Assembly: GCA_025963645.1 (NCBI GenBank)
Contig: JAOQAI010000017.1
Location: 186,001-250,000, forward strand
Length of the DNA: 64,000 bases
Reading direction: 5' to 3'
Origin: Flaviaestuariibacter sp.
GTDB lineage: Bacteria > Bacteroidota > Bacteroidia > Chitinophagales > Chitinophagaceae
This document shows positions 1 to 64,000 of this stretch, one piece after another. A program made the position numbers and the translations under genes. Each line of letters begins with the position of its first letter. Within the stretch, counting starts at the first letter, position 1. The notes under the pieces are model-generated. The model had not been told where the DNA came from and did no database searches. It saw only the letters and a program-made list of their open reading frames with translations.

Positions 1-2379
1 AACGAGCGGGGGCAGAACTACGATAACCGCCCTTACGGCCTGCAACGCGAATACGTGGCGAAGAACCTATACCCCTACGGGCACCCGTATAGCTGGCTCA
101 CGATCGGCTACCTGGAGGACCTCAACCGCAGCGACGTGAATGACCTGAAGAACTTCTTCCTGCGCTGGTACGGACCGAACAACGCCACCCTTACCGTGGG
201 CGGTGATGTGACGCCCGCCCAGGTGGTGAAGCTGGCAGAGAAATATTTTGGATCCATCCCTACCGGTCCGAAAGTGGAGGGGGTGAAGCTGGAGCCGGTG
301 AAATTAGACAAGACCCGCTACGTGAGCTACGTGGACAATTATGCCCGTGCCTCGCAGCTAAGCCTTACCTACCCAACCGTGCCGGAGTACCATGCCGATG
401 CACCGGCGCTGGCCCTGCTGGCACAGGTGCTGGGCGGTGGCTTTGGTGGTGGTGCCCGCAACTCGGTGTTTTATGCCACCATGGTAAAGACACAGAAAGC
501 CTTGTCGGCAAGTGCCAACAACGGCACTTCGGAGCTGGCGGGTGAGTTCAACATCTCGGTAACGCCTTACCCCGGTAAGAGCCTGTCGGAAATGGAAGCC
601 CTGGTGGGTGAAGCCTTTGCCGAGTTTGAAAAGCGCGGCGTAACGGCGGACGATGTAGAGAAGTTCAAGACCGGCTTTGAAAGCCGCACCATCAACGGGC
701 TGGGATCGGTATCGGGCAAGGTAAGCACATTGGCGGCCTTCCAGACCTTTGCCGGCAACCCGAACATGATCACGAAGCTGCTGGAAGCGTATACCAAGCT
801 AACGGCGGATGACGTGATGCGGGTGTATAACCAATACATAAAAGACAAGCCCCGCGTGGTGCTGAGCACCCTGGCGAAGGGACAGGAAGCGCTGATAGCC
901 GCGGCGGATAATTATACCATTGACGAGAGCAAATATGTGCGTCCGGACTATGGCTATGCGGGATTGCGCTACACGAAAGCGAAAGACAACTTTGATCGCA
1001 AGAAACTCCCGGGCAATGGTCCGAACCCGGTAGTGAAGGTGCCCTCTTTCTGGCGGAAGGACCTGCCAAGCGGGATCAAGCTGATAGGCACTGAGAACAC
1101 CGAACTGCCGACGGTAACGATCTCGATCGCCATACCGGGCGGTCACCTGCTGCAGGCGAAGGACCTGGGCAAGGCGGGTACGGCGGCGTTCTTTGCCCGG
1201 ATGATGAACGAAGACACGAAGAACTATACGGCAGAACAGTTCTCGCAGGAACTGCAGAAGACGGGTTCGTCCATTAATATCGGCAGCAGCACGGATGCGA
1301 TCACGATTAACATTCAAACGCTGAAGAAGAACCTGGATAAGACGCTGGCACTGGTAGAGGAGCGCCTCTTTAGCCCGAAGTTTTCGGAGACGGCCTTTAG
1401 TCGCCTGAAGGCACAGGCAATGGAAGGCGTGAAGGCGCAGAAGTCGCAGCCGGCAGCGGTGGCCTCTTCGGTGTTTGCGATCCTCAACTATGGCGCGTCG
1501 CATATCCTTTCCACGCCGGAGGGCGGTACGGAAGCTACGATACCAAACATCAAGCTGGACGACGTGCAAGCGTATTATGATAATAACCTGACCTCCCTGG
1601 GCACCAAGGTGGTGGTGGTAGGTGATGTGAAAGAGAGCGAGATCCTGCCGAAGCTGGCCTTCCTGGACAGGCTGCCAAAGAAGAAGATCGACATGCCGAA
1701 GATCGACGCGGTGCCGGCACCGGATAAGACAAGGGTGTACCTGGTGGACGTGCCGAAGGGTGCGCAGACGGAGTTCCGCGTGGGCTATGCCACGGGGCTG
1801 AAGTACGACGCCACCGGCGATTATTACAAGAGCTACCTGGCGAACTTCCCATTGGGAGGTGCTTTCAACAGCCGCATCAACCTGAACCTGCGCGAAGACA
1901 AGGGCTGGACCTATGGCGCCCGCAGCGGCTTTACCGGTGACGATAACAGCGGCGAGTTTGCGTTCTCCTCGGGCATCAAGGCCGGCGCTACGGACAGCGC
2001 CCTGGTGGAAGTGATGAAGGAGCTGCGCGACTACGCGGCAAACGGCCCGACCGACGCGGAAGTGGATTTTATGAAGAATGCCGTTGGGCAGCGGGATGCG
2101 CTGGCGTATGAAACGGGCATCCAGAAGGCGGCCTTTATCCGCCGGATACTGGATTATAACCTGCCGGCGAACTACACGGCGCAGCAGGCGAAGATCCTGC
2201 AGGGCATGACGAAGAAGGACATGCAGAAGATAGCGCAGCAATACCTGAAGCCGCAGCAGATGAATATCTTACTCGTAGGCGATAAGGCACGGATACTGGA
2301 TGGGGTGAAGAAGCTGGGGTATGAAGTGGTGGAGATCGATGCGGATGGGAAACGCGTAGGAACTAAGAAGACTTTTTAG
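1..2379 (+). CDS. M16 family metallopeptidase (insulinase-like), 5' truncated by the window edge
   Basis: Frame 1 is open from base 1 (NERGQNYDNRPYGLQREYVAKNLYPYGHPYSWLTIG); M16-type features such as NFPLGGAFNSRINLNLREDKGWTYGARS. Confidence 0.9.
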   Translation, partial: NERGQNYDNRPYGLQREYVAKNLYPYGHPYSWLTIGYLEDLNRSDVNDLKNFFLRWYGPNNATLTVGGDVTPAQVVKLAEKYFGSIPTGPKVEGVKLEPVKLDKTRYVSYVDNYARASQLSLTYPTVPEYHADAPALALLAQVLGGGFGGGARNSVFYATMVKTQKALSASANNGTSELAGEFNISVTPYPGKSLSEMEALVGEAFAEFEKRGVTADDVEKFKTGFESRTINGLGSVSGKVSTLAAFQTFAGNPNMITKLLEAYTKLTADDVMRVYNQYIKDKPRVVLSTLAKGQEALIAAADNYTIDESKYVRPDYGYAGLRYTKAKDNFDRKKLPGNGPNPVVKVPSFWRKDLPSGIKLIGTENTELPTVTISIAIPGGHLLQAKDLGKAGTAAFFARMMNEDTKNYTAEQFSQELQKTGSSINIGSSTDAITINIQTLKKNLDKTLALVEERLFSPKFSETAFSRLKAQAMEGVKAQKSQPAAVASSVFAILNYGASHILSTPEGGTEATIPNIKLDDVQAYYDNNLTSLGTKVVVVGDVKESEILPKLAFLDRLPKKKIDMPKIDAVPAPDKTRVYLVDVPKGAQTEFRVGYATGLKYDATGDYYKSYLANFPLGGAFNSRINLNLREDKGWTYGARSGFTGDDNSGEFAFSSGIKAGATDSALVEVMKELRDYAANGPTDAEVDFMKNAVGQRDALAYETGIQKAAFIRRILDYNLPANYTAQQAKILQGMTKKDMQKIAQQYLKPQQMNILLVGDKARILDGVKKLGYEVVEIDADGKRVGTKKTF

Positions 2380-2452
2380 TGAGTGGGTTTGTTCGGAGTT
2401 CGGGGTTCGGGGTTTTTTGAACCATCCTTCGTCTCCACTCAGGACAGGCGCC

Positions 2453-2480
2453 GACGCTAAGAACACGAAGACCCACAAAG
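2453..2480 (+). repeat. Solo copy resembling the inverted repeats that flank the GxxExxY gene at 19.5-20.0 kb
   Basis: GACGCTAAGAACACGAAGACCCACAAAG aligns by eye with GGCGCTAAGACACTAAGGAGCACAAAG (one 1-nt gap). Confidence 0.45.
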
Positions 2481-2492
2481 AATGGATGATAG

Positions 2493-2524
2493 AAAGAGAG
2501 GCTGTGATGGCCTCTCTTTTTTGT
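2493..2524 (+). terminator. Rho-independent terminator
   Basis: AAGAGAGGC-tgtgat-GGCCTCTCTT followed by a T tract. Confidence 0.75.
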
Positions 2525-2698
2525 TTTGTGGGAGGTGCTGGTGATGACCAGCAGTCGGAACTATTGGTTTAGCCCCTTTCCCTGTTCAGTCATTTTTTTG
2601 GTAGGGTCTTTCGCTTCTTCGCCAGGATAGCACCTTGCCCAGGTGACAAGCAGCCTGCTATTCGAACAAAGAAGTGATGGAGAAATCGTTATCGTATT

Positions 2699-2730
2699 AA
2701 AAAAGCCTGGTGTTTACCAGGCTTTTTTTT
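2699..2730 (-). terminator. Terminator at the end of ricT (symmetrical, possibly bidirectional)
   Basis: AAAAAAGCCTGG-tgttta-CCAGGCTTTTTT hairpin overlapping the ricT stop codon. Confidence 0.75.
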
Positions 2731-4186
2731 ATGCATCCTTGTTAGGTGTATTATCTGAACCGGCAGCACCGGGTGGCCTGCGTTGCGGCGGACGCTGGTT
2801 GGGGCGCTGACCGCCTTGGGGTCGTGGTGGGCGCTGTGCATTGCCGCCACCTTTCGGCTGCTGGCCATCGCCGCCCTGCCGTGGTGCTGCACCCCGCTGC
2901 CCTTGGGGGTTTGGAGGACGCTGATCGCCTGGCGTGGACGGACGCTGCCCTTGCGGACGCGGTGGCCGTGCCGGGCGCTGCTGCCCTTGCCCGCCTTCGC
3001 TTTTTTGTAAGCCCTGCGGACCTCTTTGCTGGGCGCTGCGCTGTTGCGGTGGTCCCTGGCGCCCGTCCCTTGCGCGGTCGCGGCGTTTCTTGTCGCCTTT
3101 CTCCAGGCTCTTTAAGGTGATGTGACCGACCACATCTACAAACTCCGGTTCCACTTCCTTCACTTTGGTAGAGGTAACCTCTACGGCTTCCAGTTCTTCA
3201 GGAATAACGTTCTGGTTGTTGAGGGAACGGATCTCCTGCACCCGCTCTATGGTAACCGGGTATTGCTTGTTGCTATCGGGCAACACATACCACATCAGGT
3301 TTCTGAAAATATCTTTCTTGATGAGCGTAGCGGTGCCCTTGGCAACGCGCAGGTAATCGGCATTCTCGGGGAAGCCTTGCAGCGCATCGAGGTAGGTATC
3401 CAGCTCGTAGTTGAGGCAACATTTCAGTCGCCCGCACTGCCCGCTTAATTTGGTCTGGTTGATGGAAAGGTTCTGGTAACGGGCCGCGGCGGTGTTCACC
3501 GATTTGAATTCGGTAAGCCAGGTGGAGCAGCAAAGCTCACGTCCGCAGCTGCCGATGCCGCCTACTTTCCCGGCTTCCTGGCGGGCACCGATCTGGCGCA
3601 TCTCCACCTTTACCTTGAACTCGCCGGCGAGCACTTTGATCAATTCGCGGAAGTCCACGCGGTCATCGGCAATGTAATAAAAGGTCGCTTTCTTACCATC
3701 TGCCTGGAACTCCACATCGCTGGCCTTCATATTCAGCTTTAGCTGGCGAACGATGGCGCGGGTGCGGATGACGGCCTCTTTTTCACGTGCCTTATTCTGG
3801 TTCAGCAGTTCAATATCGCGACCGGAAGCAATGCGTAAGACCCGTTTCATATCCGGGTGCGCTTCGTCCACGCTCTTTTTCTTTAGCTGCAGGCGAACGG
3901 TCTCACCGGTGAGGGTCACCTCGCCTACATCGAAACCGCTCACGCCTTCGACGGCAATGGTATCGCCGCTATACAATTGTTGCAAGGTACTGTTCCTGTA
4001 AAAATCTTTGCGGCTTCCGCCATTGAAGCTTACTTCCACCACGCGGCAGTAGCTGTTCGTATCGTGTATCGGCAGGTTTACCAGCCAGTCGTAGGCATTG
4101 AGCCGGTTACAACTATTGGTGCCGCAATCGCCATTGCTCTGGCAGCCGCCCGGGGCACTTTTCGTGCCGCAACTATCACATCCCAT
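2729..4186 (-). CDS. ricT: PSP1-domain protein, RicT/YaaT-like, with long R/P/Q/G-rich C-terminal tail
   Basis: Cys-rich N-terminus; KVEMRQIGARQEAGKVGGIGSCGRELCCSTWL and LSGQCGRLKCCLNYE are typical of RicT; holB lies directly upstream. Confidence 0.9.
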   Translation of the reverse strand: MGCDSCGTKSAPGGCQSNGDCGTNSCNRLNAYDWLVNLPIHDTNSYCRVVEVSFNGGSRKDFYRNSTLQQLYSGDTIAVEGVSGFDVGEVTLTGETVRLQLKKKSVDEAHPDMKRVLRIASGRDIELLNQNKAREKEAVIRTRAIVRQLKLNMKASDVEFQADGKKATFYYIADDRVDFRELIKVLAGEFKVKVEMRQIGARQEAGKVGGIGSCGRELCCSTWLTEFKSVNTAAARYQNLSINQTKLSGQCGRLKCCLNYELDTYLDALQGFPENADYLRVAKGTATLIKKDIFRNLMWYVLPDSNKQYPVTIERVQEIRSLNNQNVIPEELEAVEVTSTKVKEVEPEFVDVVGHITLKSLEKGDKKRRDRARDGRQGPPQQRSAQQRGPQGLQKSEGGQGQQRPARPPRPQGQRPSTPGDQRPPNPQGQRGAAPRQGGDGQQPKGGGNAQRPPRPQGGQRPNQRPPQRRPPGAAGSDNTPNKDA

Positions 4187-4541
4187 ATCTGTTCTCTTGT
4201 TCTAACGTGATTAAAAATTGTTGGGAGGCGGGCTGTAGAATTGCTATGAAGCTCCGGTTGCGTCGCACCCTTCAACGTACAGAACGGTGTTCAGCGCTGA
4301 AAGTGCGTCCAACATTTGAGGATGCGAACGGTTTCTTTATCCTTGTATAATGAGTAATCAATAGCTTTTCCGATCCTTCTTCACCAGCCTAACGCCTCGG
4401 TTATATATAGAGGTCCCTCGCAGGACTTAGCACAAATATACTTTTTTTACAGGTATGTGTACGTATATGCGAATTGACTGTTTTGGAGAGACACGGCATT
4501 GGCTAGGTCTTACATAAGAGAACACGCCGGGAGGCGTGTTC

Positions 4542-5765
4542 CTACAGCACCACCACCACGTTATTTTTAACAATATGAAAGATGCGGATGGTGAGGGCAT
4601 GGAAGAGGATCTTGGCATTGGCGTTCCGCTCGATGTAGTAAGCGGCCTTGTCCAGTTCCGTAGCCACGGCCTCTTTTTGCTCGAGGCTCACCGCTTTGTT
4701 GAGACGTTGGGTAAAGTCCTGCTCGCTAACCGACATCGCATTCAGCAACAGCGCTTTTTGTTCGCCACCCATTACCTCCAGCCGCACAGCCTGCTCTATC
4801 AGGTGGGTGAAGTAACGGAGAAACTGCTTGCCTTTCTCGCGACCGAGCCGGGCTATTTCCTCGATCAGTTTTACCTGTGCGATCGGCTGGTTCCTCAGGG
4901 TTGCATTCAGCCAATCTTTTAGCAGGCTGCCAAAATCTTCATCGGCGTGTTGCAGGAGGTGCAGGGCCTCGCGGTAATTGCCGGCAGCGATATTGGCCAG
5001 GCTCTTTGCCTGGTCTGCGGTGCAGGCGGCACGTTGCACCAATGCCGTTTCCATATCCGAACTATCCAATGCCGGCACCCGCACCAACTGGCAGCGGGAA
5101 AGAATGGTGGAAAGAATAGCGCTTTCGGATTCGGCCACAAGGATGAACAGCGTATCGGGCGGCGGTTCCTCTATCAGCTTTAGGAGCTTGTTGCCCTCCT
5201 TGCCCAGGTATTCCGGCATCCAGAGCACGAGGGTCTTGTAGCCGCTTTCAAAGCTTTTGAGGTTTAGCTTGCGGATGATGTCGTTGCACTCCTGTGCCGT
5301 GATATTGCCTTGCTTGTTCTCGGCATCAATGGCCTGCAGCCAGTCGTACACATTACCGTAGGGCAGTTGCTGTATGAACTCCCGCCACTCGGCGATATAA
5401 TCCACACTCAGGGGCGGCGTACCGGGCTTTTTAGGAATGACCGGATAGGCATAATGAATGTCGGGGTGCACCAGTCCCTGGGCTTTGCTAAAAGCAGCCT
5501 GTGCTTCCATCCAGGCATCGGCGGCATCCGGTGTAGCGGGTAATTTTATCTCTACCGGCTCGCCAAACAGCGAGGCTTCGGCTACGTTCTGGCGGGAAAG
5601 ATTGGGCAGCAGCGTGACGTATTGCGAAAAGGCCATCGCCAGCGGCAGGGCGCCGCTGCCTTCTTTTCCCAGAAACAGGAGGGCATGGCTCAGCCGGTTG
5701 TGCTGCACCATTTCCACCAGGTGCTGCTTCACTTCCCGCTGACCGATCACATCTTTGAACAACAT
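4542..5765 (-). CDS. holB: DNA polymerase III delta' subunit
   Basis: LFKDVIGQREVKQHLVEMVQHNRLSHALLFLGKEGSGALPLA...LLKLIEEPPPDTLFILVAES...TILSRCQLVRVP. Confidence 0.92.
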   Translation of the reverse strand: MLFKDVIGQREVKQHLVEMVQHNRLSHALLFLGKEGSGALPLAMAFSQYVTLLPNLSRQNVAEASLFGEPVEIKLPATPDAADAWMEAQAAFSKAQGLVHPDIHYAYPVIPKKPGTPPLSVDYIAEWREFIQQLPYGNVYDWLQAIDAENKQGNITAQECNDIIRKLNLKSFESGYKTLVLWMPEYLGKEGNKLLKLIEEPPPDTLFILVAESESAILSTILSRCQLVRVPALDSSDMETALVQRAACTADQAKSLANIAAGNYREALHLLQHADEDFGSLLKDWLNATLRNQPIAQVKLIEEIARLGREKGKQFLRYFTHLIEQAVRLEVMGGEQKALLLNAMSVSEQDFTQRLNKAVSLEQKEAVATELDKAAYYIERNANAKILFHALTIRIFHIVKNNVVVVL

Positions 5766-5768
5766 TAT

Positions 5769-5878
5769 CTGAACCTTGATTTGGGTGGATTAAAGGATTG
5801 AATAGAAATATAAAAGCCACCTAAAAGATGGCTTCAAATATCCGGTAAATCTATCGATCTACCCAAATCGTGGTTCAG
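5769..5878. repeat. Intergenic palindromic element
   Basis: CTGAACCTTGATTTGGGTGGAT (5769-5790) is inverted at 5857-5878 (ATCTACCCAAATCGTGGTTCAG), 19/22 matching; inner AAGCCA...TGGCTT hairpin. Confidence 0.7.
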
Positions 5879-5881
5879 CGC

Positions 5882-6403
5882 TTAATTCAGGTAAACCGTG
5901 ATCTCTTCACTCATCGGCTTCACCTTGCTTGGAAACACTTTTACCAGCTTGCCGTTCTCGTCAATGAGGAACTTGGTGAAATTCCATTTTACCACCGGAT
6001 CGGGTGTGCCGAGTTTCTTCGCTTCTTCGGTGAGGTATTTAAACAGGGGATCTATGTCTTCGCCCACCACCGATACTTTTTCCGCCATCGGGAAGGTGAC
6101 GCCGTAATTCTTTTTACAGAAGGCCGCGATCTCGGTGCCGGAGCCAGGCTCTTGTCCGCCAAAATTATTTGCAGGGAAACCTACTACCACCAGCTTGCTG
6201 CCGTATTTTTTATAGAGGGCCTCCAGGTCTTCGTATTGCGGTGTGTAGCCACAGGCAGACGCCGTATTTACAATTAATATTTTCTTGCCTTTGTATTGCG
6301 AAAAATCAATGGTACCGCCGCTAAGTCCGGCTACTTTAAAATCGTAAATGGAGCTACCTGTAAGCATAACGGAAAGAAGTGTGGCGAATAAGAGGGTTTT
6401 CAT
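5882..6403 (-). CDS. Glutathione peroxidase
   Basis: KKILIVNTASACGYTPQYEDLEALYKKYGSKLVVVGFPANNFGGQEPG...VKWNFTKFLID. Confidence 0.93.
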   Translation of the reverse strand: MKTLLFATLLSVMLTGSSIYDFKVAGLSGGTIDFSQYKGKKILIVNTASACGYTPQYEDLEALYKKYGSKLVVVGFPANNFGGQEPGSGTEIAAFCKKNYGVTFPMAEKVSVVGEDIDPLFKYLTEEAKKLGTPDPVVKWNFTKFLIDENGKLVKVFPSKVKPMSEEITVYLN

Positions 6404-6450
6404 GCGTGTGCGTTATTTGTTGAGGGATAACACGGTAAAGGTACAAAAGT

Positions 6451-6624
6451 TCACCTCACCCCCGCCTCTCCTGAAGGAGAGGAGCTTCTACACACAATAG
6501 CCCACTTATTCAACTATACCTAAAAGTTCTAAAAGTTTTTATACCAGGGTTTTCAATGTAATGATAATGAATGTAGTAGCGTGGGCTGTTGTTCCCTATC
6601 CTTAAAAGAGAGGGTTAGGGTAAG
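6451..6624. repeat. MITE-like intergenic element with outer and inner inverted repeats
   Basis: Outer arms CTCACCCCCGCCTCTCCTGAAGGAGAGG versus revcomp of the right end CTTACCCTAACCCTCTCTTTTAAGGATAGGG; inner arms ACAATAGCCCAC and GTGGGCTGTTGT (11/12 complementary). Confidence 0.6.
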
Positions 6625-6625
6625 A

Positions 6626-8026
6626 TCACTGTCTTTCATACGCACCCAGGTCGGGCAGCCCTACCGGGCGGCCATTGCCATCGAGGTCAAGGTTTATACC
6701 TGTAGTCACTCCTTTGTTAACAGCCGGTGAAGCCGCTTTCAAGCGGAAGTTATAAAACCGCCCAGAGATATTGATGCTATCGAAACCCGGTGACTGATTG
6801 TTGAGGATGCCTGCGGTGGTGACACCCGCCGCGGTTGGTGCATTCCGCACCCGCCACAGCACCGCATCGAAGACCACGTTGAAGGCCGTGTTGCCCTGTT
6901 TGGCTACCACCACTTCGTCTGCAACGATACCATTGTCCTCGCCCCAAAAAATACAGTTGCGGAAGGTGGCCGTCAGCGGCGCCGTAACCCCCTGCTGTAA
7001 GTAATTGGCCAGGAAAAGCACCGGGTCGCGATGCTGGATAAAGGCATTGGAATAAGTGGCAACCGTACAATGCGTGAAATTATAAGTGCCGCCTTTTACC
7101 AGCACGAGGTTCTTGCCACAATTGCTCACTAATAAATTGCGGGCGGTGATACTGGTATTGATGCCGATCAAGCCCGCATCGTACGCATTATCAATAACCG
7201 TTTCGTTGAGGGTCAATTTAGTACCCACACTTTGTTCTGCCACCACAATGCCCTGGTAGGCATTCTTGATAATCGCATAGTTCAATACATTGTTGCGGCT
7301 GGTGTTGGTAAAGATCAAACCGGGGTAGCCCGCAGGGTAATTCCTATAGGGTTCATCTAACCGGTCGCTGGCAAAGACCACCCGTGTACTGTCCCAGCCT
7401 TCGCCCATCACCTTCAGCGAGCCATTGACAATAAAAGGCGCATCGGCATGCATGAAAACCTTCACGCCTTTATTGATATTGAGTGTGGCCGTCGTATCCA
7501 CCGTCACCCCGCCCAGGATCACGTAGGGCAGATCATTATTCCATATTTCATTGGTACGAATGACGCGGTTGCGAAAGAAGTGGGCGTTCTGTCCGTAGGC
7601 ATCCAACTGCACATATTCGGTATTGCCATTGTAATTAATGGCGATGCTATCGCGAACCACAAAAGGCAGATTGCCGGCAGCCGGGTTGATGGTGACCGTT
7701 ACAAAAATGTAAACGCTGTCATCAGCAGCTATATCAATATTATTGACAACTGGTCCGGGAGTGCCGTCTACATTTATTTTGAATGGGGAAGCCGCACCGC
7801 CACCCAAACGGATAGAAGAAACACGAATGCCTTTGTTGTTGTCGTTGAAGATCTTGATGACACCCGAGACGGAACCGGTAGTGGTGAATACCGTATCGAA
7901 ATGCAGCGAATCAATACCGGTGCGAAGCCGTGCATCGGGGCTGTCCGTGAAGCCTTCTTTGCGACAGGAAAATAATATTGGCCCAATAAGGAATAAAAAG
8001 AAAAGACTTCGCCACCACTGTTTCAT
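6626..8026 (-). CDS. Lipoprotein, probable right-handed beta-helix
   Basis: Start chosen at MKQWWRSLFFLFLIGPILFSC (lipobox); repeated TLNINKGVKVFMHADAPF.. style; C-terminal LDGNGRPVGLPDLGAYE. Confidence 0.8.
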   Translation of the reverse strand: MKQWWRSLFFLFLIGPILFSCRKEGFTDSPDARLRTGIDSLHFDTVFTTTGSVSGVIKIFNDNNKGIRVSSIRLGGGAASPFKINVDGTPGPVVNNIDIAADDSVYIFVTVTINPAAGNLPFVVRDSIAINYNGNTEYVQLDAYGQNAHFFRNRVIRTNEIWNNDLPYVILGGVTVDTTATLNINKGVKVFMHADAPFIVNGSLKVMGEGWDSTRVVFASDRLDEPYRNYPAGYPGLIFTNTSRNNVLNYAIIKNAYQGIVVAEQSVGTKLTLNETVIDNAYDAGLIGINTSITARNLLVSNCGKNLVLVKGGTYNFTHCTVATYSNAFIQHRDPVLFLANYLQQGVTAPLTATFRNCIFWGEDNGIVADEVVVAKQGNTAFNVVFDAVLWRVRNAPTAAGVTTAGILNNQSPGFDSINISGRFYNFRLKAASPAVNKGVTTGINLDLDGNGRPVGLPDLGAYERQ

Positions 8027-8066
8027 GACTATAAAAATACGGCGGTGCGCCTTGCGATGCATCAAT

Positions 8067-8834
8067 TTAATTGCCCGATGAGAAGCAAAGAGTGGCAACC
8101 GATAGCTGCACACCGGATACTTCCAGTATCGCCCGCCCGCAGGCTTCCAGTGTAGCACCGGTGGTTACCACATCATCTACTAACAACAGGTGCTTGCCCT
8201 CCAGTGCTTTGGGGTTGGCTACTTGGAAACGGCCTTCCATGTTTTGCCAGCGCTCGATGCGGTTCTTAGTGGTTTGGCTTTCGGTGTGCGACAATCGTAC
8301 AACTGCCTCTTTCAAGACGGGCTTGCCCATTGCTGTAGCCATGCCTTCGCATAAAACAGTGGCCTGGTTGTAACCGCGCTTTCGCTCTTTGCCTTTGAAG
8401 AGTGGCAATGGTATCAACGCATCTATGGACGCGAACCGATTGGAAGATGCGAGAGACTGTCCCATCAAGCCGCCTAAATAAGCACCCAACTCTTTTGCCT
8501 TGCGGTATTTGAACTGGTGCATCAGGTGCTGCATCATCGATTCTTTGGTAAAGTAGTATTGCGCCGTGGCATAGCGGAGTGGCAATCGTCCCCAAAACAA
8601 CTTCTCGATTGGGTTGGCGGAGTGCAAATGAAAAGCGGTCTCGGGCAGGGAAGAAAGACATTGCAGGCAGAGGAAATGATCCGTTGCTACAACGTCAGTG
8701 CCACAGCCTTCGCAGAGATGCGGGAAGGCGAGGTGAAGGAGCGAATCTTTAAGTTCCTCAAAACCCCTGAAGGGGAGCTTTGCAAGTGTCATTATTAAAT
8801 GTACAAACTTTAGAGAACACACAAGATTCATCAA
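8067..8834 (-). CDS. ComF family phosphoribosyltransferase-like protein
   Basis: CEGCGTD...CLQCLSSLP zinc motif; KRGYNQATVLCEGMA; LLLVDDVVTTGATLEACGRAI. Confidence 0.92.
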   Translation of the reverse strand: MMNLVCSLKFVHLIMTLAKLPFRGFEELKDSLLHLAFPHLCEGCGTDVVATDHFLCLQCLSSLPETAFHLHSANPIEKLFWGRLPLRYATAQYYFTKESMMQHLMHQFKYRKAKELGAYLGGLMGQSLASSNRFASIDALIPLPLFKGKERKRGYNQATVLCEGMATAMGKPVLKEAVVRLSHTESQTTKNRIERWQNMEGRFQVANPKALEGKHLLLVDDVVTTGATLEACGRAILEVSGVQLSVATLCFSSGN

Positions 8835-8855
8835 TAAAGAATAAATGGTGTGATC

Positions 8856-10244
8856 TTAATTCCCTGGAAACAAATACCGGTACACTTCCTCCACTTGTCC
8901 CATCATGATGATCTCGATGGCAAAGCGCTGCTTCTGCAAACCTTTCTGGTTGTATTTGGAAACAATGATCTTGCTGAAGCCCAATTTCTCGGCTTCGGCA
9001 ATGCGCTGCTCGATGCGATTGACGGCCCGTATCTCGCCACTCAGTCCCACTTCGCCGGCAAAGCAAATATTCTGCGGTATGGCCACATCTTCGAAAGACG
9101 AAAGCAAAGCGCACAGCACTGCAAGGTCTATGGAAGGATCTTCTACTTTCAGTCCGCCGGCTATGTTGAGGAAAACATCCTTCACGCCAAAATGAAAACC
9201 ACCGCGCTTCTCTAGCACTGCTAACAGTAATTGCAGGCGGCGCAGGTCGAAACCGCTGACGGTGCGTTGCGGCGTTCCATAAACCGATTGTGTGACGAGC
9301 GCCTGCACTTCTATCAGCAGTGGTCGTTGCCCTTCCATCGTTGCTGCGATCGCTACGCCACTTAGCTGTTCGTCTTTTTGCGAGATGAGCAGCTCGCTTG
9401 GATTCAGTACCGGGCTCATGCCTTTATCATTCATTTGATAGATGCCTAATTCGGCTGTACTACCAAAGCGATTCTTGAGGGTTCTTAAAATGCGGTAGGC
9501 GTAGTGACGATCACCTTCAAACTGCAACACCGCATCTACCATGTGCTCCAGCAACTTCGGCCCGGCAATGGTACCGTCCTTGGTTATATGCCCGATCAGG
9601 AAAACCGGTGTGTTCGTTTCCTTGGCAAATTGCTGGAACTCCGCGGCGCACTCCCGTATCTGTGATACGCTGCCTGGCGATGATTCGATGAAAGGCGACT
9701 CCAGTGTTTGGATGGAATCAACAATGATCAATTGCGGCCGCAGCTTTTTGATTTCGGCAAAAATGGTTTGCGTAGATGTTTCCGTGAGCAGGTAAAAATT
9801 TTCATTGCGCATGTCCAACCGGTCTGCCCGCATCTTTATCTGCTGCTCGCTTTCTTCGCCACTGATGTAGAGAACGATAATGTCTTGTAGTTGCAATCCC
9901 ATTTGCAAAAACAAAGTGGACTTACCAATACCTGGCTCACCGGCTACCAGCACAATGCTACCGGGAACAATGCCGCCGCCGAGTACACGATTCAATTCAG
10001 CATCCGGTGTTAGCACACGTGGCGTGTCCTGCGTTTTTATTTGGTGTAGCGCTTGTGTTTTCCGGGTGGTTGTTTCTCCGTGATACGAATCCCAATCGGT
10101 TGCGGGATTTGTCTTCTTTGCCTCTTTTTGCACGAGTTCTTCAACGAATGTATTCCACTGACCACAGGATGGACATTTGCCGGACCACTTCGCGCTTTCG
10201 TGACCACAGTTCTGACAGAAGTAAGCCGTTTTTATCTTGGACAT
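8856..10244 (-). CDS. radA: DNA repair protein RadA
   Basis: N-terminal CQNCGHESAKWSGKCPSCGQWNT zinc finger; GEPGIGKSTLFLQ Walker A; KNRFG motif; Lon-like C-terminal domain. Confidence 0.96.
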   Translation of the reverse strand: MSKIKTAYFCQNCGHESAKWSGKCPSCGQWNTFVEELVQKEAKKTNPATDWDSYHGETTTRKTQALHQIKTQDTPRVLTPDAELNRVLGGGIVPGSIVLVAGEPGIGKSTLFLQMGLQLQDIIVLYISGEESEQQIKMRADRLDMRNENFYLLTETSTQTIFAEIKKLRPQLIIVDSIQTLESPFIESSPGSVSQIRECAAEFQQFAKETNTPVFLIGHITKDGTIAGPKLLEHMVDAVLQFEGDRHYAYRILRTLKNRFGSTAELGIYQMNDKGMSPVLNPSELLISQKDEQLSGVAIAATMEGQRPLLIEVQALVTQSVYGTPQRTVSGFDLRRLQLLLAVLEKRGGFHFGVKDVFLNIAGGLKVEDPSIDLAVLCALLSSFEDVAIPQNICFAGEVGLSGEIRAVNRIEQRIAEAEKLGFSKIIVSKYNQKGLQKQRFAIEIIMMGQVEEVYRYLFPGN

Positions 10245-10687
10245 GGCGTGAAATTAATTCATTCGCATTCGAAAGAAATGCAGAAGAAAAGTTGAAGGAG
10301 AGATGAAAAGATGCAGTGGTTATAAAAGTGAAAAGGGCCAGCCTTTCGACTAACCCTTTTACTTACTAACCCATTAAATTCTACCACTAAATTACATATC
10401 TGCCCCATAAAACAAAATTATTTTTTGCCACTGTGCATAAGTTTTGGAAGATTTTGTACAAGAGATTGTTAAGCGAGGCCATTTGTTAAATAGTTGATTA
10501 TTAAATACTTATGAAGGAGGTTTTGTTGCATTGACAACTCTTCCTATTGCCAAACTGACAGCCCGGTTGTCTTCATTTCTTCCTGCGGCTGACAAAATGG
10601 TTAGCAAATTCCTAAAAGAAGTCAGCTCTGCCCTTACAGAGCGGTTTGGTAGTAGATTTGAGTTAGTAATCAAACAATTAGACAATT

Positions 10688-11377
10688 ATGACCTACGAAA
10701 TAATGCTTGTTTCCATTCTATTTATTGGAATTAGCTTCCTTGTTTCAGCTATTTTGAAAAGCCGGTTCAAAGTGTACAGCAAAATACCCCTGCAAGCCCG
10801 TTTGACCGGCCGGGAAGTAGCCGAAAAGATGCTGCGGGAGAGCGGTATTTATGATGTGAAAGTGGTTTCGGTGGAAGGGTTCCTGACCGATCACTACAAC
10901 CCGCTGACGAAGACCGTCAACCTTAGTCCTGAAGTGTATAATAACTACAGCGTGGCTTCCGCTGCCATTGCCGCCCACGAATGCGGTCATGCCGTGCAAC
11001 ATGCCGATGCCTATAGCTGGCTGATGCTGCGCAGCCGGATGGTGCCGGTGGTGCAATTCACTTCCAACATTGTGAACTGGGTGTTGCTGATCGGGCTGGT
11101 CATGGCGCGTTCCGGAAATACAACCCTGCTCCTCATCGGTATCATCATGATGGCGGCAACGGTTCTTTTCTCCGTAGTCACCTTGCCTGTGGAGTTTGAT
11201 GCCAGCCGCCGTGCCTTGGCCTGGTTAGGCAATACCAACGTTACGAACCGCGATGAATATCCAAAAGCAAAGAACGCGTTGACCTGGGCAGCGATGACCT
11301 ATGTAGTGGCCGCATTGGCTTCCGTGGTTACCTTGATACAGTATATCATGATCTTTTTGGGCGGACGAAGGGAGTAA
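10688..11377 (+). CDS. Zinc metallopeptidase, YugP-like membrane protein
   Basis: HEXXH-like AAHECGHAVQHADAY; VNLSPEVYNNYSVASAAIAAHE; multiple TM segments. Confidence 0.9.
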   Translation: MTYEIMLVSILFIGISFLVSAILKSRFKVYSKIPLQARLTGREVAEKMLRESGIYDVKVVSVEGFLTDHYNPLTKTVNLSPEVYNNYSVASAAIAAHECGHAVQHADAYSWLMLRSRMVPVVQFTSNIVNWVLLIGLVMARSGNTTLLLIGIIMMAATVLFSVVTLPVEFDASRRALAWLGNTNVTNRDEYPKAKNALTWAAMTYVVAALASVVTLIQYIMIFLGGRRE

Positions 11378-11395
11378 GCCACTTTCTAAAAATCT

Positions 11396-11424
11396 TGAAG
11401 GCTGTCCTACGACAGCCTTTTTTT
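11396..11424 (+). terminator. Rho-independent terminator
   Basis: AAGGCTGTC-ctac-GACAGCCTT followed by T7. Confidence 0.8.
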
Positions 11425-11492
11425 ATCAATCATTGCCCTCCGAATTATACTTCGCTCTTGACTAATGCTCAGCAAACTGAAATCTCAACTTC

Positions 11493-11822
11493 CTAATCAA
11501 AATCAAAGAAGTCTCCTAAAAAGCCCTTCTTTTTTTTATGCTGGTTATAGTGCGGGTCGTGGTGGTGTTTGTGGTGATCCTTATAATAGGGCTGCTGTTG
11601 CTGTGGTGGTGGCGGCGTTGGTTGTGTCGGGGCCTCATAAGCCGCCGAGCGCTCGATGATCTTATCCAGCTCACCCCGGTCGAGCCATACACCGCGGCAG
11701 GCGGGGCAATAATCGATCTCAATACCCTGGCGGTCTGCCATCACAAGGGTTTCATTACAGTTCGGGCATTTCATACTATCAAATTTATAGTCTCTCCTGC
11801 AATCCTTATACCTCTTTCCCAA
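11493..11822 (-). CDS. TFIIB-type zinc-ribbon protein with His-rich tail
   Basis: MKCPNCNETLVMADRQGIEIDYCPACRGVWLDRGELDKII; tail KDHHKHHHDPHYNQHKKKK. Confidence 0.85.
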   Translation of the reverse strand: MGKRYKDCRRDYKFDSMKCPNCNETLVMADRQGIEIDYCPACRGVWLDRGELDKIIERSAAYEAPTQPTPPPPQQQQPYYKDHHKHHHDPHYNQHKKKKGFLGDFFDFD

Positions 11823-11895
11823 ACGATACTTAAATGAAATGCGAGCACAGCCCCGTATGGCACTCTTTTGTTAGGCTATCCTGTAAAGAGAAAGT

Positions 11896-12087
11896 ATGTC
11901 AGGAAAAGAGAATAAAGGAGGCTTGCTTACTAATGAACAAATAGAAAAGGACCTGGAAGCAAAAGGCAGGGCGGATGCACCTGCGGGCTACCAGGGCAGC
12001 CAGGACACCGGTGACGGCGGCAAGCGGGAGCTGGGCACCGATGTGCAGCAAGCCGATGGCGCACCACCAGAGAGCGTGGATGAATAA
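11896..12087 (+). CDS. Small hydrophilic hypothetical protein
   Basis: 63-aa ORF, Gly/Asp/Glu-rich and likely disordered. Confidence 0.5.
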   Translation: MSGKENKGGLLTNEQIEKDLEAKGRADAPAGYQGSQDTGDGGKRELGTDVQQADGAPPESVDE

Positions 12088-12174
12088 TGTGCTTTCGAAT
12101 CACAGCCGCCTTAGTAACTTATTTTTTGTTTTGTGGAAATAGGGAAGCTATGCATCTCAACGAAAACGCTTTGC

Positions 12175-12939
12175 ATGAAAAAAGGGATCCCTTTCCTGTT
12201 GACGGTTGCGCTTCTTTCCTGTTATTATACCACTCCCGCAACAAACACTTCACTTAGTGAAGGCTTTGTCAGAAAGGAGTACCCGCCACAAAGTTGGGCC
12301 TACTTCCTGCAGCACCTCCCCGTAAAAGAAGCTCCCATTCTTGACTATCGCGGACGCCCGATTGCTAACCAGGCCAAGAGTGCTGGCATCCTTTCTTACG
12401 ATGTAGGCAAGCGCGACCTGCAGCAATGCGCCGATGCGCTGATGCGGCTGCGGGCCGAGTATCTGTTTGCTCAGGGGCGCCACGAGGAGATCGCCTTCCG
12501 GTTTGTAGATGGCGAGTGGTTCCGTTATAAAGATTACGTGAAAGGTCGTCGGCCCCGCATCAGCGGCGGACGGGTAACTGCCGGCGAAGTGGAGCCCGTG
12601 CCTGTAAATCATGCTACGCTACGTGCCTATCTCGATATTGTGTATGCGTTCTCCAGTACTCTTTCGCTTCACCGCGACCTGCTTCCGGCGGCAGATTTTG
12701 CTATCGGTACAGTGATCATTACGCCGGGCAGTCCGGGGCATTGCAGTATGATCGTTGATGAAATATCAAACAGCAAGGGCGAAAAGCGCTACAAGCTGGT
12801 GGAAAGCTTTATGCCGGCGCAATCTATTTATGTGCTGCGCAATGAGGCGGATGGCAGCCCCTGGCATACGTTGCAGAAAGGGATAATCGAGACGGCCAGC
12901 TACCGGTTTACGAAGTATGATTTAAGGCGCTGGGAATGA
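12175..12939 (+). CDS. DUF4846-like lipoprotein
   Basis: Start chosen at MKKGIPFLLTVALLSC; QCADALMRLRAEYLFAQGR...PGSPGHCSMIVDE. Confidence 0.75.
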   Translation: MKKGIPFLLTVALLSCYYTTPATNTSLSEGFVRKEYPPQSWAYFLQHLPVKEAPILDYRGRPIANQAKSAGILSYDVGKRDLQQCADALMRLRAEYLFAQGRHEEIAFRFVDGEWFRYKDYVKGRRPRISGGRVTAGEVEPVPVNHATLRAYLDIVYAFSSTLSLHRDLLPAADFAIGTVIITPGSPGHCSMIVDEISNSKGEKRYKLVESFMPAQSIYVLRNEADGSPWHTLQKGIIETASYRFTKYDLRRWE

Positions 12940-13013
12940 TGTTTTACTGTATTTCATGTAATAGAACAAGGGGTTTAAAGCCTGCTCCCCAAACAAAGAA
13001 AAAAGACAATCTT

Positions 13014-13960
13014 CTATTCACCCGATACTACAAATGTAATGGGCTGTATCCGGTAGGCTTTCACCGGGCGGCCAAACTGCCAGGCGGGTACCCAGCGCGG
13101 GGATATCTTCATGACCGTATGACTTCTTCCTCCATGCCATAGCCATGCTTTGTAAGCGCACTAATATTACTGATGTTGCCCTCTTTGTCTACAACGAATT
13201 TCACAAGTACTGTATAGTAACCGTTCTTAGCTCCGTTGTCGCCCGGAACCTGCGCATTCAATGAACGCTCTAAATATTTTCTCCAGGCGTTTAATCCACC
13301 AGTAAAATTTGCTTCCTTCTCATAGCAAAGGAGCGTATCCAGCTCCACGCCTTCCGCTGTGTAGCAATGGCACACCGGCTTGCCATCACCTGTATAATCT
13401 TCGGTGGCCAAAACATTTCCGTTGGAATGATAGTATTTCCATCGGCCTATTTTAGCGGTGTCCCTCACATAGCGGCCGGCACTGTAAACAATACCTTCGT
13501 CTGTCCAGTGTACCCAGGTGCCGTTGCCCCTGCCATCGAATACGGCAGAATCGGTCAGGTAACCTTCCCCATTCCATTTAAGTTGTTGTCCGTTATAGTA
13601 ACCTGCGGCGTAGTTCAGCGAATCCTTCAGCAGACCGCTATCAGAGAACCGCAACCAGGGGCCTTCTTTCTTACCATCGACGTAATTGCCTTCGGTTTCG
13701 GGGTACCCAGTGGTATGGTACCAGGTTTCTTTGCCATGCGGAATTTTTGCAGCGCTATCCTTGTACCATGCATCTATGGCCAAGGTGCGTTCGGGTAGAT
13801 ACCAGGCTTGCCGGTGCCATGCATCGCCTTCCTTTTGAGTAACCACGTAATAGCGGGCGCCTTTGTCGGTAGGCTTGAATTGGTAATCATAAAACGCTTC
13901 TATCTTTTGAGCGCCGGCAGTTACAGAAAAAAGCAACAGTAAAGAAAGTAAGCGATACAT
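13014..13960 (-). pseudogene. Secreted MORN-like/TonB-C-like protein with a one-base frameshift near its 3' end
   Basis: ORF 13109-13960 stops after GYGMEEEVIRS. Adding one C at 13115-13116 gives EEEVIRVMKISPRWVPAWQFGRPVKAYRIQPITFVVSGE*, collinear with the neighbouring paralogue. Confidence 0.75.
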
Positions 13961-14042
13961 AGGTAAGAAGGTCTTTGAATGAAATGTTGACTGGCAGGGC
14001 TATTAAAACGTTGCCTGTGATTGCCGGGCATTAAGTAATTAC

Positions 14043-14459
14043 TCACTTACCTTCTACTACAAAGGTCAGCGGCTGCTGGCGGTAGGCTTTTACCATCCGC
14101 CCGTTTTGCCTTGCCGGCGACCATCGGGGCGAGCGGCGTATGACCCGCACCACTTCTTCTTCCATACCATAGCCATGGTTGGTCAAGGACTTGATATCGG
14201 TAACTAGCCCGGTTTTATCTACAATAAACTGCACGATCACGTTATAAGTTCCTGCCGGTGCTTTCTTACGAATGGGCACATTCGAGCGAAGGTTTTGGGA
14301 GAGAAACGCAGACCAGGCAGAAAGCCCACCGGGAAAACTGGCTTCTACTTCGACCCGGCTGAACGTAGTGTCAAAAGCTGATGGCGCCGCCACCACATTG
14401 TCCTGTGCAAAGCCCATACTGCCCACCAGCAGGCCTAAGAGTGTCAATATTTTTTTCAT
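14043..14459 (-). CDS. TonB C-terminal-like secreted protein
   Basis: Signal peptide; YNVIVQFIVDKTGLVTDIKSLTNHGYGMEEEVVRVIRRSPRWSPARQNGRMVKAYRQQPLTFVV. Confidence 0.8.
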   Translation of the reverse strand: MKKILTLLGLLVGSMGFAQDNVVAAPSAFDTTFSRVEVEASFPGGLSAWSAFLSQNLRSNVPIRKKAPAGTYNVIVQFIVDKTGLVTDIKSLTNHGYGMEEEVVRVIRRSPRWSPARQNGRMVKAYRQQPLTFVVEGK

Positions 14460-14492
14460 AGCGATTCAAAGCTACGGTATTACAACATTTTT

Positions 14493-15155
14493 TCAGTACT
14501 CCCGGTTTGGCTGCACGGTTAGTTCTTTTGTATCCAGGTTCATGGCGACAAGATGCCCATAACCTTTCCCAGAATACACGCAGCCGCCATCGAGGTCATA
14601 GACCGGGCCGCCTTGCGCCTCGATATAGCTAAGCGGCCGTGGCGTATGCCCATGCACTACGATGCGATCATCCAGCCATTGCCCATCAATGAAAGGGTCT
14701 CGGGTCCAGAGCATGGCGTACCGGTCCGTTAAAGGATCGTCCGCATTGAAATTCAGACCGGCATGAACCAGTATCACGTTCCCTGCCAGCAAGTAATGTT
14801 CGGTTTGCTGAAAGAAAGCGGTATAGCGCTCCGGCAGGTTATTGATGTTTTTAATGCCAAAACTCTTAAGCGTCGTATCGCCGCCGTTATTGAGCCAGAG
14901 CCGGTTGTTTGAATAACTTTCTCTGGCATCCAGTAGGAGCTGCTCATGGTTGCCACGCAGGGTATGAACCGTAAATCCCTGCTCCCGGAGGTTTAGAATG
15001 GTATCAATTACGCCCTTGCTATCCGGACCGCGGTCAATATAATCGCCGAGGCAATAGAGCGTGTCGCGTAGGGATAAATTCAATTTTGCCAGCAGCAATT
15101 GAAATGTAGCATTACACCCATGAATGTCTCCTATCGCAAAGGTTCTGCCGTTCAT
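14493..15155 (-). CDS. Serine/threonine phosphatase-like metallophosphoesterase
   Basis: FAIGDIHGC; CLGDYIDRGPDSKGVID; LRGNHEQLLLD; VHGHTPRP. Confidence 0.92.
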   Translation of the reverse strand: MNGRTFAIGDIHGCNATFQLLLAKLNLSLRDTLYCLGDYIDRGPDSKGVIDTILNLREQGFTVHTLRGNHEQLLLDARESYSNNRLWLNNGGDTTLKSFGIKNINNLPERYTAFFQQTEHYLLAGNVILVHAGLNFNADDPLTDRYAMLWTRDPFIDGQWLDDRIVVHGHTPRPLSYIEAQGGPVYDLDGGCVYSGKGYGHLVAMNLDTKELTVQPNREY

Positions 15156-15393
15156 GCCTTTTCTTGCGTTTCTTATCTATACTTGCAACAACCTGTTCTG
15201 CAGTGACGCCTTTTTCTTTTCCTGATTGAAGCGCCTCGTAACGGCTGTCTAATTCTTTGACGATATTCTTATCCTGCCCCATGCCGCTGTTTTTATCAAT
15301 TTTCGGCATCCAGCAGGTTATAAATGCGTGCAGTTTTTTATCGTCGGCCACGCGGATATAATCATACAGCTTATTTCTTATTGCAGCACTCAT
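15112..15393 (-). CDS. Small addiction-module-antitoxin-like protein
   Basis: MSAAIRNKLYDYIRVADDKKLHAF...ELDSRYEALQSGKEKGVTAEQVVASI; 3' end overlaps the phosphatase start. Confidence 0.5.
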   Translation of the reverse strand: MSAAIRNKLYDYIRVADDKKLHAFITCWMPKIDKNSGMGQDKNIVKELDSRYEALQSGKEKGVTAEQVVASIDKKRKKRHERQNLCDRRHSWV

Positions 15394-15549
15394 ATTTCGA
15401 ATATACCACAATATTAAAACCGGTTTTCTGCAGGTAGCTTTATCATCATAGAGAAGAGGATTATTCTCCAACTTATCCGATGCGTCCCACGCAAAATATT
15501 TGGAGTGAAGCTGGCATGAGGTGGAGATGCATCGGGGAAGGGAGTTTTT

Positions 15550-16167
15550 CTATAATTTCTTGGTGTCAATAAATTGAGAAAATCCTTTGCTTGCAAATAT
15601 TTTGTCCGAATTAAAACTATCAACCGAAATATCAAACGACTTAGATCGGATAATTTTTTTGTCAACACAACAAAATTTGCTAAAGCCAAAGAATGTTGAA
15701 GGATTAAACCCAACACATAAACTGTCAATATTTTTACCGCTGACAGTATAAACTTCGGGTTTAGAATAAAGTTTATTAAATGTCCATTTGTTTAGATAAC
15801 CAATGCCATTGCTGTCTATTGTCAAAATGTTTTCGTCAACGTTTGATAGAACTAAATTCACCTCACCTGTGTATCCATCGGGAACAACAATCTTTAGTGT
15901 CGGTGAGTAAAGCTGATAATGAAAAGCAATGAGTGCAATAGAAGTGGTAATGAAAAAAAATGATAAAAAAGAATAAGTCTGTAAGAACTGCTTTATAAAG
16001 AAAGATAGGACGAGACAAAAAATTAGCACAATCACTAAATACATTGAACTAAGAAATAATCCTGAAAGTATCATGCCTCCCGGGACCGTCGTTAATTTGA
16101 TTAGTAAACTAATCAGTAGGAGAGCTGAAATAAGTCCCGAAATAATTTTGAGCTTACGGTGTTTCAT
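15550..16167 (-). CDS. Hypothetical membrane protein
   Basis: Start chosen at MKHRKLKIISG; three or more TM segments; AT-rich codons. Confidence 0.55.
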   Translation of the reverse strand: MKHRKLKIISGLISALLLISLLIKLTTVPGGMILSGLFLSSMYLVIVLIFCLVLSFFIKQFLQTYSFLSFFFITTSIALIAFHYQLYSPTLKIVVPDGYTGEVNLVLSNVDENILTIDSNGIGYLNKWTFNKLYSKPEVYTVSGKNIDSLCVGFNPSTFFGFSKFCCVDKKIIRSKSFDISVDSFNSDKIFASKGFSQFIDTKKL

Positions 16168-16369
16168 AATTGCTGCCAACATTTTGCTTTCCGCAATAAA
16201 TCTACAAAACATTCTTAAGGCCATTCCAAAACACCTGCTTTCCGCAAGCCATTTCATTTTGCTTTACATTCTCTCTACGCAGTAAAAAAAATCTTTATAC
16301 ACACCTCCCCAACCTACCGCCCGCCATCCTACCTTTAATCTCTATTTGCTCACAAAAACAGCTGCTTCC

Positions 16370-19300
16370 ATGTCCAATCACCGCGATACGCTGCTCCAGA
16401 CCTTTACCAAAGAATACAGCCGTCTTAACACCGCCCAGCGCCAGGCAGTAGACCGCATCGAAGGCCCCGTGATGGTGATCGCCGGCCCGGGCACGGGCAA
16501 AACGCAGATCCTGAGCGTTCGCATTGGTAAGATATTGCTGGAAACCGACGCCCAACCGTCCAATATTCTTTGCCTTACTTACACCGATGCCGGTGTACTG
16601 GCAATGCGCAAGCGGCTGGTGAGCATGATTGGTCCCGATGCGTACAGCGTGAATCTCCATTCCTACCACTCCTTTTGCAATACGGTTATCCAGCAGAACG
16701 GTCACCTTTTTCACAAGCGCGACCTGCAACCCATAAACGAGCTCGAACAGCAGCAATGCCTGATGAAGCTGATCGACGGCTTTGATAACGACAGTCCGCT
16801 GAAGCGCTATAAGACCGACGCCTATTTTGAAGCCGCTGCCCTCCGCGATCTGTTCAGCAGCATGAAGCGGGAAGGCTGGACCACCGAGGGGCTGTTGCAA
16901 AAGATCGATGAATACATCACCGACGTCGTGCCGGAAGAATTTGCCAATAAAGTGAAGCTGCGCAAAGGCATTGTGGAACTAACGCAAAAAGGCAAGGACG
17001 AAATAGACCGCATGGAAAAGCTGAAAGCCGCTGTAGAAGCCTTTCCGGCGTATCAGCAAATATTGAAAGAAGAAAAACGCTACGACTTTGACGATATGAT
17101 CGCCTGGGTGATCGATGTGTTTCAAACCCACCCCGACGTGCTGGCCCGCTACCAGGAGCAGTACCAGTATTTATTGGTAGATGAATACCAGGACACCAGC
17201 GGTTCGCAGAACAAGCTGGTGGAGCTGCTGATCTCTTACTGGGAAGTGCCGAACGTATTTGTGGTGGGTGATGACGACCAAAGCATCTTCCGCTTTCAGG
17301 GCGCCAATATGGAGAACATGATGCTGCTGGCAAAAAAGTTTGAAAAGGATTTGTTGAGGGTGGTGCTCACCGAAAACTACCGCAGCGTGCAGCCCATTCT
17401 TGATGCGGCGCACCACCTGATCGGCAATAACCTGCAGCGACTGACAAATGAGTACGCCGATATGCAAAAGATCCTTTCTTCATCCCATGCCGACCTGAAG
17501 GAGCTGCATATTGCGCCGGTAGTGCGCAGTGTGGCATCTGAATTTGAAGAGAATGTGCTGGTGGCGGAAGAGATCAAAGCCCTGATAGATGAAGGCATGA
17601 AGCCCGGTTGCATTGCAGTGATCTATAAAGAACACAAGACTGGCGATGAGTTGCAACGATTTTTACAATTGCAGGGTGTGCCGGTTTATGTGAAGCGCTC
17701 CGTGAACCTGTTGAAAGAATCCTTTATTAAAAAGGTGCTCTCCTTCCTGCAATACACCGTTGCCGAAACCGATATTCCGTATAGCGGCGAGCAGTACCTG
17801 TTCAATATCCTCCACTACGATTTTTATAAGATCCCGCCGCTGCGCATTGCTGCTCTTTGCCACGATGTGATGGCGCAGAAACGCAGTCGCAAAAACACGA
17901 CCCTGCGCAGCTATCTTAGCGAATTAGCGAAGGGCAGCAAAGGCTTGCTCTTCTCCGGCGATGCAGTAACGGATAGCTTAGTGCAGGTGCATACCGTGCT
18001 GGAAGGTTTGATCACTGACAGCCAGAACCTGCCGCTGCTGCGCTGGATGGAAAAGCTTTTTAATGAAGCCGGTATTCTTTCCTATATCATGCAGCAGCCC
18101 GAGAAGGCGGTGTACATGAAACAGCTCAATGGCTTCTTTGATTACATACAGGACGAGTGCCGCCGCAACCCAGACCTGGACCTTCCCGGACTGATGGCAC
18201 AGATACAGCTGCTGCATGAAAACAAAATACCTGTGCCGCTGGTGCAGACCGCCGGCAACGAAGACGGCGTGAACCTGCTCACCTGCCATGGCAGCAAGGG
18301 GCTGGAATATACCTATGTGTTCTTTATCGGTTGCCACTCGGGTTTGTGGGAAGGCAAGCGCAAATACAGTGGCGGCTACAAGCTGCCTTCTAACCTGTTT
18401 CAAAAAGTTAGTACGCAGGAGAATGAAGAAGAACTGCGGCGTCTTTTTTTTGTGGCTGCCACACGTGCTGAGAAATACTTGTATCTCTCGTTCCCATCGA
18501 ACAGCAACGAAGGCAAAAGCCTGGAAGCAAGCCGCTTTTTAGCGGAGATGAATGTAGATGGCAACCTGGAGATAAAGCCCGCCCCGATACCCGAAGAAAC
18601 CATTTTGAAATACAGTGTGCTGCGCTACGGCCTGCAACAAAAGCCAGTGCTCGAGCGGGGCGAGAAGGATTTCATCAACAGCCTGTTGTCTAATTTCAAG
18701 ATGAATGTAACGGCGCTGAACAACTACCTCGATTGCCCGGTGAAGTTTTATTACCAGTCGCTGGTGCGGGTGCCATCGGCTGTGAGCGAGAGCGCCCAGT
18801 TTGGCTCCTCCATGCACGATGCGCTGAATGCATATTATATCAAGATGATGGAGGGGAAAGCTTACCCGGCTAAGGATGTATTGTTGTCGCGGTTTAGCTG
18901 GCACCTGCACCAGCACCGCGAGGTATTCACGCCGGTAAGTCTCAAGCGCTTTACCGATTATGGATTACTATGCTTGGCTGCCTTTTACGAGGCGCATTTT
19001 GCCAACAGCACCGGTCCTGATTTTATCCGCACGGAGGTGGCGCTGGAAGCGATCGTCGATGGCATTCCGCTGAAAGGCTTTGCAGATAAGATACAGCATT
19101 GGGGCAACGAGATCGCAATCACCGATTTCAAAACGGGTTCACTGGAGAAGAGCAACAAGCGCTGGGAATTTGCGGAGCCCACACATCCGAAAAAGCCTGA
19201 GGGCGGCAACTATTGGCGGCAGGCGGTGTTCTATAAAATCCTTTCCGATAATGCCAAGGGCAAACGACCTGAATTACGCAGCATTGATTTTCTTTTCATC

Positions 19301-19534
19301 GAACCCAATAGCGACGGCGCTTTCGACCGGCGGCTGATACCCGTAAGCAAGGCAGATGAGGATTTTGTGCTGAGCCAAGTAAAGGATACCTGGGAGAAGA
19401 TACAGGAGCATGAGTTTTATGTGGGCTGCGGCAAGGCGGAGTGCCACTGGTGCAATTTTGTGAAGGAGCATAAGCTGTATGTGGAACTGGAGGAGGTGGA
19501 AGTGGATGAGCCTTTTGCGCTGCGAGCGGTTTAA
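16370..19534 (+). CDS. UvrD/PcrA-family helicase fused to a C-terminal PD-(D/E)XK nuclease domain
   Basis: AGPGTGKTQIL; LLVDEYQDTSGSQN; VVGDDDQSIFRFQGA; GSKGLEYTYVFFIGC; C-terminal LDCPVKFYYQSLVRVP...ITDFKTG and CGKAECHWC. Confidence 0.92.
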   Translation: MSNHRDTLLQTFTKEYSRLNTAQRQAVDRIEGPVMVIAGPGTGKTQILSVRIGKILLETDAQPSNILCLTYTDAGVLAMRKRLVSMIGPDAYSVNLHSYHSFCNTVIQQNGHLFHKRDLQPINELEQQQCLMKLIDGFDNDSPLKRYKTDAYFEAAALRDLFSSMKREGWTTEGLLQKIDEYITDVVPEEFANKVKLRKGIVELTQKGKDEIDRMEKLKAAVEAFPAYQQILKEEKRYDFDDMIAWVIDVFQTHPDVLARYQEQYQYLLVDEYQDTSGSQNKLVELLISYWEVPNVFVVGDDDQSIFRFQGANMENMMLLAKKFEKDLLRVVLTENYRSVQPILDAAHHLIGNNLQRLTNEYADMQKILSSSHADLKELHIAPVVRSVASEFEENVLVAEEIKALIDEGMKPGCIAVIYKEHKTGDELQRFLQLQGVPVYVKRSVNLLKESFIKKVLSFLQYTVAETDIPYSGEQYLFNILHYDFYKIPPLRIAALCHDVMAQKRSRKNTTLRSYLSELAKGSKGLLFSGDAVTDSLVQVHTVLEGLITDSQNLPLLRWMEKLFNEAGILSYIMQQPEKAVYMKQLNGFFDYIQDECRRNPDLDLPGLMAQIQLLHENKIPVPLVQTAGNEDGVNLLTCHGSKGLEYTYVFFIGCHSGLWEGKRKYSGGYKLPSNLFQKVSTQENEEELRRLFFVAATRAEKYLYLSFPSNSNEGKSLEASRFLAEMNVDGNLEIKPAPIPEETILKYSVLRYGLQQKPVLERGEKDFINSLLSNFKMNVTALNNYLDCPVKFYYQSLVRVPSAVSESAQFGSSMHDALNAYYIKMMEGKAYPAKDVLLSRFSWHLHQHREVFTPVSLKRFTDYGLLCLAAFYEAHFANSTGPDFIRTEVALEAIVDGIPLKGFADKIQHWGNEIAITDFKTGSLEKSNKRWEFAEPTHPKKPEGGNYWRQAVFYKILSDNAKGKRPELRSIDFLFIEPNSDGAFDRRLIPVSKADEDFVLSQVKDTWEKIQEHEFYVGCGKAECHWCNFVKEHKLYVELEEVEVDEPFALRAV

Positions 19535-19571
19535 TTGCCGCAAAGGCGCTAAGACACTAAGGAGCACAAAG
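19535..19571 (+). repeat. Left inverted repeat of the GxxExxY cassette
   Basis: TTGCCGCAAAGGCGCTAAGACACTAAGGAGCACAAAG; 32/37 identical to the reverse complement of 19970-20006. Confidence 0.85.
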
Positions 19572-19578
19572 TTTTAAG

Positions 19579-19974
19579 ATGAATACAGATCGCAAGCAAA
19601 GACAGGAAGAGATTGGAAAGCAAATAGTAGATATAGCTTTCCAATTGCACAAAAAGCTGGGTCCGGGATTATTAGAAAGTGTCTATGAGAAATGCTTCTG
19701 TTATGAATTGAAGAAGCGTGGGTTCTCTTTTGTCACGCAAAAGAAGGTGCCCATCATATATGATGAAATTGTTTTTGAAGAAGGTTTACGACTAGACTTG
19801 TTGGTTGAGGATTTGGTAATCGTGGAATTGAAAGCACAAGAAAACTATCACCCTGTTTGGGAGGCGCAATTGTTAAGCTACTTGAGATTAACGGGCATGG
19901 AGTTGGGCTACATTATCAACTTCACTGTATCCTTAATAAAAGATGGCATCAAGCGCATGAAACTTTCCTCTTAG
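19579..19974 (+). CDS. GxxExxY family protein (PD-(D/E)XK-like)
   Basis: GPGLLESVYEKCFCYEL (GxxExxY) and LRLDLLVEDLVIVELKA. Confidence 0.9.
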   Translation: MNTDRKQRQEEIGKQIVDIAFQLHKKLGPGLLESVYEKCFCYELKKRGFSFVTQKKVPIIYDEIVFEEGLRLDLLVEDLVIVELKAQENYHPVWEAQLLSYLRLTGMELGYIINFTVSLIKDGIKRMKLSS

Positions 19975-20006
19975 TGCTCCTTCGTGTCTTGGCGTCTTTG
20001 TGGCAA
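19970..20006 (-). repeat. Right inverted repeat of the GxxExxY cassette, overlapping the stop codon
   Basis: CTTAGTGCTCCTTCGTGTCTTGGCGTCTTTGTGGCAA. Confidence 0.85.
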
Positions 20007-20056
20007 CACCAACTTTAGCCCCTTATTAAGAACAACCATCCTAAGTTTGTTCCGTA

Positions 20057-21460
20057 ATGAAATGGTCGCCGCTTTTCTTTCTTGTATTCGTTGTAGGTTT
20101 TTTTTCCTTGCTAGGGTACTCTTGCGCTAACATCGTTCCGCCCTTGGGTGGCCCCAGGGACTCCCTGCCGCCCCGGTTGGTAAAGGCGACCCCGCCGGAT
20201 TCTGCCACCAATTTTACCGGTCGCCGGATAGAGCTGGAGTTTGATGAATTTCTCGATGACCTGCAGGACATTTCCAGAAACCTTTTGTTCACCCCGCTTT
20301 TTAATACGAATCCTTCCATTGCCGTGAAGCTGCGGACCATGACCATCAACCTGCGTGATTCGCTGGAGCCCAATACCACTTATACTTTTAATTTTGGTGA
20401 TGCCATACGTGACATCAATGAGGGCAATGTGCTGCGCAACTTCAGCTACACATTCTCGACCGGGTCGGCATTGGATTCCCTGACTTTCTCCGGAAGGGTA
20501 ATGATGGCCGAAACCGGTAAGGTTGATACTACCTTGATTGTTGTATTGTATCGCAACCTCTCTGATTCGGCTGTGCGATTGGAGAACCCGCGCTATGTGA
20601 CCAAGCTGGATGGAGCAGGTAATTTTAGCTTTCGCAACCTGCCTGCCGGGCGGTTTGCGGTATATGCACTAAGTCCTTCACCTTCCGGTCGCCGGTACCT
20701 AAACCCGGTGCAGCAGGCATTTGGCTTTCTCGATTCTTCAATAACAGTGCGTAGTGGTGTAGCTCCCGTTTCTATAATGGCATATAAAGATCCTGCGCCC
20801 ATCACAGCTGCAACTGCCTCAACCGGAGGCCGCGTCCAGGGCGCTGCCGACAAACGGTTGCGCATCACCAACAATCTTTCCAATAACCAACAAGACCTTT
20901 TAAGCGACCTGGTCCTCAACTTCGAACGCCCGCTTCGAGGCTTCGATTCGGCGCAGGTCAGGCTTTCGATTGATAGCACGTTTAAGCCAGTGCCTTTTTC
21001 CATAGCGCTTGATTCTTTTCGTCAAAAAGCTACGATTCGAACAGCATGGCAAGAGGGCAAAAAATATAACCTGGAGCTGGGAAGGGATTTTGCTGAAGAC
21101 ACAACCGGACGCAAGTTGCTGAAATCTGATACGCTTCATTTTACCACGAAGAAGCGTAGTGATTATGCCACCGTTTCCATTAAGCTGCGCAACCTTGATG
21201 CTACACAAAAGCCCGTGTTGCAGTTTTTCCAAAACGGCGCTTTGGCTTTTTCGGTGGCAGTTCCTAACGGCTCCTTTTCAAGTAGTCTTTTTGTTCCCGG
21301 CGACTATGAATTACGGGTGCTTTACGACAGGAACGGAAATGGCAAATGGGATCCGGGCCAATTTTTTGGTACGAAGCGCCAGCCAGAGATCGTTAAGCCG
21401 GTGGAGCGCCGGGCTCTGATAAAGGCAGGCGTGGAAAATGAATTCGAAGCCAGTCTTTAA
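20057..21460 (+). CDS. Ig-like domain-containing lipoprotein
   Basis: GYSCANIVPPLGGPRDSLPPRLVKATPPDSATNFTGRRIELEFDEFL. Confidence 0.85.
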   Translation: MKWSPLFFLVFVVGFFSLLGYSCANIVPPLGGPRDSLPPRLVKATPPDSATNFTGRRIELEFDEFLDDLQDISRNLLFTPLFNTNPSIAVKLRTMTINLRDSLEPNTTYTFNFGDAIRDINEGNVLRNFSYTFSTGSALDSLTFSGRVMMAETGKVDTTLIVVLYRNLSDSAVRLENPRYVTKLDGAGNFSFRNLPAGRFAVYALSPSPSGRRYLNPVQQAFGFLDSSITVRSGVAPVSIMAYKDPAPITAATASTGGRVQGAADKRLRITNNLSNNQQDLLSDLVLNFERPLRGFDSAQVRLSIDSTFKPVPFSIALDSFRQKATIRTAWQEGKKYNLELGRDFAEDTTGRKLLKSDTLHFTTKKRSDYATVSIKLRNLDATQKPVLQFFQNGALAFSVAVPNGSFSSSLFVPGDYELRVLYDRNGNGKWDPGQFFGTKRQPEIVKPVERRALIKAGVENEFEASL

Positions 21461-21533
21461 ACGCTTTAAATAATCTCCTAAGCAAGCTTCAGGTGTAGCA
21501 TGAACCCTTGCATCAATACAGTAGTTTTGAACG

Positions 21534-22693
21534 GTGAAGATCATTAACCGAACCGTTTGGTTGCTTTCGCTGGTCAGCTTATTGGCTGATGTGGCCAGCG
21601 AGATGCTTTACCCCATCATACCCATTTACCTAAACGAGATCGGCTTTTCGGTTTTATTGATCGGTGTGCTGGAAGGGGTGGTCAATTTTGTAGCGGGGCT
21701 TACGAAAGGCTATTTTGGAAAACGCAGTGACGAAACGGGTTTGCGTCTTCCATTTATTAAAACCGGCTATGCGTTAAGTGCTCTTTCAAAACCATTGCTG
21801 GCGTTTTGGGCGGCACCGTTATGGGTATTTTTTGTGCGCTCCCTGGACCGTCTGGGCAAGGGCGTACGGACAGCAGCAAGAGACGCGTTGCTATCACAAC
21901 AGGCTACTCCGGCAACGAAGGCAAGAGTATTTGGATTTCACCGTTCGATGGACACATTGGGCGCCGCTATTGGCCCGGTCATCACACTGGGCTTGTTGCT
22001 TCTCTTTCCTAAAGATTACCCGCTGCTTTTTCTTATCGCTTTTATTCCGGGTATATTATCAGTGTTATTGATCTTTTGGCTAAAGGAAAAAAAAAACCCA
22101 CGGCTATATCAAAGAGGGGTTCGTTCTTTTCTTATTTCGGTTACTGGAAGGTTGCTTCCCCTGCTTATAGAAAGTTAGTCATCGGCTTGTTGGTTTTTGC
22201 GCTTTTCAATAGCGCTGATGTTTTTTTGCTATTAAAAACAAAGGAAGTCACCGGAAGCGATACCGTGACCATCAGCGCCTATATCCTGTATAATATCGTA
22301 TTTGCCATTGCTTCCTACCCGCTGGGCGCCTTAGCGGATCGTATGGGCATGCGCACCGTTTTTGCAGGCGGGATAGCACTCTTTGCCATTGTATATTTCC
22401 TGTTTGGCGTTGCCCATTCCGTACTTCCGCTTTTCGCAGCATTTATTCTCTATGGTATTTATGCAGCAGCAACCGAGGGTATTTCAAAAGCCTGGATCAC
22501 TACTATTGAAACGGAAAAACCGGCTACAGCAATTGGCTTTTATACCTCATGCGAAAGCATCTGCGCTTTATTGGCCAGCGTGATTGCCGGGGCGGTTTGG
22601 AGTGGTTTCGGCAGCAGCGCTACTTTCTTTCTTACAGCAGCTGTCGCCATACTGGTTTTGATCTATATGATTACGGCAAGGTTTTCCTCGTAG
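21534..22693 (+). pseudogene. MFS transporter split into two ORFs at an A10 tract
   Basis: ORFs 21534-22178 and 22076-22693 are two halves of one transporter; one extra A at 22087-22096 yields LKEKKKPTAISKRGSFFSYFGYWK. Confidence 0.85.
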
Positions 22694-22750
22694 GCTTTAA
22701 GAAACCGTCCTATTGAAGTTGGCAGCGGTCTAACCTTTATTGCTTTCTTT

Positions 22751-24835
22751 TTGTATCTTTTTGGCGTGAGAGCCGCCCTATCCATTTGGAAAAGAATTCC
22801 AATGCTTCGGTTGCTGATTCCCTTTATCTTAGGTATCGGGCTGCAATGGTATGTCACTATTCCCCTGCTTTGGCTTTGCGCCGCAGGTTTTGTGGCTTGT
22901 GGTATTAGTTCGTTTTTACTTTTCTTCAGCACGGCCCGTAAATTTCAAATAGGATGGTTACAGGGTACAGCATTGCAAATCCTTTTAGTGGTATTAGGCA
23001 GCCTGGCTGTCTGGAGCCACGATATAAGAAATACAAAGAACTGGTTTGGGCATCAATACGCACAAGGAGAAAAGCTGCTGGTGACTTTGCAAGAGCCGCT
23101 GGTAGAAAAGGCAGCTTCCTACAAAGCATTAGGAGAAGTGAAGGGTCTTTACAAAGAAGGCGTGTTTTATAAAGCAGCAGGCAAACTATTAGTATATTTT
23201 AAAAAGGATGCATCAGCATTACAATTAGGCTATGGCTCGCAAGTCGTCATTGGACGACCGTTGCAGGAGATCCGGAACAGCGGCAATCCCGGCGGCTTTG
23301 ATTATAAACGCTATAGCTTGTTTGCCGGCATTACGCACCAGGTTTATTTAACACCCGCTGACTATAAACTTTTGCCACAACAAAACGAACAGGCCTTCCG
23401 CAGGGCTATCTTTCACAGCCGCAAAGCGATCGTCCGCATCTTCAAGGAAAATATAGCCGGCGCTAAAGAACAAGGTTTGGCAGAAGCATTATTGATAGGC
23501 TACAAAGATGATCTTGATAAAAAGCTGGTGCAATCTTATACCAATACCGGCGTAGTGCATATCATAGCTATTTCGGGATTGCACCTGGCTTTGATTTACA
23601 GCTTACTCATGTGGGTAACGAAACTGATGAAAGGACGGCAACTGCAATGGTGGCGGTTGTTGATAGTAGTGAGTTGCCTGTGGGTATTCAGTTTATTGAC
23701 TGGTGCGCAACCATCAGTGCTACGTGCAGCTGTTATGTTTACGGCTATTGCATCCGCCACTGTCTTAAAGCGCCGCACTTCCATTTACAACACCATCGCA
23801 TTGGCCGCCTTTCTCTTGCTTTGCTGGAACCCGTTCTGGCTCTGGGATGTTGGCTTTCAGCTTTCCTTTTTGGCGGTGCTGAGTATCATAATCTTTTATC
23901 AACCTATCTATAACTGGGTTTTTATAGAGAATAAGACCGTTGATTATTTATGGAAACTGCTGGCGGGTTCTTTGGCCGCACAGGTATTAACCCTGCCTAT
24001 CTGCATTTATTATTTCCACCAGTTCCCGGTCCTGTTCTTATTTGCCAACCTGTTAGCCGTACCGCTTTCGGGGTTGATTGTTTATGCCGAAATAATCTTG
24101 TGTGTATTCCATTTCATTAAGCCCCTTGCTACATTTTGGGGATGGGTGCTGACTAAAAGCATACGACTTATGAATACATACATTGAGCGGCTGGAGACGG
24201 TGCCGTTTGCGGTGTGGAATGGCATGTCAATAACGGTATGGCAAACCGTATTGCTGTATGGATTTATAATCGGCATTGCACATTGGCTCATGCGATCGGT
24301 GAAGCGTTCGGCAACGCTTGCCTTCGTATGCCTGGCAGCCTTAACCTGCCTTCGTTCCTATTCATTCGTGCAGGCGAATAAGCAGCATAAGCTTATCGTT
24401 TACAATATTCCAAAGCACCAGGCCATAGATATTATGGATGGCAGGCGTTATGCCTTCCTGGGAGATGCGGCATTAACGCAAAATGATTTCCTGCGTAATT
24501 TCCATCTTCAACCATCAAGGGTGCAGGACCGCGTAATGGAAGACTCTCTGGCACCGACAAAGGGTTTCGGTTTTTACGGGAAGCAGGTATTGGTGGTTGA
24601 TACGACGTGCCGGTTCTCACCTTTACCAATCAAGCCTCCTATTGACCTGCTGGTACTTTCTAAGAACCCCAAACTATACATTTCAGATCTTACTAATACT
24701 TTTGCCATAAAGCAAGTGGTCATAGACGGATCAGTGCCGCAGTGGAAAGCTGCCCGCTGGCAACGCGACTGCGATTCGCTGCGCATACCCTGTTACAATG
24801 TTGTGGAAAACGGCGCTTTTGTGCTAAACTGGTAG
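22751..24835 (+). CDS. comEC: ComEC/Rec2 family competence protein
   Basis: SGNPGGFDYKRYSLFAGITHQVYL; IAISGLHLALIYSLL; TGAQPSVLRAAVMFT; GFQLSFLAVLSII. Confidence 0.92.
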   Translation: MYLFGVRAALSIWKRIPMLRLLIPFILGIGLQWYVTIPLLWLCAAGFVACGISSFLLFFSTARKFQIGWLQGTALQILLVVLGSLAVWSHDIRNTKNWFGHQYAQGEKLLVTLQEPLVEKAASYKALGEVKGLYKEGVFYKAAGKLLVYFKKDASALQLGYGSQVVIGRPLQEIRNSGNPGGFDYKRYSLFAGITHQVYLTPADYKLLPQQNEQAFRRAIFHSRKAIVRIFKENIAGAKEQGLAEALLIGYKDDLDKKLVQSYTNTGVVHIIAISGLHLALIYSLLMWVTKLMKGRQLQWWRLLIVVSCLWVFSLLTGAQPSVLRAAVMFTAIASATVLKRRTSIYNTIALAAFLLLCWNPFWLWDVGFQLSFLAVLSIIIFYQPIYNWVFIENKTVDYLWKLLAGSLAAQVLTLPICIYYFHQFPVLFLFANLLAVPLSGLIVYAEIILCVFHFIKPLATFWGWVLTKSIRLMNTYIERLETVPFAVWNGMSITVWQTVLLYGFIIGIAHWLMRSVKRSATLAFVCLAALTCLRSYSFVQANKQHKLIVYNIPKHQAIDIMDGRRYAFLGDAALTQNDFLRNFHLQPSRVQDRVMEDSLAPTKGFGFYGKQVLVVDTTCRFSPLPIKPPIDLLVLSKNPKLYISDLTNTFAIKQVVIDGSVPQWKAARWQRDCDSLRIPCYNVVENGAFVLNW

Positions 24836-24882
24836 CGCCTACCTTTGTCCCTCTTTCGAACGCCCGCCCCAACCATTTTAGC

Positions 24883-26526
24883 ATGAAAAAGAAAATCTCC
24901 GCAGCGCTGCTTTCTGTTTTTTATAAAGACGGACTGGAGCCGCTGGTACGTCAATTAAGCAGCCAGGGCACGACGCTTTACTCTACCGGCGGCACACAAG
25001 CTTTTATTGAAGGACTGGGCATTGAAGTAATTCCTGTTGAAAGCCTGACCTCTTATCCTTCGATCTTGGGTGGCCGAGTAAAAACCTTGCACCCCCTGGT
25101 ATTTGGTGGCATCCTGGGCAAGCGGGCTGATGCCATGCATTTGAACGATATGCTGGAGTATGGCATCCCGGAGATAGACCTGGTAGTGGTTGATCTGTAT
25201 CCCTTTCAAGAGACGGTAGCACAAACAAACGATGAAGCGCAGATCATAGAAAAGATCGACATTGGTGGTCCTTCGATGATACGGGCAGCCGCCAAGAACT
25301 TCAGCGATGTCGTAGTGATCGCTTCAAAAGACGACTATAGCGGCTTGGTGGAGACACTGCAAGCGCAAGAGGGCGAAACAACACTGGAACAACGCAAAGC
25401 CTACGCAGCCAAAGCCTTCCAGGTAGTGGCGGATTATGATATTGCCATTACGAATTACTTCAGTGCCGACACACCGCTTACCGTGTTTGGAAAAGAGCAG
25501 CAAACGCCGCTGCGCTATGGCGAGAACCCGCACCAAAAAGCGGCTTTCTTTGGTGATCTTTCGCAATGCTTTACACAGCTACACGGCAAGGAGATCAGCT
25601 ATAATAATCTGGTAGATATTGATGCAGCGGTTGAATTGATAAGGGATGCAGCCCCCTCCGGCTTCCCCGGCGGGGGAGAGCCCCAGGCACAAGGCCAGCT
25701 TAGCGGCGACCCTGCCATAAATACAAGTGCGTCGCAAAGCGGGCCAGGTGCGGTTGGTGGTCCTTCCTACCGGGAAGGGTCGGGGATGGGCTCGGCCGTC
25801 TTTGCCATCATCAAACACACCAACCCTTGTGGTGTAGCCAGCCGGTCAACGGTGGCGGAGGCGTGGACAGCCGCATTGGCATCAGACCCTGAAAGTGCTT
25901 TTGGTGGTGTATTGGTTTGTAATGGAACAATTGATGTAGCTACTGCAACAGCCATCAACGAAATCTTTTTTGAAGTGCTGTTAGCGCCTTCTTTTGAGGA
26001 AGAGGCCTTGAGTATTTTGAAGTCCAGGAAGAATCGTATTCTATTACAAATGAAGGAAAAAGCCTTTGCTTCAAAAGTCTACAAAAGCCTGTTGAACGGC
26101 ACCTTAGTGCAGGATAAGGATAACAGCAATTATGAAAGGTGGGAAGAGGTCGGGGGCAAAGAATCCGGTGCGCAGAAAGACGATCTGGGGTTTGCCAATC
26201 TTATCTGCAAGCATCTAAAAAGCAATGCTATTGCCTTGGTAAAGGATGGACAGTTGATTGGTAAAGGCTGCGGCCAAACGAGCCGCATTGATGCCTTGCG
26301 CCAGGCGCTGGAAAAAGCAAGACAATTCAATTTTGACCTAACCGGCGCCGTCATGGCCAGTGATGCGTTCTTTCCATTTAATGATTGTGTGCAACTCGGG
26401 TATGAAGCCGGCATCACTGCCTTTATACAGCCCGGCGGCTCCATCCGCGACAAGGACAGCATAGACTATTGCAAAGAACACGGTTTGGCAATGGTGTTAA
26501 CAGGAACCAGGCATTTCAGACACTAG
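24883..26526 (+). CDS. purH: Bifunctional AICAR formyltransferase/IMP cyclohydrolase carrying an in-frame insertion
   Basis: Start chosen at MKKKISAALLSVFYKDGLEPLVRQL; GGRVKTLHPLVFGGIL; RYGENPHQKAAFF; IIKHTNPCGVASR; extra low-complexity segment between VELIRD and VFAIIKHTN. Confidence 0.95.
   Translation: MKKKISAALLSVFYKDGLEPLVRQLSSQGTTLYSTGGTQAFIEGLGIEVIPVESLTSYPSILGGRVKTLHPLVFGGILGKRADAMHLNDMLEYGIPEIDLVVVDLYPFQETVAQTNDEAQIIEKIDIGGPSMIRAAAKNFSDVVVIASKDDYSGLVETLQAQEGETTLEQRKAYAAKAFQVVADYDIAITNYFSADTPLTVFGKEQQTPLRYGENPHQKAAFFGDLSQCFTQLHGKEISYNNLVDIDAAVELIRDAAPSGFPGGGEPQAQGQLSGDPAINTSASQSGPGAVGGPSYREGSGMGSAVFAIIKHTNPCGVASRSTVAEAWTAALASDPESAFGGVLVCNGTIDVATATAINEIFFEVLLAPSFEEEALSILKSRKNRILLQMKEKAFASKVYKSLLNGTLVQDKDNSNYERWEEVGGKESGAQKDDLGFANLICKHLKSNAIALVKDGQLIGKGCGQTSRIDALRQALEKARQFNFDLTGAVMASDAFFPFNDCVQLGYEAGITAFIQPGGSIRDKDSIDYCKEHGLAMVLTGTRHFRH
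25649..25792. repeat. Palindromic MITE-like insertion translated within purH
   Basis: Imperfect outer arms AGCCCCCTCCGGCTTCCCCGGCGGGGGAG and ...CCTACCGGGAAGGGTCGGGGATGGGCT; inner stem GGCCAGCTTAGCGGCGAC / GTCGCAAAGCGGGCC. Confidence 0.65.
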
Positions 26527-26539
26527 AGAAAGGGGTAGC

Positions 26540-27547
26540 ATGAACAAAGGCACAACAGAAGAATTAACCGATATTATTCCCAGCGATCCCCAGGGAACGA
26601 AAGGCGCTGCCTATTATCTATCGAGGTTCAACCCTTTGCATTTTCATAAGCGGGGCACCCGAACGAAGGCCATCGCGGCATTAGTCCTTATCTGTTTTTT
26701 ATGGGGCAGCACCTGGCTGGTTTCTAAGGAAGGCGTTAAGCACATGCCGGCTTTGCAAATGGCCGGCATCCGCCAAATAGCAGCCGGACTATGTCTCGTT
26801 CTTTTCTTTATAGCAAGAGGCGCCGTTTGGCCAAAGGGCAAGGAATGGCGGGTGATCTTCATGCTCAGCCTTCTGAACTTTCTTCTCAGCAATGCTTTAT
26901 CCACCTGGGGCGTGAAATATATTTCCGCCGGCCTGGGTGCCGTGATAGGCGCCATCTTTCCGCTGTGGCTCGTGATCATTGGGCTGTTCGGCACCCGCGT
27001 TAAACGACAACCGAAAACGGTACTGGGGCTATTGCTTGGCTTTACCGGCATCTGTGTTATTTTCTATGAGCACCTTTCCGATTTTCTGATTGCAGACTTT
27101 CGCTTGGGCATTTTCTTATCGCTGGCTTCCACCTGGTCATGGGCTTTCGCTACGCTTTATACAAAGAAACAAGCCGCTCATTTCAACCCGTATTTCAGCC
27201 TCGGATTACAAATGATGTTATCGGGTATCGTACTTACTATCGTTACCGAAGTAACGGGAATTGCTGTACCGATGGCTCAAATCCCCTGGCAGTCATGGGC
27301 GGCTATTGGCTACCTGGCGCTTTTCGGTTCTGTAATGGCGTTCGTAGCTTATTTGTATGCCCTGCAGAATCTTCCAACAGAGCAGGTAAGCATATATGCT
27401 TATGTGAACCCCGTGGTAGCGGTGTTATTAGGCTGGGCTATTTTCGATGAAAAGCTCTCAGGGTTTATCATCTGCGGTACGCTCATTACCCTGTATGGCG
27501 TGTACCTGGTGAACCGTGCGGCATTGGCGTCAAAAGCTAAGCCTTAG
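26540..27547 (+). CDS. EamA/DMT family transporter
   Basis: FLWGSTWLVSKEGVKHMPALQMAGIRQIAAG; ten TM pattern; YAYVNPVVAVLLGW. Confidence 0.9.
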   Translation: MNKGTTEELTDIIPSDPQGTKGAAYYLSRFNPLHFHKRGTRTKAIAALVLICFLWGSTWLVSKEGVKHMPALQMAGIRQIAAGLCLVLFFIARGAVWPKGKEWRVIFMLSLLNFLLSNALSTWGVKYISAGLGAVIGAIFPLWLVIIGLFGTRVKRQPKTVLGLLLGFTGICVIFYEHLSDFLIADFRLGIFLSLASTWSWAFATLYTKKQAAHFNPYFSLGLQMMLSGIVLTIVTEVTGIAVPMAQIPWQSWAAIGYLALFGSVMAFVAYLYALQNLPTEQVSIYAYVNPVVAVLLGWAIFDEKLSGFIICGTLITLYGVYLVNRAALASKAKP

Positions 27548-28880
27548 ATTGGCTTATGTGCGCAATGAATCTTTCGTAAATCTCCCGCCAGCCCTGAAAC
27601 GTGGCGTCGGTACCTAAGATGGAATTGTGCCACACGGTTATCAATCTCCCATTCACCTTTTTTACTTCGTTGTAGTAGTGTTCCAACTCTGTAAACGCCT
27701 GTTGTGGTGTGTCTTTTTGTTCGTAATACGAGTTGGCATCCATGAAGCAAAAAGGATGAAGCAACAGCGCCGTTTTCTCTCCCCTTTCCAGATCATACCA
27801 ATAAAAGGGGGAAGCGATGGAAGCCCGGAAACCATTGATGCTGCCGTATCCCATGCTGTAATCATCGGTAATGCCGGCAGCTAGTAGATGGCGGAATGTT
27901 TGCGGCAGGGTGAACCGGATATAATGCTGCCGGGAAGCGGTTACCGGTTGTTGAATAATAGCTTCAATAGACTCTTTTTCTTCACCTATAGCAGCCCGCT
28001 CATCGCCGCTATGCCACGAAGGATGCAAGCCAATGGTAGCGCTCTTAGAGGTTATACAAATCAAATCCCTGACGGCTTTATTAGTTACCGAGATGCTTTT
28101 ATCGTATGCATTCTGCCGCTTTCCAGCATGAAAAAAATAGACCGGTTGTAATGAGTGGCGGCTATGCAGCTCTTCCAGCCAATCGTAACAATCGAACGGG
28201 TCTTTCTCTTTACCTCTTAGAACAGTAATGCGGGCTTGTGCCATTGCCCATTGCCCATTCACTATTGACTTTGCCAAACCCCCCATATTGCGAACAAAAC
28301 CTTTCTCCCGGTAGCTCCAGGCCATGTCAATATCGTAGGTGGGAAGGAAGGAAAAGTTTGGGGTTTGGGGTTTGGGGTTTGGGGTTATTGGAGCAATAAG
28401 TTTCCGAAAATATTCCAACCAAACATTGATTAGCGGAATACGAAGGAAATCATTTTTGAAAGCAAGACTGTTTTGATGCGCATACCTTCCGTACTCGTCT
28501 TTTTGATGTGGCAGGTATTCTTCGTAGCGGGTTAACAGGTAAAAAATGGCGGCGAAAAGATCGAAGCCAAACGTATCATCTGTTTTGAAAAAAGCGATAA
28601 AATCTGCTTGATGCTGGAAGCAATGAATCTCAATTGGATGAATGCCTTTTTGGAATAACAAACCGGTTGGCACTATCTGAATAGCGCTTTCCAGCGAATT
28701 ATTGGAGTAGTTGATCTTAGTGCCCTCCTCTTTTAGAAAGACTTCTTTATCATCAGCTAAAATAAACGGTTGTCCATAATAGTGTGAAAGGAAATCCAGT
28801 AGATAAAGCAAGCGGGGCGACGCGGTATGGCTATAGACAATGACCACCGTTAACCCCTTTTTTTCTGCCGCTCCTGCCAC
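27537..28880 (-). CDS. Polysaccharide-deacetylase-like protein
   Basis: FSFLPTYDIDMAWSYREKGF; YFFHAGKRQNAYDKSI; IGLHPSWHSG; RQHYIRFTLPQTFRHLLAAGI. Confidence 0.8.
   Translation of the reverse strand: MAGAAEKKGLTVVIVYSHTASPRLLYLLDFLSHYYGQPFILADDKEVFLKEEGTKINYSNNSLESAIQIVPTGLLFQKGIHPIEIHCFQHQADFIAFFKTDDTFGFDLFAAIFYLLTRYEEYLPHQKDEYGRYAHQNSLAFKNDFLRIPLINVWLEYFRKLIAPITPNPKPQTPNFSFLPTYDIDMAWSYREKGFVRNMGGLAKSIVNGQWAMAQARITVLRGKEKDPFDCYDWLEELHSRHSLQPVYFFHAGKRQNAYDKSISVTNKAVRDLICITSKSATIGLHPSWHSGDERAAIGEEKESIEAIIQQPVTASRQHYIRFTLPQTFRHLLAAGITDDYSMGYGSINGFRASIASPFYWYDLERGEKTALLLHPFCFMDANSYYEQKDTPQQAFTELEHYYNEVKKVNGRLITVWHNSILGTDATFQGWREIYERFIAHISQSKA
28357..28384 (+). repeat. 7-bp tandem repeat (TTTGGGG)4 within a coding region
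   Basis: TTTGGGGTTTGGGGTTTGGGGTTTGGGG on the + strand. Confidence 0.95.
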
Positions 28881-30232
28881 TGCTGGCTAAACGTCTTTTG
28901 CGGAAAGTCCAGCTCACTGCGATGCCGCTTCCAGTCTTTCACAAACGTATTAACGACCCAGCCTTTGAGGCGCCCATTGGCTACATTCATCAGGCTGCGG
29001 TTAAGCATAGCCTTTTTCCAAAACTTCCAGGCAATCTTTTCCGCATACGAATATTCTTTCTGTGCTACTGCTTCCGCACGGTTCTCCAAAAGCAATTCAT
29101 GTAGATTGATCTTCACCGCACATACTTCAGTACAGTTGCCGCAAAGCGACGACGCATAGCTAAGATGCTTGTAATCGCCCATGTCTTTCAGGTGCGGCGT
29201 TATTACAGAACCAATCGGTCCGCTATAAGTCGTACCGTACGCATGACCACCGATGTTTTTATACACCGGGCAGGCATTAAGGCAGGCGCCGCAACGGATG
29301 CAGTACAGGCTTTCGCGAGTCTTCGCATTGGCGAGAATATTGGTGCGTCCATTGTCAAGTAAGATCACATACATTTCTTCCGGGCCATCTTCTTCTGAAG
29401 ACTGCTTAGGGCCTGTAAGAATAGAATTGTAAACTGTAATCTTTTGACCGGTACCGAACGTAGAAAGCAGCGGCCAAAAAAGCGCCAGGTCTGCCATAGA
29501 AGGAATCACCTTTTCAATACCCACTATAACAATATGCGTTTTTGGATAAGAGCAGCTTAGGCGGCCATTGCCTTCATTCTCCGTAATGGCTATGCCGCCA
29601 ATGTCAGAGATGATAAAGTTGGCGCCGGTGATACCGATCTCTGCTTGTCTATATTTTTCGCGAAGCTTTTCCCGCGCAACTAATGTTAATTCGGTTGGCG
29701 TAAGGTTCGAAGGTGTACCTAATTTTTCTGCAAAGAGCTTGGCTACATCTTCCTTGCTTTTATGCATGGCCGGCGTTACGATATGATACGGTGGCTCATC
29801 ATCCAGTTGCTGAATGTATTCGCCAAGGTCGGTCTCCACGCTTTCAATACCGTTCTTCTCCAGGAATTTATTCAGGTGCAATTCCTCGGTGACCATGCTT
29901 TTGCTCTTCACGATAGTCTTACAAGACTTGGCTTCGCAGATCTTTAGAATTTGAGCAAGTGCCTCTTCCGCTGTTTCCGCCCACAGCACTTTCCCACCGC
30001 GTTTCGTCAGGTTCGCTTCAAAGGTTTGCAGTTGTTGGTCCAGCGTTTCAATCGCTTTCCACTTGATGTTCTTTGCACGTTCCCGCGCCAAATGCACATC
30101 GGTAAACTGACTTTTGCCGGCGGGTACTACGGCGTTATAGCGGCCAATATTAAAATTGATCTTGCGGCGGTGTTCTTTATCCGCAGCTTTAATGGTGCTT
30201 TTGGCTATGAAGGTGGAGGATTGGTCTGACAT
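28850..30232 (-). CDS. LutB/LldF-like iron-sulfur lactate-utilisation protein
   Basis: SMVTEELHLNKFLEKNGIESVETDLGEYIQQL; CIRCGACLNACPVYKNIGGHAYG; CGNCTEVCAVKINL. Confidence 0.92.
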   Translation of the reverse strand: MSDQSSTFIAKSTIKAADKEHRRKINFNIGRYNAVVPAGKSQFTDVHLARERAKNIKWKAIETLDQQLQTFEANLTKRGGKVLWAETAEEALAQILKICEAKSCKTIVKSKSMVTEELHLNKFLEKNGIESVETDLGEYIQQLDDEPPYHIVTPAMHKSKEDVAKLFAEKLGTPSNLTPTELTLVAREKLREKYRQAEIGITGANFIISDIGGIAITENEGNGRLSCSYPKTHIVIVGIEKVIPSMADLALFWPLLSTFGTGQKITVYNSILTGPKQSSEEDGPEEMYVILLDNGRTNILANAKTRESLYCIRCGACLNACPVYKNIGGHAYGTTYSGPIGSVITPHLKDMGDYKHLSYASSLCGNCTEVCAVKINLHELLLENRAEAVAQKEYSYAEKIAWKFWKKAMLNRSLMNVANGRLKGWVVNTFVKDWKRHRSELDFPQKTFSQQWQERQKKRG

Positions 30233-30240
30233 GGTGTTTA

Positions 30241-30462
30241 TTAAGATGCGAGCCGGATGATTTCAACTTCCGTTCCGCTTGAAGTACTGTTTGCCTTTTC
30301 CAATAAGGCTTTCGTTGTTTCCTCAGAAAAATAAGCTTCTCCGCAATTGGCACAAACATCTGCTTCGACACCAGTAAAAATGAGGTAACTGCCATTCCGC
30401 TCAACGGTAAAGCTGCTGGTACTTTTTGCTGTTTCGCCTGTTTTACAAATGACACATTGCAT
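30241..30462 (-). CDS. YgiT-type zinc-finger antitoxin-like protein
   Basis: CVICKTGE...FTGVEADVCANCGEAYFSEETTKALLEKA. Confidence 0.8.
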   Translation of the reverse strand: MQCVICKTGETAKSTSSFTVERNGSYLIFTGVEADVCANCGEAYFSEETTKALLEKANSTSSGTEVEIIRLAS

Positions 30463-30467
30463 AAGAC

Positions 30468-30755
30468 TTACTTTTTTCTTTTAAAATCAGGTTCCCAGAT
30501 TTCTGGATCAGGCTCATAGGCTGTAATGATGATGCAGGTATTCTCTTCTTCGTTTGTGGCTACCACTACATGCAGCGGATTTCCGTTTACAAATTTAAGT
30601 AATAAGTAGCTCGGATAAGGCTTATCCATTGGATAGCTGGCGATTATATCTCCACTCTTTACTACTTCCGCAACCCCATCAAAAGATAACCGGCGGGCAA
30701 TCATTGCCTTTAATGCATGGGTGCTAAAAACTAAGTTGTCGCAAGTAAAGCGCAT
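30468..30755 (-). CDS. DUF4258 toxin-like protein
   Basis: LVFSTHALKAMIARRLSFDGVAEVVKSGDIIASYP...HVVVATNEEENTCIIITAYEPDPEIWEPDFKRKK. Confidence 0.8.
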   Translation of the reverse strand: MRFTCDNLVFSTHALKAMIARRLSFDGVAEVVKSGDIIASYPMDKPYPSYLLLKFVNGNPLHVVVATNEEENTCIIITAYEPDPEIWEPDFKRKK

Positions 30756-30757
30756 AC

Positions 30758-31348
30758 CTACTTCTTTTTCACTTTCGCATCAAAATGTTCAATAGCAATC
30801 TGGTGGAGGGTTTCATAAAACTCAGTACCGAAGCGGCGTTCCAGCGGTCCCTGCAAAAATTGATACACGGGCATCTTTGCTTTTTTGCCTAACGCACAAG
30901 CCGGTGCGCAAAGCGTTTCGCGGGGTTCGTAATTCACCATCGTAAAGGCATTGCTCTGGCTGATGCGGATGGGGAAAAGATGGCAACTAATAGGTTTTTT
31001 CCAAGCCAGCTTGCCGTCATAGTACGCCGCTTCAATACCGCATTTAATAATGCCGGCGGCATCGCGAGAACCATAAGCGCAAATAGCGCCATTGATAACG
31101 GGTGTGACCCAGCCATACTCTTTATCGAAAACGGCTTTACCTTGTCGCGCTACTTCCGCTTTACCTTCTTCGGTCATGTAGGGCTCAAAATCGGCGTAGT
31201 GCCTTTCTATGAGAGCCAATTCATCCTGCTCCAGTGGCGCACCGGCATCGCCATCTTCACAGCAGCCGCCTTTGCATTTGCTGAGGTCGCAAATGAATTT
31301 AGCTTCCACCACTTCATCAGAGATCAATATATTGTCGATGGCTATCAC
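30758..31348 (-). CDS. DUF3109 family protein
   Basis: KFICDLSKCKGGCCEDGDAGAPLEQDE; CAYGSRDAAGIIKCGIE; KPISCHLFPIRI. Confidence 0.85.
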   Translation of the reverse strand: MIAIDNILISDEVVEAKFICDLSKCKGGCCEDGDAGAPLEQDELALIERHYADFEPYMTEEGKAEVARQGKAVFDKEYGWVTPVINGAICAYGSRDAAGIIKCGIEAAYYDGKLAWKKPISCHLFPIRISQSNAFTMVNYEPRETLCAPACALGKKAKMPVYQFLQGPLERRFGTEFYETLHQIAIEHFDAKVKKK

Positions 31349-31398
31349 GTATCGGGTTTGAATGGCAAAGGTAAAGGCTGTTACCAGTGAGCATGGCG

Positions 31399-33186
31399 TT
31401 AAACTTCGGCGACCAATTCCTTCTCCTTATGAACCAGGATTGATCCCTTACCCGAACGCTGAAGCCGTTGTTCGCGGCGCTGTGTCAGCAGATGCATTAC
31501 TTTCTCTTCTACCCAATGGTGCAGGGGTAAAAGCACTGCCGCTAACGCGATCATGAACGCAAGGTCTTTCCAGGGCTCACCCTGCGTGATGGTAGCAATG
31601 CTTTTCTTGAAAATAAGGAACAGGAACTCGAAGAACATAAGGAAAGAAAAGAACCCCACCAAGCGGATCACTTTTGGAGAGACCTTGAAAAAGCCGGTCA
31701 TTGCCAGCAGCACAAATGAGCCCGTGATAGCAATGGTGATTCCCATATACTGAATGCGGTGGCGCTTTTCCTTTTGCTCCAGCTTCACCGCATCCAACCG
31801 TTTTTGACGCTCCTGCTCGTCTGCCGCTTCTATCTGCATCAGGTCTTTTTCCTTGCCCAGTTTATCAAGGCTGTCCTTGTATTGAAAAGAAAGTGCGGTC
31901 ATTTGCAAAGCGGTTTCATAATTGCCCGTGCGGCGATACAGCGTATCCAACTCTTTCACCACCACTTCGGCGGCTTTCATATCCGCCATTTCCTTGGCTA
32001 AGTCTGCCGCTTTTGTATAATACGAGATAGATGCCGGCAGTATGCCAGCCAGTTTATTCAAGCGTCCCATCTGCACATAATAGCTGTAGCGGCTGGCATT
32101 GTTCAGGCTATTCTCAAAAAGCGGCCCCGCTTTTTTATAGTAATGAAAAGCGGAATCGAATTGATGCAGATCGGTGTAGATATAGCCATAGGCCTGATCT
32201 ACGATGCCTTTATAACCAAAGCCATCCAGGTAGGCTTTCAGTTCGGTACTTTTATTAAAAAACTCCAATGCCTTTTGAGGTTGGCTGGCATAGAGATAGT
32301 TGTTCAGCATACCGATATAAGGCCCCATTTTCAGGGGAGGAAATTTAAGCGAATCCGCCAGCTTAATGGCTTTTTGAAAGTAGAAGACCGCCATGTCGTA
32401 ACTTTTCTTGTAGCCATAGAGGTTGCCGATATTCGTGAGATCATCTACAATATTATAGTGCCCCCTCGGCTCCGCCATCTTTCGGCGAACGCCCATTGTT
32501 TTCACGGCATAATCAATAGCGCGGTCATAATCTTCGATGCTCGCATAAAATCCCGACAAGGAGCTATACGATTGGCGTTGGAGCCGCTCCAGTCCCTTTT
32601 CTTCAGATAAGCGCAAGCCTGCCAGGAAGTTTCGCAGGGCCAGTAATTTTTCACGCCGTGCGGTATATACCGCACCTTGTTCTAAAAAGCCAAGCACCTT
32701 GAGACTATCATTATTTAATGTAGAGATGTAAGAGTTTGCCTCGTTGCTATAGCTTAAGGCCCTATCTACATTGGGAATAGAACGATAAGCACCCGACAAG
32801 GCCAGGTAGGCACTTGCGGTTTCTTCGTCCAGCTTATTCTGGCGGGCAATGGACAATGCTTCGTTGTAATGTGCAATGGCCTTATCAATAGCGCCTTTAA
32901 AGCCGCCTAAGACCGCTTCTTTCCTGCCATTTAAGATCAGCGCCCTGATGATCAGCTTGCGGTCGCGGCTTAGTTCGGCTATCTCGGTCATCTGCTGGGC
33001 GTAGACTTCGGCTTGCGGGCGATCCATCCGCATGAGTATCTGCGAAAGATCGCCTAACAAGGTTATCTTTTCCTTATCTGTCTTGGCAAGCGTGATCTCT
33101 TTTTTCAGGGAATCAATGATGGGATGGCTTTGCTGGGCTGCCGCAAACAAAGGCAGGGTAAACAAGAGCAGCAGCAGGTGCTTCAT
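31399..33186 (-). CDS. Tetratricopeptide-repeat membrane protein
   Basis: Signal peptide; repeated TPR helices; C-terminal TM segments. Confidence 0.85.
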   Translation of the reverse strand: MKHLLLLLFTLPLFAAAQQSHPIIDSLKKEITLAKTDKEKITLLGDLSQILMRMDRPQAEVYAQQMTEIAELSRDRKLIIRALILNGRKEAVLGGFKGAIDKAIAHYNEALSIARQNKLDEETASAYLALSGAYRSIPNVDRALSYSNEANSYISTLNNDSLKVLGFLEQGAVYTARREKLLALRNFLAGLRLSEEKGLERLQRQSYSSLSGFYASIEDYDRAIDYAVKTMGVRRKMAEPRGHYNIVDDLTNIGNLYGYKKSYDMAVFYFQKAIKLADSLKFPPLKMGPYIGMLNNYLYASQPQKALEFFNKSTELKAYLDGFGYKGIVDQAYGYIYTDLHQFDSAFHYYKKAGPLFENSLNNASRYSYYVQMGRLNKLAGILPASISYYTKAADLAKEMADMKAAEVVVKELDTLYRRTGNYETALQMTALSFQYKDSLDKLGKEKDLMQIEAADEQERQKRLDAVKLEQKEKRHRIQYMGITIAITGSFVLLAMTGFFKVSPKVIRLVGFFSFLMFFEFLFLIFKKSIATITQGEPWKDLAFMIALAAVLLPLHHWVEEKVMHLLTQRREQRLQRSGKGSILVHKEKELVAEV

Positions 33187-33246
33187 AAATAGTTAGTTTC
33201 TCAGCACAAATTAAAGAATTTTGTGATGCAGACGGGAGAAGGCTCG

Positions 33247-33852
33247 CTATTTATTCGCTTTCCACTGAAAGGTATTGATCAGGTGCTGCACATCTTCCTG
33301 GAAGAAGCGGGTGACCGGTCGCAACGAATCTTCGTTAGGCGTAGTGTTGAAATACAGCGCGCCGCGAAGAAAATGGCGTGTTGAATCGGTAAGGAAAAAT
33401 TGTGTAGATGTAGCGGTATTTCCTTTTAAGGTGAAGTAAACTCCTTCGATGCCCGCTGGCGTGGTAAACGGTTTGGAGTCAATGCCCGATGCCCGGTAAG
33501 TATGCTGCTTGTACGACATTTGGTAAGCATCGTTCACCAGCGAATCGAATTTATTCGGGCCAATTTCTTTATAGCTGATATGAATGCGACCTTCAAACTG
33601 GGGGAAATCGATATTGATCCAGTAGGGATTTTCTGCCTGCTCTTCAAAGAACAAACTATCCTTCAGGACTTTGCCATACACGGGGTATTCAAATGTATAA
33701 GGATAACCGGGCTGATCGAAACGCTGGTAGGCTTTTTTGGGGAAATCGATCTGGAAATAACCACGAGGCTTAATGGTATAATCGCTGTTGCAAGCTGTGA
33801 TAGCTGCTGTAAATACTAGAATAATAAAGAAAAGAGATCTACGATTTTCCAT
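33247..33852 (-). CDS. gldD: Gliding motility lipoprotein GldD
   Basis: CNSDYTIKPRGYFQIDFPKKAYQRFDQPGYPYTFEYPVYGKV; adjacent gldE. Confidence 0.88.
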   Translation of the reverse strand: MENRRSLFFIILVFTAAITACNSDYTIKPRGYFQIDFPKKAYQRFDQPGYPYTFEYPVYGKVLKDSLFFEEQAENPYWINIDFPQFEGRIHISYKEIGPNKFDSLVNDAYQMSYKQHTYRASGIDSKPFTTPAGIEGVYFTLKGNTATSTQFFLTDSTRHFLRGALYFNTTPNEDSLRPVTRFFQEDVQHLINTFQWKANK

Positions 33853-35173
33853 TGCTCCGGTTAATGGTCACTTTAACGGTGTTGATGCGGTTTTTATTTA
33901 ATTCCAGCACCGTAAAATCGAAATCACCTGCAGAAATGGTGGCATTGACCTCCGGGAAGGCGCCGGCTATTTCCAGCACTAGTCCACCCAGCGAATCGCT
34001 TTCGCCTTTCACGGTATCAAATGTATCCAGCGGCAGGCGCAGACTGCGGCACATATCGTGCAGCATCATTTTAGCGTCCACAATGTAGGTGTTCTCGTCA
34101 ATGGCACGTACCGATGTTTCTTCTTCATCAAATTCATCGCGGATATCGCCGATCACTTCTTCCAAAATATCTTCCATGGTAACTATGCCGCTGGTGCCGC
34201 CGAATTCATCTACCACGATAGCGAAGTGAATACGCTTGGCCTGGAACTCTTTCAGCAGGTCTTTGATCAGTTTGGATTCAGGCACAAATAGCGGCGGACG
34301 AATCAGTGCATGCCAGTCAAAGTCAGGGTTCTTTAAATGCGCCAGAATGTCTTTGGTATTGATAACGCCTTCGATATAATCGAGATTGGTTTTATAAACC
34401 GGCAGGCGGGAATAGTGCAGGTCTTCTATCTTCTTCACCAGGTCGCTGAAGGATGTATCGTAGTTAATGCCATTCACATCCATCCGGAACTTCATGATCT
34501 GGCGCACGGTGATATTGCCAAACTTGATGATGCCTTTGAGGATATTCTTTTCTTCTACGGTTGTTTCCTGCGTATTTACATCAATCGCTTCATCCAGCTC
34601 CCGCATGCTCACGCTTTGCATTTCGTGAGCGCCGCTACGCAGGTTAATGCTGTCGGCAACGCCCACCATATTCAGGCTAATGCGGCGCAACAACAAGTGC
34701 AATCCTTCTACTACGGCGGATGTACTGTATGCAAACCGCAGGTTGTTTTGCGAAGCCCACACCTTCGGCAATACTTTCCCGATCAGCACCATTACCAGCC
34801 CGATGGAAATGATCTTCACTGCCCAGTTCATCCACTCCTGCGGAAACTGGAGCAGCGGGCTTATCAGGAAATTGGCAAGAATAATAATAGAGATATTGAA
34901 AAAGGTGCCGGCGATCAATAAGGATGTATAAACGGCTTTGCGTTCGTCCAACAGCGTAACAATGCGCCTCGCCGCCGTATGTTGCTTGGTGCGCAGCATA
35001 TTAATGTCTTTAGTTTGCAGGGTAAACAGCGCCACTTCAGCACCCGATGTAATGAAGCTTAACAACAATAAAACAATGAGGAGCACTACCAGGAAAACAG
35101 CGCTTTGCGGGTTCGCTGCCAGTAAGGTGAAAAGTAAAGTGTGAAGTAAAGATTCGATCGAAGCGTACGCCAA
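33839..35173 (-). CDS. gldE: GldE-like CBS/CorC transporter-associated protein
   Basis: DUF21-type TM region, CBS pair (FSDLVKKIEDLHYSRLPVYKTNLDYIEGVINTKDIL), IHFAIVVDEFGGTSGIVTMEDILEEVIGDIRDEFDEEE; next to gldD. Confidence 0.88.
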   Translation of the reverse strand: MAYASIESLLHTLLFTLLAANPQSAVFLVVLLIVLLLLSFITSGAEVALFTLQTKDINMLRTKQHTAARRIVTLLDERKAVYTSLLIAGTFFNISIIILANFLISPLLQFPQEWMNWAVKIISIGLVMVLIGKVLPKVWASQNNLRFAYSTSAVVEGLHLLLRRISLNMVGVADSINLRSGAHEMQSVSMRELDEAIDVNTQETTVEEKNILKGIIKFGNITVRQIMKFRMDVNGINYDTSFSDLVKKIEDLHYSRLPVYKTNLDYIEGVINTKDILAHLKNPDFDWHALIRPPLFVPESKLIKDLLKEFQAKRIHFAIVVDEFGGTSGIVTMEDILEEVIGDIRDEFDEEETSVRAIDENTYIVDAKMMLHDMCRSLRLPLDTFDTVKGESDSLGGLVLEIAGAFPEVNATISAGDFDFTVLELNKNRINTVKVTINRSNGKS

Positions 35174-35251
35174 AGCACAGGTTTTGGTGAATAATCAGAC
35201 AAGGCAAGCCTTATCCAATACAAACTACAAATTTAATCCGCTTTCACCGCT

Positions 35252-35677
35252 TTAAAAAGATAAATCTTCATCATCCATGGGCGGTGGCGGTGTGTTCATG
35301 CCTTCAATTCCAGATTCGTTATGCGGGGCTCCACCTCCGCCATCGTTGCGCTTGTCCAGCATGATCAGGTTATCACCCACCACCTCCGTTGCAAATTTTC
35401 GGTTGTTGTCCTTGTCTTCCCAACTGCGGGTGCGCAGGCGGCCTTCGATATAAACCAGGCTTCCTTTGTGAAGGTATTTACTTGCCAGCTCTGCCAGTCC
35501 CCGCCAAAGCACCACCGTATGCCACTCCGTTTGCGAGACCAGCTTACCGGTGCGGTCCTTAAAGGTTTCGGTAGTCGCTAATGGAAACTTTGCCACGCCA
35601 ATATTCCCTTCCAGGTATTGCATGTCCGGGTCCTTGCCTAAATTGCCGATCAAGGTTACTTTGTTTACGCCTCTCAT
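35252..35677 (-). CDS. ssb: Single-stranded DNA-binding protein
   Basis: MRGVNKVTLIGNLGKDPDMQYLEGNIGVAKFPLAT...C-terminal DDEDLSF. Confidence 0.95.
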   Translation of the reverse strand: MRGVNKVTLIGNLGKDPDMQYLEGNIGVAKFPLATTETFKDRTGKLVSQTEWHTVVLWRGLAELASKYLHKGSLVYIEGRLRTRSWEDKDNNRKFATEVVGDNLIMLDKRNDGGGGAPHNESGIEGMNTPPPPMDDEDLSF

Positions 35678-35852
35678 GCCTTTCCATTTTCAATGTGATG
35701 AATTCGCCTCTCTACTTTTTCCAGCCAATTGGTAGCATCAAATTTTTTGCCAGTATAGTACACGAATGAAAGCGAATGACACGATGGTTTACTACTTACC
35801 AATCAGCTTGGTTTGTTGTTAAGAGCGTAATGGAAGATGCAAGTAGCAGCCT

Positions 35853-35880
35853 CTATTCGTGCTATTCGCTCCTATTCGTG
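35853..35880. repeat. Short degenerate direct repeat (CTATTCGTG-like, three units)
   Basis: CTATTCGTGCTATTCGCTCCTATTCGTG. Confidence 0.6.
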
Positions 35881-36972
35881 TTACCCAAGGTTTTTACTCA
35901 AGAATTCATGCAGGGTCTTTGGAAACGGGTAGCCGCCCAGCTCGGCTATGGAAACCCAACTATAATCCGGAAGAATAAAGCTGTCTTTTATTTGCAGGTG
36001 GAGGAATGAAAAATGAATGGTCTGGTGGGAGAGCTTTTGTGTTCGTTGAGCGGCGGCGCTGATCACTTCAAGGGTTTTAGCTTTTAGCTTATGCTCTTTT
36101 TCTAAATGAAGTAGCAGCTGTGCTTTCGATAACGTTTTTTCGCCCTCAATTAGCAGCGGCTCGTACAAGCTTTGCCAAATGTCCTTTGCTTTCCGCTGTC
36201 GGATGGCAATGCGATCCTTATGTTGCAGAATCACATAATGAAACCAGCGCTCCCGAATCAGTGTCTTCTTCTCTTTTACCGGCAGCAGCGCTTGTCGGTT
36301 CAGTTTAAATGCCGCGCAATGGTTATTGAAAAAACAAGAGGCGCATTCCGGAACGGGTTTGCAAATGGTGGCGCCAAAATCCATGATCGCCTGGTTGTAC
36401 TCACCTGCTTTGCCTTTGGGCAAGAGGCTTTGGGCAACTTTGGTAAAAAGTTTCTTTCCCTCAGTTGAATCAATCGGTGTTTCAATAGCAAAGATGCGCG
36501 ACAGCACCCGGAACACATTGCCATCCAGTACCGCATGGGGCAGGTTGTAAGCAAAAGAAGCAATTGCTGCAGCGGTGTAAGGACCTACACCTTTTAGCGA
36601 AAGAATGGTTTCATAATCGGCAGGAAATTCGCCACCGCGTTCTTCACTAATCGTTTTTGCAGCAGTAATGAGGTTTCGGCAGCGGGAATAATATCCCAAT
36701 CCTTCCCACAATTTAAAAACGGCTTGCTCTGGTGCAGCGGCTAATTCCTGCACCGTTGGAAAAGTTCTTATAAAGCGTTCGTAGTAAGCCCGGCCCTGCT
36801 CCACACGGGTCTGTTGCAGGATGATCTCGCTCAACCAGATCCTGTACGGGTTCTTTTCTCCCTTCCAGGGCATTTGCCGCTCATTCTCTGTTTCATTCCA
36901 GCACAGCAAGCCCTGCACAAAGCGTTTTGCGGGGGTGGAAGCCGTAGGAAAAGAAGGGTTTTGTGTCGCCAT
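35881..36972 (-). CDS. mutY: A/G-specific adenine glycosylase
   Basis: Start chosen at MATQNPSFPTAS; WLSEIILQQTRVEQGRAYYERFI; LKGVGPYTAAAIASFAY; CKPVPECASCFFNNHCAAF. Confidence 0.93.
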   Translation of the reverse strand: MATQNPSFPTASTPAKRFVQGLLCWNETENERQMPWKGEKNPYRIWLSEIILQQTRVEQGRAYYERFIRTFPTVQELAAAPEQAVFKLWEGLGYYSRCRNLITAAKTISEERGGEFPADYETILSLKGVGPYTAAAIASFAYNLPHAVLDGNVFRVLSRIFAIETPIDSTEGKKLFTKVAQSLLPKGKAGEYNQAIMDFGATICKPVPECASCFFNNHCAAFKLNRQALLPVKEKKTLIRERWFHYVILQHKDRIAIRQRKAKDIWQSLYEPLLIEGEKTLSKAQLLLHLEKEHKLKAKTLEVISAAAQRTQKLSHQTIHFSFLHLQIKDSFILPDYSWVSIAELGGYPFPKTLHEFLSKNLG

Positions 36973-37073
36973 GGCCGGAAAATGCAACAATGCTACGGCA
37001 AAAAAGTTTCTATATAATTGACAATCATTCGATTTATAAGTATATTGCTGTATCAAAAAGACAAACCATTGCT

Positions 37074-37364
37074 ATGAGAAAAGCTGATTTAGTCAATGAA
37101 ATTTCCGAAACCACCGGCATTCCGAAGGTAGATGTTTTGATGACCATTGAAGAAATGACGAAGCAGATCAAAAAATCGCTTTCAAAGGGTGAGAACATTT
37201 ACATCCGCGGCTTTGGCTCCTTTATTACAAAGAAACGGGCGGCCAAGATCGGTCGCAATATCAAGAAGAATGTAGCCGTGCATATACCGGAGCATTTCAT
37301 CCCCGCATTCAAGCCGGCAAAAGAATTTGTGGCAGAAGTCAAGAAAACAAGCGTCGTGGAATAA
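37074..37364 (+). CDS. HU/IHF family DNA-binding protein
   Basis: MRKADLVNEISETTGIPKVDVLMTIEEMTKQIKKSLSKGENIYIRGFGSFITKKRAAKIGRNI. Confidence 0.94.
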   Translation: MRKADLVNEISETTGIPKVDVLMTIEEMTKQIKKSLSKGENIYIRGFGSFITKKRAAKIGRNIKKNVAVHIPEHFIPAFKPAKEFVAEVKKTSVVE

Positions 37365-37398
37365 CTTTGCGCTCCCTTTCTGGCAAAGGGGTCGACTT

Positions 37399-38280
37399 AT
37401 GAATAAATTCCAATGGACAGTTATCGGCGCAGTTACGGTTCTTACAGCAGGGCTTTATGTCGCTACGCAAAACCATCTATTCGGCTCTAACAAAAGCAAA
37501 CCTTCTACCGAACAACACTCAGCTGACGATGGCCATAACCACGGGGCCGAGAGCGGCAGTGCAACCGTTTTAAGCACAGATACCATTCTTTTTCATGCAA
37601 AAGAAGCCCTCAACGCCGATCAGAAGAACCGGTTGGGTTTCCTCGAAAGCAGCATCACCCGCGGCGATGTGGCCGAACAAAAAACACACCTGTATCACCA
37701 GCTGGCAGCCTTCTGGCGCGACACCGCCCGCATCTTCGAACCCTTCGCCTGGTACACCGCCGAAGCCGCCCGGTTGGAAAATTCAGAAAAATCCCTCACC
37801 TTCGCAGCCCATTTGTTTTTAAACAACCTGCGGACGGAAGAAAACCCTGCCCTCAAAAGCTGGAAAGCCCTTCAATCCAAAGACCTGTTTGAACGTTCTT
37901 TGAAACTGGTACCGGGAAATGATTCTTCCCAGATAGGCTTAGGCGCTACCTATTTATATGGCGGCCTCGAAAGCCCGATGGAAGGCATTCTAAAGATCCG
38001 TGCGGTGGCTGAAAGAGATTCAGCTAACCTGTATGCACAACTGACCCTGGGCGAGGCTTCCACTATCTCCGGGCAGTTGGACAAAGCAGTGGAACGGTAC
38101 CTGAAAGTGGTGCGGATGGCGCCGGATAACCTGCAGGCGATCTTTGCATTGGCCGATGTGTACGAACGCATGGGCAATAAGAAGGAAGCCATTGTTTGGT
38201 ATGGAAAAGCCGTACCGCTGATACCGGTGCCGGAGTACCGGGGCGAAGTGGAAAAACGAATAGCTGAACTAAGAAAATGA
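37399..38280 (+). CDS. Tetratricopeptide-repeat protein
   Basis: Start chosen at MNKFQWTVIGAV; TPR motifs in the C-terminal half. Confidence 0.85.
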   Translation: MNKFQWTVIGAVTVLTAGLYVATQNHLFGSNKSKPSTEQHSADDGHNHGAESGSATVLSTDTILFHAKEALNADQKNRLGFLESSITRGDVAEQKTHLYHQLAAFWRDTARIFEPFAWYTAEAARLENSEKSLTFAAHLFLNNLRTEENPALKSWKALQSKDLFERSLKLVPGNDSSQIGLGATYLYGGLESPMEGILKIRAVAERDSANLYAQLTLGEASTISGQLDKAVERYLKVVRMAPDNLQAIFALADVYERMGNKKEAIVWYGKAVPLIPVPEYRGEVEKRIAELRK

Positions 38281-38365
38281 GTGATGAGTAATTAATGATG
38301 AGTCAACTCATTACTACTTACTCATTATTCATCATAATATTTTAAACACTAAATAATTATACATC

Positions 38366-38458
38366 ATGCCTTGTGGTAAAAAAAGAAAGCGTCATAAAAT
38401 AGCGACGCATAAGCGTAAGAAAAGATTGAGAAAGAACCGTCATAAAAAGCGTAAGTAA
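38366..38458 (+). CDS. 30-aa AURKAIP1/COX24-domain-like basic protein
   Basis: ATG...TAA reads MPCGKKRKRHKIATHKRKKRLRKNRHKKRK*. Absent from the supplied ORF track (below its length cut-off). Confidence 0.88.
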   Translation: MPCGKKRKRHKIATHKRKKRLRKNRHKKRK

Positions 38459-38650
38459 GCTTTTAAGACCCCTGTGTGCAGGAGTGGGCCCCGCCTTCTC
38501 CTGCACCTTTATTTAACGTATTGCTGAAGGCGAAATACCGCTTGCCATCCTCCTATCAACACATTCCGGCGCTTTCCAAAGGCTACTGCAGCATCCGGGT
38601 ATGTCATCGCAATCAGCGTGCAATTTCTGGCTACGTAAAGCTGTAGTAAT

Positions 38651-40204
38651 GTGAACAAAGAATTAATTATCAATTCCGCCCAGCATGGGGTGGACATTGC
38701 CTTATTAGAAGATAAAAAGCTGGTTGAGCTACATACGGAAAAAACCGATACCCGCTTTGCGGTAGGCGACCTGTACCTCGGGAAAGTAAAAAAACTGATT
38801 CCCGGCCTCAACGCTGCGTTCGTAGATGTAGGGCATGAGAAAGATGCTTTCCTGCATTATACCGATCTCAGTCCTTATGCCCGCTCCCTCCTCAATTTCA
38901 CGCAACAAGCCATGGCAGACAAGACGCCGGGCGGCTTTGATTTTGGGTCTTTTGATAATCAACCGGAGATCATAAAGACCGGCAAGATCAACGAAGTGCT
39001 GAGTGGCAAGCCCCATGTATTGGTGCAGATCCTGAAAGAGCCGATAGCGGCGAAAGGCCCGCGGTTAAGCTGCGAGATCTCCTTACCCGGACGTTTCGTA
39101 GTACTGACGCCATTTAACGACATTGTAGCCGTATCGCGTAAGATACATTCCTCCGAAGAGCGCAAGCGCCTGCAACGCATCGTTGAATCCATCAAGTCTA
39201 AAAACTTTGGCGTTATCGTTCGCACCGCAGCGGAAGGCAAGAACACCGCCGAGTTGCACGAAGACCTTTCCGAACTGGTAGCTACCTGGAAAGAGATCCA
39301 GCAGAACCTCCAAGGAGCTACACCGCCTGCAAAAATATTAAGTGAGCAAACAAAAGCCACTTCCATGCTCCGCGACCTGCTGAACGAGGACTTTAACCGC
39401 ATCGTCATTAACGACAAAAGCATTTATACCGATACGAAAAGCTATATCGAAAAGATAGCCCCGGAGAAAGCAGGAATCGTCACCTTTCATAGCAATGATA
39501 CCCCGGTCTTCGACCAATACGGCATTACCAAACAGGTAAAAGGTTCCTTTGGTAAAACGGTGAACATGGACAGCGGCGCTTACCTCATTATTGAGCATAC
39601 CGAGGCGCTTCATGTGATTGACGTGAACAGCGGCTACAAAAGCGTCAGCAACAACCAGGAGCAGAACGCATTAGAAACCAACCTCGAAGCGGCAGAAGAA
39701 ATTGCCCGTCAATTGCGGCTTCGGGATATTGGTGGCATCATCGTGGTGGACTTTATTGACATGAAGCTGCCCGATAATAAGAAGCGGCTGATCGAGGCGA
39801 TGGATGGCTTTATGCGTAGCGACCGTGCCAAGCATGCCGTGCTTCCCATCTCTAAGTTCGGACTGATGCAGATCACCCGGCAGCGCATGAAGCCGGAGAT
39901 GAATATCAATACCCAGGAGGTTTGTCCAAGCTGCCAGGGAACGGGTAAGATCGCCTCTACACTCATTTTAGAAGACGATATTGAAAAGAACCTGAACTAC
40001 CTCATTACGCATCAGCATAAGAACCTTACGATCGTGGTAAGTCCTATTGTATATGCCTACCTCACCAAGGGTTGGTTCTGGAACAATAAGGTGGCGAAAT
40101 GGAAACGCAAATTCAATGGAAACGTATCCGTAAAAGCCGATAGTAATTACCACCTCACCGAATTCAAATTCTTTGATAAGAGCGGCGAAGAGATAAAGCT
40201 CTGA
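38651..40204 (+). CDS. rng: Ribonuclease E/G
   Basis: MNKELIINSAQHGVDIALLEDKKLVELH; AFVDVGHEKDAFLHYTDL; DVNSGYKSV; GGIIVVDFIDM; CPSCQGTGKI. Confidence 0.95.
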   Translation: MNKELIINSAQHGVDIALLEDKKLVELHTEKTDTRFAVGDLYLGKVKKLIPGLNAAFVDVGHEKDAFLHYTDLSPYARSLLNFTQQAMADKTPGGFDFGSFDNQPEIIKTGKINEVLSGKPHVLVQILKEPIAAKGPRLSCEISLPGRFVVLTPFNDIVAVSRKIHSSEERKRLQRIVESIKSKNFGVIVRTAAEGKNTAELHEDLSELVATWKEIQQNLQGATPPAKILSEQTKATSMLRDLLNEDFNRIVINDKSIYTDTKSYIEKIAPEKAGIVTFHSNDTPVFDQYGITKQVKGSFGKTVNMDSGAYLIIEHTEALHVIDVNSGYKSVSNNQEQNALETNLEAAEEIARQLRLRDIGGIIVVDFIDMKLPDNKKRLIEAMDGFMRSDRAKHAVLPISKFGLMQITRQRMKPEMNINTQEVCPSCQGTGKIASTLILEDDIEKNLNYLITHQHKNLTIVVSPIVYAYLTKGWFWNNKVAKWKRKFNGNVSVKADSNYHLTEFKFFDKSGEEIKL

Positions 40205-40224
40205 TAAGATAAGAGATAAACTAC

Positions 40225-40278
40225 AGCGAAGCTTTCCATGCCCGAACAATGGTTCCGGTTAGGAAAGCTTCGCTTTTT
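40225..40278 (+). terminator. Terminator after rng
   Basis: AGCGAAGCTTTCC ... GGAAAGCTTCGCT followed by TTTT. Confidence 0.75.
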
Positions 40279-40402
40279 CATTGCTGCCATTCAGTACATA
40301 GCTGATTTAACCCTGCTATCACAACAACGATTCTTGTTTACCCAATCAGCATTCCCGGCCCCCGGCACAATATTGGTTCTATCTCTCTCAAACTATTAAG
40401 CA

Positions 40403-40594
40403 ATGAATAACAGGAACGATAACAGCGGCGACAACGGCCGCCAATCGCCACAGGACAAAGCCGTGCAGAATCCCGACGAGTGGAAGACCGGAAGCGAAGC
40501 CCTCACCGAAGTGCAGCAGGCTAACCTCCACACCCAACCGGAGCGTAAGGAACAGAACAGCTCCACCGGCGGCGAAGACGAAGGCGCTAAATGA
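40403..40594 (+). CDS. Small hydrophilic hypothetical protein
   Basis: 63-aa polar, likely disordered ORF followed by a terminator. Confidence 0.5.
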   Translation: MNNRNDNSGDNGRQSPQDKAVQNPDEWKTGSEALTEVQQANLHTQPERKEQNSSTGGEDEGAK

Positions 40595-40612
40595 GCGTTT
40601 TGCAGAAAGCTG

Positions 40613-40639
40613 AAGGCTAACATAAGTTAGCCTTTTTTA
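40613..40639 (+). terminator. Rho-independent terminator
   Basis: AAGGCTAAC-ataa-GTTAGCCTT followed by a T tract. Confidence 0.8.
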
Positions 40640-40743
40640 TGGTCATCTGTAGCAATTTGATGCCAAGCAAAACATTCTTAAAACCTGGAACCTGTTTATT
40701 ACAGGCGGCTCTTGCGCATTTCCCTTCGAACAGGAACGGCGGC

Positions 40744-40772
40744 TGTCACCCTGAGCCCGGCACAGGGTGACA
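40744..40772. repeat. Dispersed palindromic repeat
   Basis: TGTCACCCTGAGCCCGGCACAGGGTGACA. Confidence 0.65.
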
Positions 40773-40790
40773 ACTATCCCGATATACGAC

Positions 40791-40821
40791 AAAAAAGAGA
40801 GACCATTACAGCCTCTCTTTT
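40791..40821 (-). terminator. Terminator of the GH3/beta-lactamase gene
   Basis: AAAAGAGAG...CTCTCTTTT hairpin just 3' of the gene. Confidence 0.7.
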
Positions 40822-40841
40822 CTATAAAAAACCTAATCAAC

Positions 40842-43730
40842 TTACTTCTCTTTCTCCAGCGCCCGGTAGATCGCATCCTGCACCTTACCCCGTATGCCCA
40901 TTTGCCCCAGCAGGTTATTCGTGCGGGTGTTATAAACCCGGTTCGATAAAAAGATATACACGAGGTCTTTCTCCGGGTCGGCCCAAACGCAGGTGCCTGT
41001 GAAGCCGGTATGCCCGAAGGTAGCTGGTGAAGCATTCGCCGCCGGGTAAGGTTCCTTGCGGGTAGCATTATCCTTTTCCGGTTTGTCGAAGCCCAGGCCG
41101 CGGCGGCTGATCGGGCTGCCATAGGCCGTGAACAGTTTTACGGTCTCAGGCTTTAGGTAGCGGCGGCCGTTCAGCTCACCACCATTCAGCAGCATCTGGT
41201 AAAGGGCCGCCAGGTCGTAGGCATTCGAGAACAAGCCCGCATGACCCGACACACCGCCAAACATCGCCGCGCCTTCATCGTGCACATAGCCTTGCAGCAA
41301 TTGGTGCCGGAAATAATTATCCCTTTCGGTAGGCACTACCCGCTCCATGCCAAAGCGCTCACCGGCCTTAAAGCCGGTAGTGGTCATGCCCAGCGGACGA
41401 TAAAAGTTCTCCTGCGTGTATTCATCCAAGCTTTTGCCGCTCAATTGCTCCACGATCTTCCCCAGCAGGATAAAATCATTATCGCTGTACACATACTTGC
41501 CGTGCTCCGTCAGCTTGCTCTTCACGATGCGCTGCATCATACTGTCGTTCCAGTCGCGGCGAAGCCATACATTCTGCGCTACCGGGATGGTGTATTCCTC
41601 GTTCATCACGTTGCTGTAATAGCGCGGCGATGGCTGCTTTGTTTCCTTGTCCACCGTCTCGGCATAAAAAGAAATATAGGGGTTCAGTCCGGCCTGGTGC
41701 AGGAGGATATCGCGGATCTTCAGCGGCGCCTTATCGGTGCCTCTTGTTACAGGTAAATAATCACCCAATGTCTTATCCAGTTCCACCTTGCCCTCATCAT
41801 ACAGCTTCATGATGGACACCGTGGTAGCGGAGATCTTCGTTACCGATGCCAGGTCGTACAGGCTTTCCAGCGTCACCGGCGCCGAGCCTTCCTCAAAGCC
41901 ATAAGCGCCGAAAGCGCGGTGGTATTTGATCTTGCCACCCTGCACCGCCAGCACCACGGCGCCGGGGTAGGCCTTCTTGGCTAAGCCATCGTTCACAATG
42001 CTGTCTATGGCCAACCATTGCGGCGCAAAGCCCACCGGGGCCAGGCGGTTCACCGATAAGCCTGTGCCATACGGGATATCGCAAACCGTCACCGGCAGCT
42101 TGCCTTTGGCTTGTATCCTGCCCAGCAGGAAATCAGCCGCGGCATCGTGCGAGATCGAATCGTCCTGGTAGCTGGCCACCAGGTTTTGCGCTCCGCAGAA
42201 GTTCTTAGCCGCATACACATTACCAAAAATAAATGTCAATGGCTTGGCTGCCTGCAGGGAGCTCCAGAGCCCGAGTGCCGCCGCGCTGATGCCATAGTTA
42301 TTCGTTGGGCGCAGGCTATAATCATGCACCCCGATCACGATCTTATCATAACCGCCGGCTGCTATTTGTTGTAAGAGGCCGGCTGCCTTCGTGCTGTCGT
42401 CTCTATACGAAAAGGTATACACCGTGGCACCGAAATCTCTTGCCAGGCGGTTGGCGAAATTATTGGTCGTGTTGGAACCCAAACCGATGTAGGCGGTCTT
42501 CGCACCCACGGTCAGTGGCAGCACCGTGCCTTCGTTGCGCAGCACCGTAATGGTGTTCTGAGCCACCACCGTACGCACCGAATCGGTAGAGGCATTCAGG
42601 TCGGCCAGCAGGTTGGTGGTATCTATAAACTGCGAGCCGCTGAGTCCCAGCGCATACTTCGCATAGAGTATCTTCTTCACCTTCGCGTCTATCTCTTTCC
42701 GCTTCAGGCGCTTTGCCTTCATGGCTCCCTTCACCGCTTCTATCGCCGCCGGCACATTCTCCGGCAGGCAAAGAATATCGTTGCCGGCAATCAGCGCCTG
42801 CACGGCTGCTTCACCCGCCGGGTAAAACTTCGCTACGCCCTTCATTTCCAAAGCATCCGTAAAGGTCAGCCCGTCATAGTCTAGCTCGTCGCGCAGGAGG
42901 TCGGTCACGTTGGCTTTTGATAGGGAGGTCGGTCGGTTGGTGGTCGTGTCAATAGACGGGATAGCCAGGTGGGCGATCATTACGCTGCCAACACCTGCCG
43001 CAAACAACTGGCGGAACGGGTATAGCTCCAGCGAGTCCAGCTGCACCATGCTTTTCGCGATCACCGGCAGGTCGTGGTGCGAGTCCACTTCCGTATCGCC
43101 ATGACCGGGAAAATGCTTGGCACAGGCCATGATGCCCGCGTCCTGCATACCATTGGAGTAAGCCACGCCAAAGCGGGCTACCTTGTATTTGTCTTCGCCA
43201 AAGGAGCGGTACCCTATCACCGGGTTATTGGGGTTATTGTTCACATCTACCACCGGCGCATAGTTCACATGCACACCGAGGCGCTTCATCTGCTTGCCCA
43301 CGGCAACGCCCATATTGTAGATGGCCTTATCATCCGTCAGCGCACCCAGCGTCAGCTGGTAGGGGAACCTCGTCACGCTGTCCAGCCGCATGCCCAGCCC
43401 CCACTCGCCGTCAATGGTCACGAGCAGCGGTGTTTTGGCCAATGCCTGGTATTTATTCGTTAGCGCCGCCTGCCGCAGGGGCCCGCCCTGGAAGAACACC
43501 AGCCCGCCCACGTTGTACTTGGATATTTGGTCGGCTACGGAGGCCACATGCTCGGCACCGAGGTTGCTGTGGGCCCGTATCACCATCAGCTGCGCGATCT
43601 TCTCCTCGCGGCTAAGTTTTTTGAACTGGGTTTTCACCCATTTATTGGCGGCTTTCGTGGTAGGCGCTTGTGCCTGTGCAGCCAACCCGATGGCGGCAAT
43701 GGCTACGATGGTAAGGAGGTTCTTCTTCAT
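40842..43730 (-). CDS. Glycoside hydrolase family 3 domain fused to a serine hydrolase (beta-lactamase-like) domain
   Basis: GH3: KHFPGHGDTEVDSHHDLPVI, TFTDALEMKG; beta-lactamase-like: YDLASVTKISATTVSIMKLYDEG, GYVHDEGAAMFGGVSGHAGLFS. Confidence 0.92.
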   Translation of the reverse strand: MKKNLLTIVAIAAIGLAAQAQAPTTKAANKWVKTQFKKLSREEKIAQLMVIRAHSNLGAEHVASVADQISKYNVGGLVFFQGGPLRQAALTNKYQALAKTPLLVTIDGEWGLGMRLDSVTRFPYQLTLGALTDDKAIYNMGVAVGKQMKRLGVHVNYAPVVDVNNNPNNPVIGYRSFGEDKYKVARFGVAYSNGMQDAGIMACAKHFPGHGDTEVDSHHDLPVIAKSMVQLDSLELYPFRQLFAAGVGSVMIAHLAIPSIDTTTNRPTSLSKANVTDLLRDELDYDGLTFTDALEMKGVAKFYPAGEAAVQALIAGNDILCLPENVPAAIEAVKGAMKAKRLKRKEIDAKVKKILYAKYALGLSGSQFIDTTNLLADLNASTDSVRTVVAQNTITVLRNEGTVLPLTVGAKTAYIGLGSNTTNNFANRLARDFGATVYTFSYRDDSTKAAGLLQQIAAGGYDKIVIGVHDYSLRPTNNYGISAAALGLWSSLQAAKPLTFIFGNVYAAKNFCGAQNLVASYQDDSISHDAAADFLLGRIQAKGKLPVTVCDIPYGTGLSVNRLAPVGFAPQWLAIDSIVNDGLAKKAYPGAVVLAVQGGKIKYHRAFGAYGFEEGSAPVTLESLYDLASVTKISATTVSIMKLYDEGKVELDKTLGDYLPVTRGTDKAPLKIRDILLHQAGLNPYISFYAETVDKETKQPSPRYYSNVMNEEYTIPVAQNVWLRRDWNDSMMQRIVKSKLTEHGKYVYSDNDFILLGKIVEQLSGKSLDEYTQENFYRPLGMTTTGFKAGERFGMERVVPTERDNYFRHQLLQGYVHDEGAAMFGGVSGHAGLFSNAYDLAALYQMLLNGGELNGRRYLKPETVKLFTAYGSPISRRGLGFDKPEKDNATRKEPYPAANASPATFGHTGFTGTCVWADPEKDLVYIFLSNRVYNTRTNNLLGQMGIRGKVQDAIYRALEKEK

Positions 43731-43844
43731 ACGAAATAATGTGAGGGCAAGTTAAGATAAAAGAGAAAGGGGAATGTGTAAGAGGTTGTGAAGGTGGGTA
43801 TGCCCGGTTGGAGCCGTTGATAAGTTAACTGGTTCCTAATCTCG

Positions 43845-44543
43845 TTAAATTATTTTAACTTCTGTTCTTCTGTTTTTTTGCTTTCCTTCTGGTGAATTAT
43901 TTTCTGCTACTGGATATTTTGATCCAAAGCCCTTTGAAATTATTCTTTTTTGATCTATACCTTTCTTAATTAGGTATGCCCTTACAGACTCTGCTCTTTT
44001 TTCAGACAAGGTCAGGTTATCAGTAATATTCCCACTATTGTCTGTATGGCCACCTATTTCGTATTGTTCATTCATTCTGGTCTTCATGTAGGCGGCAATC
44101 TCATCAAGTTGTTTAAAGGAAGTTGTTTTTATTGTGGATTTTCCGTTATCAAAATAAACATGCTTTAGAGTATAAACTTTAGCTGGCTCAAAGATTACAT
44201 CGATCCCAATAGATTTAAGAGCTTGGTCACCTTTACGTAATAAAGGGGTTTCAAAATCGCTATACTCCACAGTATCAGTCATAGTCTGAATACGAATGCT
44301 ATAATTTTCTCCCGGGTTTAAATAGATAGAAAACTTGCCTTGAGCATCAGTTCTATTGCTTAGCAATGAATGTGTTCTTTTGTTTAGGAAAAGTATTTCT
44401 TCTCCGGCTAATGGTAGTTCTTTTGAATTCATTACAGACACGTTCACCTGGATTTTTTGCGTAAATACTTCAGGTTTTGGGACTTGTGCGAAACAAGTAT
44501 GGCTAATAGTAATGATTAGAATAAATTGGAAAAGCTTATACAT
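43845..44543 (-). CDS. OmpA family protein
   Basis: KHVYFDNGKSTIKTTSFKQLDEIAAYMKTR...IGGHTDNSGNITDNLTLSEKRAESVRAYLIKKGI. Confidence 0.9.
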   Translation of the reverse strand: MYKLFQFILIITISHTCFAQVPKPEVFTQKIQVNVSVMNSKELPLAGEEILFLNKRTHSLLSNRTDAQGKFSIYLNPGENYSIRIQTMTDTVEYSDFETPLLRKGDQALKSIGIDVIFEPAKVYTLKHVYFDNGKSTIKTTSFKQLDEIAAYMKTRMNEQYEIGGHTDNSGNITDNLTLSEKRAESVRAYLIKKGIDQKRIISKGFGSKYPVAENNSPEGKQKNRRTEVKII

Positions 44544-44668
44544 GATTTTTTTCTAAAGAAAAAGAAACTAAATAACAAGATTGAAAATTTCTGATTTCAT
44601 GTAACGTTCGTTACAAAAATCTATATTTACTTTAGATAATACCTTTCTATTTACCAAAACAAGGCACT

Positions 44669-46384
44669 GTGCATAATTCTAAATACTTCTTTGGGGTAAT
44701 TAAAACTATTCTGCTGCTTCTGATCTCAGCTACCGTTTATTCTCAAACTAAAAAAGGCACTATTGTTTCTAATGGTGTGCAGAAACAAGGTAAAACATAT
44801 GCTCTTATTATTGGTGTAGCCGACTATCATCAGTTGCCAAAACTTGATTATGCTCCTGCAGATGCTTTAGCCTTCCAAGATTACTTATTAAAAGATCAGA
44901 AACTTCCTAAGGAAAATGTTTTTTGTTTCACCAATGAAACAGCTACATACATTAATATTTTCGACAAGCTATATCTTATCAATGATTCTCTTCAGCCTGG
45001 TGATTGCTTTATCTTCTACTTTTCAGGTCATGGAGATTGGGAATCGAAAATTTCTGATAACTCCCTTCTTTTATTAAGCAAAGCTCCTGCTAAAAATTAT
45101 TTGCGCTACCCAGACCAATATCTTGATTGCCAAAAGATAAATGAGTTCATAAAAAGGATATCAGAACGAGACATCAAGGCTGTTTTAATTGCAGATGCTT
45201 GCCATTCTGGGAATTTGAGCGGTGGTACAGCTGGCGCAGAAACTACTAATCTACAATTGAAAAAGGGATGGAAAAATGAGATTCGCATTCTTTCCTGTAT
45301 GCCAGATGAAGTTTCTTTTGAAGATAAGCGTTGGGGCGGTGGCAGAGGCGTATTCTCATACTACTTAACCGAGGGATTGAAAGGAATGACCCGTAAAGAA
45401 GCAGGGGAAGGATTTGATTTGACTATGGGGTAGCTAAGAAGCTATTTAGAAGAAAATATTAGAAGAGAAACAAATGATAAACAAAATCCATTATTCGACG
45501 GAGATTCTAGATTAATAATGGCACGAGTAGATAAAAGAGCCTCTATAAAAGAAGCAATCAATAAAGCTTACAATGACAATAATAGTTTAGCAAGAGCAAA
45601 AGGAAATATTGACACTACTAGTCTTGCCTATAAAACAACACTTAGCCAATTCGAACAAGCAGTAGCTAGGCAACATCTTGCAAAACCTTTTGAAAATTCT
45701 GCATTTGCCTATTATAAACAGTTGCTTCGAAGTGCTCCAGATCATTATTTAGATGTGCAAAGGAATCAACTTTTAAATGCAATTCAAAGCCATTTTCAAC
45801 AGTACTCTGAAAGATTTTATGACGAACTCGGATACTCTGAAGAAGAATTGGAACAGATTAAAATCGAGTTAGAAGCAGGTATGCAACTCACAGCTAAGAA
45901 AGTTCTGGTCCGTAATAGTTTTTATAGTAAAAAATTATTCATAGATGCCTGTCTTATAACCTACAAAGGACAACATGGCTATTCTACGAAACTGCTTAGA
46001 AGTCAACTACAAAGCGCTGCGGACTCATTAGAAAAAGCAGTTAAGCTTACTCCTCATGATCCTAAACTATATCGTAAGCTGAGCGATTGTTATCTTGACA
46101 TGAACCCTCAAAAGGCAATCGAGTTCCTAAAAGTCTATACAGGTTTGTTGCCAAAAGATGGCTCGGCTTATAATGCTTTAGGCATTGGGTATTATTCCAC
46201 GAATGAATTTAATAGTGCTGTAATCGCTTTTGAAAAGGCTATCAATCTTGCTCCCGAAATTGGCAAATACTACTATAATCTTGGCATGTGCTATCAAAAG
46301 ATGGGACGCCAAGGCGATGCAGATATGTACTTCAAAAAGTCAAAAAATATTAAGCAATCCATCGCGAATGATGATTATCAATAA
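44669..46384 (+). pseudogene. Caspase-like (peptidase C14) protein with TPR C-terminus, interrupted by in-frame TAG at 45431-45433
   Basis: YALIIGVADYHQLPKLDYAPADA; FYFSGHGDWES (His); LIADACHSGNLSGG (Cys). Same frame resumes after the TAG as LRSYLEENIRRETNDKQNPLFDGDSRLIMARVDKR, then TPRs. Confidence 0.85.
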
Positions 46385-46502
46385 GGGAGAAAGGCAGTAT
46401 CGCGATAAGAAATGATCTTAGCGCAATCTTTTCAATTAGCATCGTACATTCCCAACTTCTGAGAATGCGGGACGTGCAAACCATCCCCATTATCCATAAT
46501 TC

Positions 46503-46640
46503 TTACATTCTTTCCTTTGGCGGAACACGAAATAACCATCTTTAAGATAAAGCTCATGTCAACCGTGAGCCGGCTAATCAGTTGGGACATGGGTTGCCGA
46601 GCGCCATACGGTTATACGTTTCAAGATAAACCTGAGCCGA
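46503..46640 (-). pseudogene. Decayed copy of a prolyl oligopeptidase C-terminus
   Basis: Reverse-strand YGARQPMSQLISRLTVDMSFI matches HGAQESTADLISRFTDTMSFI of the gene at 51287; similarity continues past the stop (TACATTCTTTCCTTTGGC versus TACATGCTCTTCTTTGGC). Confidence 0.7.
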
Positions 46641-46689
46641 ATCGTATGTCGCTCACCTCGTTAGTCTTCACAACCAGAGCCTCGACCTT

Positions 46690-46985
46690 TTTACCTCGCC
46701 GTCCACCAAAAAGCTATCCTTCTACCCCAAGCAGGCCGGCGAATACCCAAAAATGCTCGCCGCTTAGCTTCCGAAGCCCACCCGGCAGGCAAAAAGGGTA
46801 AGCGCTTAACTAAAAAGGCTGCCGCCTCACCTTAAAAGGGTAAGCGCCTAACCAAATAAGCTAAGCGGATACCTAAAAAGGCTAAGCCGGCAGCTTCGGA
46901 AGCTAAGCCCGCAACCAAATAAGCTAAGGGACCACCTGAAAAGGTTAAGCCCGCAGCTTCCGGGGTTAAGCGTTGACCCTTTTTG
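46690..46985. repeat. Degenerate tandem repeat, about 21-bp period
   Basis: Units such as AAAAAGGCTAAGCCGGCAGCTT / CGGAAGCTAAGCCCGCAACC / AAATAAGCTAAGGGACCACCTG / AAAAGGTTAAGCCCGCAGCTTC; one + frame reads PKKAKPA ASEAKPA TK*AKGP PEKVKPA. Confidence 0.75.
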
Positions 46986-47031
46986 GTTATCGGGGGCTTA
47001 ATCTTTATGATACGCCACCCAAAGAGCGAAA

Positions 47032-47058
47032 AAAACCGCATCGGTAAGATGCGGTTTT
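47032..47058 (-). terminator. Hairpin terminator
   Basis: AAAACCGCAT-cggtaag-ATGCGGTTTT. Confidence 0.7.
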
Positions 47059-47063
47059 AGGGT

Positions 47064-47566
47064 TTAGGATTGCTGCTGCGGCTGCAGTGGCGGCGCATCC
47101 GGTGCGGCTGCTTTTCGCTGACGGCTCGGAAAACGCTGCTTCAGGTCGTCGGCAATGGCGCGGGCACCCGGTATGCCCTGTTCAGCGGCGCGCTGTACGC
47201 TGTTGTAATACATTAAAGCCGCGGTGTAAGCTTCGCTGCCGCTTACCATGGCCGTGTCGGCCGCATTGTCGTACACCTGCTGCAGAAGGTTGGTGAGCGG
47301 GAAAAGCCCTTTGATGTTGCCAAAGTCCACCTGCAGCTCCTCTGCCGACATAAAGCCGGGAACGAACTCCGGGTTGGTGGTTACATACTCCGTCACCTTT
47401 TCTACAAAGGGAGCTGTCTTGTCGCCCATCTTCAGCATGGTTTTGCGCTCCTCGTCGCTAAGCGCCACGACATAGGGCGCCAGCTCAGTGCGGATCGCTT
47501 CAAATGGGTTTTAGCAGAAAGAAGAACAGCGGGGGGAATGGTTTGGGCAGCTTTGTTTTGTGCCAT
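47064..47566 (-). pseudogene. Hypothetical protein with a probable one-base frameshift
   Basis: MAQNKAAQTIPPAVLLSAKTHLK (ORF 47432-47632) and LSDEERKTMLKMGDKTAPFVEKV (ORF 47064-47468) join as SAKTHFEAIRTELAPYVVALSDEERK if one base is added at AAA 47502-47504. Confidence 0.7.
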
Positions 47567-47802
47567 AAACAGAAGTTTTAAAATGAGTATAAAATTGTTG
47601 ACACCCAAAATTATTACTCTAATTAAATACAAACAAGAGAGGAAATACGGTAGGGAAACTACGGGAAAAAGGGGTAGTAGAACTACGGGAAAAGGTCTTT
47701 TATGTCAGCTTATTTATCCATTGAAAAGAAAAGAAGGGGGTGTCAGGCAATGAGTGGATTGCTTTACACGAGAACACCAAAAAACGGTCAGCAAAGCCCT
47801 TG

Positions 47803-48213
47803 CTACGCCCCGTTAAGCAGCATCCACGATGTGCCAAACTTATCCCGCAGCATGGCAAAGCGGTTGGCAAAGCCCGTCTTCTCCATCTTCATAAAGATCT
47901 CGCCGCCAGCGGAAAGCAGGCTGTAGATCGCCTCCGCTTTCTCCGCCGTGGCAAGCCGCAGCGTAAGGTAGGCGCTGCGCATAGGCTCCGCACCGGGCAC
48001 ATCGGCGCCCCTTACTATTGTACCGCCGATCTCCATTACGGCATGAAGAATGGGTGCCTTCCACTCTTCCGGGAAATTGGGTGGCGGTTGCTGGTGCACC
48101 GATAGCATGGTTATTTTCCCGCCCAGGTGCTGCTCGTAAAACCGGAAGGCTTCTTCGCAATGACCCGGGTAGTTGATGTAGATGTCAAGCTTCACTATTC
48201 CATCGGTATTCAT
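47803..48213 (-). CDS. VOC family (glyoxalase/PhnB-like) protein
   Basis: KLDIYINYPGHCEEAFRFYEQHLGGKITML...FGTSWMLL. Confidence 0.9.
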   Translation of the reverse strand: MNTDGIVKLDIYINYPGHCEEAFRFYEQHLGGKITMLSVHQQPPPNFPEEWKAPILHAVMEIGGTIVRGADVPGAEPMRSAYLTLRLATAEKAEAIYSLLSAGGEIFMKMEKTGFANRFAMLRDKFGTSWMLLNGA

Positions 48214-48252
48214 GATCCTTATTGTTTATGTTAGTCAGTATATATCCTTCTA

Positions 48253-49443
48253 TTACAGGTATCGCAGCCACCAGGCCTTATGAGCGGCTTTATAGCGGTA
48301 AAACCAGCGGCACGGAAAGTACAGCGCCAGGACAACAGCTATCCAAACGAGGTACACCACGGGTAAGGAGAATCCAAAGTCCGCGGGCCGGAATAAGAAA
48401 GGTGACCGCGGATCATTGATCTCGGCGGTCGTATGACCCGTCAGGAAAAAAGCAAGGATGATAAGAATACGTGCCAGGAAAAAGTGAAGGATATAATAGA
48501 AGAAAGGCACTTTGCCGTAAACGCTGACAAATCGCTGCACACCCGAACCGGTCCATTTAAAAAGACCGAGTAGTATGAGGGCAGGTCCTAAGGTCATGGT
48601 CAAAAACTGCAGGGAGGGCGGGTACTTGGTGGTATTCAGGAATGACAGGATCGTTTGCCCGGTGCGCTCATAGGCTTTCCAGGGGGACGGATCGCCATAG
48701 CCGTTAAGGATGCGCAAGAGGAGGAAGCAAGCCACCAGTCCCAACCCGGTGAGCAGCACCGTTCTCTTATTGGCAATATGCCTGGCGAACCAATAACCGA
48801 GGAGCATGACGCCGGTCCACGGAAGGATGGCATAGAAAAAGCCGACGAGATGAGTGGCATCAAGGGGCATTATGACCCGTCCGGTAAAAAGGATATTCAG
48901 CAACTTACCCCCTGCGCTGCCGGAAGGAGGAACGAGTGAAAACAGGTTATATCCAAAGAAAAGGAGCACACCCAGCGGCAATACGATCCGCTCCGATAGC
49001 CGGATGATCAATCCCAGCAGGATCATAGACCACCCGATAGCCCACAGCACCGTGAGCATGATGAAGTGGTACCCCGGGTTGAAGGTGAGGAGAAAGGACA
49101 TGATGACAAGGTCGACCACCACCAGCCAAAACCCCCGCTTGACCAGGAAAAGACTGATCTCCGATTTCGTCTTGTGGCGGGAAGATAGATAGGCGGATAC
49201 ACCGGAAAGAAAAACAAAGACCGGCGCACAGAAATGCGTGATCCAGCGGGTGAAGAAGAGGGCGGGTGTGGTGGTAGCCGGGTCCAAGGGATCGGCGGTC
49301 TGGGCGGTGATGTGAAAAAAATCGCGGACATGATCCAGCGCCATGATGATCATGATAAGTCCCCGTAAAAAGTCAATGGCCTGGATGCGGTTTCGTTCCC
49401 CGTTGTTCAAGTCGGTCATAGAAATGGTTTTAAGCTTTGTCAA
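48253..49443 (-). CDS. DUF1624/heparan-alpha-glucosaminide N-acetyltransferase-like membrane protein
   Basis: RIQAIDFLRGLIMIIMALDHVRDFFH; RWITHFCAPVFVFLSGVSAYLSS. Confidence 0.88.
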   Translation of the reverse strand: MTKLKTISMTDLNNGERNRIQAIDFLRGLIMIIMALDHVRDFFHITAQTADPLDPATTTPALFFTRWITHFCAPVFVFLSGVSAYLSSRHKTKSEISLFLVKRGFWLVVVDLVIMSFLLTFNPGYHFIMLTVLWAIGWSMILLGLIIRLSERIVLPLGVLLFFGYNLFSLVPPSGSAGGKLLNILFTGRVIMPLDATHLVGFFYAILPWTGVMLLGYWFARHIANKRTVLLTGLGLVACFLLLRILNGYGDPSPWKAYERTGQTILSFLNTTKYPPSLQFLTMTLGPALILLGLFKWTGSGVQRFVSVYGKVPFFYYILHFFLARILIILAFFLTGHTTAEINDPRSPFLFRPADFGFSLPVVYLVWIAVVLALYFPCRWFYRYKAAHKAWWLRYL

Positions 49444-49481
49444 ATTATCGCTGCCCGTTGCCGGAACCTATCTCAAAAAAA

Positions 49482-49546
49482 CCCTTCGTCAAGCTCAGGC
49501 TGACAAAGGCGAAGGGTATACGTTTCGCCGGGGCTCAACGTGACAA
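49482..49546. repeat. Two copies of the dispersed CCTGAGC-type repeat with a central hairpin
   Basis: CCCTTCGTCAAGCTCAGGCTGACA and CGTTTCGCCGGGGCTCAACGTGACA; central GGCGAA-gggtatacg-TTTCGCC. Confidence 0.6.
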
Positions 49547-49564
49547 TTTTGCGATCGGCTCTAC

Positions 49565-50407
49565 TTATTTTTTCAGTTTTGGATACATGGCTTCAAATGC
49601 CCAGTACACCGCTTTATGCAATATCGTTCCATGGTCCTCCGCGGGGAAGTACTGAAAGCTAACCTTTAGATTCTTCTTCTGCGATTTCCGGAGCAGGTTT
49701 ACCAGCTGGCGGGAGTCGGCTTCCATCACCGGCCCTTCCTTTCCCACGGCGACCGCTACCGTAACCGGGGCCCTGAAGCCGGAAGCGGTCACTTTGGATT
49801 GCACCTTAAGCAGGCTTTCCTTATCCCACCATAAGCTTGGGCTGACGATGATATAGTGGGTAAAGAGCTCGGGCTTTTTAAATAAGATCTCGGTTGCCAG
49901 CAGCCCGCCCAGCGACTGGCCAATAATGGTTTTGGAGGAAGTGGTCTTATATTCCCTTTGAATGAAGGGCTGCAGCTCTTCCCCGATATACCGCATGAAG
50001 GCTTGGGATCCACCGGTAGTGGGAAAGTCCTTCCGGTCTTTTTCGATGGTAGTGGGGTAGGTAAAATCTCTTCTGCGGTCCGTGTTGGCAATGCCTACCA
50101 GTATAGAAGCGGGCAGCTGCGCCACCCAGGGAAAGTTGGCGAACTGCATCAGCCCGGCAATATGAATAAAGTCTTCATCGGCAGAGCCATCCAGCAAATA
50201 GACAACCGGGTAGTTGATGCTGTCTTTCGCATCGTAACCAGCAGGCAAATAAATATTCACCACCCGCTTCTCTCCCAGCAGTTTCGAAGGAAGTTCGATG
50301 GTGGTGCCGAGGATAAAGGGGGATCGCTTGACAGCGGCGGTACTGTCCTGTCCAAACAAAGCGAGGCAAAAGAAAAAAGAAGCAAAAAGGGTAAGGGAGT
50401 ATTTCAT
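49565..50407 (-). CDS. Alpha/beta-hydrolase-fold esterase
   Basis: YPVVYLLDGSADEDFIHIAGL; TIIGQSLGGLLATEIL; HGTILHKAVYWAFE. Confidence 0.9.
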   Translation of the reverse strand: MKYSLTLFASFFFCLALFGQDSTAAVKRSPFILGTTIELPSKLLGEKRVVNIYLPAGYDAKDSINYPVVYLLDGSADEDFIHIAGLMQFANFPWVAQLPASILVGIANTDRRRDFTYPTTIEKDRKDFPTTGGSQAFMRYIGEELQPFIQREYKTTSSKTIIGQSLGGLLATEILFKKPELFTHYIIVSPSLWWDKESLLKVQSKVTASGFRAPVTVAVAVGKEGPVMEADSRQLVNLLRKSQKKNLKVSFQYFPAEDHGTILHKAVYWAFEAMYPKLKK

Positions 50408-50429
50408 AAAGCGAGTTCTTAAAAAGTTA

Positions 50430-51140
50430 TCAGGTGGGGATGTATACCTTTCCAGTAACGGTCGCTACAGTTGCATTATTTGCAACACGTATCCAGCGCA
50501 GGTTAATAAGGCAGATCCACAACAGGAAATAAAGAAACGTGATCTTTTGCACTACCGGTAAATAGTACATCAGGTTATTGCCATAGTAAAGAAGATTATT
50601 CAGCCCGATAAGTACCAGCACAAGAAGCCCCATGTACAGCAATCGGGTCCATCCTAATTTCTTTAAACCAATCAACGTACCGGCGAGGGCAATTAACCCA
50701 AACCCGCCAGCTACATTAATAATGGTATCATGCAGCCCGGTGAAGAGGAAGGCCCCGATCGTCATTGCCAGAAAACCGGAAGCCTGAATAAGCCGCCGCG
50801 TTCCTCTTCTCAAATCAGCCCGAACAGGAAAGGTGAACCAGAAGATGACCAGGGTAAGACTTAGTACACCCATGGCAGCAAAAGCTATGGGTTGCGCCGC
50901 ATTGTGCCGGCCGTTAATAGCGGTATCGCTTAAAAGATTGCACCAGTAGTTTTGTGACCAGCTAAAGCCCCCGGAACTTTTGTTTAGATAATTGCCCCCG
51001 GGGTAATACTGTGTAGCGATAAAATAAAGCACCATAAACAAACCGCATCCTAAAAGCGGCAATAGCTGCCAAAAAAAGTACCATCGTTTACGGGCTATGC
51101 TTATCAAGCGTTTAATGTTTTTAAAATTTATGTATTGCAA
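50430..51140 (-). CDS. Multi-TM hypothetical protein (possibly DUF998-like)
   Basis: Six TM-like segments; YFIATQYYPGGNYL...NYWCNLLSD. Confidence 0.7.
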   Translation of the reverse strand: MQYINFKNIKRLISIARKRWYFFWQLLPLLGCGLFMVLYFIATQYYPGGNYLNKSSGGFSWSQNYWCNLLSDTAINGRHNAAQPIAFAAMGVLSLTLVIFWFTFPVRADLRRGTRRLIQASGFLAMTIGAFLFTGLHDTIINVAGGFGLIALAGTLIGLKKLGWTRLLYMGLLVLVLIGLNNLLYYGNNLMYYLPVVQKITFLYFLLWICLINLRWIRVANNATVATVTGKVYIPT

Positions 51141-51286
51141 AATCTCAGTTGAAGGGAAATTGAATTAAAAAATCTTTATTGAGCAATTACAGATTTTCTA
51201 AAACTAAAACAGTTGCAATTAAGTTAGATAATTGGATGACTCCCGGTACAGAATACTGAGGTAGATTGACTAATCTCATTTTCTGT

Positions 51287-53449
51287 TTACATGCTCTTCT
51301 TTGGCTGAAACGCCGGGTAGCCTAGCGTCCAGTAAATAAAGCTCATGGTATCCGTGAACCGACTGATGAGGTCGGCTGTTGATTCCTGCGCACCGTGCCC
51401 GGAATCAAAGTTCACCCGCAGCAGCACGGGCTGACCTGATGGATTCAGTTCGCGCAGGCGGGCATAGGTCTTTGCCGAATGCCATACGGGCACACGATTA
51501 TCATTAAAGCCATGCACAAACAGCACAGCGGGATAAGCCACGCCGCCCTTCAGGTGATGGTAGGTGCTCATTTCGTATAAGGCGTCAAAGCCTTCCTTGG
51601 TCGTTGTGCTTCCAAACTCGGTGATATTACCAAACCCGTTCGGTGCCCGTTCTGCTCCCACCATATCCAGGCAACCCACGGAGATCACCGCTGCCCGAAA
51701 CAGGTCAGGGCGCTCGGTGATGCTCCGTCCTGCCGTTATGCCTCCGGCGCTGCCGCCGGAAAGCACCAGCTTCTTCGGGCTTGTCCACTTGTTTGCGATA
51801 AGATATTCCGCGCAGGCGATCACGTCCTTCCAGGTATTGGGCTTGGTGGCGATCATGCCCGCTTTATGCCAGTCCTCGCCATAGATGCCGCCGCCCCGCA
51901 CATGGGCTACCGCCCGCACATAACCGTTATTAAAGCGGATGTCATCTTCGGGCCAGTAATAGGGTTCGTCCTGGTGTCCGTAAGCGCCATACGCTGAAAA
52001 GCCCACATAGTTATTGCCATTGAGCACCGTGCCTTTTTTATACACCAGGGTCATGGGTATCAGCACGCCATCAGCGCCCCTGGCTTTTACTTCCTTCACC
52101 TCCAGTCCCTTGGCCCCAATAGGTGCATATTGCTGGATGGGCGAAAGCGTAATGCGGCCAGTGGCGGCGGTGTATTGATACAAGCCAAGCGTCCGTGTCC
52201 AGGAACTGATGGTGAGCGCAACATCGGAGGAGCGGGGGGAAACATAACTGAAGCGCACTTGCCCGGATACCGGCAGCGGCAGATCCTTGCGCTTATCCGT
52301 CGCATACGGAAACGCGATGAGCTTGCCGCCTTCATCGGACAGGGCGGTCAGTAGCAGTTGGTCCTTTGTGCCCCGCATTTCATTGATCACAAAGGATTGT
52401 TCGGGCAATACCGTCACCGGGTGTTGCAGGTCGGGGCGGCTCAGGCTGGTGCGCAACACCTTAAAGCGCGATGCATCCTTGTACGTCAACAGGTAAATAG
52501 CGTCTCCATGCGCCACATAGCTTACCACGCCATCGGCAAAATCGCAGATAGGGGTCCATTCGGAAGCGAGGGACAGTGTGGCTTTGGGCGTTACATAAAT
52601 GCGCAGCTCCTTGCTCACCATATTCTTGACTATGCCCATCGCCCAGGGACAGGCTGCCGGCATATCCAGCTGGATCATATCCTCCCGCTTGCGCGGTATC
52701 TTTTGCGAAGCCCAATCAATGACCAGTTCGTCGGTAGTGCTATCCCGCCCGATACCATGCTTATAGATAACGGTACTGTCGTATTTGTGTACGGGGTCGC
52801 CCATGCCATAAAAAGGTGCGTATGCATAATACAACACCGAGTCGTACCGGTCGTCGAAAGCGAGCGGCATTTTACGCGGCCCGTTGAGATAGGTGTCGAG
52901 GTTCTTGCGCCCTGTCTTACGGTCGTCAATAAAGCTTATCGCTTCAGACTCGTTGCCACCCACTATCAATAAATAGGAGAGAAAACGATCGTGTGCACTG
53001 GTGAACAGGCCCGCCAGCGAAATATTGTTGCTCTTTAAATGGGGGAAGGCTTTTACCGGGTCCATCACCAGGTACTCCTTGCCCCTGGCGTCGTAGCGGT
53101 ACAGCACCGGGTTGTTTTGTGTGGGGTAACGCTTGATGGCGTACCATTCCTTCGCAATGCGCTCCACTGAATTGATCTCTTCAAAGCCGGATTCCTCGAG
53201 TCGCTTCTTTACCTGCTTATACAAGGGTTGATAGCCGGGCAGGCTTTTCAGCAAGGCTGTTGCCCGGTCCGATTCGCTCTTCATCCACGACCTCACATTG
53301 GCGCTGCCGGTGTCTTCCAGTTTGCGGTACGGATCAGACACTATTGTTTTGTAGAAGGTGTCCGTTCTTTCGGTCTTGAAGGACGCGGTGGATTGGGTCA
53401 TTGCCACCAGGGGCAGCAGTGCCAGCAGGGAGCACAAGGTTTTGGTCAT
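51287..53449 (-). CDS. Prolyl oligopeptidase family serine peptidase
   Basis: Start chosen at MTKTLCSLLALLPLV; SDPYRKLEDTGSANVRSWMKSES; KLVLSGGSAGGITAGRSITERPDLFRAAV; NDNRVPVWHSAK; DSGHG. Confidence 0.94.
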   Translation of the reverse strand: MTKTLCSLLALLPLVAMTQSTASFKTERTDTFYKTIVSDPYRKLEDTGSANVRSWMKSESDRATALLKSLPGYQPLYKQVKKRLEESGFEEINSVERIAKEWYAIKRYPTQNNPVLYRYDARGKEYLVMDPVKAFPHLKSNNISLAGLFTSAHDRFLSYLLIVGGNESEAISFIDDRKTGRKNLDTYLNGPRKMPLAFDDRYDSVLYYAYAPFYGMGDPVHKYDSTVIYKHGIGRDSTTDELVIDWASQKIPRKREDMIQLDMPAACPWAMGIVKNMVSKELRIYVTPKATLSLASEWTPICDFADGVVSYVAHGDAIYLLTYKDASRFKVLRTSLSRPDLQHPVTVLPEQSFVINEMRGTKDQLLLTALSDEGGKLIAFPYATDKRKDLPLPVSGQVRFSYVSPRSSDVALTISSWTRTLGLYQYTAATGRITLSPIQQYAPIGAKGLEVKEVKARGADGVLIPMTLVYKKGTVLNGNNYVGFSAYGAYGHQDEPYYWPEDDIRFNNGYVRAVAHVRGGGIYGEDWHKAGMIATKPNTWKDVIACAEYLIANKWTSPKKLVLSGGSAGGITAGRSITERPDLFRAAVISVGCLDMVGAERAPNGFGNITEFGSTTTKEGFDALYEMSTYHHLKGGVAYPAVLFVHGFNDNRVPVWHSAKTYARLRELNPSGQPVLLRVNFDSGHGAQESTADLISRFTDTMSFIYWTLGYPAFQPKKSM

Positions 53450-53539
53450 GGAGGAGAAGGTTTGCTTACAAGGTAAACCTTTTGATGGAAATCGTTTGGA
53501 TACACACAACAGCCTGCCCATGCTAAGCGGCGGCCCTCT

Positions 53540-53560
53540 ATCATCCTAAGCCTGACGAAG
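53540..53560. repeat. Partial copy of the dispersed CCTGAGC-type repeat
   Basis: ATCATCCTAAGCCTGACGAAG. Confidence 0.4.
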
Positions 53561-53618
53561 TTTTTTTTACTACTTTTTTTATGGAGTAAGATAATGGATA
53601 AAAGAAAAGAAACAGCGA

Positions 53619-54200
53619 CTAGATCCCGGCCTTCACACCCTTCTCTGCTGCCTCCGACACGGCAGCGCGGTGCAGGATTGTTTGTTGCGTCGCGGTATTA
53701 AAAGAAATTTCTATCCACCCGAAATACCGCTTGCTGTCGCGTAAGATATAGAATGGTAAAAAGCGATGGGCAGCGTGCTTCCAGGGGCCTTCCCAGTAGA
53801 GGGTACCATTTACCAACTCCACCCGTTGCGCCAGTAGGATGGCGGGGGCATTGAACCAATCATAACCAGCGAAAGCTGTCGCATGGATAGTAGCGCCCGG
53901 TTCCAGCCGTGGACTTTCTTCTGCCGCATTGATCGGGAAAAAAGTATTGAACGAGCCGGTAGCATAGAACTGTGTCTTATCTCCCGGCAGCGAGGGGTCG
54001 CCTACGAGGATGACAGAAAAACCAAGGTCGCGGTGCCCGTCCCCGTCGAGGTCAAGAAAAGCCGGGGTTCCCCTACCAACAGCCTGGTCCTGCAGGTTGA
54101 TATACCGCATGGAAGGCAAGGGTTCTGGTATTTCAGGACAGTTCTTTTTACAGGCTGAAAAACAAAGCGCAAAGACGGGTAGCAGGGAAAGAAACCGCAT
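53619..54200 (-). CDS. Hypothetical lipoprotein
   Basis: Start chosen at MRFLSLLPVFALCFSACKKNC (lipobox). Confidence 0.75.
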   Translation of the reverse strand: MRFLSLLPVFALCFSACKKNCPEIPEPLPSMRYINLQDQAVGRGTPAFLDLDGDGHRDLGFSVILVGDPSLPGDKTQFYATGSFNTFFPINAAEESPRLEPGATIHATAFAGYDWFNAPAILLAQRVELVNGTLYWEGPWKHAAHRFLPFYILRDSKRYFGWIEISFNTATQQTILHRAAVSEAAEKGVKAGI

Positions 54201-54512
54201 AGTAAATTCTTTTACACGAAAGTCTGCGCTTCGTAACGAATACACAATGCTTAGGGGAATGAACTGCACCATGCATCGTATGAAATGCCCGGCAAGGAAA
54301 TGTTGGTGTGTGTGGGATAGCCGTGGTATAGAACCACCATGAGGAGTGCAGTCTGTTTGTTCTTTTATACCACAACTGCCTTGGTTAAAGCCTTTCAACA
54401 CAACATTACAAAGAATGAAAAATGAGCTAATACAACCGTATTTGTTGTTCAGCCAATCGAACGGGACATGACTAAAAATGCATATTAATTTCTACTATAT
54501 GTATAGTTAAGT

Positions 54513-54551
54513 ATCCGCTGAAACGTATAGCTGTGTTGCATTTCAGCGGAT
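54513..54551. promoter_or_regulatory. Perfect 11-bp inverted repeat upstream of the DUF4142 gene
   Basis: ATCCGCTGAAA - 17 nt - TTTCAGCGGAT. Confidence 0.5.
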
Positions 54552-54623
54552 TTGCGTCTTTTTAAAGACAGATGTTTTATGGCATAAAAATTATGCATAA
54601 ATGGCACACTAAAAATATGAAAC

Positions 54624-55643
54624 ATGAAAAAGAAACTGGTCATTGCTTCGCTATGTGCTTGCAGCATTTTTTTTGCCAATGCGCAAACAACAGGCACCAC
54701 ACAGGGTACCAATAAAAACACGAAAACAACAAACACATCAACCACAAAAAAAGGAGCGGCAACAAAGAAGAACACAACAACTACCAGCAGCTCGAACACC
54801 ACCAAGGGTACGACTACTACCGGTAACACCACCACAACGAATGGCAAGGCTACCGGCACCAATCGGAGTAACACAACAACCACAACCGGTACGGGGAATA
54901 CAAACAATACGAGCGGCAGTGGCAATACAGGCACTAGCGGAAACATGGGTACTACGGGTACTACGGGCACCACGGGAAATACCGGAACAACAGGCAATAT
55001 GGGTACTACCGGAAATACGAATACTGGTACTATGGGTACCACCAATACAGGCAGCACCGGTACGGGTACAACCACCACAACCGGTACCGGAAATACCCAA
55101 GGTCACATGGGTATGGACCATAACGGCATGAATGGTAGCACCGACGCGGGTGGGCAAATGACATCAACAGGGCGCTATTCAGCAATGGGTGTGCGCACCG
55201 GTTCCCTGCATAGAAAAGATATGAAGTTTGTCATGCTCGCCAATAGCAGCAATATGCTGGAGATCAGAGCCAGCCAGTTGGCTTTACAGGCTGCCGGTAG
55301 CCAGGCGGTCAAAGATTTTGCTTCGATGATGGTGCAGCACCATACGATGGCCGCTACCGAAATGAAGACGATGCTGGCCAACAAGGGAGCTATGATACCC
55401 GACACCGCTATGCTGTCACGCCACCGCATGCAGATGGATCTGTTGCCCAACCTGCAGGGAGCGGCTTTCGACAAGGCCTATATGCGCATTATGGTGGATG
55501 CACACGAAGAAGATGTAGATGAATTTGAAGACGAAACAACCGATGCACGGGACGCGGATATAAGAGCCTTTGCTACCCGCATGATGCCTATTTTACAAAC
55601 TCATTATACCCGTGCGAAAGAACTTCGTAATCAGGTAAGATAA
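54624..55643 (+). CDS. DUF4142 protein with long Thr/Gly/Asn low-complexity region
   Basis: Signal peptide; TG/TN-rich repeats; KDFASMMVQHHTMAATEMKTMLANKG...AHEEDVDEFEDE. Confidence 0.88.
   Translation: MKKKLVIASLCACSIFFANAQTTGTTQGTNKNTKTTNTSTTKKGAATKKNTTTTSSSNTTKGTTTTGNTTTTNGKATGTNRSNTTTTTGTGNTNNTSGSGNTGTSGNMGTTGTTGTTGNTGTTGNMGTTGNTNTGTMGTTNTGSTGTGTTTTTGTGNTQGHMGMDHNGMNGSTDAGGQMTSTGRYSAMGVRTGSLHRKDMKFVMLANSSNMLEIRASQLALQAAGSQAVKDFASMMVQHHTMAATEMKTMLANKGAMIPDTAMLSRHRMQMDLLPNLQGAAFDKAYMRIMVDAHEEDVDEFEDETTDARDADIRAFATRMMPILQTHYTRAKELRNQVR
54700..55100 (+). repeat. Low-complexity repeat coding for TTGNTGTTG-type sequence
   Basis: Recurring GGTACTACGGG / GGAAATACCGG / ACAACAGGCAAT units. Confidence 0.8.
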
Positions 55644-55659
55644 ACAGGTAAAATGTATG

Positions 55660-55693
55660 AAAAAAAACAGCCGCTTTAGTGGCTGTTTTTTTA
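55660..55693. terminator. Bidirectional terminator
   Basis: AAAAAACAGCC-gctttagt-GGCTGTTTTTT. Confidence 0.8.
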
Positions 55694-55734
55694 CCGCCTT
55701 GCAGCTATTGAGGTATTCCGTTCTTCTCGCGTTA

Positions 55735-57200
55735 CTATTTTATCCGGCTGTTCTCGTTCTCCAATGCTGATGCCCGGCTCCTTGGACCTTTTGCAGCCGC
55801 ATCGGCAAACCGGTAGGTAAAATTCAGCCGTATCTGCCGCGACTCGTAATAGCCATAGTTTCTCAGGTAAAATCCATTGAACTGTTGCTCCGAGCGGGAG
55901 CGGAGTCCTTTATAAATATCGGTAACGGAGAGCCGCAAGGTGCCCTTGGTTTTAAGAAGGGTTTTTTGCAGACCGAGGTCAACGCCGCTGGTGCCGCGAC
56001 TGATCTCGTTGGCGCCGGCCAGCCGCCGGGAACTGTAATAAGCACCTATCTCGCCCGTCATTTGATACGGCAGCTTAATACGCTGCTGCAAATTAACACG
56101 GCCCGCCAATTGTCGCAGCTCGAGGGGACGGGCGGCATCGAAGGCAATGTCGTTATGTACCCGGAAGAGTACCCCGCTAAGGGTGGCGTCCCAGCCCTTC
56201 CGGAAAACCAGGTTATGTGTCAGCGTGAGGGAGAGGTGTTTTTGCACACCCAGGTTGCGTGGTATCATCACGATCTTGCTTCCCTGTAGTGTATCGGTGA
56301 TGCGGGTGGCAAAGGCATCCGTATTAGCATAAGCCACGGACAGCACCGTGCCACTTTTATAAACCCACTGCAACGCTACACGGTGCGTAAGCTGGGGCTG
56401 CAGGAAGGGGTTCCCCTGCCAGAAAGAAAGTTCGTCGAGCAGGTAGATAAACGGATTGAGATCCTGGTAAGCAGGGCGGTCAATTCGGCGGGCATAGACT
56501 AGCGAAAGGGCATGGTTAGCTGCCGGCTTCACCGCCACGCTAAAGGAGGGAAAAACATCAGTATAGGAGCGCTTAATCCCCTGGGTGGTATCCTTACCTG
56601 AAGCTTTAAAAAACAGTTGCCCGTCGGAAACCGTTCGCTCCACACGGACGCCTCCCTGGAAGGACCAGCCGCCCTTGGTCTTTTTATAGTTGACGTAGCC
56701 GGCTTGCACCCCTTCTTTGTAGTGGAAGGTGTTGGTTCGCTGATCATCCAGGCTGTCAGCAATAGGTAGCAAGTGAAAGAAGCTGGCGCCATTGCGGGTG
56801 CTGACGTCGGACAGCTTCATGCCGGTTTCAAGGGTGCCTTTGGCAACGGTGCGGGTGTAATCAAACTTAACTGCCTTCAGGTCTATGTCAATATCGGTAA
56901 AGGAGCGGTAGCGGTTCTGGCCCAATGGCGCTGACCCCGCATCGCGGTAGGCATTGGATTGCAGGTTCGCATTGCCATTGTCAAAAGAGCCCCAATCCAC
57001 ATCAATGTTCACCGCGGCCCTTCTCGTTTTCGTACTTATAATTTGTATTCAGGTTATAGCGTTCGGTCCGCTGGAAGTAGTAGTCGTTAACGGCATAGAG
57101 GGTTTGCTCAAGGTCGGGTGCGTTTGGTTTGCTGATGCCGGTAGTGGTGCGGGTAATGCCTCCGCCAAAGACAAAGTTGCCGGTGAGCAGCACAAATTGC
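55735..57200 (-). pseudogene. C-terminal part of a TonB-dependent/outer-membrane beta-barrel protein, frameshifted and lacking its N-terminus
   Basis: YARRIDRPAYQDLNPFIYLLDELSFWQGNPFLQPQLTHRVALQW; continues in ORF 57002-57361 (LEQTLYAVNDYYFQRTERYNLNTNYKYENE); no plug domain. Confidence 0.75.
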
Positions 57201-57499
57201 GCAAGCGCCGGGACAAGCTGGAAATATATTCGTTCCGTTACTATTATGCACTGGCAGAAAACGTAGCGGTAAATGGCTCTATGGGAAGGGAACACTTCGA
57301 GGTAGAGCCGGAAGGGGATGCCATAACCATAAATGTTTTCCGGTTCAATAGCAATGGCCATAGGGAAGTCTCACCCTATTACAAGCGGATCTTCACACGT
57401 CGTGAGACCAAGCGCATCACCTTACAGGGTTTTGGTGGCGGTGATACGTTTGACATTGGGAAAGACCTGCGGGGAATTTCTATAAGAACCATTAAATAG
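57195..57499 (+). pseudogene. Internal fragment resembling the C-terminal region of a large metallophosphoesterase/outer-membrane protein
   Basis: LRKRRDKLEIYSFRYYYALAENVAVNGSMGREHFEVEPEGDAITINVFRF...YYKRIFTRRETKRITLQGFGGGDTFDIGKDLRGISIRTIK*; no plausible N-terminus or full C-terminus. Confidence 0.5.
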
Positions 57500-57538
57500 C
57501 CATGGTGGTTTATAGGGGTTCAACAATCACTTACCGCA

Positions 57539-58699
57539 TTATTCAAACACCAGCGTGAGCTTGAGGGATGGGCTGAAGTGGCGAAAGAAGTCATTGAAAT
57601 AGAACTCGGGCTCCAGCATAATGTTTTTGGCTTGCAGACCCGGCAAGGTAAACTTGAATGTATGCCGTTCAAACCAATCGCCATTACGGTTAACCAGGTA
57701 ACCAAGCGAAACGTTGGTAGCAAAGTTTAGTTCTTTAGTATTAGTGCTGGAGAACATATTGTACTTGTACTTGAAGGTGATGAAATCATTGCGGTCCATT
57801 GTGACCTTGCCACCCGCCGCCGCATTATTACGAAAGAAGAAATAGGGCTCCCAGAGCAGTATGAAATGCTGCTTTTGGTTAGTATATACGTCCCGTACAA
57901 CCTCGAATCCAACACCAACAGACGGTGTCCAGGCACCCCTGGCATATTGAATCCCTACTTGTGTATATGGCGTAAAGCGGGTGCGCCGGGTATAGCCTTT
58001 AAGTTCGCCAATAGGCGCACCCAACTTTTTTTGCGTAACCACATTATAGGTGGCGGCAAACCGGTTGTAATAACTGTTCCGCGAGGAATTATAGAGATTT
58101 CGGCCCAGGTCGGCTTTCAGCGTGGTAAGCGCCCATTCCAGGTCGGATCCCTGGATGCTTGACAGGTCGGTGATATTATTGAGATAGAGGGTAACGAAAT
58201 AGAGTTGATCCACATAAATCTTTTTCTTGTTGCTCGTCATCTCCCGCTTGGTGAGCAGGGAGATACGCAAGGTATCCTGCTCCATTTTTAGTTGGGCGGT
58301 ATCGGTTCCTTTAATCCGAAAGAGATTGCCGGTCTGCGGGTATTCCAGGAACCGCAGGCGGGTGTCCACCGCATTCTGGTAATAGTCAATGCGGCGGCTG
58401 ACCAGCGGCTTGTTGAAGCTGTCCGAAAAGGGCTGCAGCGTACGCCAGACCTGCTTCAGCAGCGAATCAAGATTGGTGAGGCTTTGCAGTTGTTCGATAT
58501 AGCTTAGCTCGATGCTCAGCCGGTTACCGTTGTGCAGGTAAAAGTTGAAATTATTTCTCAGCGTACCGGGCTTGGGACGATTGAACATGTTTTCGGTGCG
58601 GCTGCTTTGCGGGTACGCCTGGTCATAGATGACGATTTGGGACAAAAGGGAGCCTGTACCGGCAACTGCCAGCACCAGCAAGAGTGCAATTCGTTTCAT
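57539..58699 (-). CDS. Hypothetical secreted protein, possibly outer membrane
   Basis: Signal peptide MKRIALLLVLAVAGTGSLLSQ; beta-rich C-terminus ending LKLTLVFE. Confidence 0.75.
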   Translation of the reverse strand: MKRIALLLVLAVAGTGSLLSQIVIYDQAYPQSSRTENMFNRPKPGTLRNNFNFYLHNGNRLSIELSYIEQLQSLTNLDSLLKQVWRTLQPFSDSFNKPLVSRRIDYYQNAVDTRLRFLEYPQTGNLFRIKGTDTAQLKMEQDTLRISLLTKREMTSNKKKIYVDQLYFVTLYLNNITDLSSIQGSDLEWALTTLKADLGRNLYNSSRNSYYNRFAATYNVVTQKKLGAPIGELKGYTRRTRFTPYTQVGIQYARGAWTPSVGVGFEVVRDVYTNQKQHFILLWEPYFFFRNNAAAGGKVTMDRNDFITFKYKYNMFSSTNTKELNFATNVSLGYLVNRNGDWFERHTFKFTLPGLQAKNIMLEPEFYFNDFFRHFSPSLKLTLVFE

Positions 58700-58706
58700 G
58701 ATAGAT

Positions 58707-59405
58707 TTATTGAGAAGTATTTAATAGCCCTATGAGGGTTTTGGGATGCTTTTTTAACGGTTGTTCTTCGACGGTTGCAGGTTCATCCGCTGCCGCATTA
58801 TACACAGGGCGCCGTAGAAAGCTATACGCAGGCTTTGTCGCTTCATTCAAGGTTTCTGCTGGCCATACGATCCTGCGCAGCTCGTTGGTATGAGCGATGC
58901 GAAAGCGTGGTTTGGGAATGCTTGTAATTACGGTTTCGGTAGACAGTGAAGGTATCGCAGAACCGGTAGCAGGAAATGAATCCGTGGCTATAGCCAAAGT
59001 AGTTTCTTTTGCCAAATCCGCTGCTGGTAACGCTTTGGCGGCTACCCTAAACAAAACGCTTTTTACCGGACGGCCTGTTTTCTTTTCTGTCAGGCCAATG
59101 TTTTTGCCAATTGTTGTAGCCACTATTACTGGTGTCTGTACGCCCTTCTTTGGTTTCGATTCCGCCATCACTGCTTTGGACTTGTCACCTTTTTGTATGA
59201 AGAACCAGGTAGCGGTAAGGGAGAGCAATAAAACCGCGGCTGCCCACCAGCGGCTGACGGTGCGGCGCTTTTGTGCCGGTTGCAGGTGTGCTTCCAGCTT
59301 TTCCCATACAGCCGGCTGGTTAAACCGGAATCCATCGGGCAGGGAAGCCAAACCTTCCAGCTTTTGTGCGGCGTTATTATTTTGAACCCATTCTTCGGAA
59401 TGCAT
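58707..59405 (-). CDS. Putative anti-sigma factor (single TM segment)
   Basis: WWAAAVLLLSLTATWFF TM; 3' of and overlapping an ECF sigma gene. Confidence 0.6.
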   Translation of the reverse strand: MHSEEWVQNNNAAQKLEGLASLPDGFRFNQPAVWEKLEAHLQPAQKRRTVSRWWAAAVLLLSLTATWFFIQKGDKSKAVMAESKPKKGVQTPVIVATTIGKNIGLTEKKTGRPVKSVLFRVAAKALPAADLAKETTLAIATDSFPATGSAIPSLSTETVITSIPKPRFRIAHTNELRRIVWPAETLNEATKPAYSFLRRPVYNAAADEPATVEEQPLKKHPKTLIGLLNTSQ

Positions 59406-59934
59406 AGTCGCTGTTTGAACTGATTAATAATTGTTGCAGCATCGCTTTCGCCTTGCTTAACTGCGATCGGGATGTGCCTTCGCTGATGCCCAACTGTTCG
59501 CTGATCTCTTTGTGCGAATACTTTTCGATGGCATATAAGTTAAACACGGTGCGGTAGCCTGTTGGCAACTGCGTGATCAGCTTAAAGATCTCTTCGGCAC
59601 TAAGATGAGCCAACACTTCTTCATCTATGGCAATCTCCGTAGCCTCGTCCAGCGCAACCTGTAAAAAACTATGGTGCCGCAGGTGCATCAGGCATTGGCT
59701 GACCATGATCTTCCTTATCCAGCCTACCGTGGCGGCTTCGTTTACATACTGGAACTGCGGAAGGGTGTCAAAGCATTTCAGGAATCCATTCATCATTACT
59801 TCCTCTGCCGCTTCGTCGGATCGTACGTAGCGCCTGCACAGGAGGAACATGGATACCGCATACCTATCATATAGATATTTCTGCGCGGTAACGCTTCCCC
59901 TTTTACATTCCTTGAGCAGTTGTTCCAGTTCCAT
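59377..59934 (-). CDS. ECF-type RNA polymerase sigma factor
   Basis: MELEQLLKECKRGSVTAQKYLYDRYAVSMF; LPTGYRTVFNLYAIEKYSHKEISEQLGISEGTSRSQLSKAK. Confidence 0.93.
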   Translation of the reverse strand: MELEQLLKECKRGSVTAQKYLYDRYAVSMFLLCRRYVRSDEAAEEVMMNGFLKCFDTLPQFQYVNEAATVGWIRKIMVSQCLMHLRHHSFLQVALDEATEIAIDEEVLAHLSAEEIFKLITQLPTGYRTVFNLYAIEKYSHKEISEQLGISEGTSRSQLSKAKAMLQQLLISSNSDYAFRRMGSK

Positions 59935-60021
59935 TTGCCGTGTGTACTAAGATAAATGCTATTTGTTGGTAAGGCGTTGCCTTGCGGGCAAGATTTATTT
60001 GCCACGGCTGCTGGATGACAT

Positions 60022-60050
60022 AAAAAAAGCTCCTGATTAAGGAGCTTTTT
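60022..60050. terminator. Terminator hairpin
   Basis: AAAAAGCTCC-tgattaa-GGAGCTTTTT. Confidence 0.8.
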
Positions 60051-60066
60051 AATGTATATATATCGC

Positions 60067-60990
60067 TTATACCAGTTCAATATCAAAGTTCACCAGCTCC
60101 TGGAACTGGCGGATACGACCATCGATATCTTCCTTTGTCAAAGTGCGCAGACGCTCCGTGCCGAATTTCTCCACGCAGAATGAAGCCATGGCAGAACCAA
60201 CGATGATAGCGGTCTTCATGTTCTCGAAAGAAATATCTTTAGTGCGAACGATATGCCCGATAAAGCCACCTGCAAACGTATCGCCGGCGCCGGTTGGGTC
60301 AAACACATCTTCCAATGGAAGTGCTGGTGCAAAGAATACATTGTCGCCGTGGAATAGCAAAGCGCCGTGCTCACCCTTTTTGATGATCAGGTATTTAGGT
60401 CCCATGGTCATGATCTTCTTGGCGGCTTTCACCAGCGAATATTCATGGCTCAATTCACGGGCTTCGCTGTCGTTCACCATCAGCACGTCCACTTCTTTCA
60501 GCACCTTCTTCAGGTCGTCGAGGGCGATCTCCATCCAGAAGTTCATGGTATCCATCACCACCAGTTTGGGGCGGTTTTTTAATTGCTGAATCACTTGCAA
60601 TTGCACGGCTGGTACGAGGTTGCCCAGCATCAGGAACTCGCAGTCCTGGTAACTGTCGGGCACCTTGGGTTCAAAGTTAGCTAACACGTTCAGCTGTGTT
60701 TCAATGGTGTCCCGGGTGTTCATGTCCATGTGGTATTTACCACTCCAGAAGAACGACTTTTCGTCCTGCTTGATCTGTACACCTTCGAGGTTTACGCCGC
60801 GGGCTTCCAGCGCCTGCAGTTCTTCTTTCGGGAAATCATAACCTACTACAGAGATCTGCTTGATCTCCCTGGCAAAATTGGAAGCGCTCCAGGCGATATA
60901 AGTAGCGGCGCCACCAATGATGCGATCGCTTTTTCCAAAAGGGGTTTCAATAGCATCAAAGGCCATAGAGCCGACAACGAGAAGAGACAT
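60067..60990 (-). CDS. PfkB family carbohydrate kinase
   Basis: MSLLVVGSMAFDAIETPFGKSDRIIGGAATYIAWSASNF; DPTGAGDTFAGGFIGH. Confidence 0.92.
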   Translation of the reverse strand: MSLLVVGSMAFDAIETPFGKSDRIIGGAATYIAWSASNFAREIKQISVVGYDFPKEELQALEARGVNLEGVQIKQDEKSFFWSGKYHMDMNTRDTIETQLNVLANFEPKVPDSYQDCEFLMLGNLVPAVQLQVIQQLKNRPKLVVMDTMNFWMEIALDDLKKVLKEVDVLMVNDSEARELSHEYSLVKAAKKIMTMGPKYLIIKKGEHGALLFHGDNVFFAPALPLEDVFDPTGAGDTFAGGFIGHIVRTKDISFENMKTAIIVGSAMASFCVEKFGTERLRTLTKEDIDGRIRQFQELVNFDIELV

Positions 60991-61127
60991 AACTGATTTT
61001 TGATTTAATATTTAAGATTGCAGGTTGATTAATGTGCAACTGCCAGACGGATTTGAAAGGCGTGCAAACCTACGGAATTAGAAGGGATTTAGAAAGGAAG
61101 CGCACCTTTTGTGAAAGGTTAAATGCG

Positions 61128-61160
61128 AAAAAGGCAGCACTTCCGTACTGCCTTTTTTTC
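61128..61160 (-). terminator. Terminator hairpin
   Basis: AAAAAGGCAG-cacttccgta-CTGCCTTTTT. Confidence 0.75.
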
Positions 61161-61175
61161 TGTAGCCCCAATTTA

Positions 61176-61922
61176 TTAAAACCGGAAACCTATCGTGATG
61201 CCGCCGCGGTAGCCGGGCAGGAAGCCTTTGTACTCGGTTGTAACGGTTTTGTTACTCATGTTGGCATCTACCTCTATCTTCTTACCGATCAGGGGAATGT
61301 CATTTGTAATATCCTTGATTTCCTGCTCGGCTTTTTGCTCGTCGAGCATGTCCCAGGGAATGCTGGATTTAATGTCTTTCAGTTCCATAGTATGCTTTGC
61401 GCTGCTGCCCTCCAGTCCAAGGATCAAAAAGTCCAATGTAACCCGCTTTGCAATAATGGCCTGCGCACCCAATTGAAAACCGCCACCAACGCCAGAGTAT
61501 TTGCTGGTCAATAAAAAGTCAGCGGTTTGCCCTTCCAGTTGTACATCTTTCAGCACGGTGCCCATCTCATTCTTTGTGTATTTTAAATAGGGTTCAAAGT
61601 AAAAGCCGCTCATTGTCTTTTTGCCCATATACAGGCGATAGCCTACCATAGCGGAGGTGGTCTTTGTCTTCAGCTCTGAATCTTTCTCATCAATGTCGAA
61701 GTTGAAGGTTTTTTCCACCGGGATACCAATGCCCACCGTCACGGAGCGCTTGTTCTTGAAGTTGTACTCGCCAAAAAGCGATAGCTTACCGGCCATGAGG
61801 CTGGTGGGGTTCCATTTGACAGCAGCAAAGGATTTGAGGCCCGGAGTTTTTTCTTTGTCTTCCTGGGCAGAAGCAAGAGATACACATCCGAAAAGGAGGA
61901 GTGCTAACAGAATTTTTTTCAT
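61176..61922 (-). CDS. Hypothetical outer-membrane beta-barrel-like protein
   Basis: Signal peptide; FAAVKWNPTSLMAGKLSLFGEYNFKNKRSVTVGIGIP; C-terminal GFRF. Confidence 0.75.
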   Translation of the reverse strand: MKKILLALLLFGCVSLASAQEDKEKTPGLKSFAAVKWNPTSLMAGKLSLFGEYNFKNKRSVTVGIGIPVEKTFNFDIDEKDSELKTKTTSAMVGYRLYMGKKTMSGFYFEPYLKYTKNEMGTVLKDVQLEGQTADFLLTSKYSGVGGGFQLGAQAIIAKRVTLDFLILGLEGSSAKHTMELKDIKSSIPWDMLDEQKAEQEIKDITNDIPLIGKKIEVDANMSNKTVTTEYKGFLPGYRGGITIGFRF

Positions 61923-62066
61923 AATAAAAGCAGTTTAGGTTGATTGTAAAACTATAATAATAAAGTTGACCCACAAATACCCGCCAGCGGATATTTTATC
62001 CAGGCTTCAACGCCTGTTTCCTCATCGCAATCAGGACCTTTTTTTATAACAATGCAAGGGTGTACA

Positions 62067-62675
62067 CTAACGGGTGTAACTAACTAACTCCAATGACTGC
62101 TTCTTAAACACATTCGATGCCGGCCCTGCTGCTTTTTGATCGTAAGTATTAAACTTCACGAGCACAGCTCCCGAAGTGGTAAACCAGAATTCATCTTCCA
62201 GGCTGTTAGTGTCATGTCCTTCTACCATGTAGGTGCCGGTAAAGGCGCCGGCAGGTACGGTTACCGATTCATTGATATTCTTAACCGTGCAGGTGCCATA
62301 TACATAAGGATAGGTTTCATTCACAGTAGCCGGGTACTTGAACCATAAGCTCGTAGCGGTCCCTGGATAAGGCAGGTACCACCAGCCATCAGTGTTTTTG
62401 CGCAGGGCGATGACCGGTTGCATAGTGGATTGATCGACCATGTTGAGCCAGGTGGCCCCGCCCAGGGTCACTTCCACTCCCTTAAGTGTCATATTAACGG
62501 AGCCAATGGTGGCGCCGGCTTCGTTGTACTGCGTCACTTTATATACCCAGGTGCTGTTGGCGCGGGGATCGGTGCCGTTGGTGGTGCCGCCGTTACTATC
62601 GTCATCGTCATTTCTATCACAGGCAGAGAAAAAAAGGCATAATACCGTCAGTGGCATTAAAAATGTTGCTTTCAT
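62067..62675 (-). CDS. Hypothetical lipoprotein
   Basis: MKATFLMPLTVLCLFFSACDRNDDDD lipobox. Confidence 0.75.
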   Translation of the reverse strand: MKATFLMPLTVLCLFFSACDRNDDDDSNGGTTNGTDPRANSTWVYKVTQYNEAGATIGSVNMTLKGVEVTLGGATWLNMVDQSTMQPVIALRKNTDGWWYLPYPGTATSLWFKYPATVNETYPYVYGTCTVKNINESVTVPAGAFTGTYMVEGHDTNSLEDEFWFTTSGAVLVKFNTYDQKAAGPASNVFKKQSLELVSYTR

Positions 62676-62717
62676 GATTTTTTATTTTGATTAGTGATTT
62701 GAAAGTGTAGCAAGGAT

Positions 62718-63689
62718 CTATTTTGATTTTGGGTAGCTCTCAACAGAGATATGACCTATATGATACATCAGCTTTTTCTTTTCCCATTCATAAGGCAGGT
62801 TAATGTCGAAGGAGGCAAACCGCGTTGAGATAGGAATATCCGGTTGCTGGTATTGATAGATCAACTCATCGTTCACCATGAACCGTACTGTATTGAATTC
62901 ATCCTTTGAGATAGCCAGTTCATTCCAACCGCCCTCTGTCCAGGATTTGATCCTGCCTGACTTCAATTTATTCTTAGTGCTCTTGCAATTATTGCAGCGG
63001 TCGGTGAGATCATATTCCCCACGGTCATTTATAGAGACCACGGTCTTATCATCACCATTGGTATAATTGTATTGGGTGCTGAATTCAATCGGGAGTTTTT
63101 CAGAACCGGAAACCCGCTTGATCCACAGCCTTACGCCCCTGCTGAATTCATATAAGTAAGCATCCGGATCTGAAGTAAAGACGGGAGCACAATAAAGCAG
63201 TTTTTCGAAAACAGGAACAGGAATGCCATCGGCCAGGTTGTTCTTCACCAGCTCAACAACGTTGCTACATTCACCATCCTTATTTTTATACTTTTCCCAG
63301 TCGATATTGCCTTTTCCCCCAAAGTTGTCGTAAAGCCGGATGGTGTCTTTTGGATAAACCGGCCGCAGGTAACTGAGTTCCGATTCGTTTTTATAATGTG
63401 ATCGATTGGTTCCCGCAGGACGGAACCGGCAATAGCCATCTATCCAGATCTCACCTTTTGCGTTAGGGCTTTTCTTCGGTTCTTTGAACTCGGTTGGCGA
63501 TTCATGCTTCGCCTGCGGGGGAGGCGTATTCCCTTGCGCTTTCATTCGGTCGATTTTATATTTCTCCGCATCGAAATACTGACCGCCACCACTTTTATTG
63601 ACCATGCCCGCCTGGGTTTGGGCGATGACAGCAACAAAAAGAGGTGAGAATGAAAAGAGAATAAGGGATAGAAGAATAGATTTTCTCAT
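62718..63689 (-). CDS. Hypothetical secreted protein
   Basis: Start chosen at MRKSILLSLILFSFSPLFVAVIAQ; the supplied ORF over-extends upstream. Confidence 0.75.
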   Translation of the reverse strand: MRKSILLSLILFSFSPLFVAVIAQTQAGMVNKSGGGQYFDAEKYKIDRMKAQGNTPPPQAKHESPTEFKEPKKSPNAKGEIWIDGYCRFRPAGTNRSHYKNESELSYLRPVYPKDTIRLYDNFGGKGNIDWEKYKNKDGECSNVVELVKNNLADGIPVPVFEKLLYCAPVFTSDPDAYLYEFSRGVRLWIKRVSGSEKLPIEFSTQYNYTNGDDKTVVSINDRGEYDLTDRCNNCKSTKNKLKSGRIKSWTEGGWNELAISKDEFNTVRFMVNDELIYQYQQPDIPISTRFASFDINLPYEWEKKKLMYHIGHISVESYPKSK

Positions 63690-63756
63690 GACAGATAATT
63701 TATAGCAATTATCTGCCATGCACGTAAGACTAAAAATGTGAAAAAAGTAGTAGTCG

Positions 63757-64000
63757 CTACCGAAATCCTGCCTTCCGCAAGGCTTCGCTGCGGTTGTGCG
63801 CATGCAGCTTTTCGTAGATGTTGCGGATATGCGTACGAACCGTTTCAATGGAAAGAAAAAGCGTTGCGGCGATCTCTTTGTAGCTAAAGCCTTTGGAAAG
63901 ATATTCCAGCACTTCTTTCTCCCGTCCGGAGAGGTTCTCTTGCGGGTCGAGATAGATATAATCGTCCTGGAAAGTGGCCACCACCTTACGGGCAATCTGG
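63757..64000 (-). CDS. LuxR-type HTH protein/response regulator, truncated by the window edge
   Basis: LSGREKEVLEYLSKGFSYKEIAATLFLSIETVRTHIRNIYEKLHAHNRSEALRKAGFR. Confidence 0.88.
   Translation of the reverse strand, partial: QIARKVVATFQDDYIYLDPQENLSGREKEVLEYLSKGFSYKEIAATLFLSIETVRTHIRNIYEKLHAHNRSEALRKAGFR

Follow-up and report, generated by a model that had tools for sequence, protein, structure and literature searches.

The closest described counterparts of the locus analysed here are the REPtrons, in which a single chromosomal RAYT (TnpA-REP) gene is flanked by palindromic repeats and accompanied by dispersed gene-less hairpins of matching class (PMC8266576, PMC8049555). These systems show long vertical inheritance, near-absence from plasmids, singlets as remnants, and co-distribution of gene and repeats (PMC8266576, PMC8049555). 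A second group is the Rpn/YhgA-like nucleases (PF04754), which have a PD-(D/E)XK fold, have been suggested to favour recombination as well as template switching, and are described as showing little sequence specificity (PMC5350276). GxxExxY proteins form a widespread family whose function is unknown, and a paper that uses the name does so only in passing. Here we describe a GxxExxY gene enclosed by inverted repeats in a 64-kb stretch of DNA (the window). Our favoured reading, to which we give a probability of about 60%, treats the unit as a gene-plus-palindrome element of the chromosome, similar to REPIN/RAYT systems but with a nuclease of the PD-(D/E)XK type.

The original prediction had placed the gene between 37-nt inverted repeats, the left one directly 3' of a helicase stop codon and the right one overlapping the stop codon of the gene itself. 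We reproduced the coordinates and the match exactly: 19535-19571 and the inverted copy at 19970-20006 agree at 32/37 positions (86%) with 398 nt in between, and both contacts with the stop codons were confirmed. The features of the locus are as follows.

16346..19534, + strand: upstream neighbour, UvrD/PcrA-like helicase, named from its own sequence
19535..19571, + strand: left arm, TTGCCGCAAAGGCGCTAAGACACTAAGGAGCACAAAG, starting directly 3' of the helicase stop codon (ORF end 19534)
19539-19545, 19547-19553, 19555-19561 and 19565-19571, + strand: left-arm heptamers CGCAAAG, CGCTAAG, CACTAAG and CACAAAG, spacing 8, 8, 10
19579..19974, + strand: GxxExxY gene, 131 aa, with TIGR04256 and PF13366 profile matches
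19970..20006, - strand: right arm, covering the final 5 nt of the GxxExxY reading frame, stop included
20002-19996, 19994-19988, 19986-19980 and 19976-19970, - strand: right-arm heptamers CACAAAG, CGCCAAG, CACGAAG and CACTAAG, spacing 8, 8, 10
20057..21460, + strand: downstream neighbour, Ig-like/lipoprotein-like ORF, named by eye

Each arm consists of four CRCNAAG copies that point inward, giving the order array, gene, inverted array, and this 8-8-10 layout of heptamers is common to many Chitinophagaceae cassettes. Alignment of the upstream and downstream arms scored 27, compared with a maximum of 15 in 50 shuffles. The heptamer pattern was found nowhere in the 64-kb window beyond the two arms, and an Rfam search gave no match. 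Synteny with relatives identifies the junction 3' of the UvrD/PcrA-like helicase as the insertion site of the cassette; a conserved TAAGTTTG element upstream of the Ig-like/lipoprotein-like ORF falls outside it. Elsewhere in the window, the purH ORF (24742-26526) carries an in-frame insertion, PSGFPGGGEPQAQGQLSGDPAINTSASQSGPGAVGGPSYREGSGMGS, at 25648-25795, ahead of a conserved AVFAIIKHTNPCG segment. This insertion resembles a repeat placed inside a coding gene.

The encoded protein had been described as PD-(D/E)XK-like, and this assignment holds. It matched TIGR04256 at 138.9 bits (cut-off 35) and PF13366 (PDDEXK_3) at 134.5 bits (cut-off 22), and its PD-(D/E)XK core is formed by E33, D73, E83 and K85. 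In 57 relatives D73, E83 and K85 are invariant and E33 is conserved in at least 90%. An AlphaFold model had a pLDDT of 93. Foldseek placed first SSO0001 (4ic1), a Cas4 protein, followed by Bax1, LHK-Exo, lambda exonuclease and Hjc; the E-values were only 0.01-0.1, none below 0.001, and the top folds were mostly PD-(D/E)XK-type nucleases. Pfam/NCBIfam searches of the protein returned PF13366 and TIGR04256 alone, with no HUH/Y1 or other recognised transposase domain and no match to the LAGLIDADG, GIY-YIG, HNH or His-Cys homing families.

Inverted arms are a general feature of the family. The search for cassettes at other loci found many, and among 192 GxxExxY loci, drawn from the host genome, from relatives of it and from a public collection of genomes, 59% are flanked by an inverted repeat scoring at least 18, compared with 1.0% of 1008 control windows displaced along the same DNA. 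The original prediction could have been overturned had GxxExxY genes elsewhere consistently lacked such repeats, and this is not what we found. About 41% of the loci have no clear inverted repeat by the score test, which may reflect decay or the lack of a requirement. In the host genome (G000), a draft that is 63% complete and has Chitinophagaceae among its relatives, there are seven GxxExxY loci, of which two are truncated or broken; flanking inverted similarity is present at all seven, with differing motifs.

The arm motif recurs in nine or more bacterial phyla and at one locus of an archaeon. Besides Bacteroidota, a AACCACAAAGGCACAAAGG-type motif is recognisable in Cyanobacteriota, Chloroflexota, Acidobacteriota, Planctomycetota, Nitrospirota, Myxococcota, Pseudomonadota and one Methanotrichaceae contig; several of these placements are MAG contigs, of which single ones may be binning errors, and the pattern rests on no single one. 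Motif types differ by clade, with CRCNAAG in the clade of the window and CRCNGAG, CACRGAT, CACGAAT and GATT-type motifs in others.

We found that arm class follows protein lineage. On a protein tree of 87 Bacteroidota loci, with arm class given only to loci whose inverted-repeat score is at least 16, there are 13 changes of arm class, compared with a mean of 41 in shuffles (minimum 34). Cassettes of A and T class coexist within one genome, and the host genome carries CRCNAAG and GATT-type cassettes on distant protein branches. Syntenic metH cassettes have two arms of the same class, both CRCNAAG or both CRCNGAG. Common descent of linked DNA explains part of this correlation; it does not explain the retention of motifs at 45-50% protein identity. 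Since the arm sequence tracks the protein, GxxExxY plausibly acts on the repeats. The column that best separates CRCNAAG from CRCNGAG proteins is a Tyr in the LGY segment, whose frequency differs with too few independent pairs for significance. A comparison of own arms with orthologous arms for concerted evolution was dropped, because its windows include conserved coding or start regions; the insertion in the G027/G152 pair, described below, is cleaner.

Empty sites in relatives had been proposed as a check, and we found empty and gene-less sites both at the helicase locus and at a second locus, metH. In many Chitinophagaceae-type genomes, close relatives of the window cassette lie between a gene for homocysteine methyltransferase and the rest of metH, and the nearest tree relative of the window protein is the metH cassette of G014 (SH-aLRT 88). 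In that clade the location changes between metH and elsewhere about 12 times on the best tree, of which supported branches force only 2. The metH junction itself holds a cassette, a hairpin, a single arm or nothing, depending on the relative. Among 18 genomes of the genus, with arms in degraded sites judged by eye, there are five cassettes (G002, G003, G013, G014, G016), two two-armed gene-less sites (G000, G009), five right arms alone (G004, G007, G008, G010, G015), five junctions without arms and one with another insert. The two-armed gene-less hairpin of G000 is thus in the host genome of the window cassette.

At the helicase junction, only G000 and G009 have a cassette, and the two cassettes are oppositely oriented; the three closest relatives have nothing there, and G003 has a gene-less palindrome. 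The G009 cassette is broken and its protein is not the closest to that of the window, and it may be an independent insertion. The two genomes with helicase cassettes are the same two that have two-armed gene-less metH sites (n=2, with shared ancestry possible). This coincidence fits movement of the gene between palindromes and is suggestive only. We conclude that the window cassette probably relocated from metH to its present site after the helicase gene.

The inverted ends, the empty sites in relatives and the opposite-orientation cassette of G009 would suit a simple selfish transposon, in which the whole cassette moves by cut-and-paste or copy-paste and the arms are terminal inverted repeats. 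However, the donor-like site still has both arms, arms without a gene outnumber cassettes, and the protein is a bare 131-aa PD-(D/E)XK domain. Target-site duplications outside 19535/20006, which the original prediction had proposed to look for, were not found: no obvious direct repeat was seen at the boundaries of the cassette or of the G027 hairpins, in a comparison whose empty sites come from relatives more distant than very close strains. We therefore consider a transposon of this kind highly improbable. Four near-identical copies in G011 were considered as recent transposition and rejected; they are apparently overlapping or alternative contigs of one place.

In other genomes the metH junction holds other single genes. 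By eye, ORF6N-like ORFs are seen in L290, L294, L305, L311 and L344, and DUF1016/YhcG-type nuclease-like ORFs in L289 and L356; in G001 (L425) the junction contains a Y1/RAYT gene with its own repeats. The junction appears to be a hotspot for genes associated with repeats.

When the gene is absent, the two arms make up a palindrome of 70-110 nt that is dispersed in intergenic spaces of gene-carrying genomes, and solo palindromes with the cassette motif are found elsewhere in the host genome. Counted as arrays of three heptamers in 61 genomes, dispersed arms are present in 30 of 42 genomes with GxxExxY and in 1 of 19 without it (606 and 38 copies; p=1e-6, which is indicative given the kinship among genomes). 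A reversed-heptamer control pattern is nearly absent from the 61 genomes. In other phyla 10/10 genomes have dispersed arms, two of which (G160, G164) give matches to the reversed control pattern as well.

Hairpin populations have dialects. G027 has CACTAAG-based hairpins of about 100 bp that share one loop. The dialect of G009, CACGAAG...AGCGCGAAG, is the same as that of its only cassette, a broken one, and has about 100 dispersed array matches. G027 has 147 dispersed arm matches and none of its three cassettes belongs to that dialect, so that a hairpin population apparently can outlive or lack its gene. G034 is the one exception to the association, with 38 heptamer-array matches, no GxxExxY match and one Y1 match; at its metH junction a single right arm is left (L336). 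In contigs C14, C32 and C21 of G002, heptamer arrays are repeated in short tandem runs whose period is about 80-150 nt, reminiscent of BIME-type arrays.

Dispersed hairpins that lack a cognate gene, as in G027 and G034, together with the Y1 gene inside the metH junction of G001, raise the alternative that we are dealing with ordinary REP/MITE hairpins, mobilised by RAYT/Y1 or host recombination, and with GxxExxY genes as passengers between two copies. However, the association between GxxExxY and repeats holds in genomes with and without Y1 (p=0.0012 and p=0.0065), and Y1 transposases have no effect on repeats once GxxExxY is allowed for. Repeats are present in G000, G003 and G009, where no Y1 match was found (in G000 by a PF01797 search of the 63% complete genome). 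Passengers would also have to account for an arm class that tracks the GxxExxY tree and for the same motif flanking the family across phyla. We regard this alternative as quite improbable.

Most copies persist vertically. Many cassette groups are syntenic across genera and the order, and gene orientation is kept in 318/318 orthologous pairs with both flanks aligned, with no gene flipping; this synteny and conserved orientation indicate that movement is rare. GxxExxY is also nearly absent from mobile DNA (plasmids 5/72,556, phages 0/50,697), where the copies were too few to supply clean empty sites. Each of these observations would also suit an immobile vertical unit without spread, whose arms are regulatory or terminator hairpins or sites that GxxExxY uses for its own control or for genome maintenance, for example cruciform resolution. 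Against this, the 192 loci fall into 115 flank groups (an upper estimate, because grouping needs DNA-level flank matches), the window cassette has apparently relocated, gene-less palindromes lie at other sites, and families of hairpins of about 100 bp have been amplified within genomes. An immobile unit is therefore unlikely in our view, and we retain the gene-plus-palindrome element as the better account, as a slow-moving system of low mobility. Of the minimal mobile or homing-like cassette originally predicted, a real repeat-gene-repeat unit stands and includes most GxxExxY genes; it is neither a frequent hopper nor a member of a known homing family. Fixation at one syntenic place, which would have spoken against mobility, describes many copies and not the variable helicase site.

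The hairpins themselves also differ between orthologs. In the colinear pair G027/G152 (about 80-90% DNA identity), the loop is inverted in two orthologous hairpins and not in a third; the comparison of loop orientation leaves out L387:17796. The third hairpin has the same insertion of about 28 bp in both arms, and both arms of its ortholog are without it. In DNA folding a G027 hairpin gave z = -7.6, and the degraded hairpin at metH in the host genome gave z = -2.5. Two further observations concern the same pair. A G027 hairpin at L388:11970-12061 lies at a rearrangement breakpoint relative to G152, with the left flank at C11 about 293.6 kb, reversed, and the right flank at 121.6 kb. At L390:15079-15170 and L390:11948-11982, a CRCNAAG hairpin or arm lies opposite a hairpin or array of the CACGGAT or CACAGAG class in G152 (C11). 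Loop inversion and concerted arm change are signs of hairpin- or cruciform-mediated exchange, and the nuclease may cause it. Host replication errors at palindromes, without a dedicated enzyme, can also give both.

For the gene-plus-palindrome element we propose the following mechanism. The PD-(D/E)XK protein would recognise the arrays of the motif, probably when they are extruded as a cruciform or form a single-stranded hairpin, and would cut the palindrome. Template-switching repair or gene conversion between dispersed palindromes could then homogenise the two arms and flip or replace the centre. Repair might occasionally copy the gene from one palindrome into another, in a homing-like manner, or copy the hairpin to a new place, as for REPINs. 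The element probably spreads by such cutting and repair-copying, and the window cassette would probably represent one relocation of this type, from the metH junction to the helicase junction.

GxxExxY and its arms look like an undescribed genomic repeat system based on an enzyme unrelated to RAYT. Our searches on the arm sequences, TIGR04256 and PF13366, in openly accessible journal literature, found no description of this gene-repeat association. The link to a specific conserved DNA motif gives the family a testable substrate. A broader proposal, which we put forward tentatively and at somewhat below even odds, is a cross-phylum class of repeat nucleases in which a PD-(D/E)XK enzyme coevolves with iterated-heptamer palindromes, cuts cruciforms or hairpins, and drives homing, arm homogenisation and loop inversion; it would be a non-HUH counterpart of RAYT/REPIN and would give the GxxExxY family a function. 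If true, genes with dispersed palindromes, as known from RAYT/REPIN, have arisen also around an enzyme of unrelated origin, and the intergenic repeats of this class that occur in Bacteroidota, Cyanobacteriota, Chloroflexota, Acidobacteriota and others would be explained.

How the unit compares with known systems can be summarised by enzyme, arms and gene-less copies. Like MITEs, it includes short gene-less elements with inverted repeats that are dispersed in the genome (about 100 bp long in G027); unlike MITEs, both arms are iterated heptamers, the partner gene encodes a nuclease and no target-site duplication was found. With Rpn/YhgA-like proteins it has the PD-(D/E)XK fold in common, although the Pfam families differ and the portion of the Rpn report available to us mentions no arm arrays. 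As in homing endonuclease genes, a nuclease gene lies inside what appears to be its own bipartite recognition palindrome, and gene-less palindromes at orthologous sites are possible targets. In contrast to those genes, the cassette sits in no conserved coding target and has no known homing family motif. The closest likeness is to the REPtron, with which it shares a gene with flanking palindromic repeats, matching dispersed hairpins, vertical persistence, near-absence from plasmids, singlets and gene-repeat co-distribution; gene-less palindromes of the cassette class in the same genome are a REPtron trait as well, as a functional analogy only. The differences are that the enzyme is PD-(D/E)XK and not an HUH/Y1 TnpA-REP, with no need for a Y1 gene in the genome, and that the arms consist of heptamers repeated at a spacing of 8-10 nt, with the gene inside one palindrome. 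REPs are preceded by a conserved tetranucleotide, mostly GTAG; by eye, no GTAG was noted here, and arms begin with TTGCC, TTGAACC or TTTACC followed by CRCNAAG arrays. Although the GxxExxY unit works in the manner of a RAYT/REPIN pair, it does not count as one, because its enzyme belongs to a different family.

Follow-up and report, generated by a model that had tools for sequence, protein, structure and literature searches.

A palindromic element translated in frame within purH of a Flaviaestuariibacter genome, and its apparent kinship with DUF559 nuclease elements

How does a purH gene come to code for about 45 residues that most congeners lack, in a reading frame that is otherwise undisturbed? 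The gene lies in a stretch of 64,000 nucleotides, hereafter the window, that belongs to contig C21 of a 2.57-Mb, 63%-complete assembly, and the nearest named relatives of its product are Chitinophagaceae PurH proteins. An earlier, sequence-only reading attributed the extra residues to a mobile intergenic palindrome inserted at 25649-25792. The translation it quoted is exact, and the purH ORF is open through the insert; the end of the element stands as proposed, and its start is shifted by one base. The resulting 143-bp element, 25650-25792, starts with AGCCCCC, ends with GATGGGCT and is read in the purH frame. The features of the locus are as follows.

24883-26526, + strand: purH (AICAR transformylase/IMP cyclohydrolase), the host gene, 547 codons, with the reading frame unbroken across the insert (ORF; Pfam MGS and AICARFT_IMPCHas)
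25650-25792, + strand: MITE-like palindromic element, 143 bp, translation APSGFPGGGEPQAQGQLSGDPAINTSASQSGPGAVGGPSYREGSGMG (copies elsewhere in the genome; purH site of congeners mostly empty or short)
25650-25653, + strand: outer stem, 5' strand, pairing with 25789-25792 (consensus structure of 11 copies)
25662-25678, + strand: 5'-arm hairpin CTTCCCCGGCGGGGGAG (consensus structure with compensatory changes)
25694-25744, + strand: central stem-loop GCCAGC ... GCGGGC, the conserved internal sequence of the family (alignment and structure)
25762-25778, + strand: 3'-arm hairpin CCTTCCTACCGGGAAGG (consensus structure)
25771-25792, - strand: end of the 3' arm, 22 nt identical to the terminal repeat of the DUF559 element in the metH-like gene of genome G013
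25789-25792, + strand: outer stem, 3' strand (consensus structure)

Alignment with congeners bore out the expectation that PurH proteins are nearly continuous at this site. In 16 of the 17 readable genomes, 0-13 extra residues are found there, and the PurH protein of genome G012 harbours a different palindromic insert of about 27 residues at the same position. If the element is removed in silico from the purH frame, 24 residues remain, compared with about 26 in congeners, and hence its exact junction is uncertain. In an AlphaFold model built from 29 PurH sequences, most of the protein has pLDDT values near 90; the exception is mainly residues 260-302, the insert, which fall below 50. The insert is located between a helix and the strand that leads to the KHTNPCG motif, and the model predicts it to be a disordered ('floppy') loop.

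We then considered the palindromic structure. Folded as RNA, positions 25640-25805 form one long imperfect hairpin (-85.8 kcal/mol, z = -2.8 relative to dinucleotide shuffles), and one of 200 shuffled sequences folds as well. As GC-rich shuffles also fold well, fold energy alone is modest evidence. An alignment of 11 copies, built by sequence, yielded a consensus in which an outer stem encloses one hairpin per arm and a stem at the centre; 93% of the cells are paired, and 10 of the 26 pairs show double-sided changes. Its covariation score exceeds those of all 500 shuffles and of all slid controls, and both types of controls are also lower in paired cells. The fold and the covarying consensus thus substantiate the imperfect inverted arms and inner stem described from the sequence. 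A search of Rfam at the purH insert returned no match to an intron or to a known structured RNA, and both were rejected on this ground.

The earlier reading would have been refuted had the genome held no other copies of the sequence, but copies do exist. BLAST searches of the same genome with the purH element revealed one full-length copy, 80% identical, and several partial ones. Their host genes include those for a DNA methylase (identified by its DPACGSGAFL motif, without a Pfam match) and a protein with an M23 domain, as well as acsA, the tryptophan dioxygenase gene, uvrA and nadB. Each of these intragenic copies is in frame and devoid of stop codons, and most have the same reading frame and orientation. 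In congeners, the same palindrome family is found in frame in genes for an Lhr-type helicase and a UnbV/FG-GAP protein, in hsdR, in nadE and in others. The idea of a mobile palindrome inserted in frame is therefore retained, but not its description as intergenic, since the copies detected in this genome are mostly intragenic. The purH element is open in only two of its six frames, one of them being that used by purH, and in-frame survival therefore acts as a filter. By DNA searches, the purH element has a narrow spread, in 9 of the 19 genomes of the genus and in 6 of the 119 genomes sampled in the family. As the copies within one genome are diverged (80% identity at best), movement of the element is old or slow.

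Two other palindromic loci deserve mention. In hsdR of genome G013 (L050), a second, smaller hairpin element is nested in the palindromic insert, and the frame is still kept. In the window, positions 6452-6628 form an intergenic, degenerate palindrome with arms of a second family (CACCTCACCCCCGCCTCTCC ... AGAGAGGGTTAGGGTAAG); because its arm-to-arm alignment is weak (score 15), we regard it only as a likely old copy.

With its 143 bp, imperfect inverted arms, covarying pairs and dispersed copies, the purH element resembles classical prokaryotic MITEs such as QMITE and ERIC, which are likewise small and multicopy, with inverted terminal repeats and without a transposase gene. However, no parent insertion sequence was found, the proposed parent encoding DUF559 instead; no target duplication was detected, and the copies are mostly intragenic in their own genome. 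By analogy, the closest precedent is the Rickettsia palindromic elements. According to a review, these are palindromic repeats of about 150 bp, inserted in frame in unrelated genes where they add a peptide, with several families per genome (PMC10969869). The comparison in principle with those elements, made when an in-frame insertion in an essential-type gene was first suggested, is supported. The likeness drawn here is one of mode, in that unrelated genes have a palindromic repeat in their translated frame, and the purH element is not classed among the Rickettsia families. The host phylum differs, being Bacteroidota (Chitinophagaceae) here, and the present elements have larger, nuclease-bearing relatives, whereas the passages of the review consulted name no mobilizing enzyme for the Rickettsia elements (PMC10969869).

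The first lead to those relatives was a weak match of the purH element in its own genome, beside an ispG gene that contains a DUF559 domain. A search of the genus with PF04480 (DUF559) gave matches in 16 of 19 genomes. In many cases the domain is embedded in a long ORF, including leuS, ispG and tryptophan dioxygenase, metH-like, M23 and recQ-like genes; the metH-like and recQ-like hosts were named from sequence and not by Pfam. The elements are mostly 450-600 bp long. Local alignment of the 350-bp flanks, with a null distribution drawn from DNA of the same genus, showed inverted repeats straddling DUF559 above the 99% null level at 21 of the 29 loci of the genus, six of which exceed the highest null value (63). 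Relative to a first null drawn from other genomes (maximum 32), 19 of 29 loci stand out, among which L071 is a simple repeat. An example is the perfect 40-bp pair of the leuS element in genome G005. Pfam scans of the DUF559 fusions revealed no intein domain. No target-site duplication was evident at 16 DUF559 elements, a comparison made at species-level divergence, where its power is low, and without a clean empty site from a close strain.

The genome that carries the purH element has full-length DUF559 copies in leuS, in ispG and between mreB and mreC. The last of these (L180, contig C13) is intergenic, with 36-bp near-perfect terminal repeats (ACCTCACCCTAACCCTC...), and is a candidate autonomous copy. 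The LeuRS of the same genome (L181, contig C10) has two inserts: its editing domain holds the DUF559 form, and a palindrome of the CCTCATCCC type is found elsewhere, after GPEGEGPLANIPEW. The LeuRS of genome G018 also has an insert at this second site, after GPEGEGPLANIPEW.

The DUF559 domains of these longer relatives match the Pfam profile with 105-122 bits, for a curated cut-off of 20.6. D66, E77, D79 and other residues are invariant in an alignment of 12 sequences, and residues of the catalytic type are kept. Fused domains retain the invariant residues, with a dN/dS ratio of 0.08 vs 0.15 in the host part for the one close pair that was measurable. Both profile and fold comparisons identify NGO0050 (3hrl) and the catalytic domain of the homing endonuclease I-Bth0305I (3r3p; profile E 1.8e-8, Foldseek TM 0.79) as the nearest solved structures, with a weaker relationship to Vsr. 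By these criteria, the DUF559 domain is a putative nuclease of the PD-(D/E)XK, Vsr/homing-endonuclease-like type.

We looked for specific associations between the palindromes and the DUF559 forms. The halves of the purH element match the flanks of DUF559 at 10 of 29 loci (p <= 0.01). These matches concern 8 of the 10 loci of the dioxygenase/ispG/metH/M23 group (including L082, absent from the DUF559 tree and assigned by sequence) vs 2 of the 19 others (Fisher p about 4e-4), and the leuS and recQ elements have arms of the CCTCACCCC type instead. Such group-specific arms are the pattern expected if each nuclease lineage acts on its own arms; it would also arise if arms and gene had been inherited together as a single unit. 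In addition, strong DUF559 matches are present in all nine genomes that have the palindrome vs 5 of the 10 that do not (p about 0.02).

The two forms also occupy the same sites. The site in the leuS editing domain is empty in 13 genomes, holds a palindrome of the same family in G001 and a small insert in G011, and contains the DUF559 form in the purH-element genome (G000), G005, G008 and G018. At both the tryptophan dioxygenase and the M23 sites, a palindrome is found in the purH-element genome, the DUF559 form in congeners (two and three, respectively), and nothing in other genomes. Palindrome-type inserts occupy the uvrA site in five genomes, and at least 12 have it empty; the acsA site is occupied by a palindrome in the purH-element genome only. 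In the DUF559 tree, the leuS copy of that genome groups with the recQ copy of G001 (100/98), and a single clade of leuS copies is rejected (AU p = 0.005); thus, either copies changed host gene or the leuS site was invaded repeatedly. A single clade of metH copies is not rejected (AU p = 0.07). The branches are long and the copies found are never near-identical, so that there has been no recent burst of DUF559 elements.

What the genome comparisons themselves display is that copies are dispersed, that insertion is in frame, that sites exist both occupied and empty, and that arms are common with DUF559 elements. By these shared arms and shared sites, the palindrome appears to be related to DUF559 elements. 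We consider it reasonably probable that the purH insert is a MITE-like form derived from a DUF559 nuclease element, non-autonomous and able to persist in genes thanks to one open frame and tolerant loops. The full-length DUF559 copies of the genome could supply the nuclease in trans. The enzyme would nick or cut DNA at the hairpin arms or at the target, and repair or replication would then copy the element into the new site. Insertions into genes would persist only in tolerant surface loops, and there only if the open frame of the element coincides with that of the host. The ribosome would read through the element, which would stay in the protein as a disordered loop. We infer that the DUF559 nuclease drives the movement and that the insert is translated without splicing or bypass. 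The derivation could have gone either way, the palindrome arising from a DUF559 element or a palindrome having gained DUF559.

DUF559 could also be mere cargo of palindromes whose movement is due to something else. As the genome assembly is 63% complete, it may lack other transposases. An enzyme such as a RAYT/IS200-type Y1 transposase, or a classical IS transposase, would then mobilize the palindromes, with DUF559 as a repeated passenger. In REPIN/RAYT systems (REPtrons, TIRtrons), two inverted hairpin arms form the non-autonomous unit, and the gene is flanked by the same repeats (PMC3733652, PMC3116915). The elements described here share the paired inverted hairpin arms and the existence of a gene-bearing form with the same repeats; moreover, their hairpins and the lack of evident target duplications are reminiscent of REP/RAYT and IS200/IS605 systems, and Y1_Tnp genes are present in 14 of 19 congeners. 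However, the palindrome-rich genome itself has no Y1_Tnp match in its 63%-complete assembly, and the RAYT genes sampled in congeners (L272-L277) are flanked by other palindromes, in several cases of the CCGTAGG / CCGTAGGGAC type. The palindromes are associated with a PD-(D/E)XK nuclease and not with a Y1 tyrosine (HUH) transposase carrying the same repeats, their copies lie in frame inside genes, and their association with DUF559 is strong, group-specific and also seen on plasmids of Cyanobacteriota, Deinococcota and Pseudomonadota. We therefore discarded a RAYT-driven REPIN as such, and we judge mobilization by any other enzyme to be rather unlikely. The Y1 transposase genes of the genus, with their own flanking palindromes, represent a separate REPIN-like system.

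Homing rather than transposition, in which the DUF559 nuclease would cut an empty allele into which the filled one is copied by recombination, in the manner of a homing endonuclease gene or of an unspliced intein, the palindromes being nuclease-less remnants at homing sites, is an unlikely alternative as well. It would fit the structural kinship with I-Bth0305I, the filling of the same sites in several species (leuS, dioxygenase and M23) and the occupation of the leuS site by different DUF559 lineages. As in homing endonuclease genes and inteins (I-Bth0305I, EDxHD/Vsr-like), a nuclease of related fold is found in conserved host genes at recurrent sites. In contrast with those systems, no intron or intein was detected and the insert is apparently kept in the protein, hairpin inverted repeats flank the nuclease, and short relatives without nuclease exist. 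Each genome also has many insertion sites with similar arms, suggestive of a transposition-like spread, and homing alone makes no new sites.

Removal of the insert by RNA splicing, translational bypassing or protein splicing could be envisaged given the strong RNA structure, but it is very improbable: the intragenic copies examined keep the frame and are stop-free, which would be unneeded if they were removed, and no Rfam intron matched the purH insert. The marks of inteins, a Cys or Ser at the start and His-Asn at the end, were not seen in the inserts. Finally, an ordinary lineage-specific Gly/Pro-rich loop that is palindromic by chance has a negligible probability, even though PurH loop length varies somewhat among Bacteroidota, since it is ruled out by the diverged in-frame DNA copies that this genome has in unrelated genes (one of them full-length), by covarying structure, and by occupied and empty sites.

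Returning to the DUF559 elements as the proposed source of the purH insert, we determined how far they extend. DUF559 is present in 79 of the 149 Bacteroidota genomes sampled, often fused to HsdR, HsdM, methylases, MetH-like proteins or LeuRS. Ten plasmid loci were taken from Cyanobacteriota, Deinococcota and Pseudomonadota; at six of these, strong inverted repeats straddle the domain (score 41-104). The pattern of DUF559 with arms is thus wider than the purH element itself. On a plasmid of Pseudanabaena galeata (L314), a CDS of about 1620 codons contains an in-frame DUF559 between long near-perfect CCCTCACCCCCAGCCCC inverted repeats, which is the same arrangement in Cyanobacteriota. The ycjD gene of Escherichia coli K-12 is a DUF559 gene, and a CCCTCACCCCAACCCTCTCCC repeat is found just 3' of it in the strain examined. 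At the sapF-ycjD-fabI locus (L324 / L321), 3368 of 5426 E. coli genomes match most of the ycjD region, and ycjD is polymorphic among strains. Two strains devoid of ycjD both carry an efflux operon at its position; hence, there is no clean empty site, and the comparison gave no target duplication.

From the sampled Bacteroidota genomes, the ten plasmid loci and E. coli ycjD, we tentatively propose, at somewhat less than even confidence, that DUF559 nucleases with hairpin-bearing C-rich inverted repeats may form a widespread, unrecognized class of bacterial mobile elements that insert in frame into conserved genes and are translated unspliced. Common C-rich palindromes of bacteria, for instance CCTCACCCC..CCCTCTCC and AGCCCCCT..CCCCC, would be non-autonomous derivatives, and the purH insert would be a member of the class. 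In the open-access literature, without bioRxiv or most subscription papers, we found no report linking DUF559 to such repeats, although work on Rickettsia palindromic elements and on REP sequences exists.

The way of life of the Rickettsia palindromic elements is now seen in Bacteroidota, with a candidate enzyme, for which the Rickettsia review consulted offers no counterpart. With this candidate, and with single sites that occur empty, with the short form and with the full one, the mechanism is therefore testable, and E. coli ycjD is a ready laboratory model for DUF559. More generally, odd Pro/Gly-rich loops in annotated proteins call for caution, as they can be mobile DNA. These data suggest what DUF559 may do and where many anonymous C-rich repeats may come from. 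If the proposal is correct, an element similar to homing nucleases would persist unspliced in leuS, ispG, uvrA and purH as a tolerable loop.
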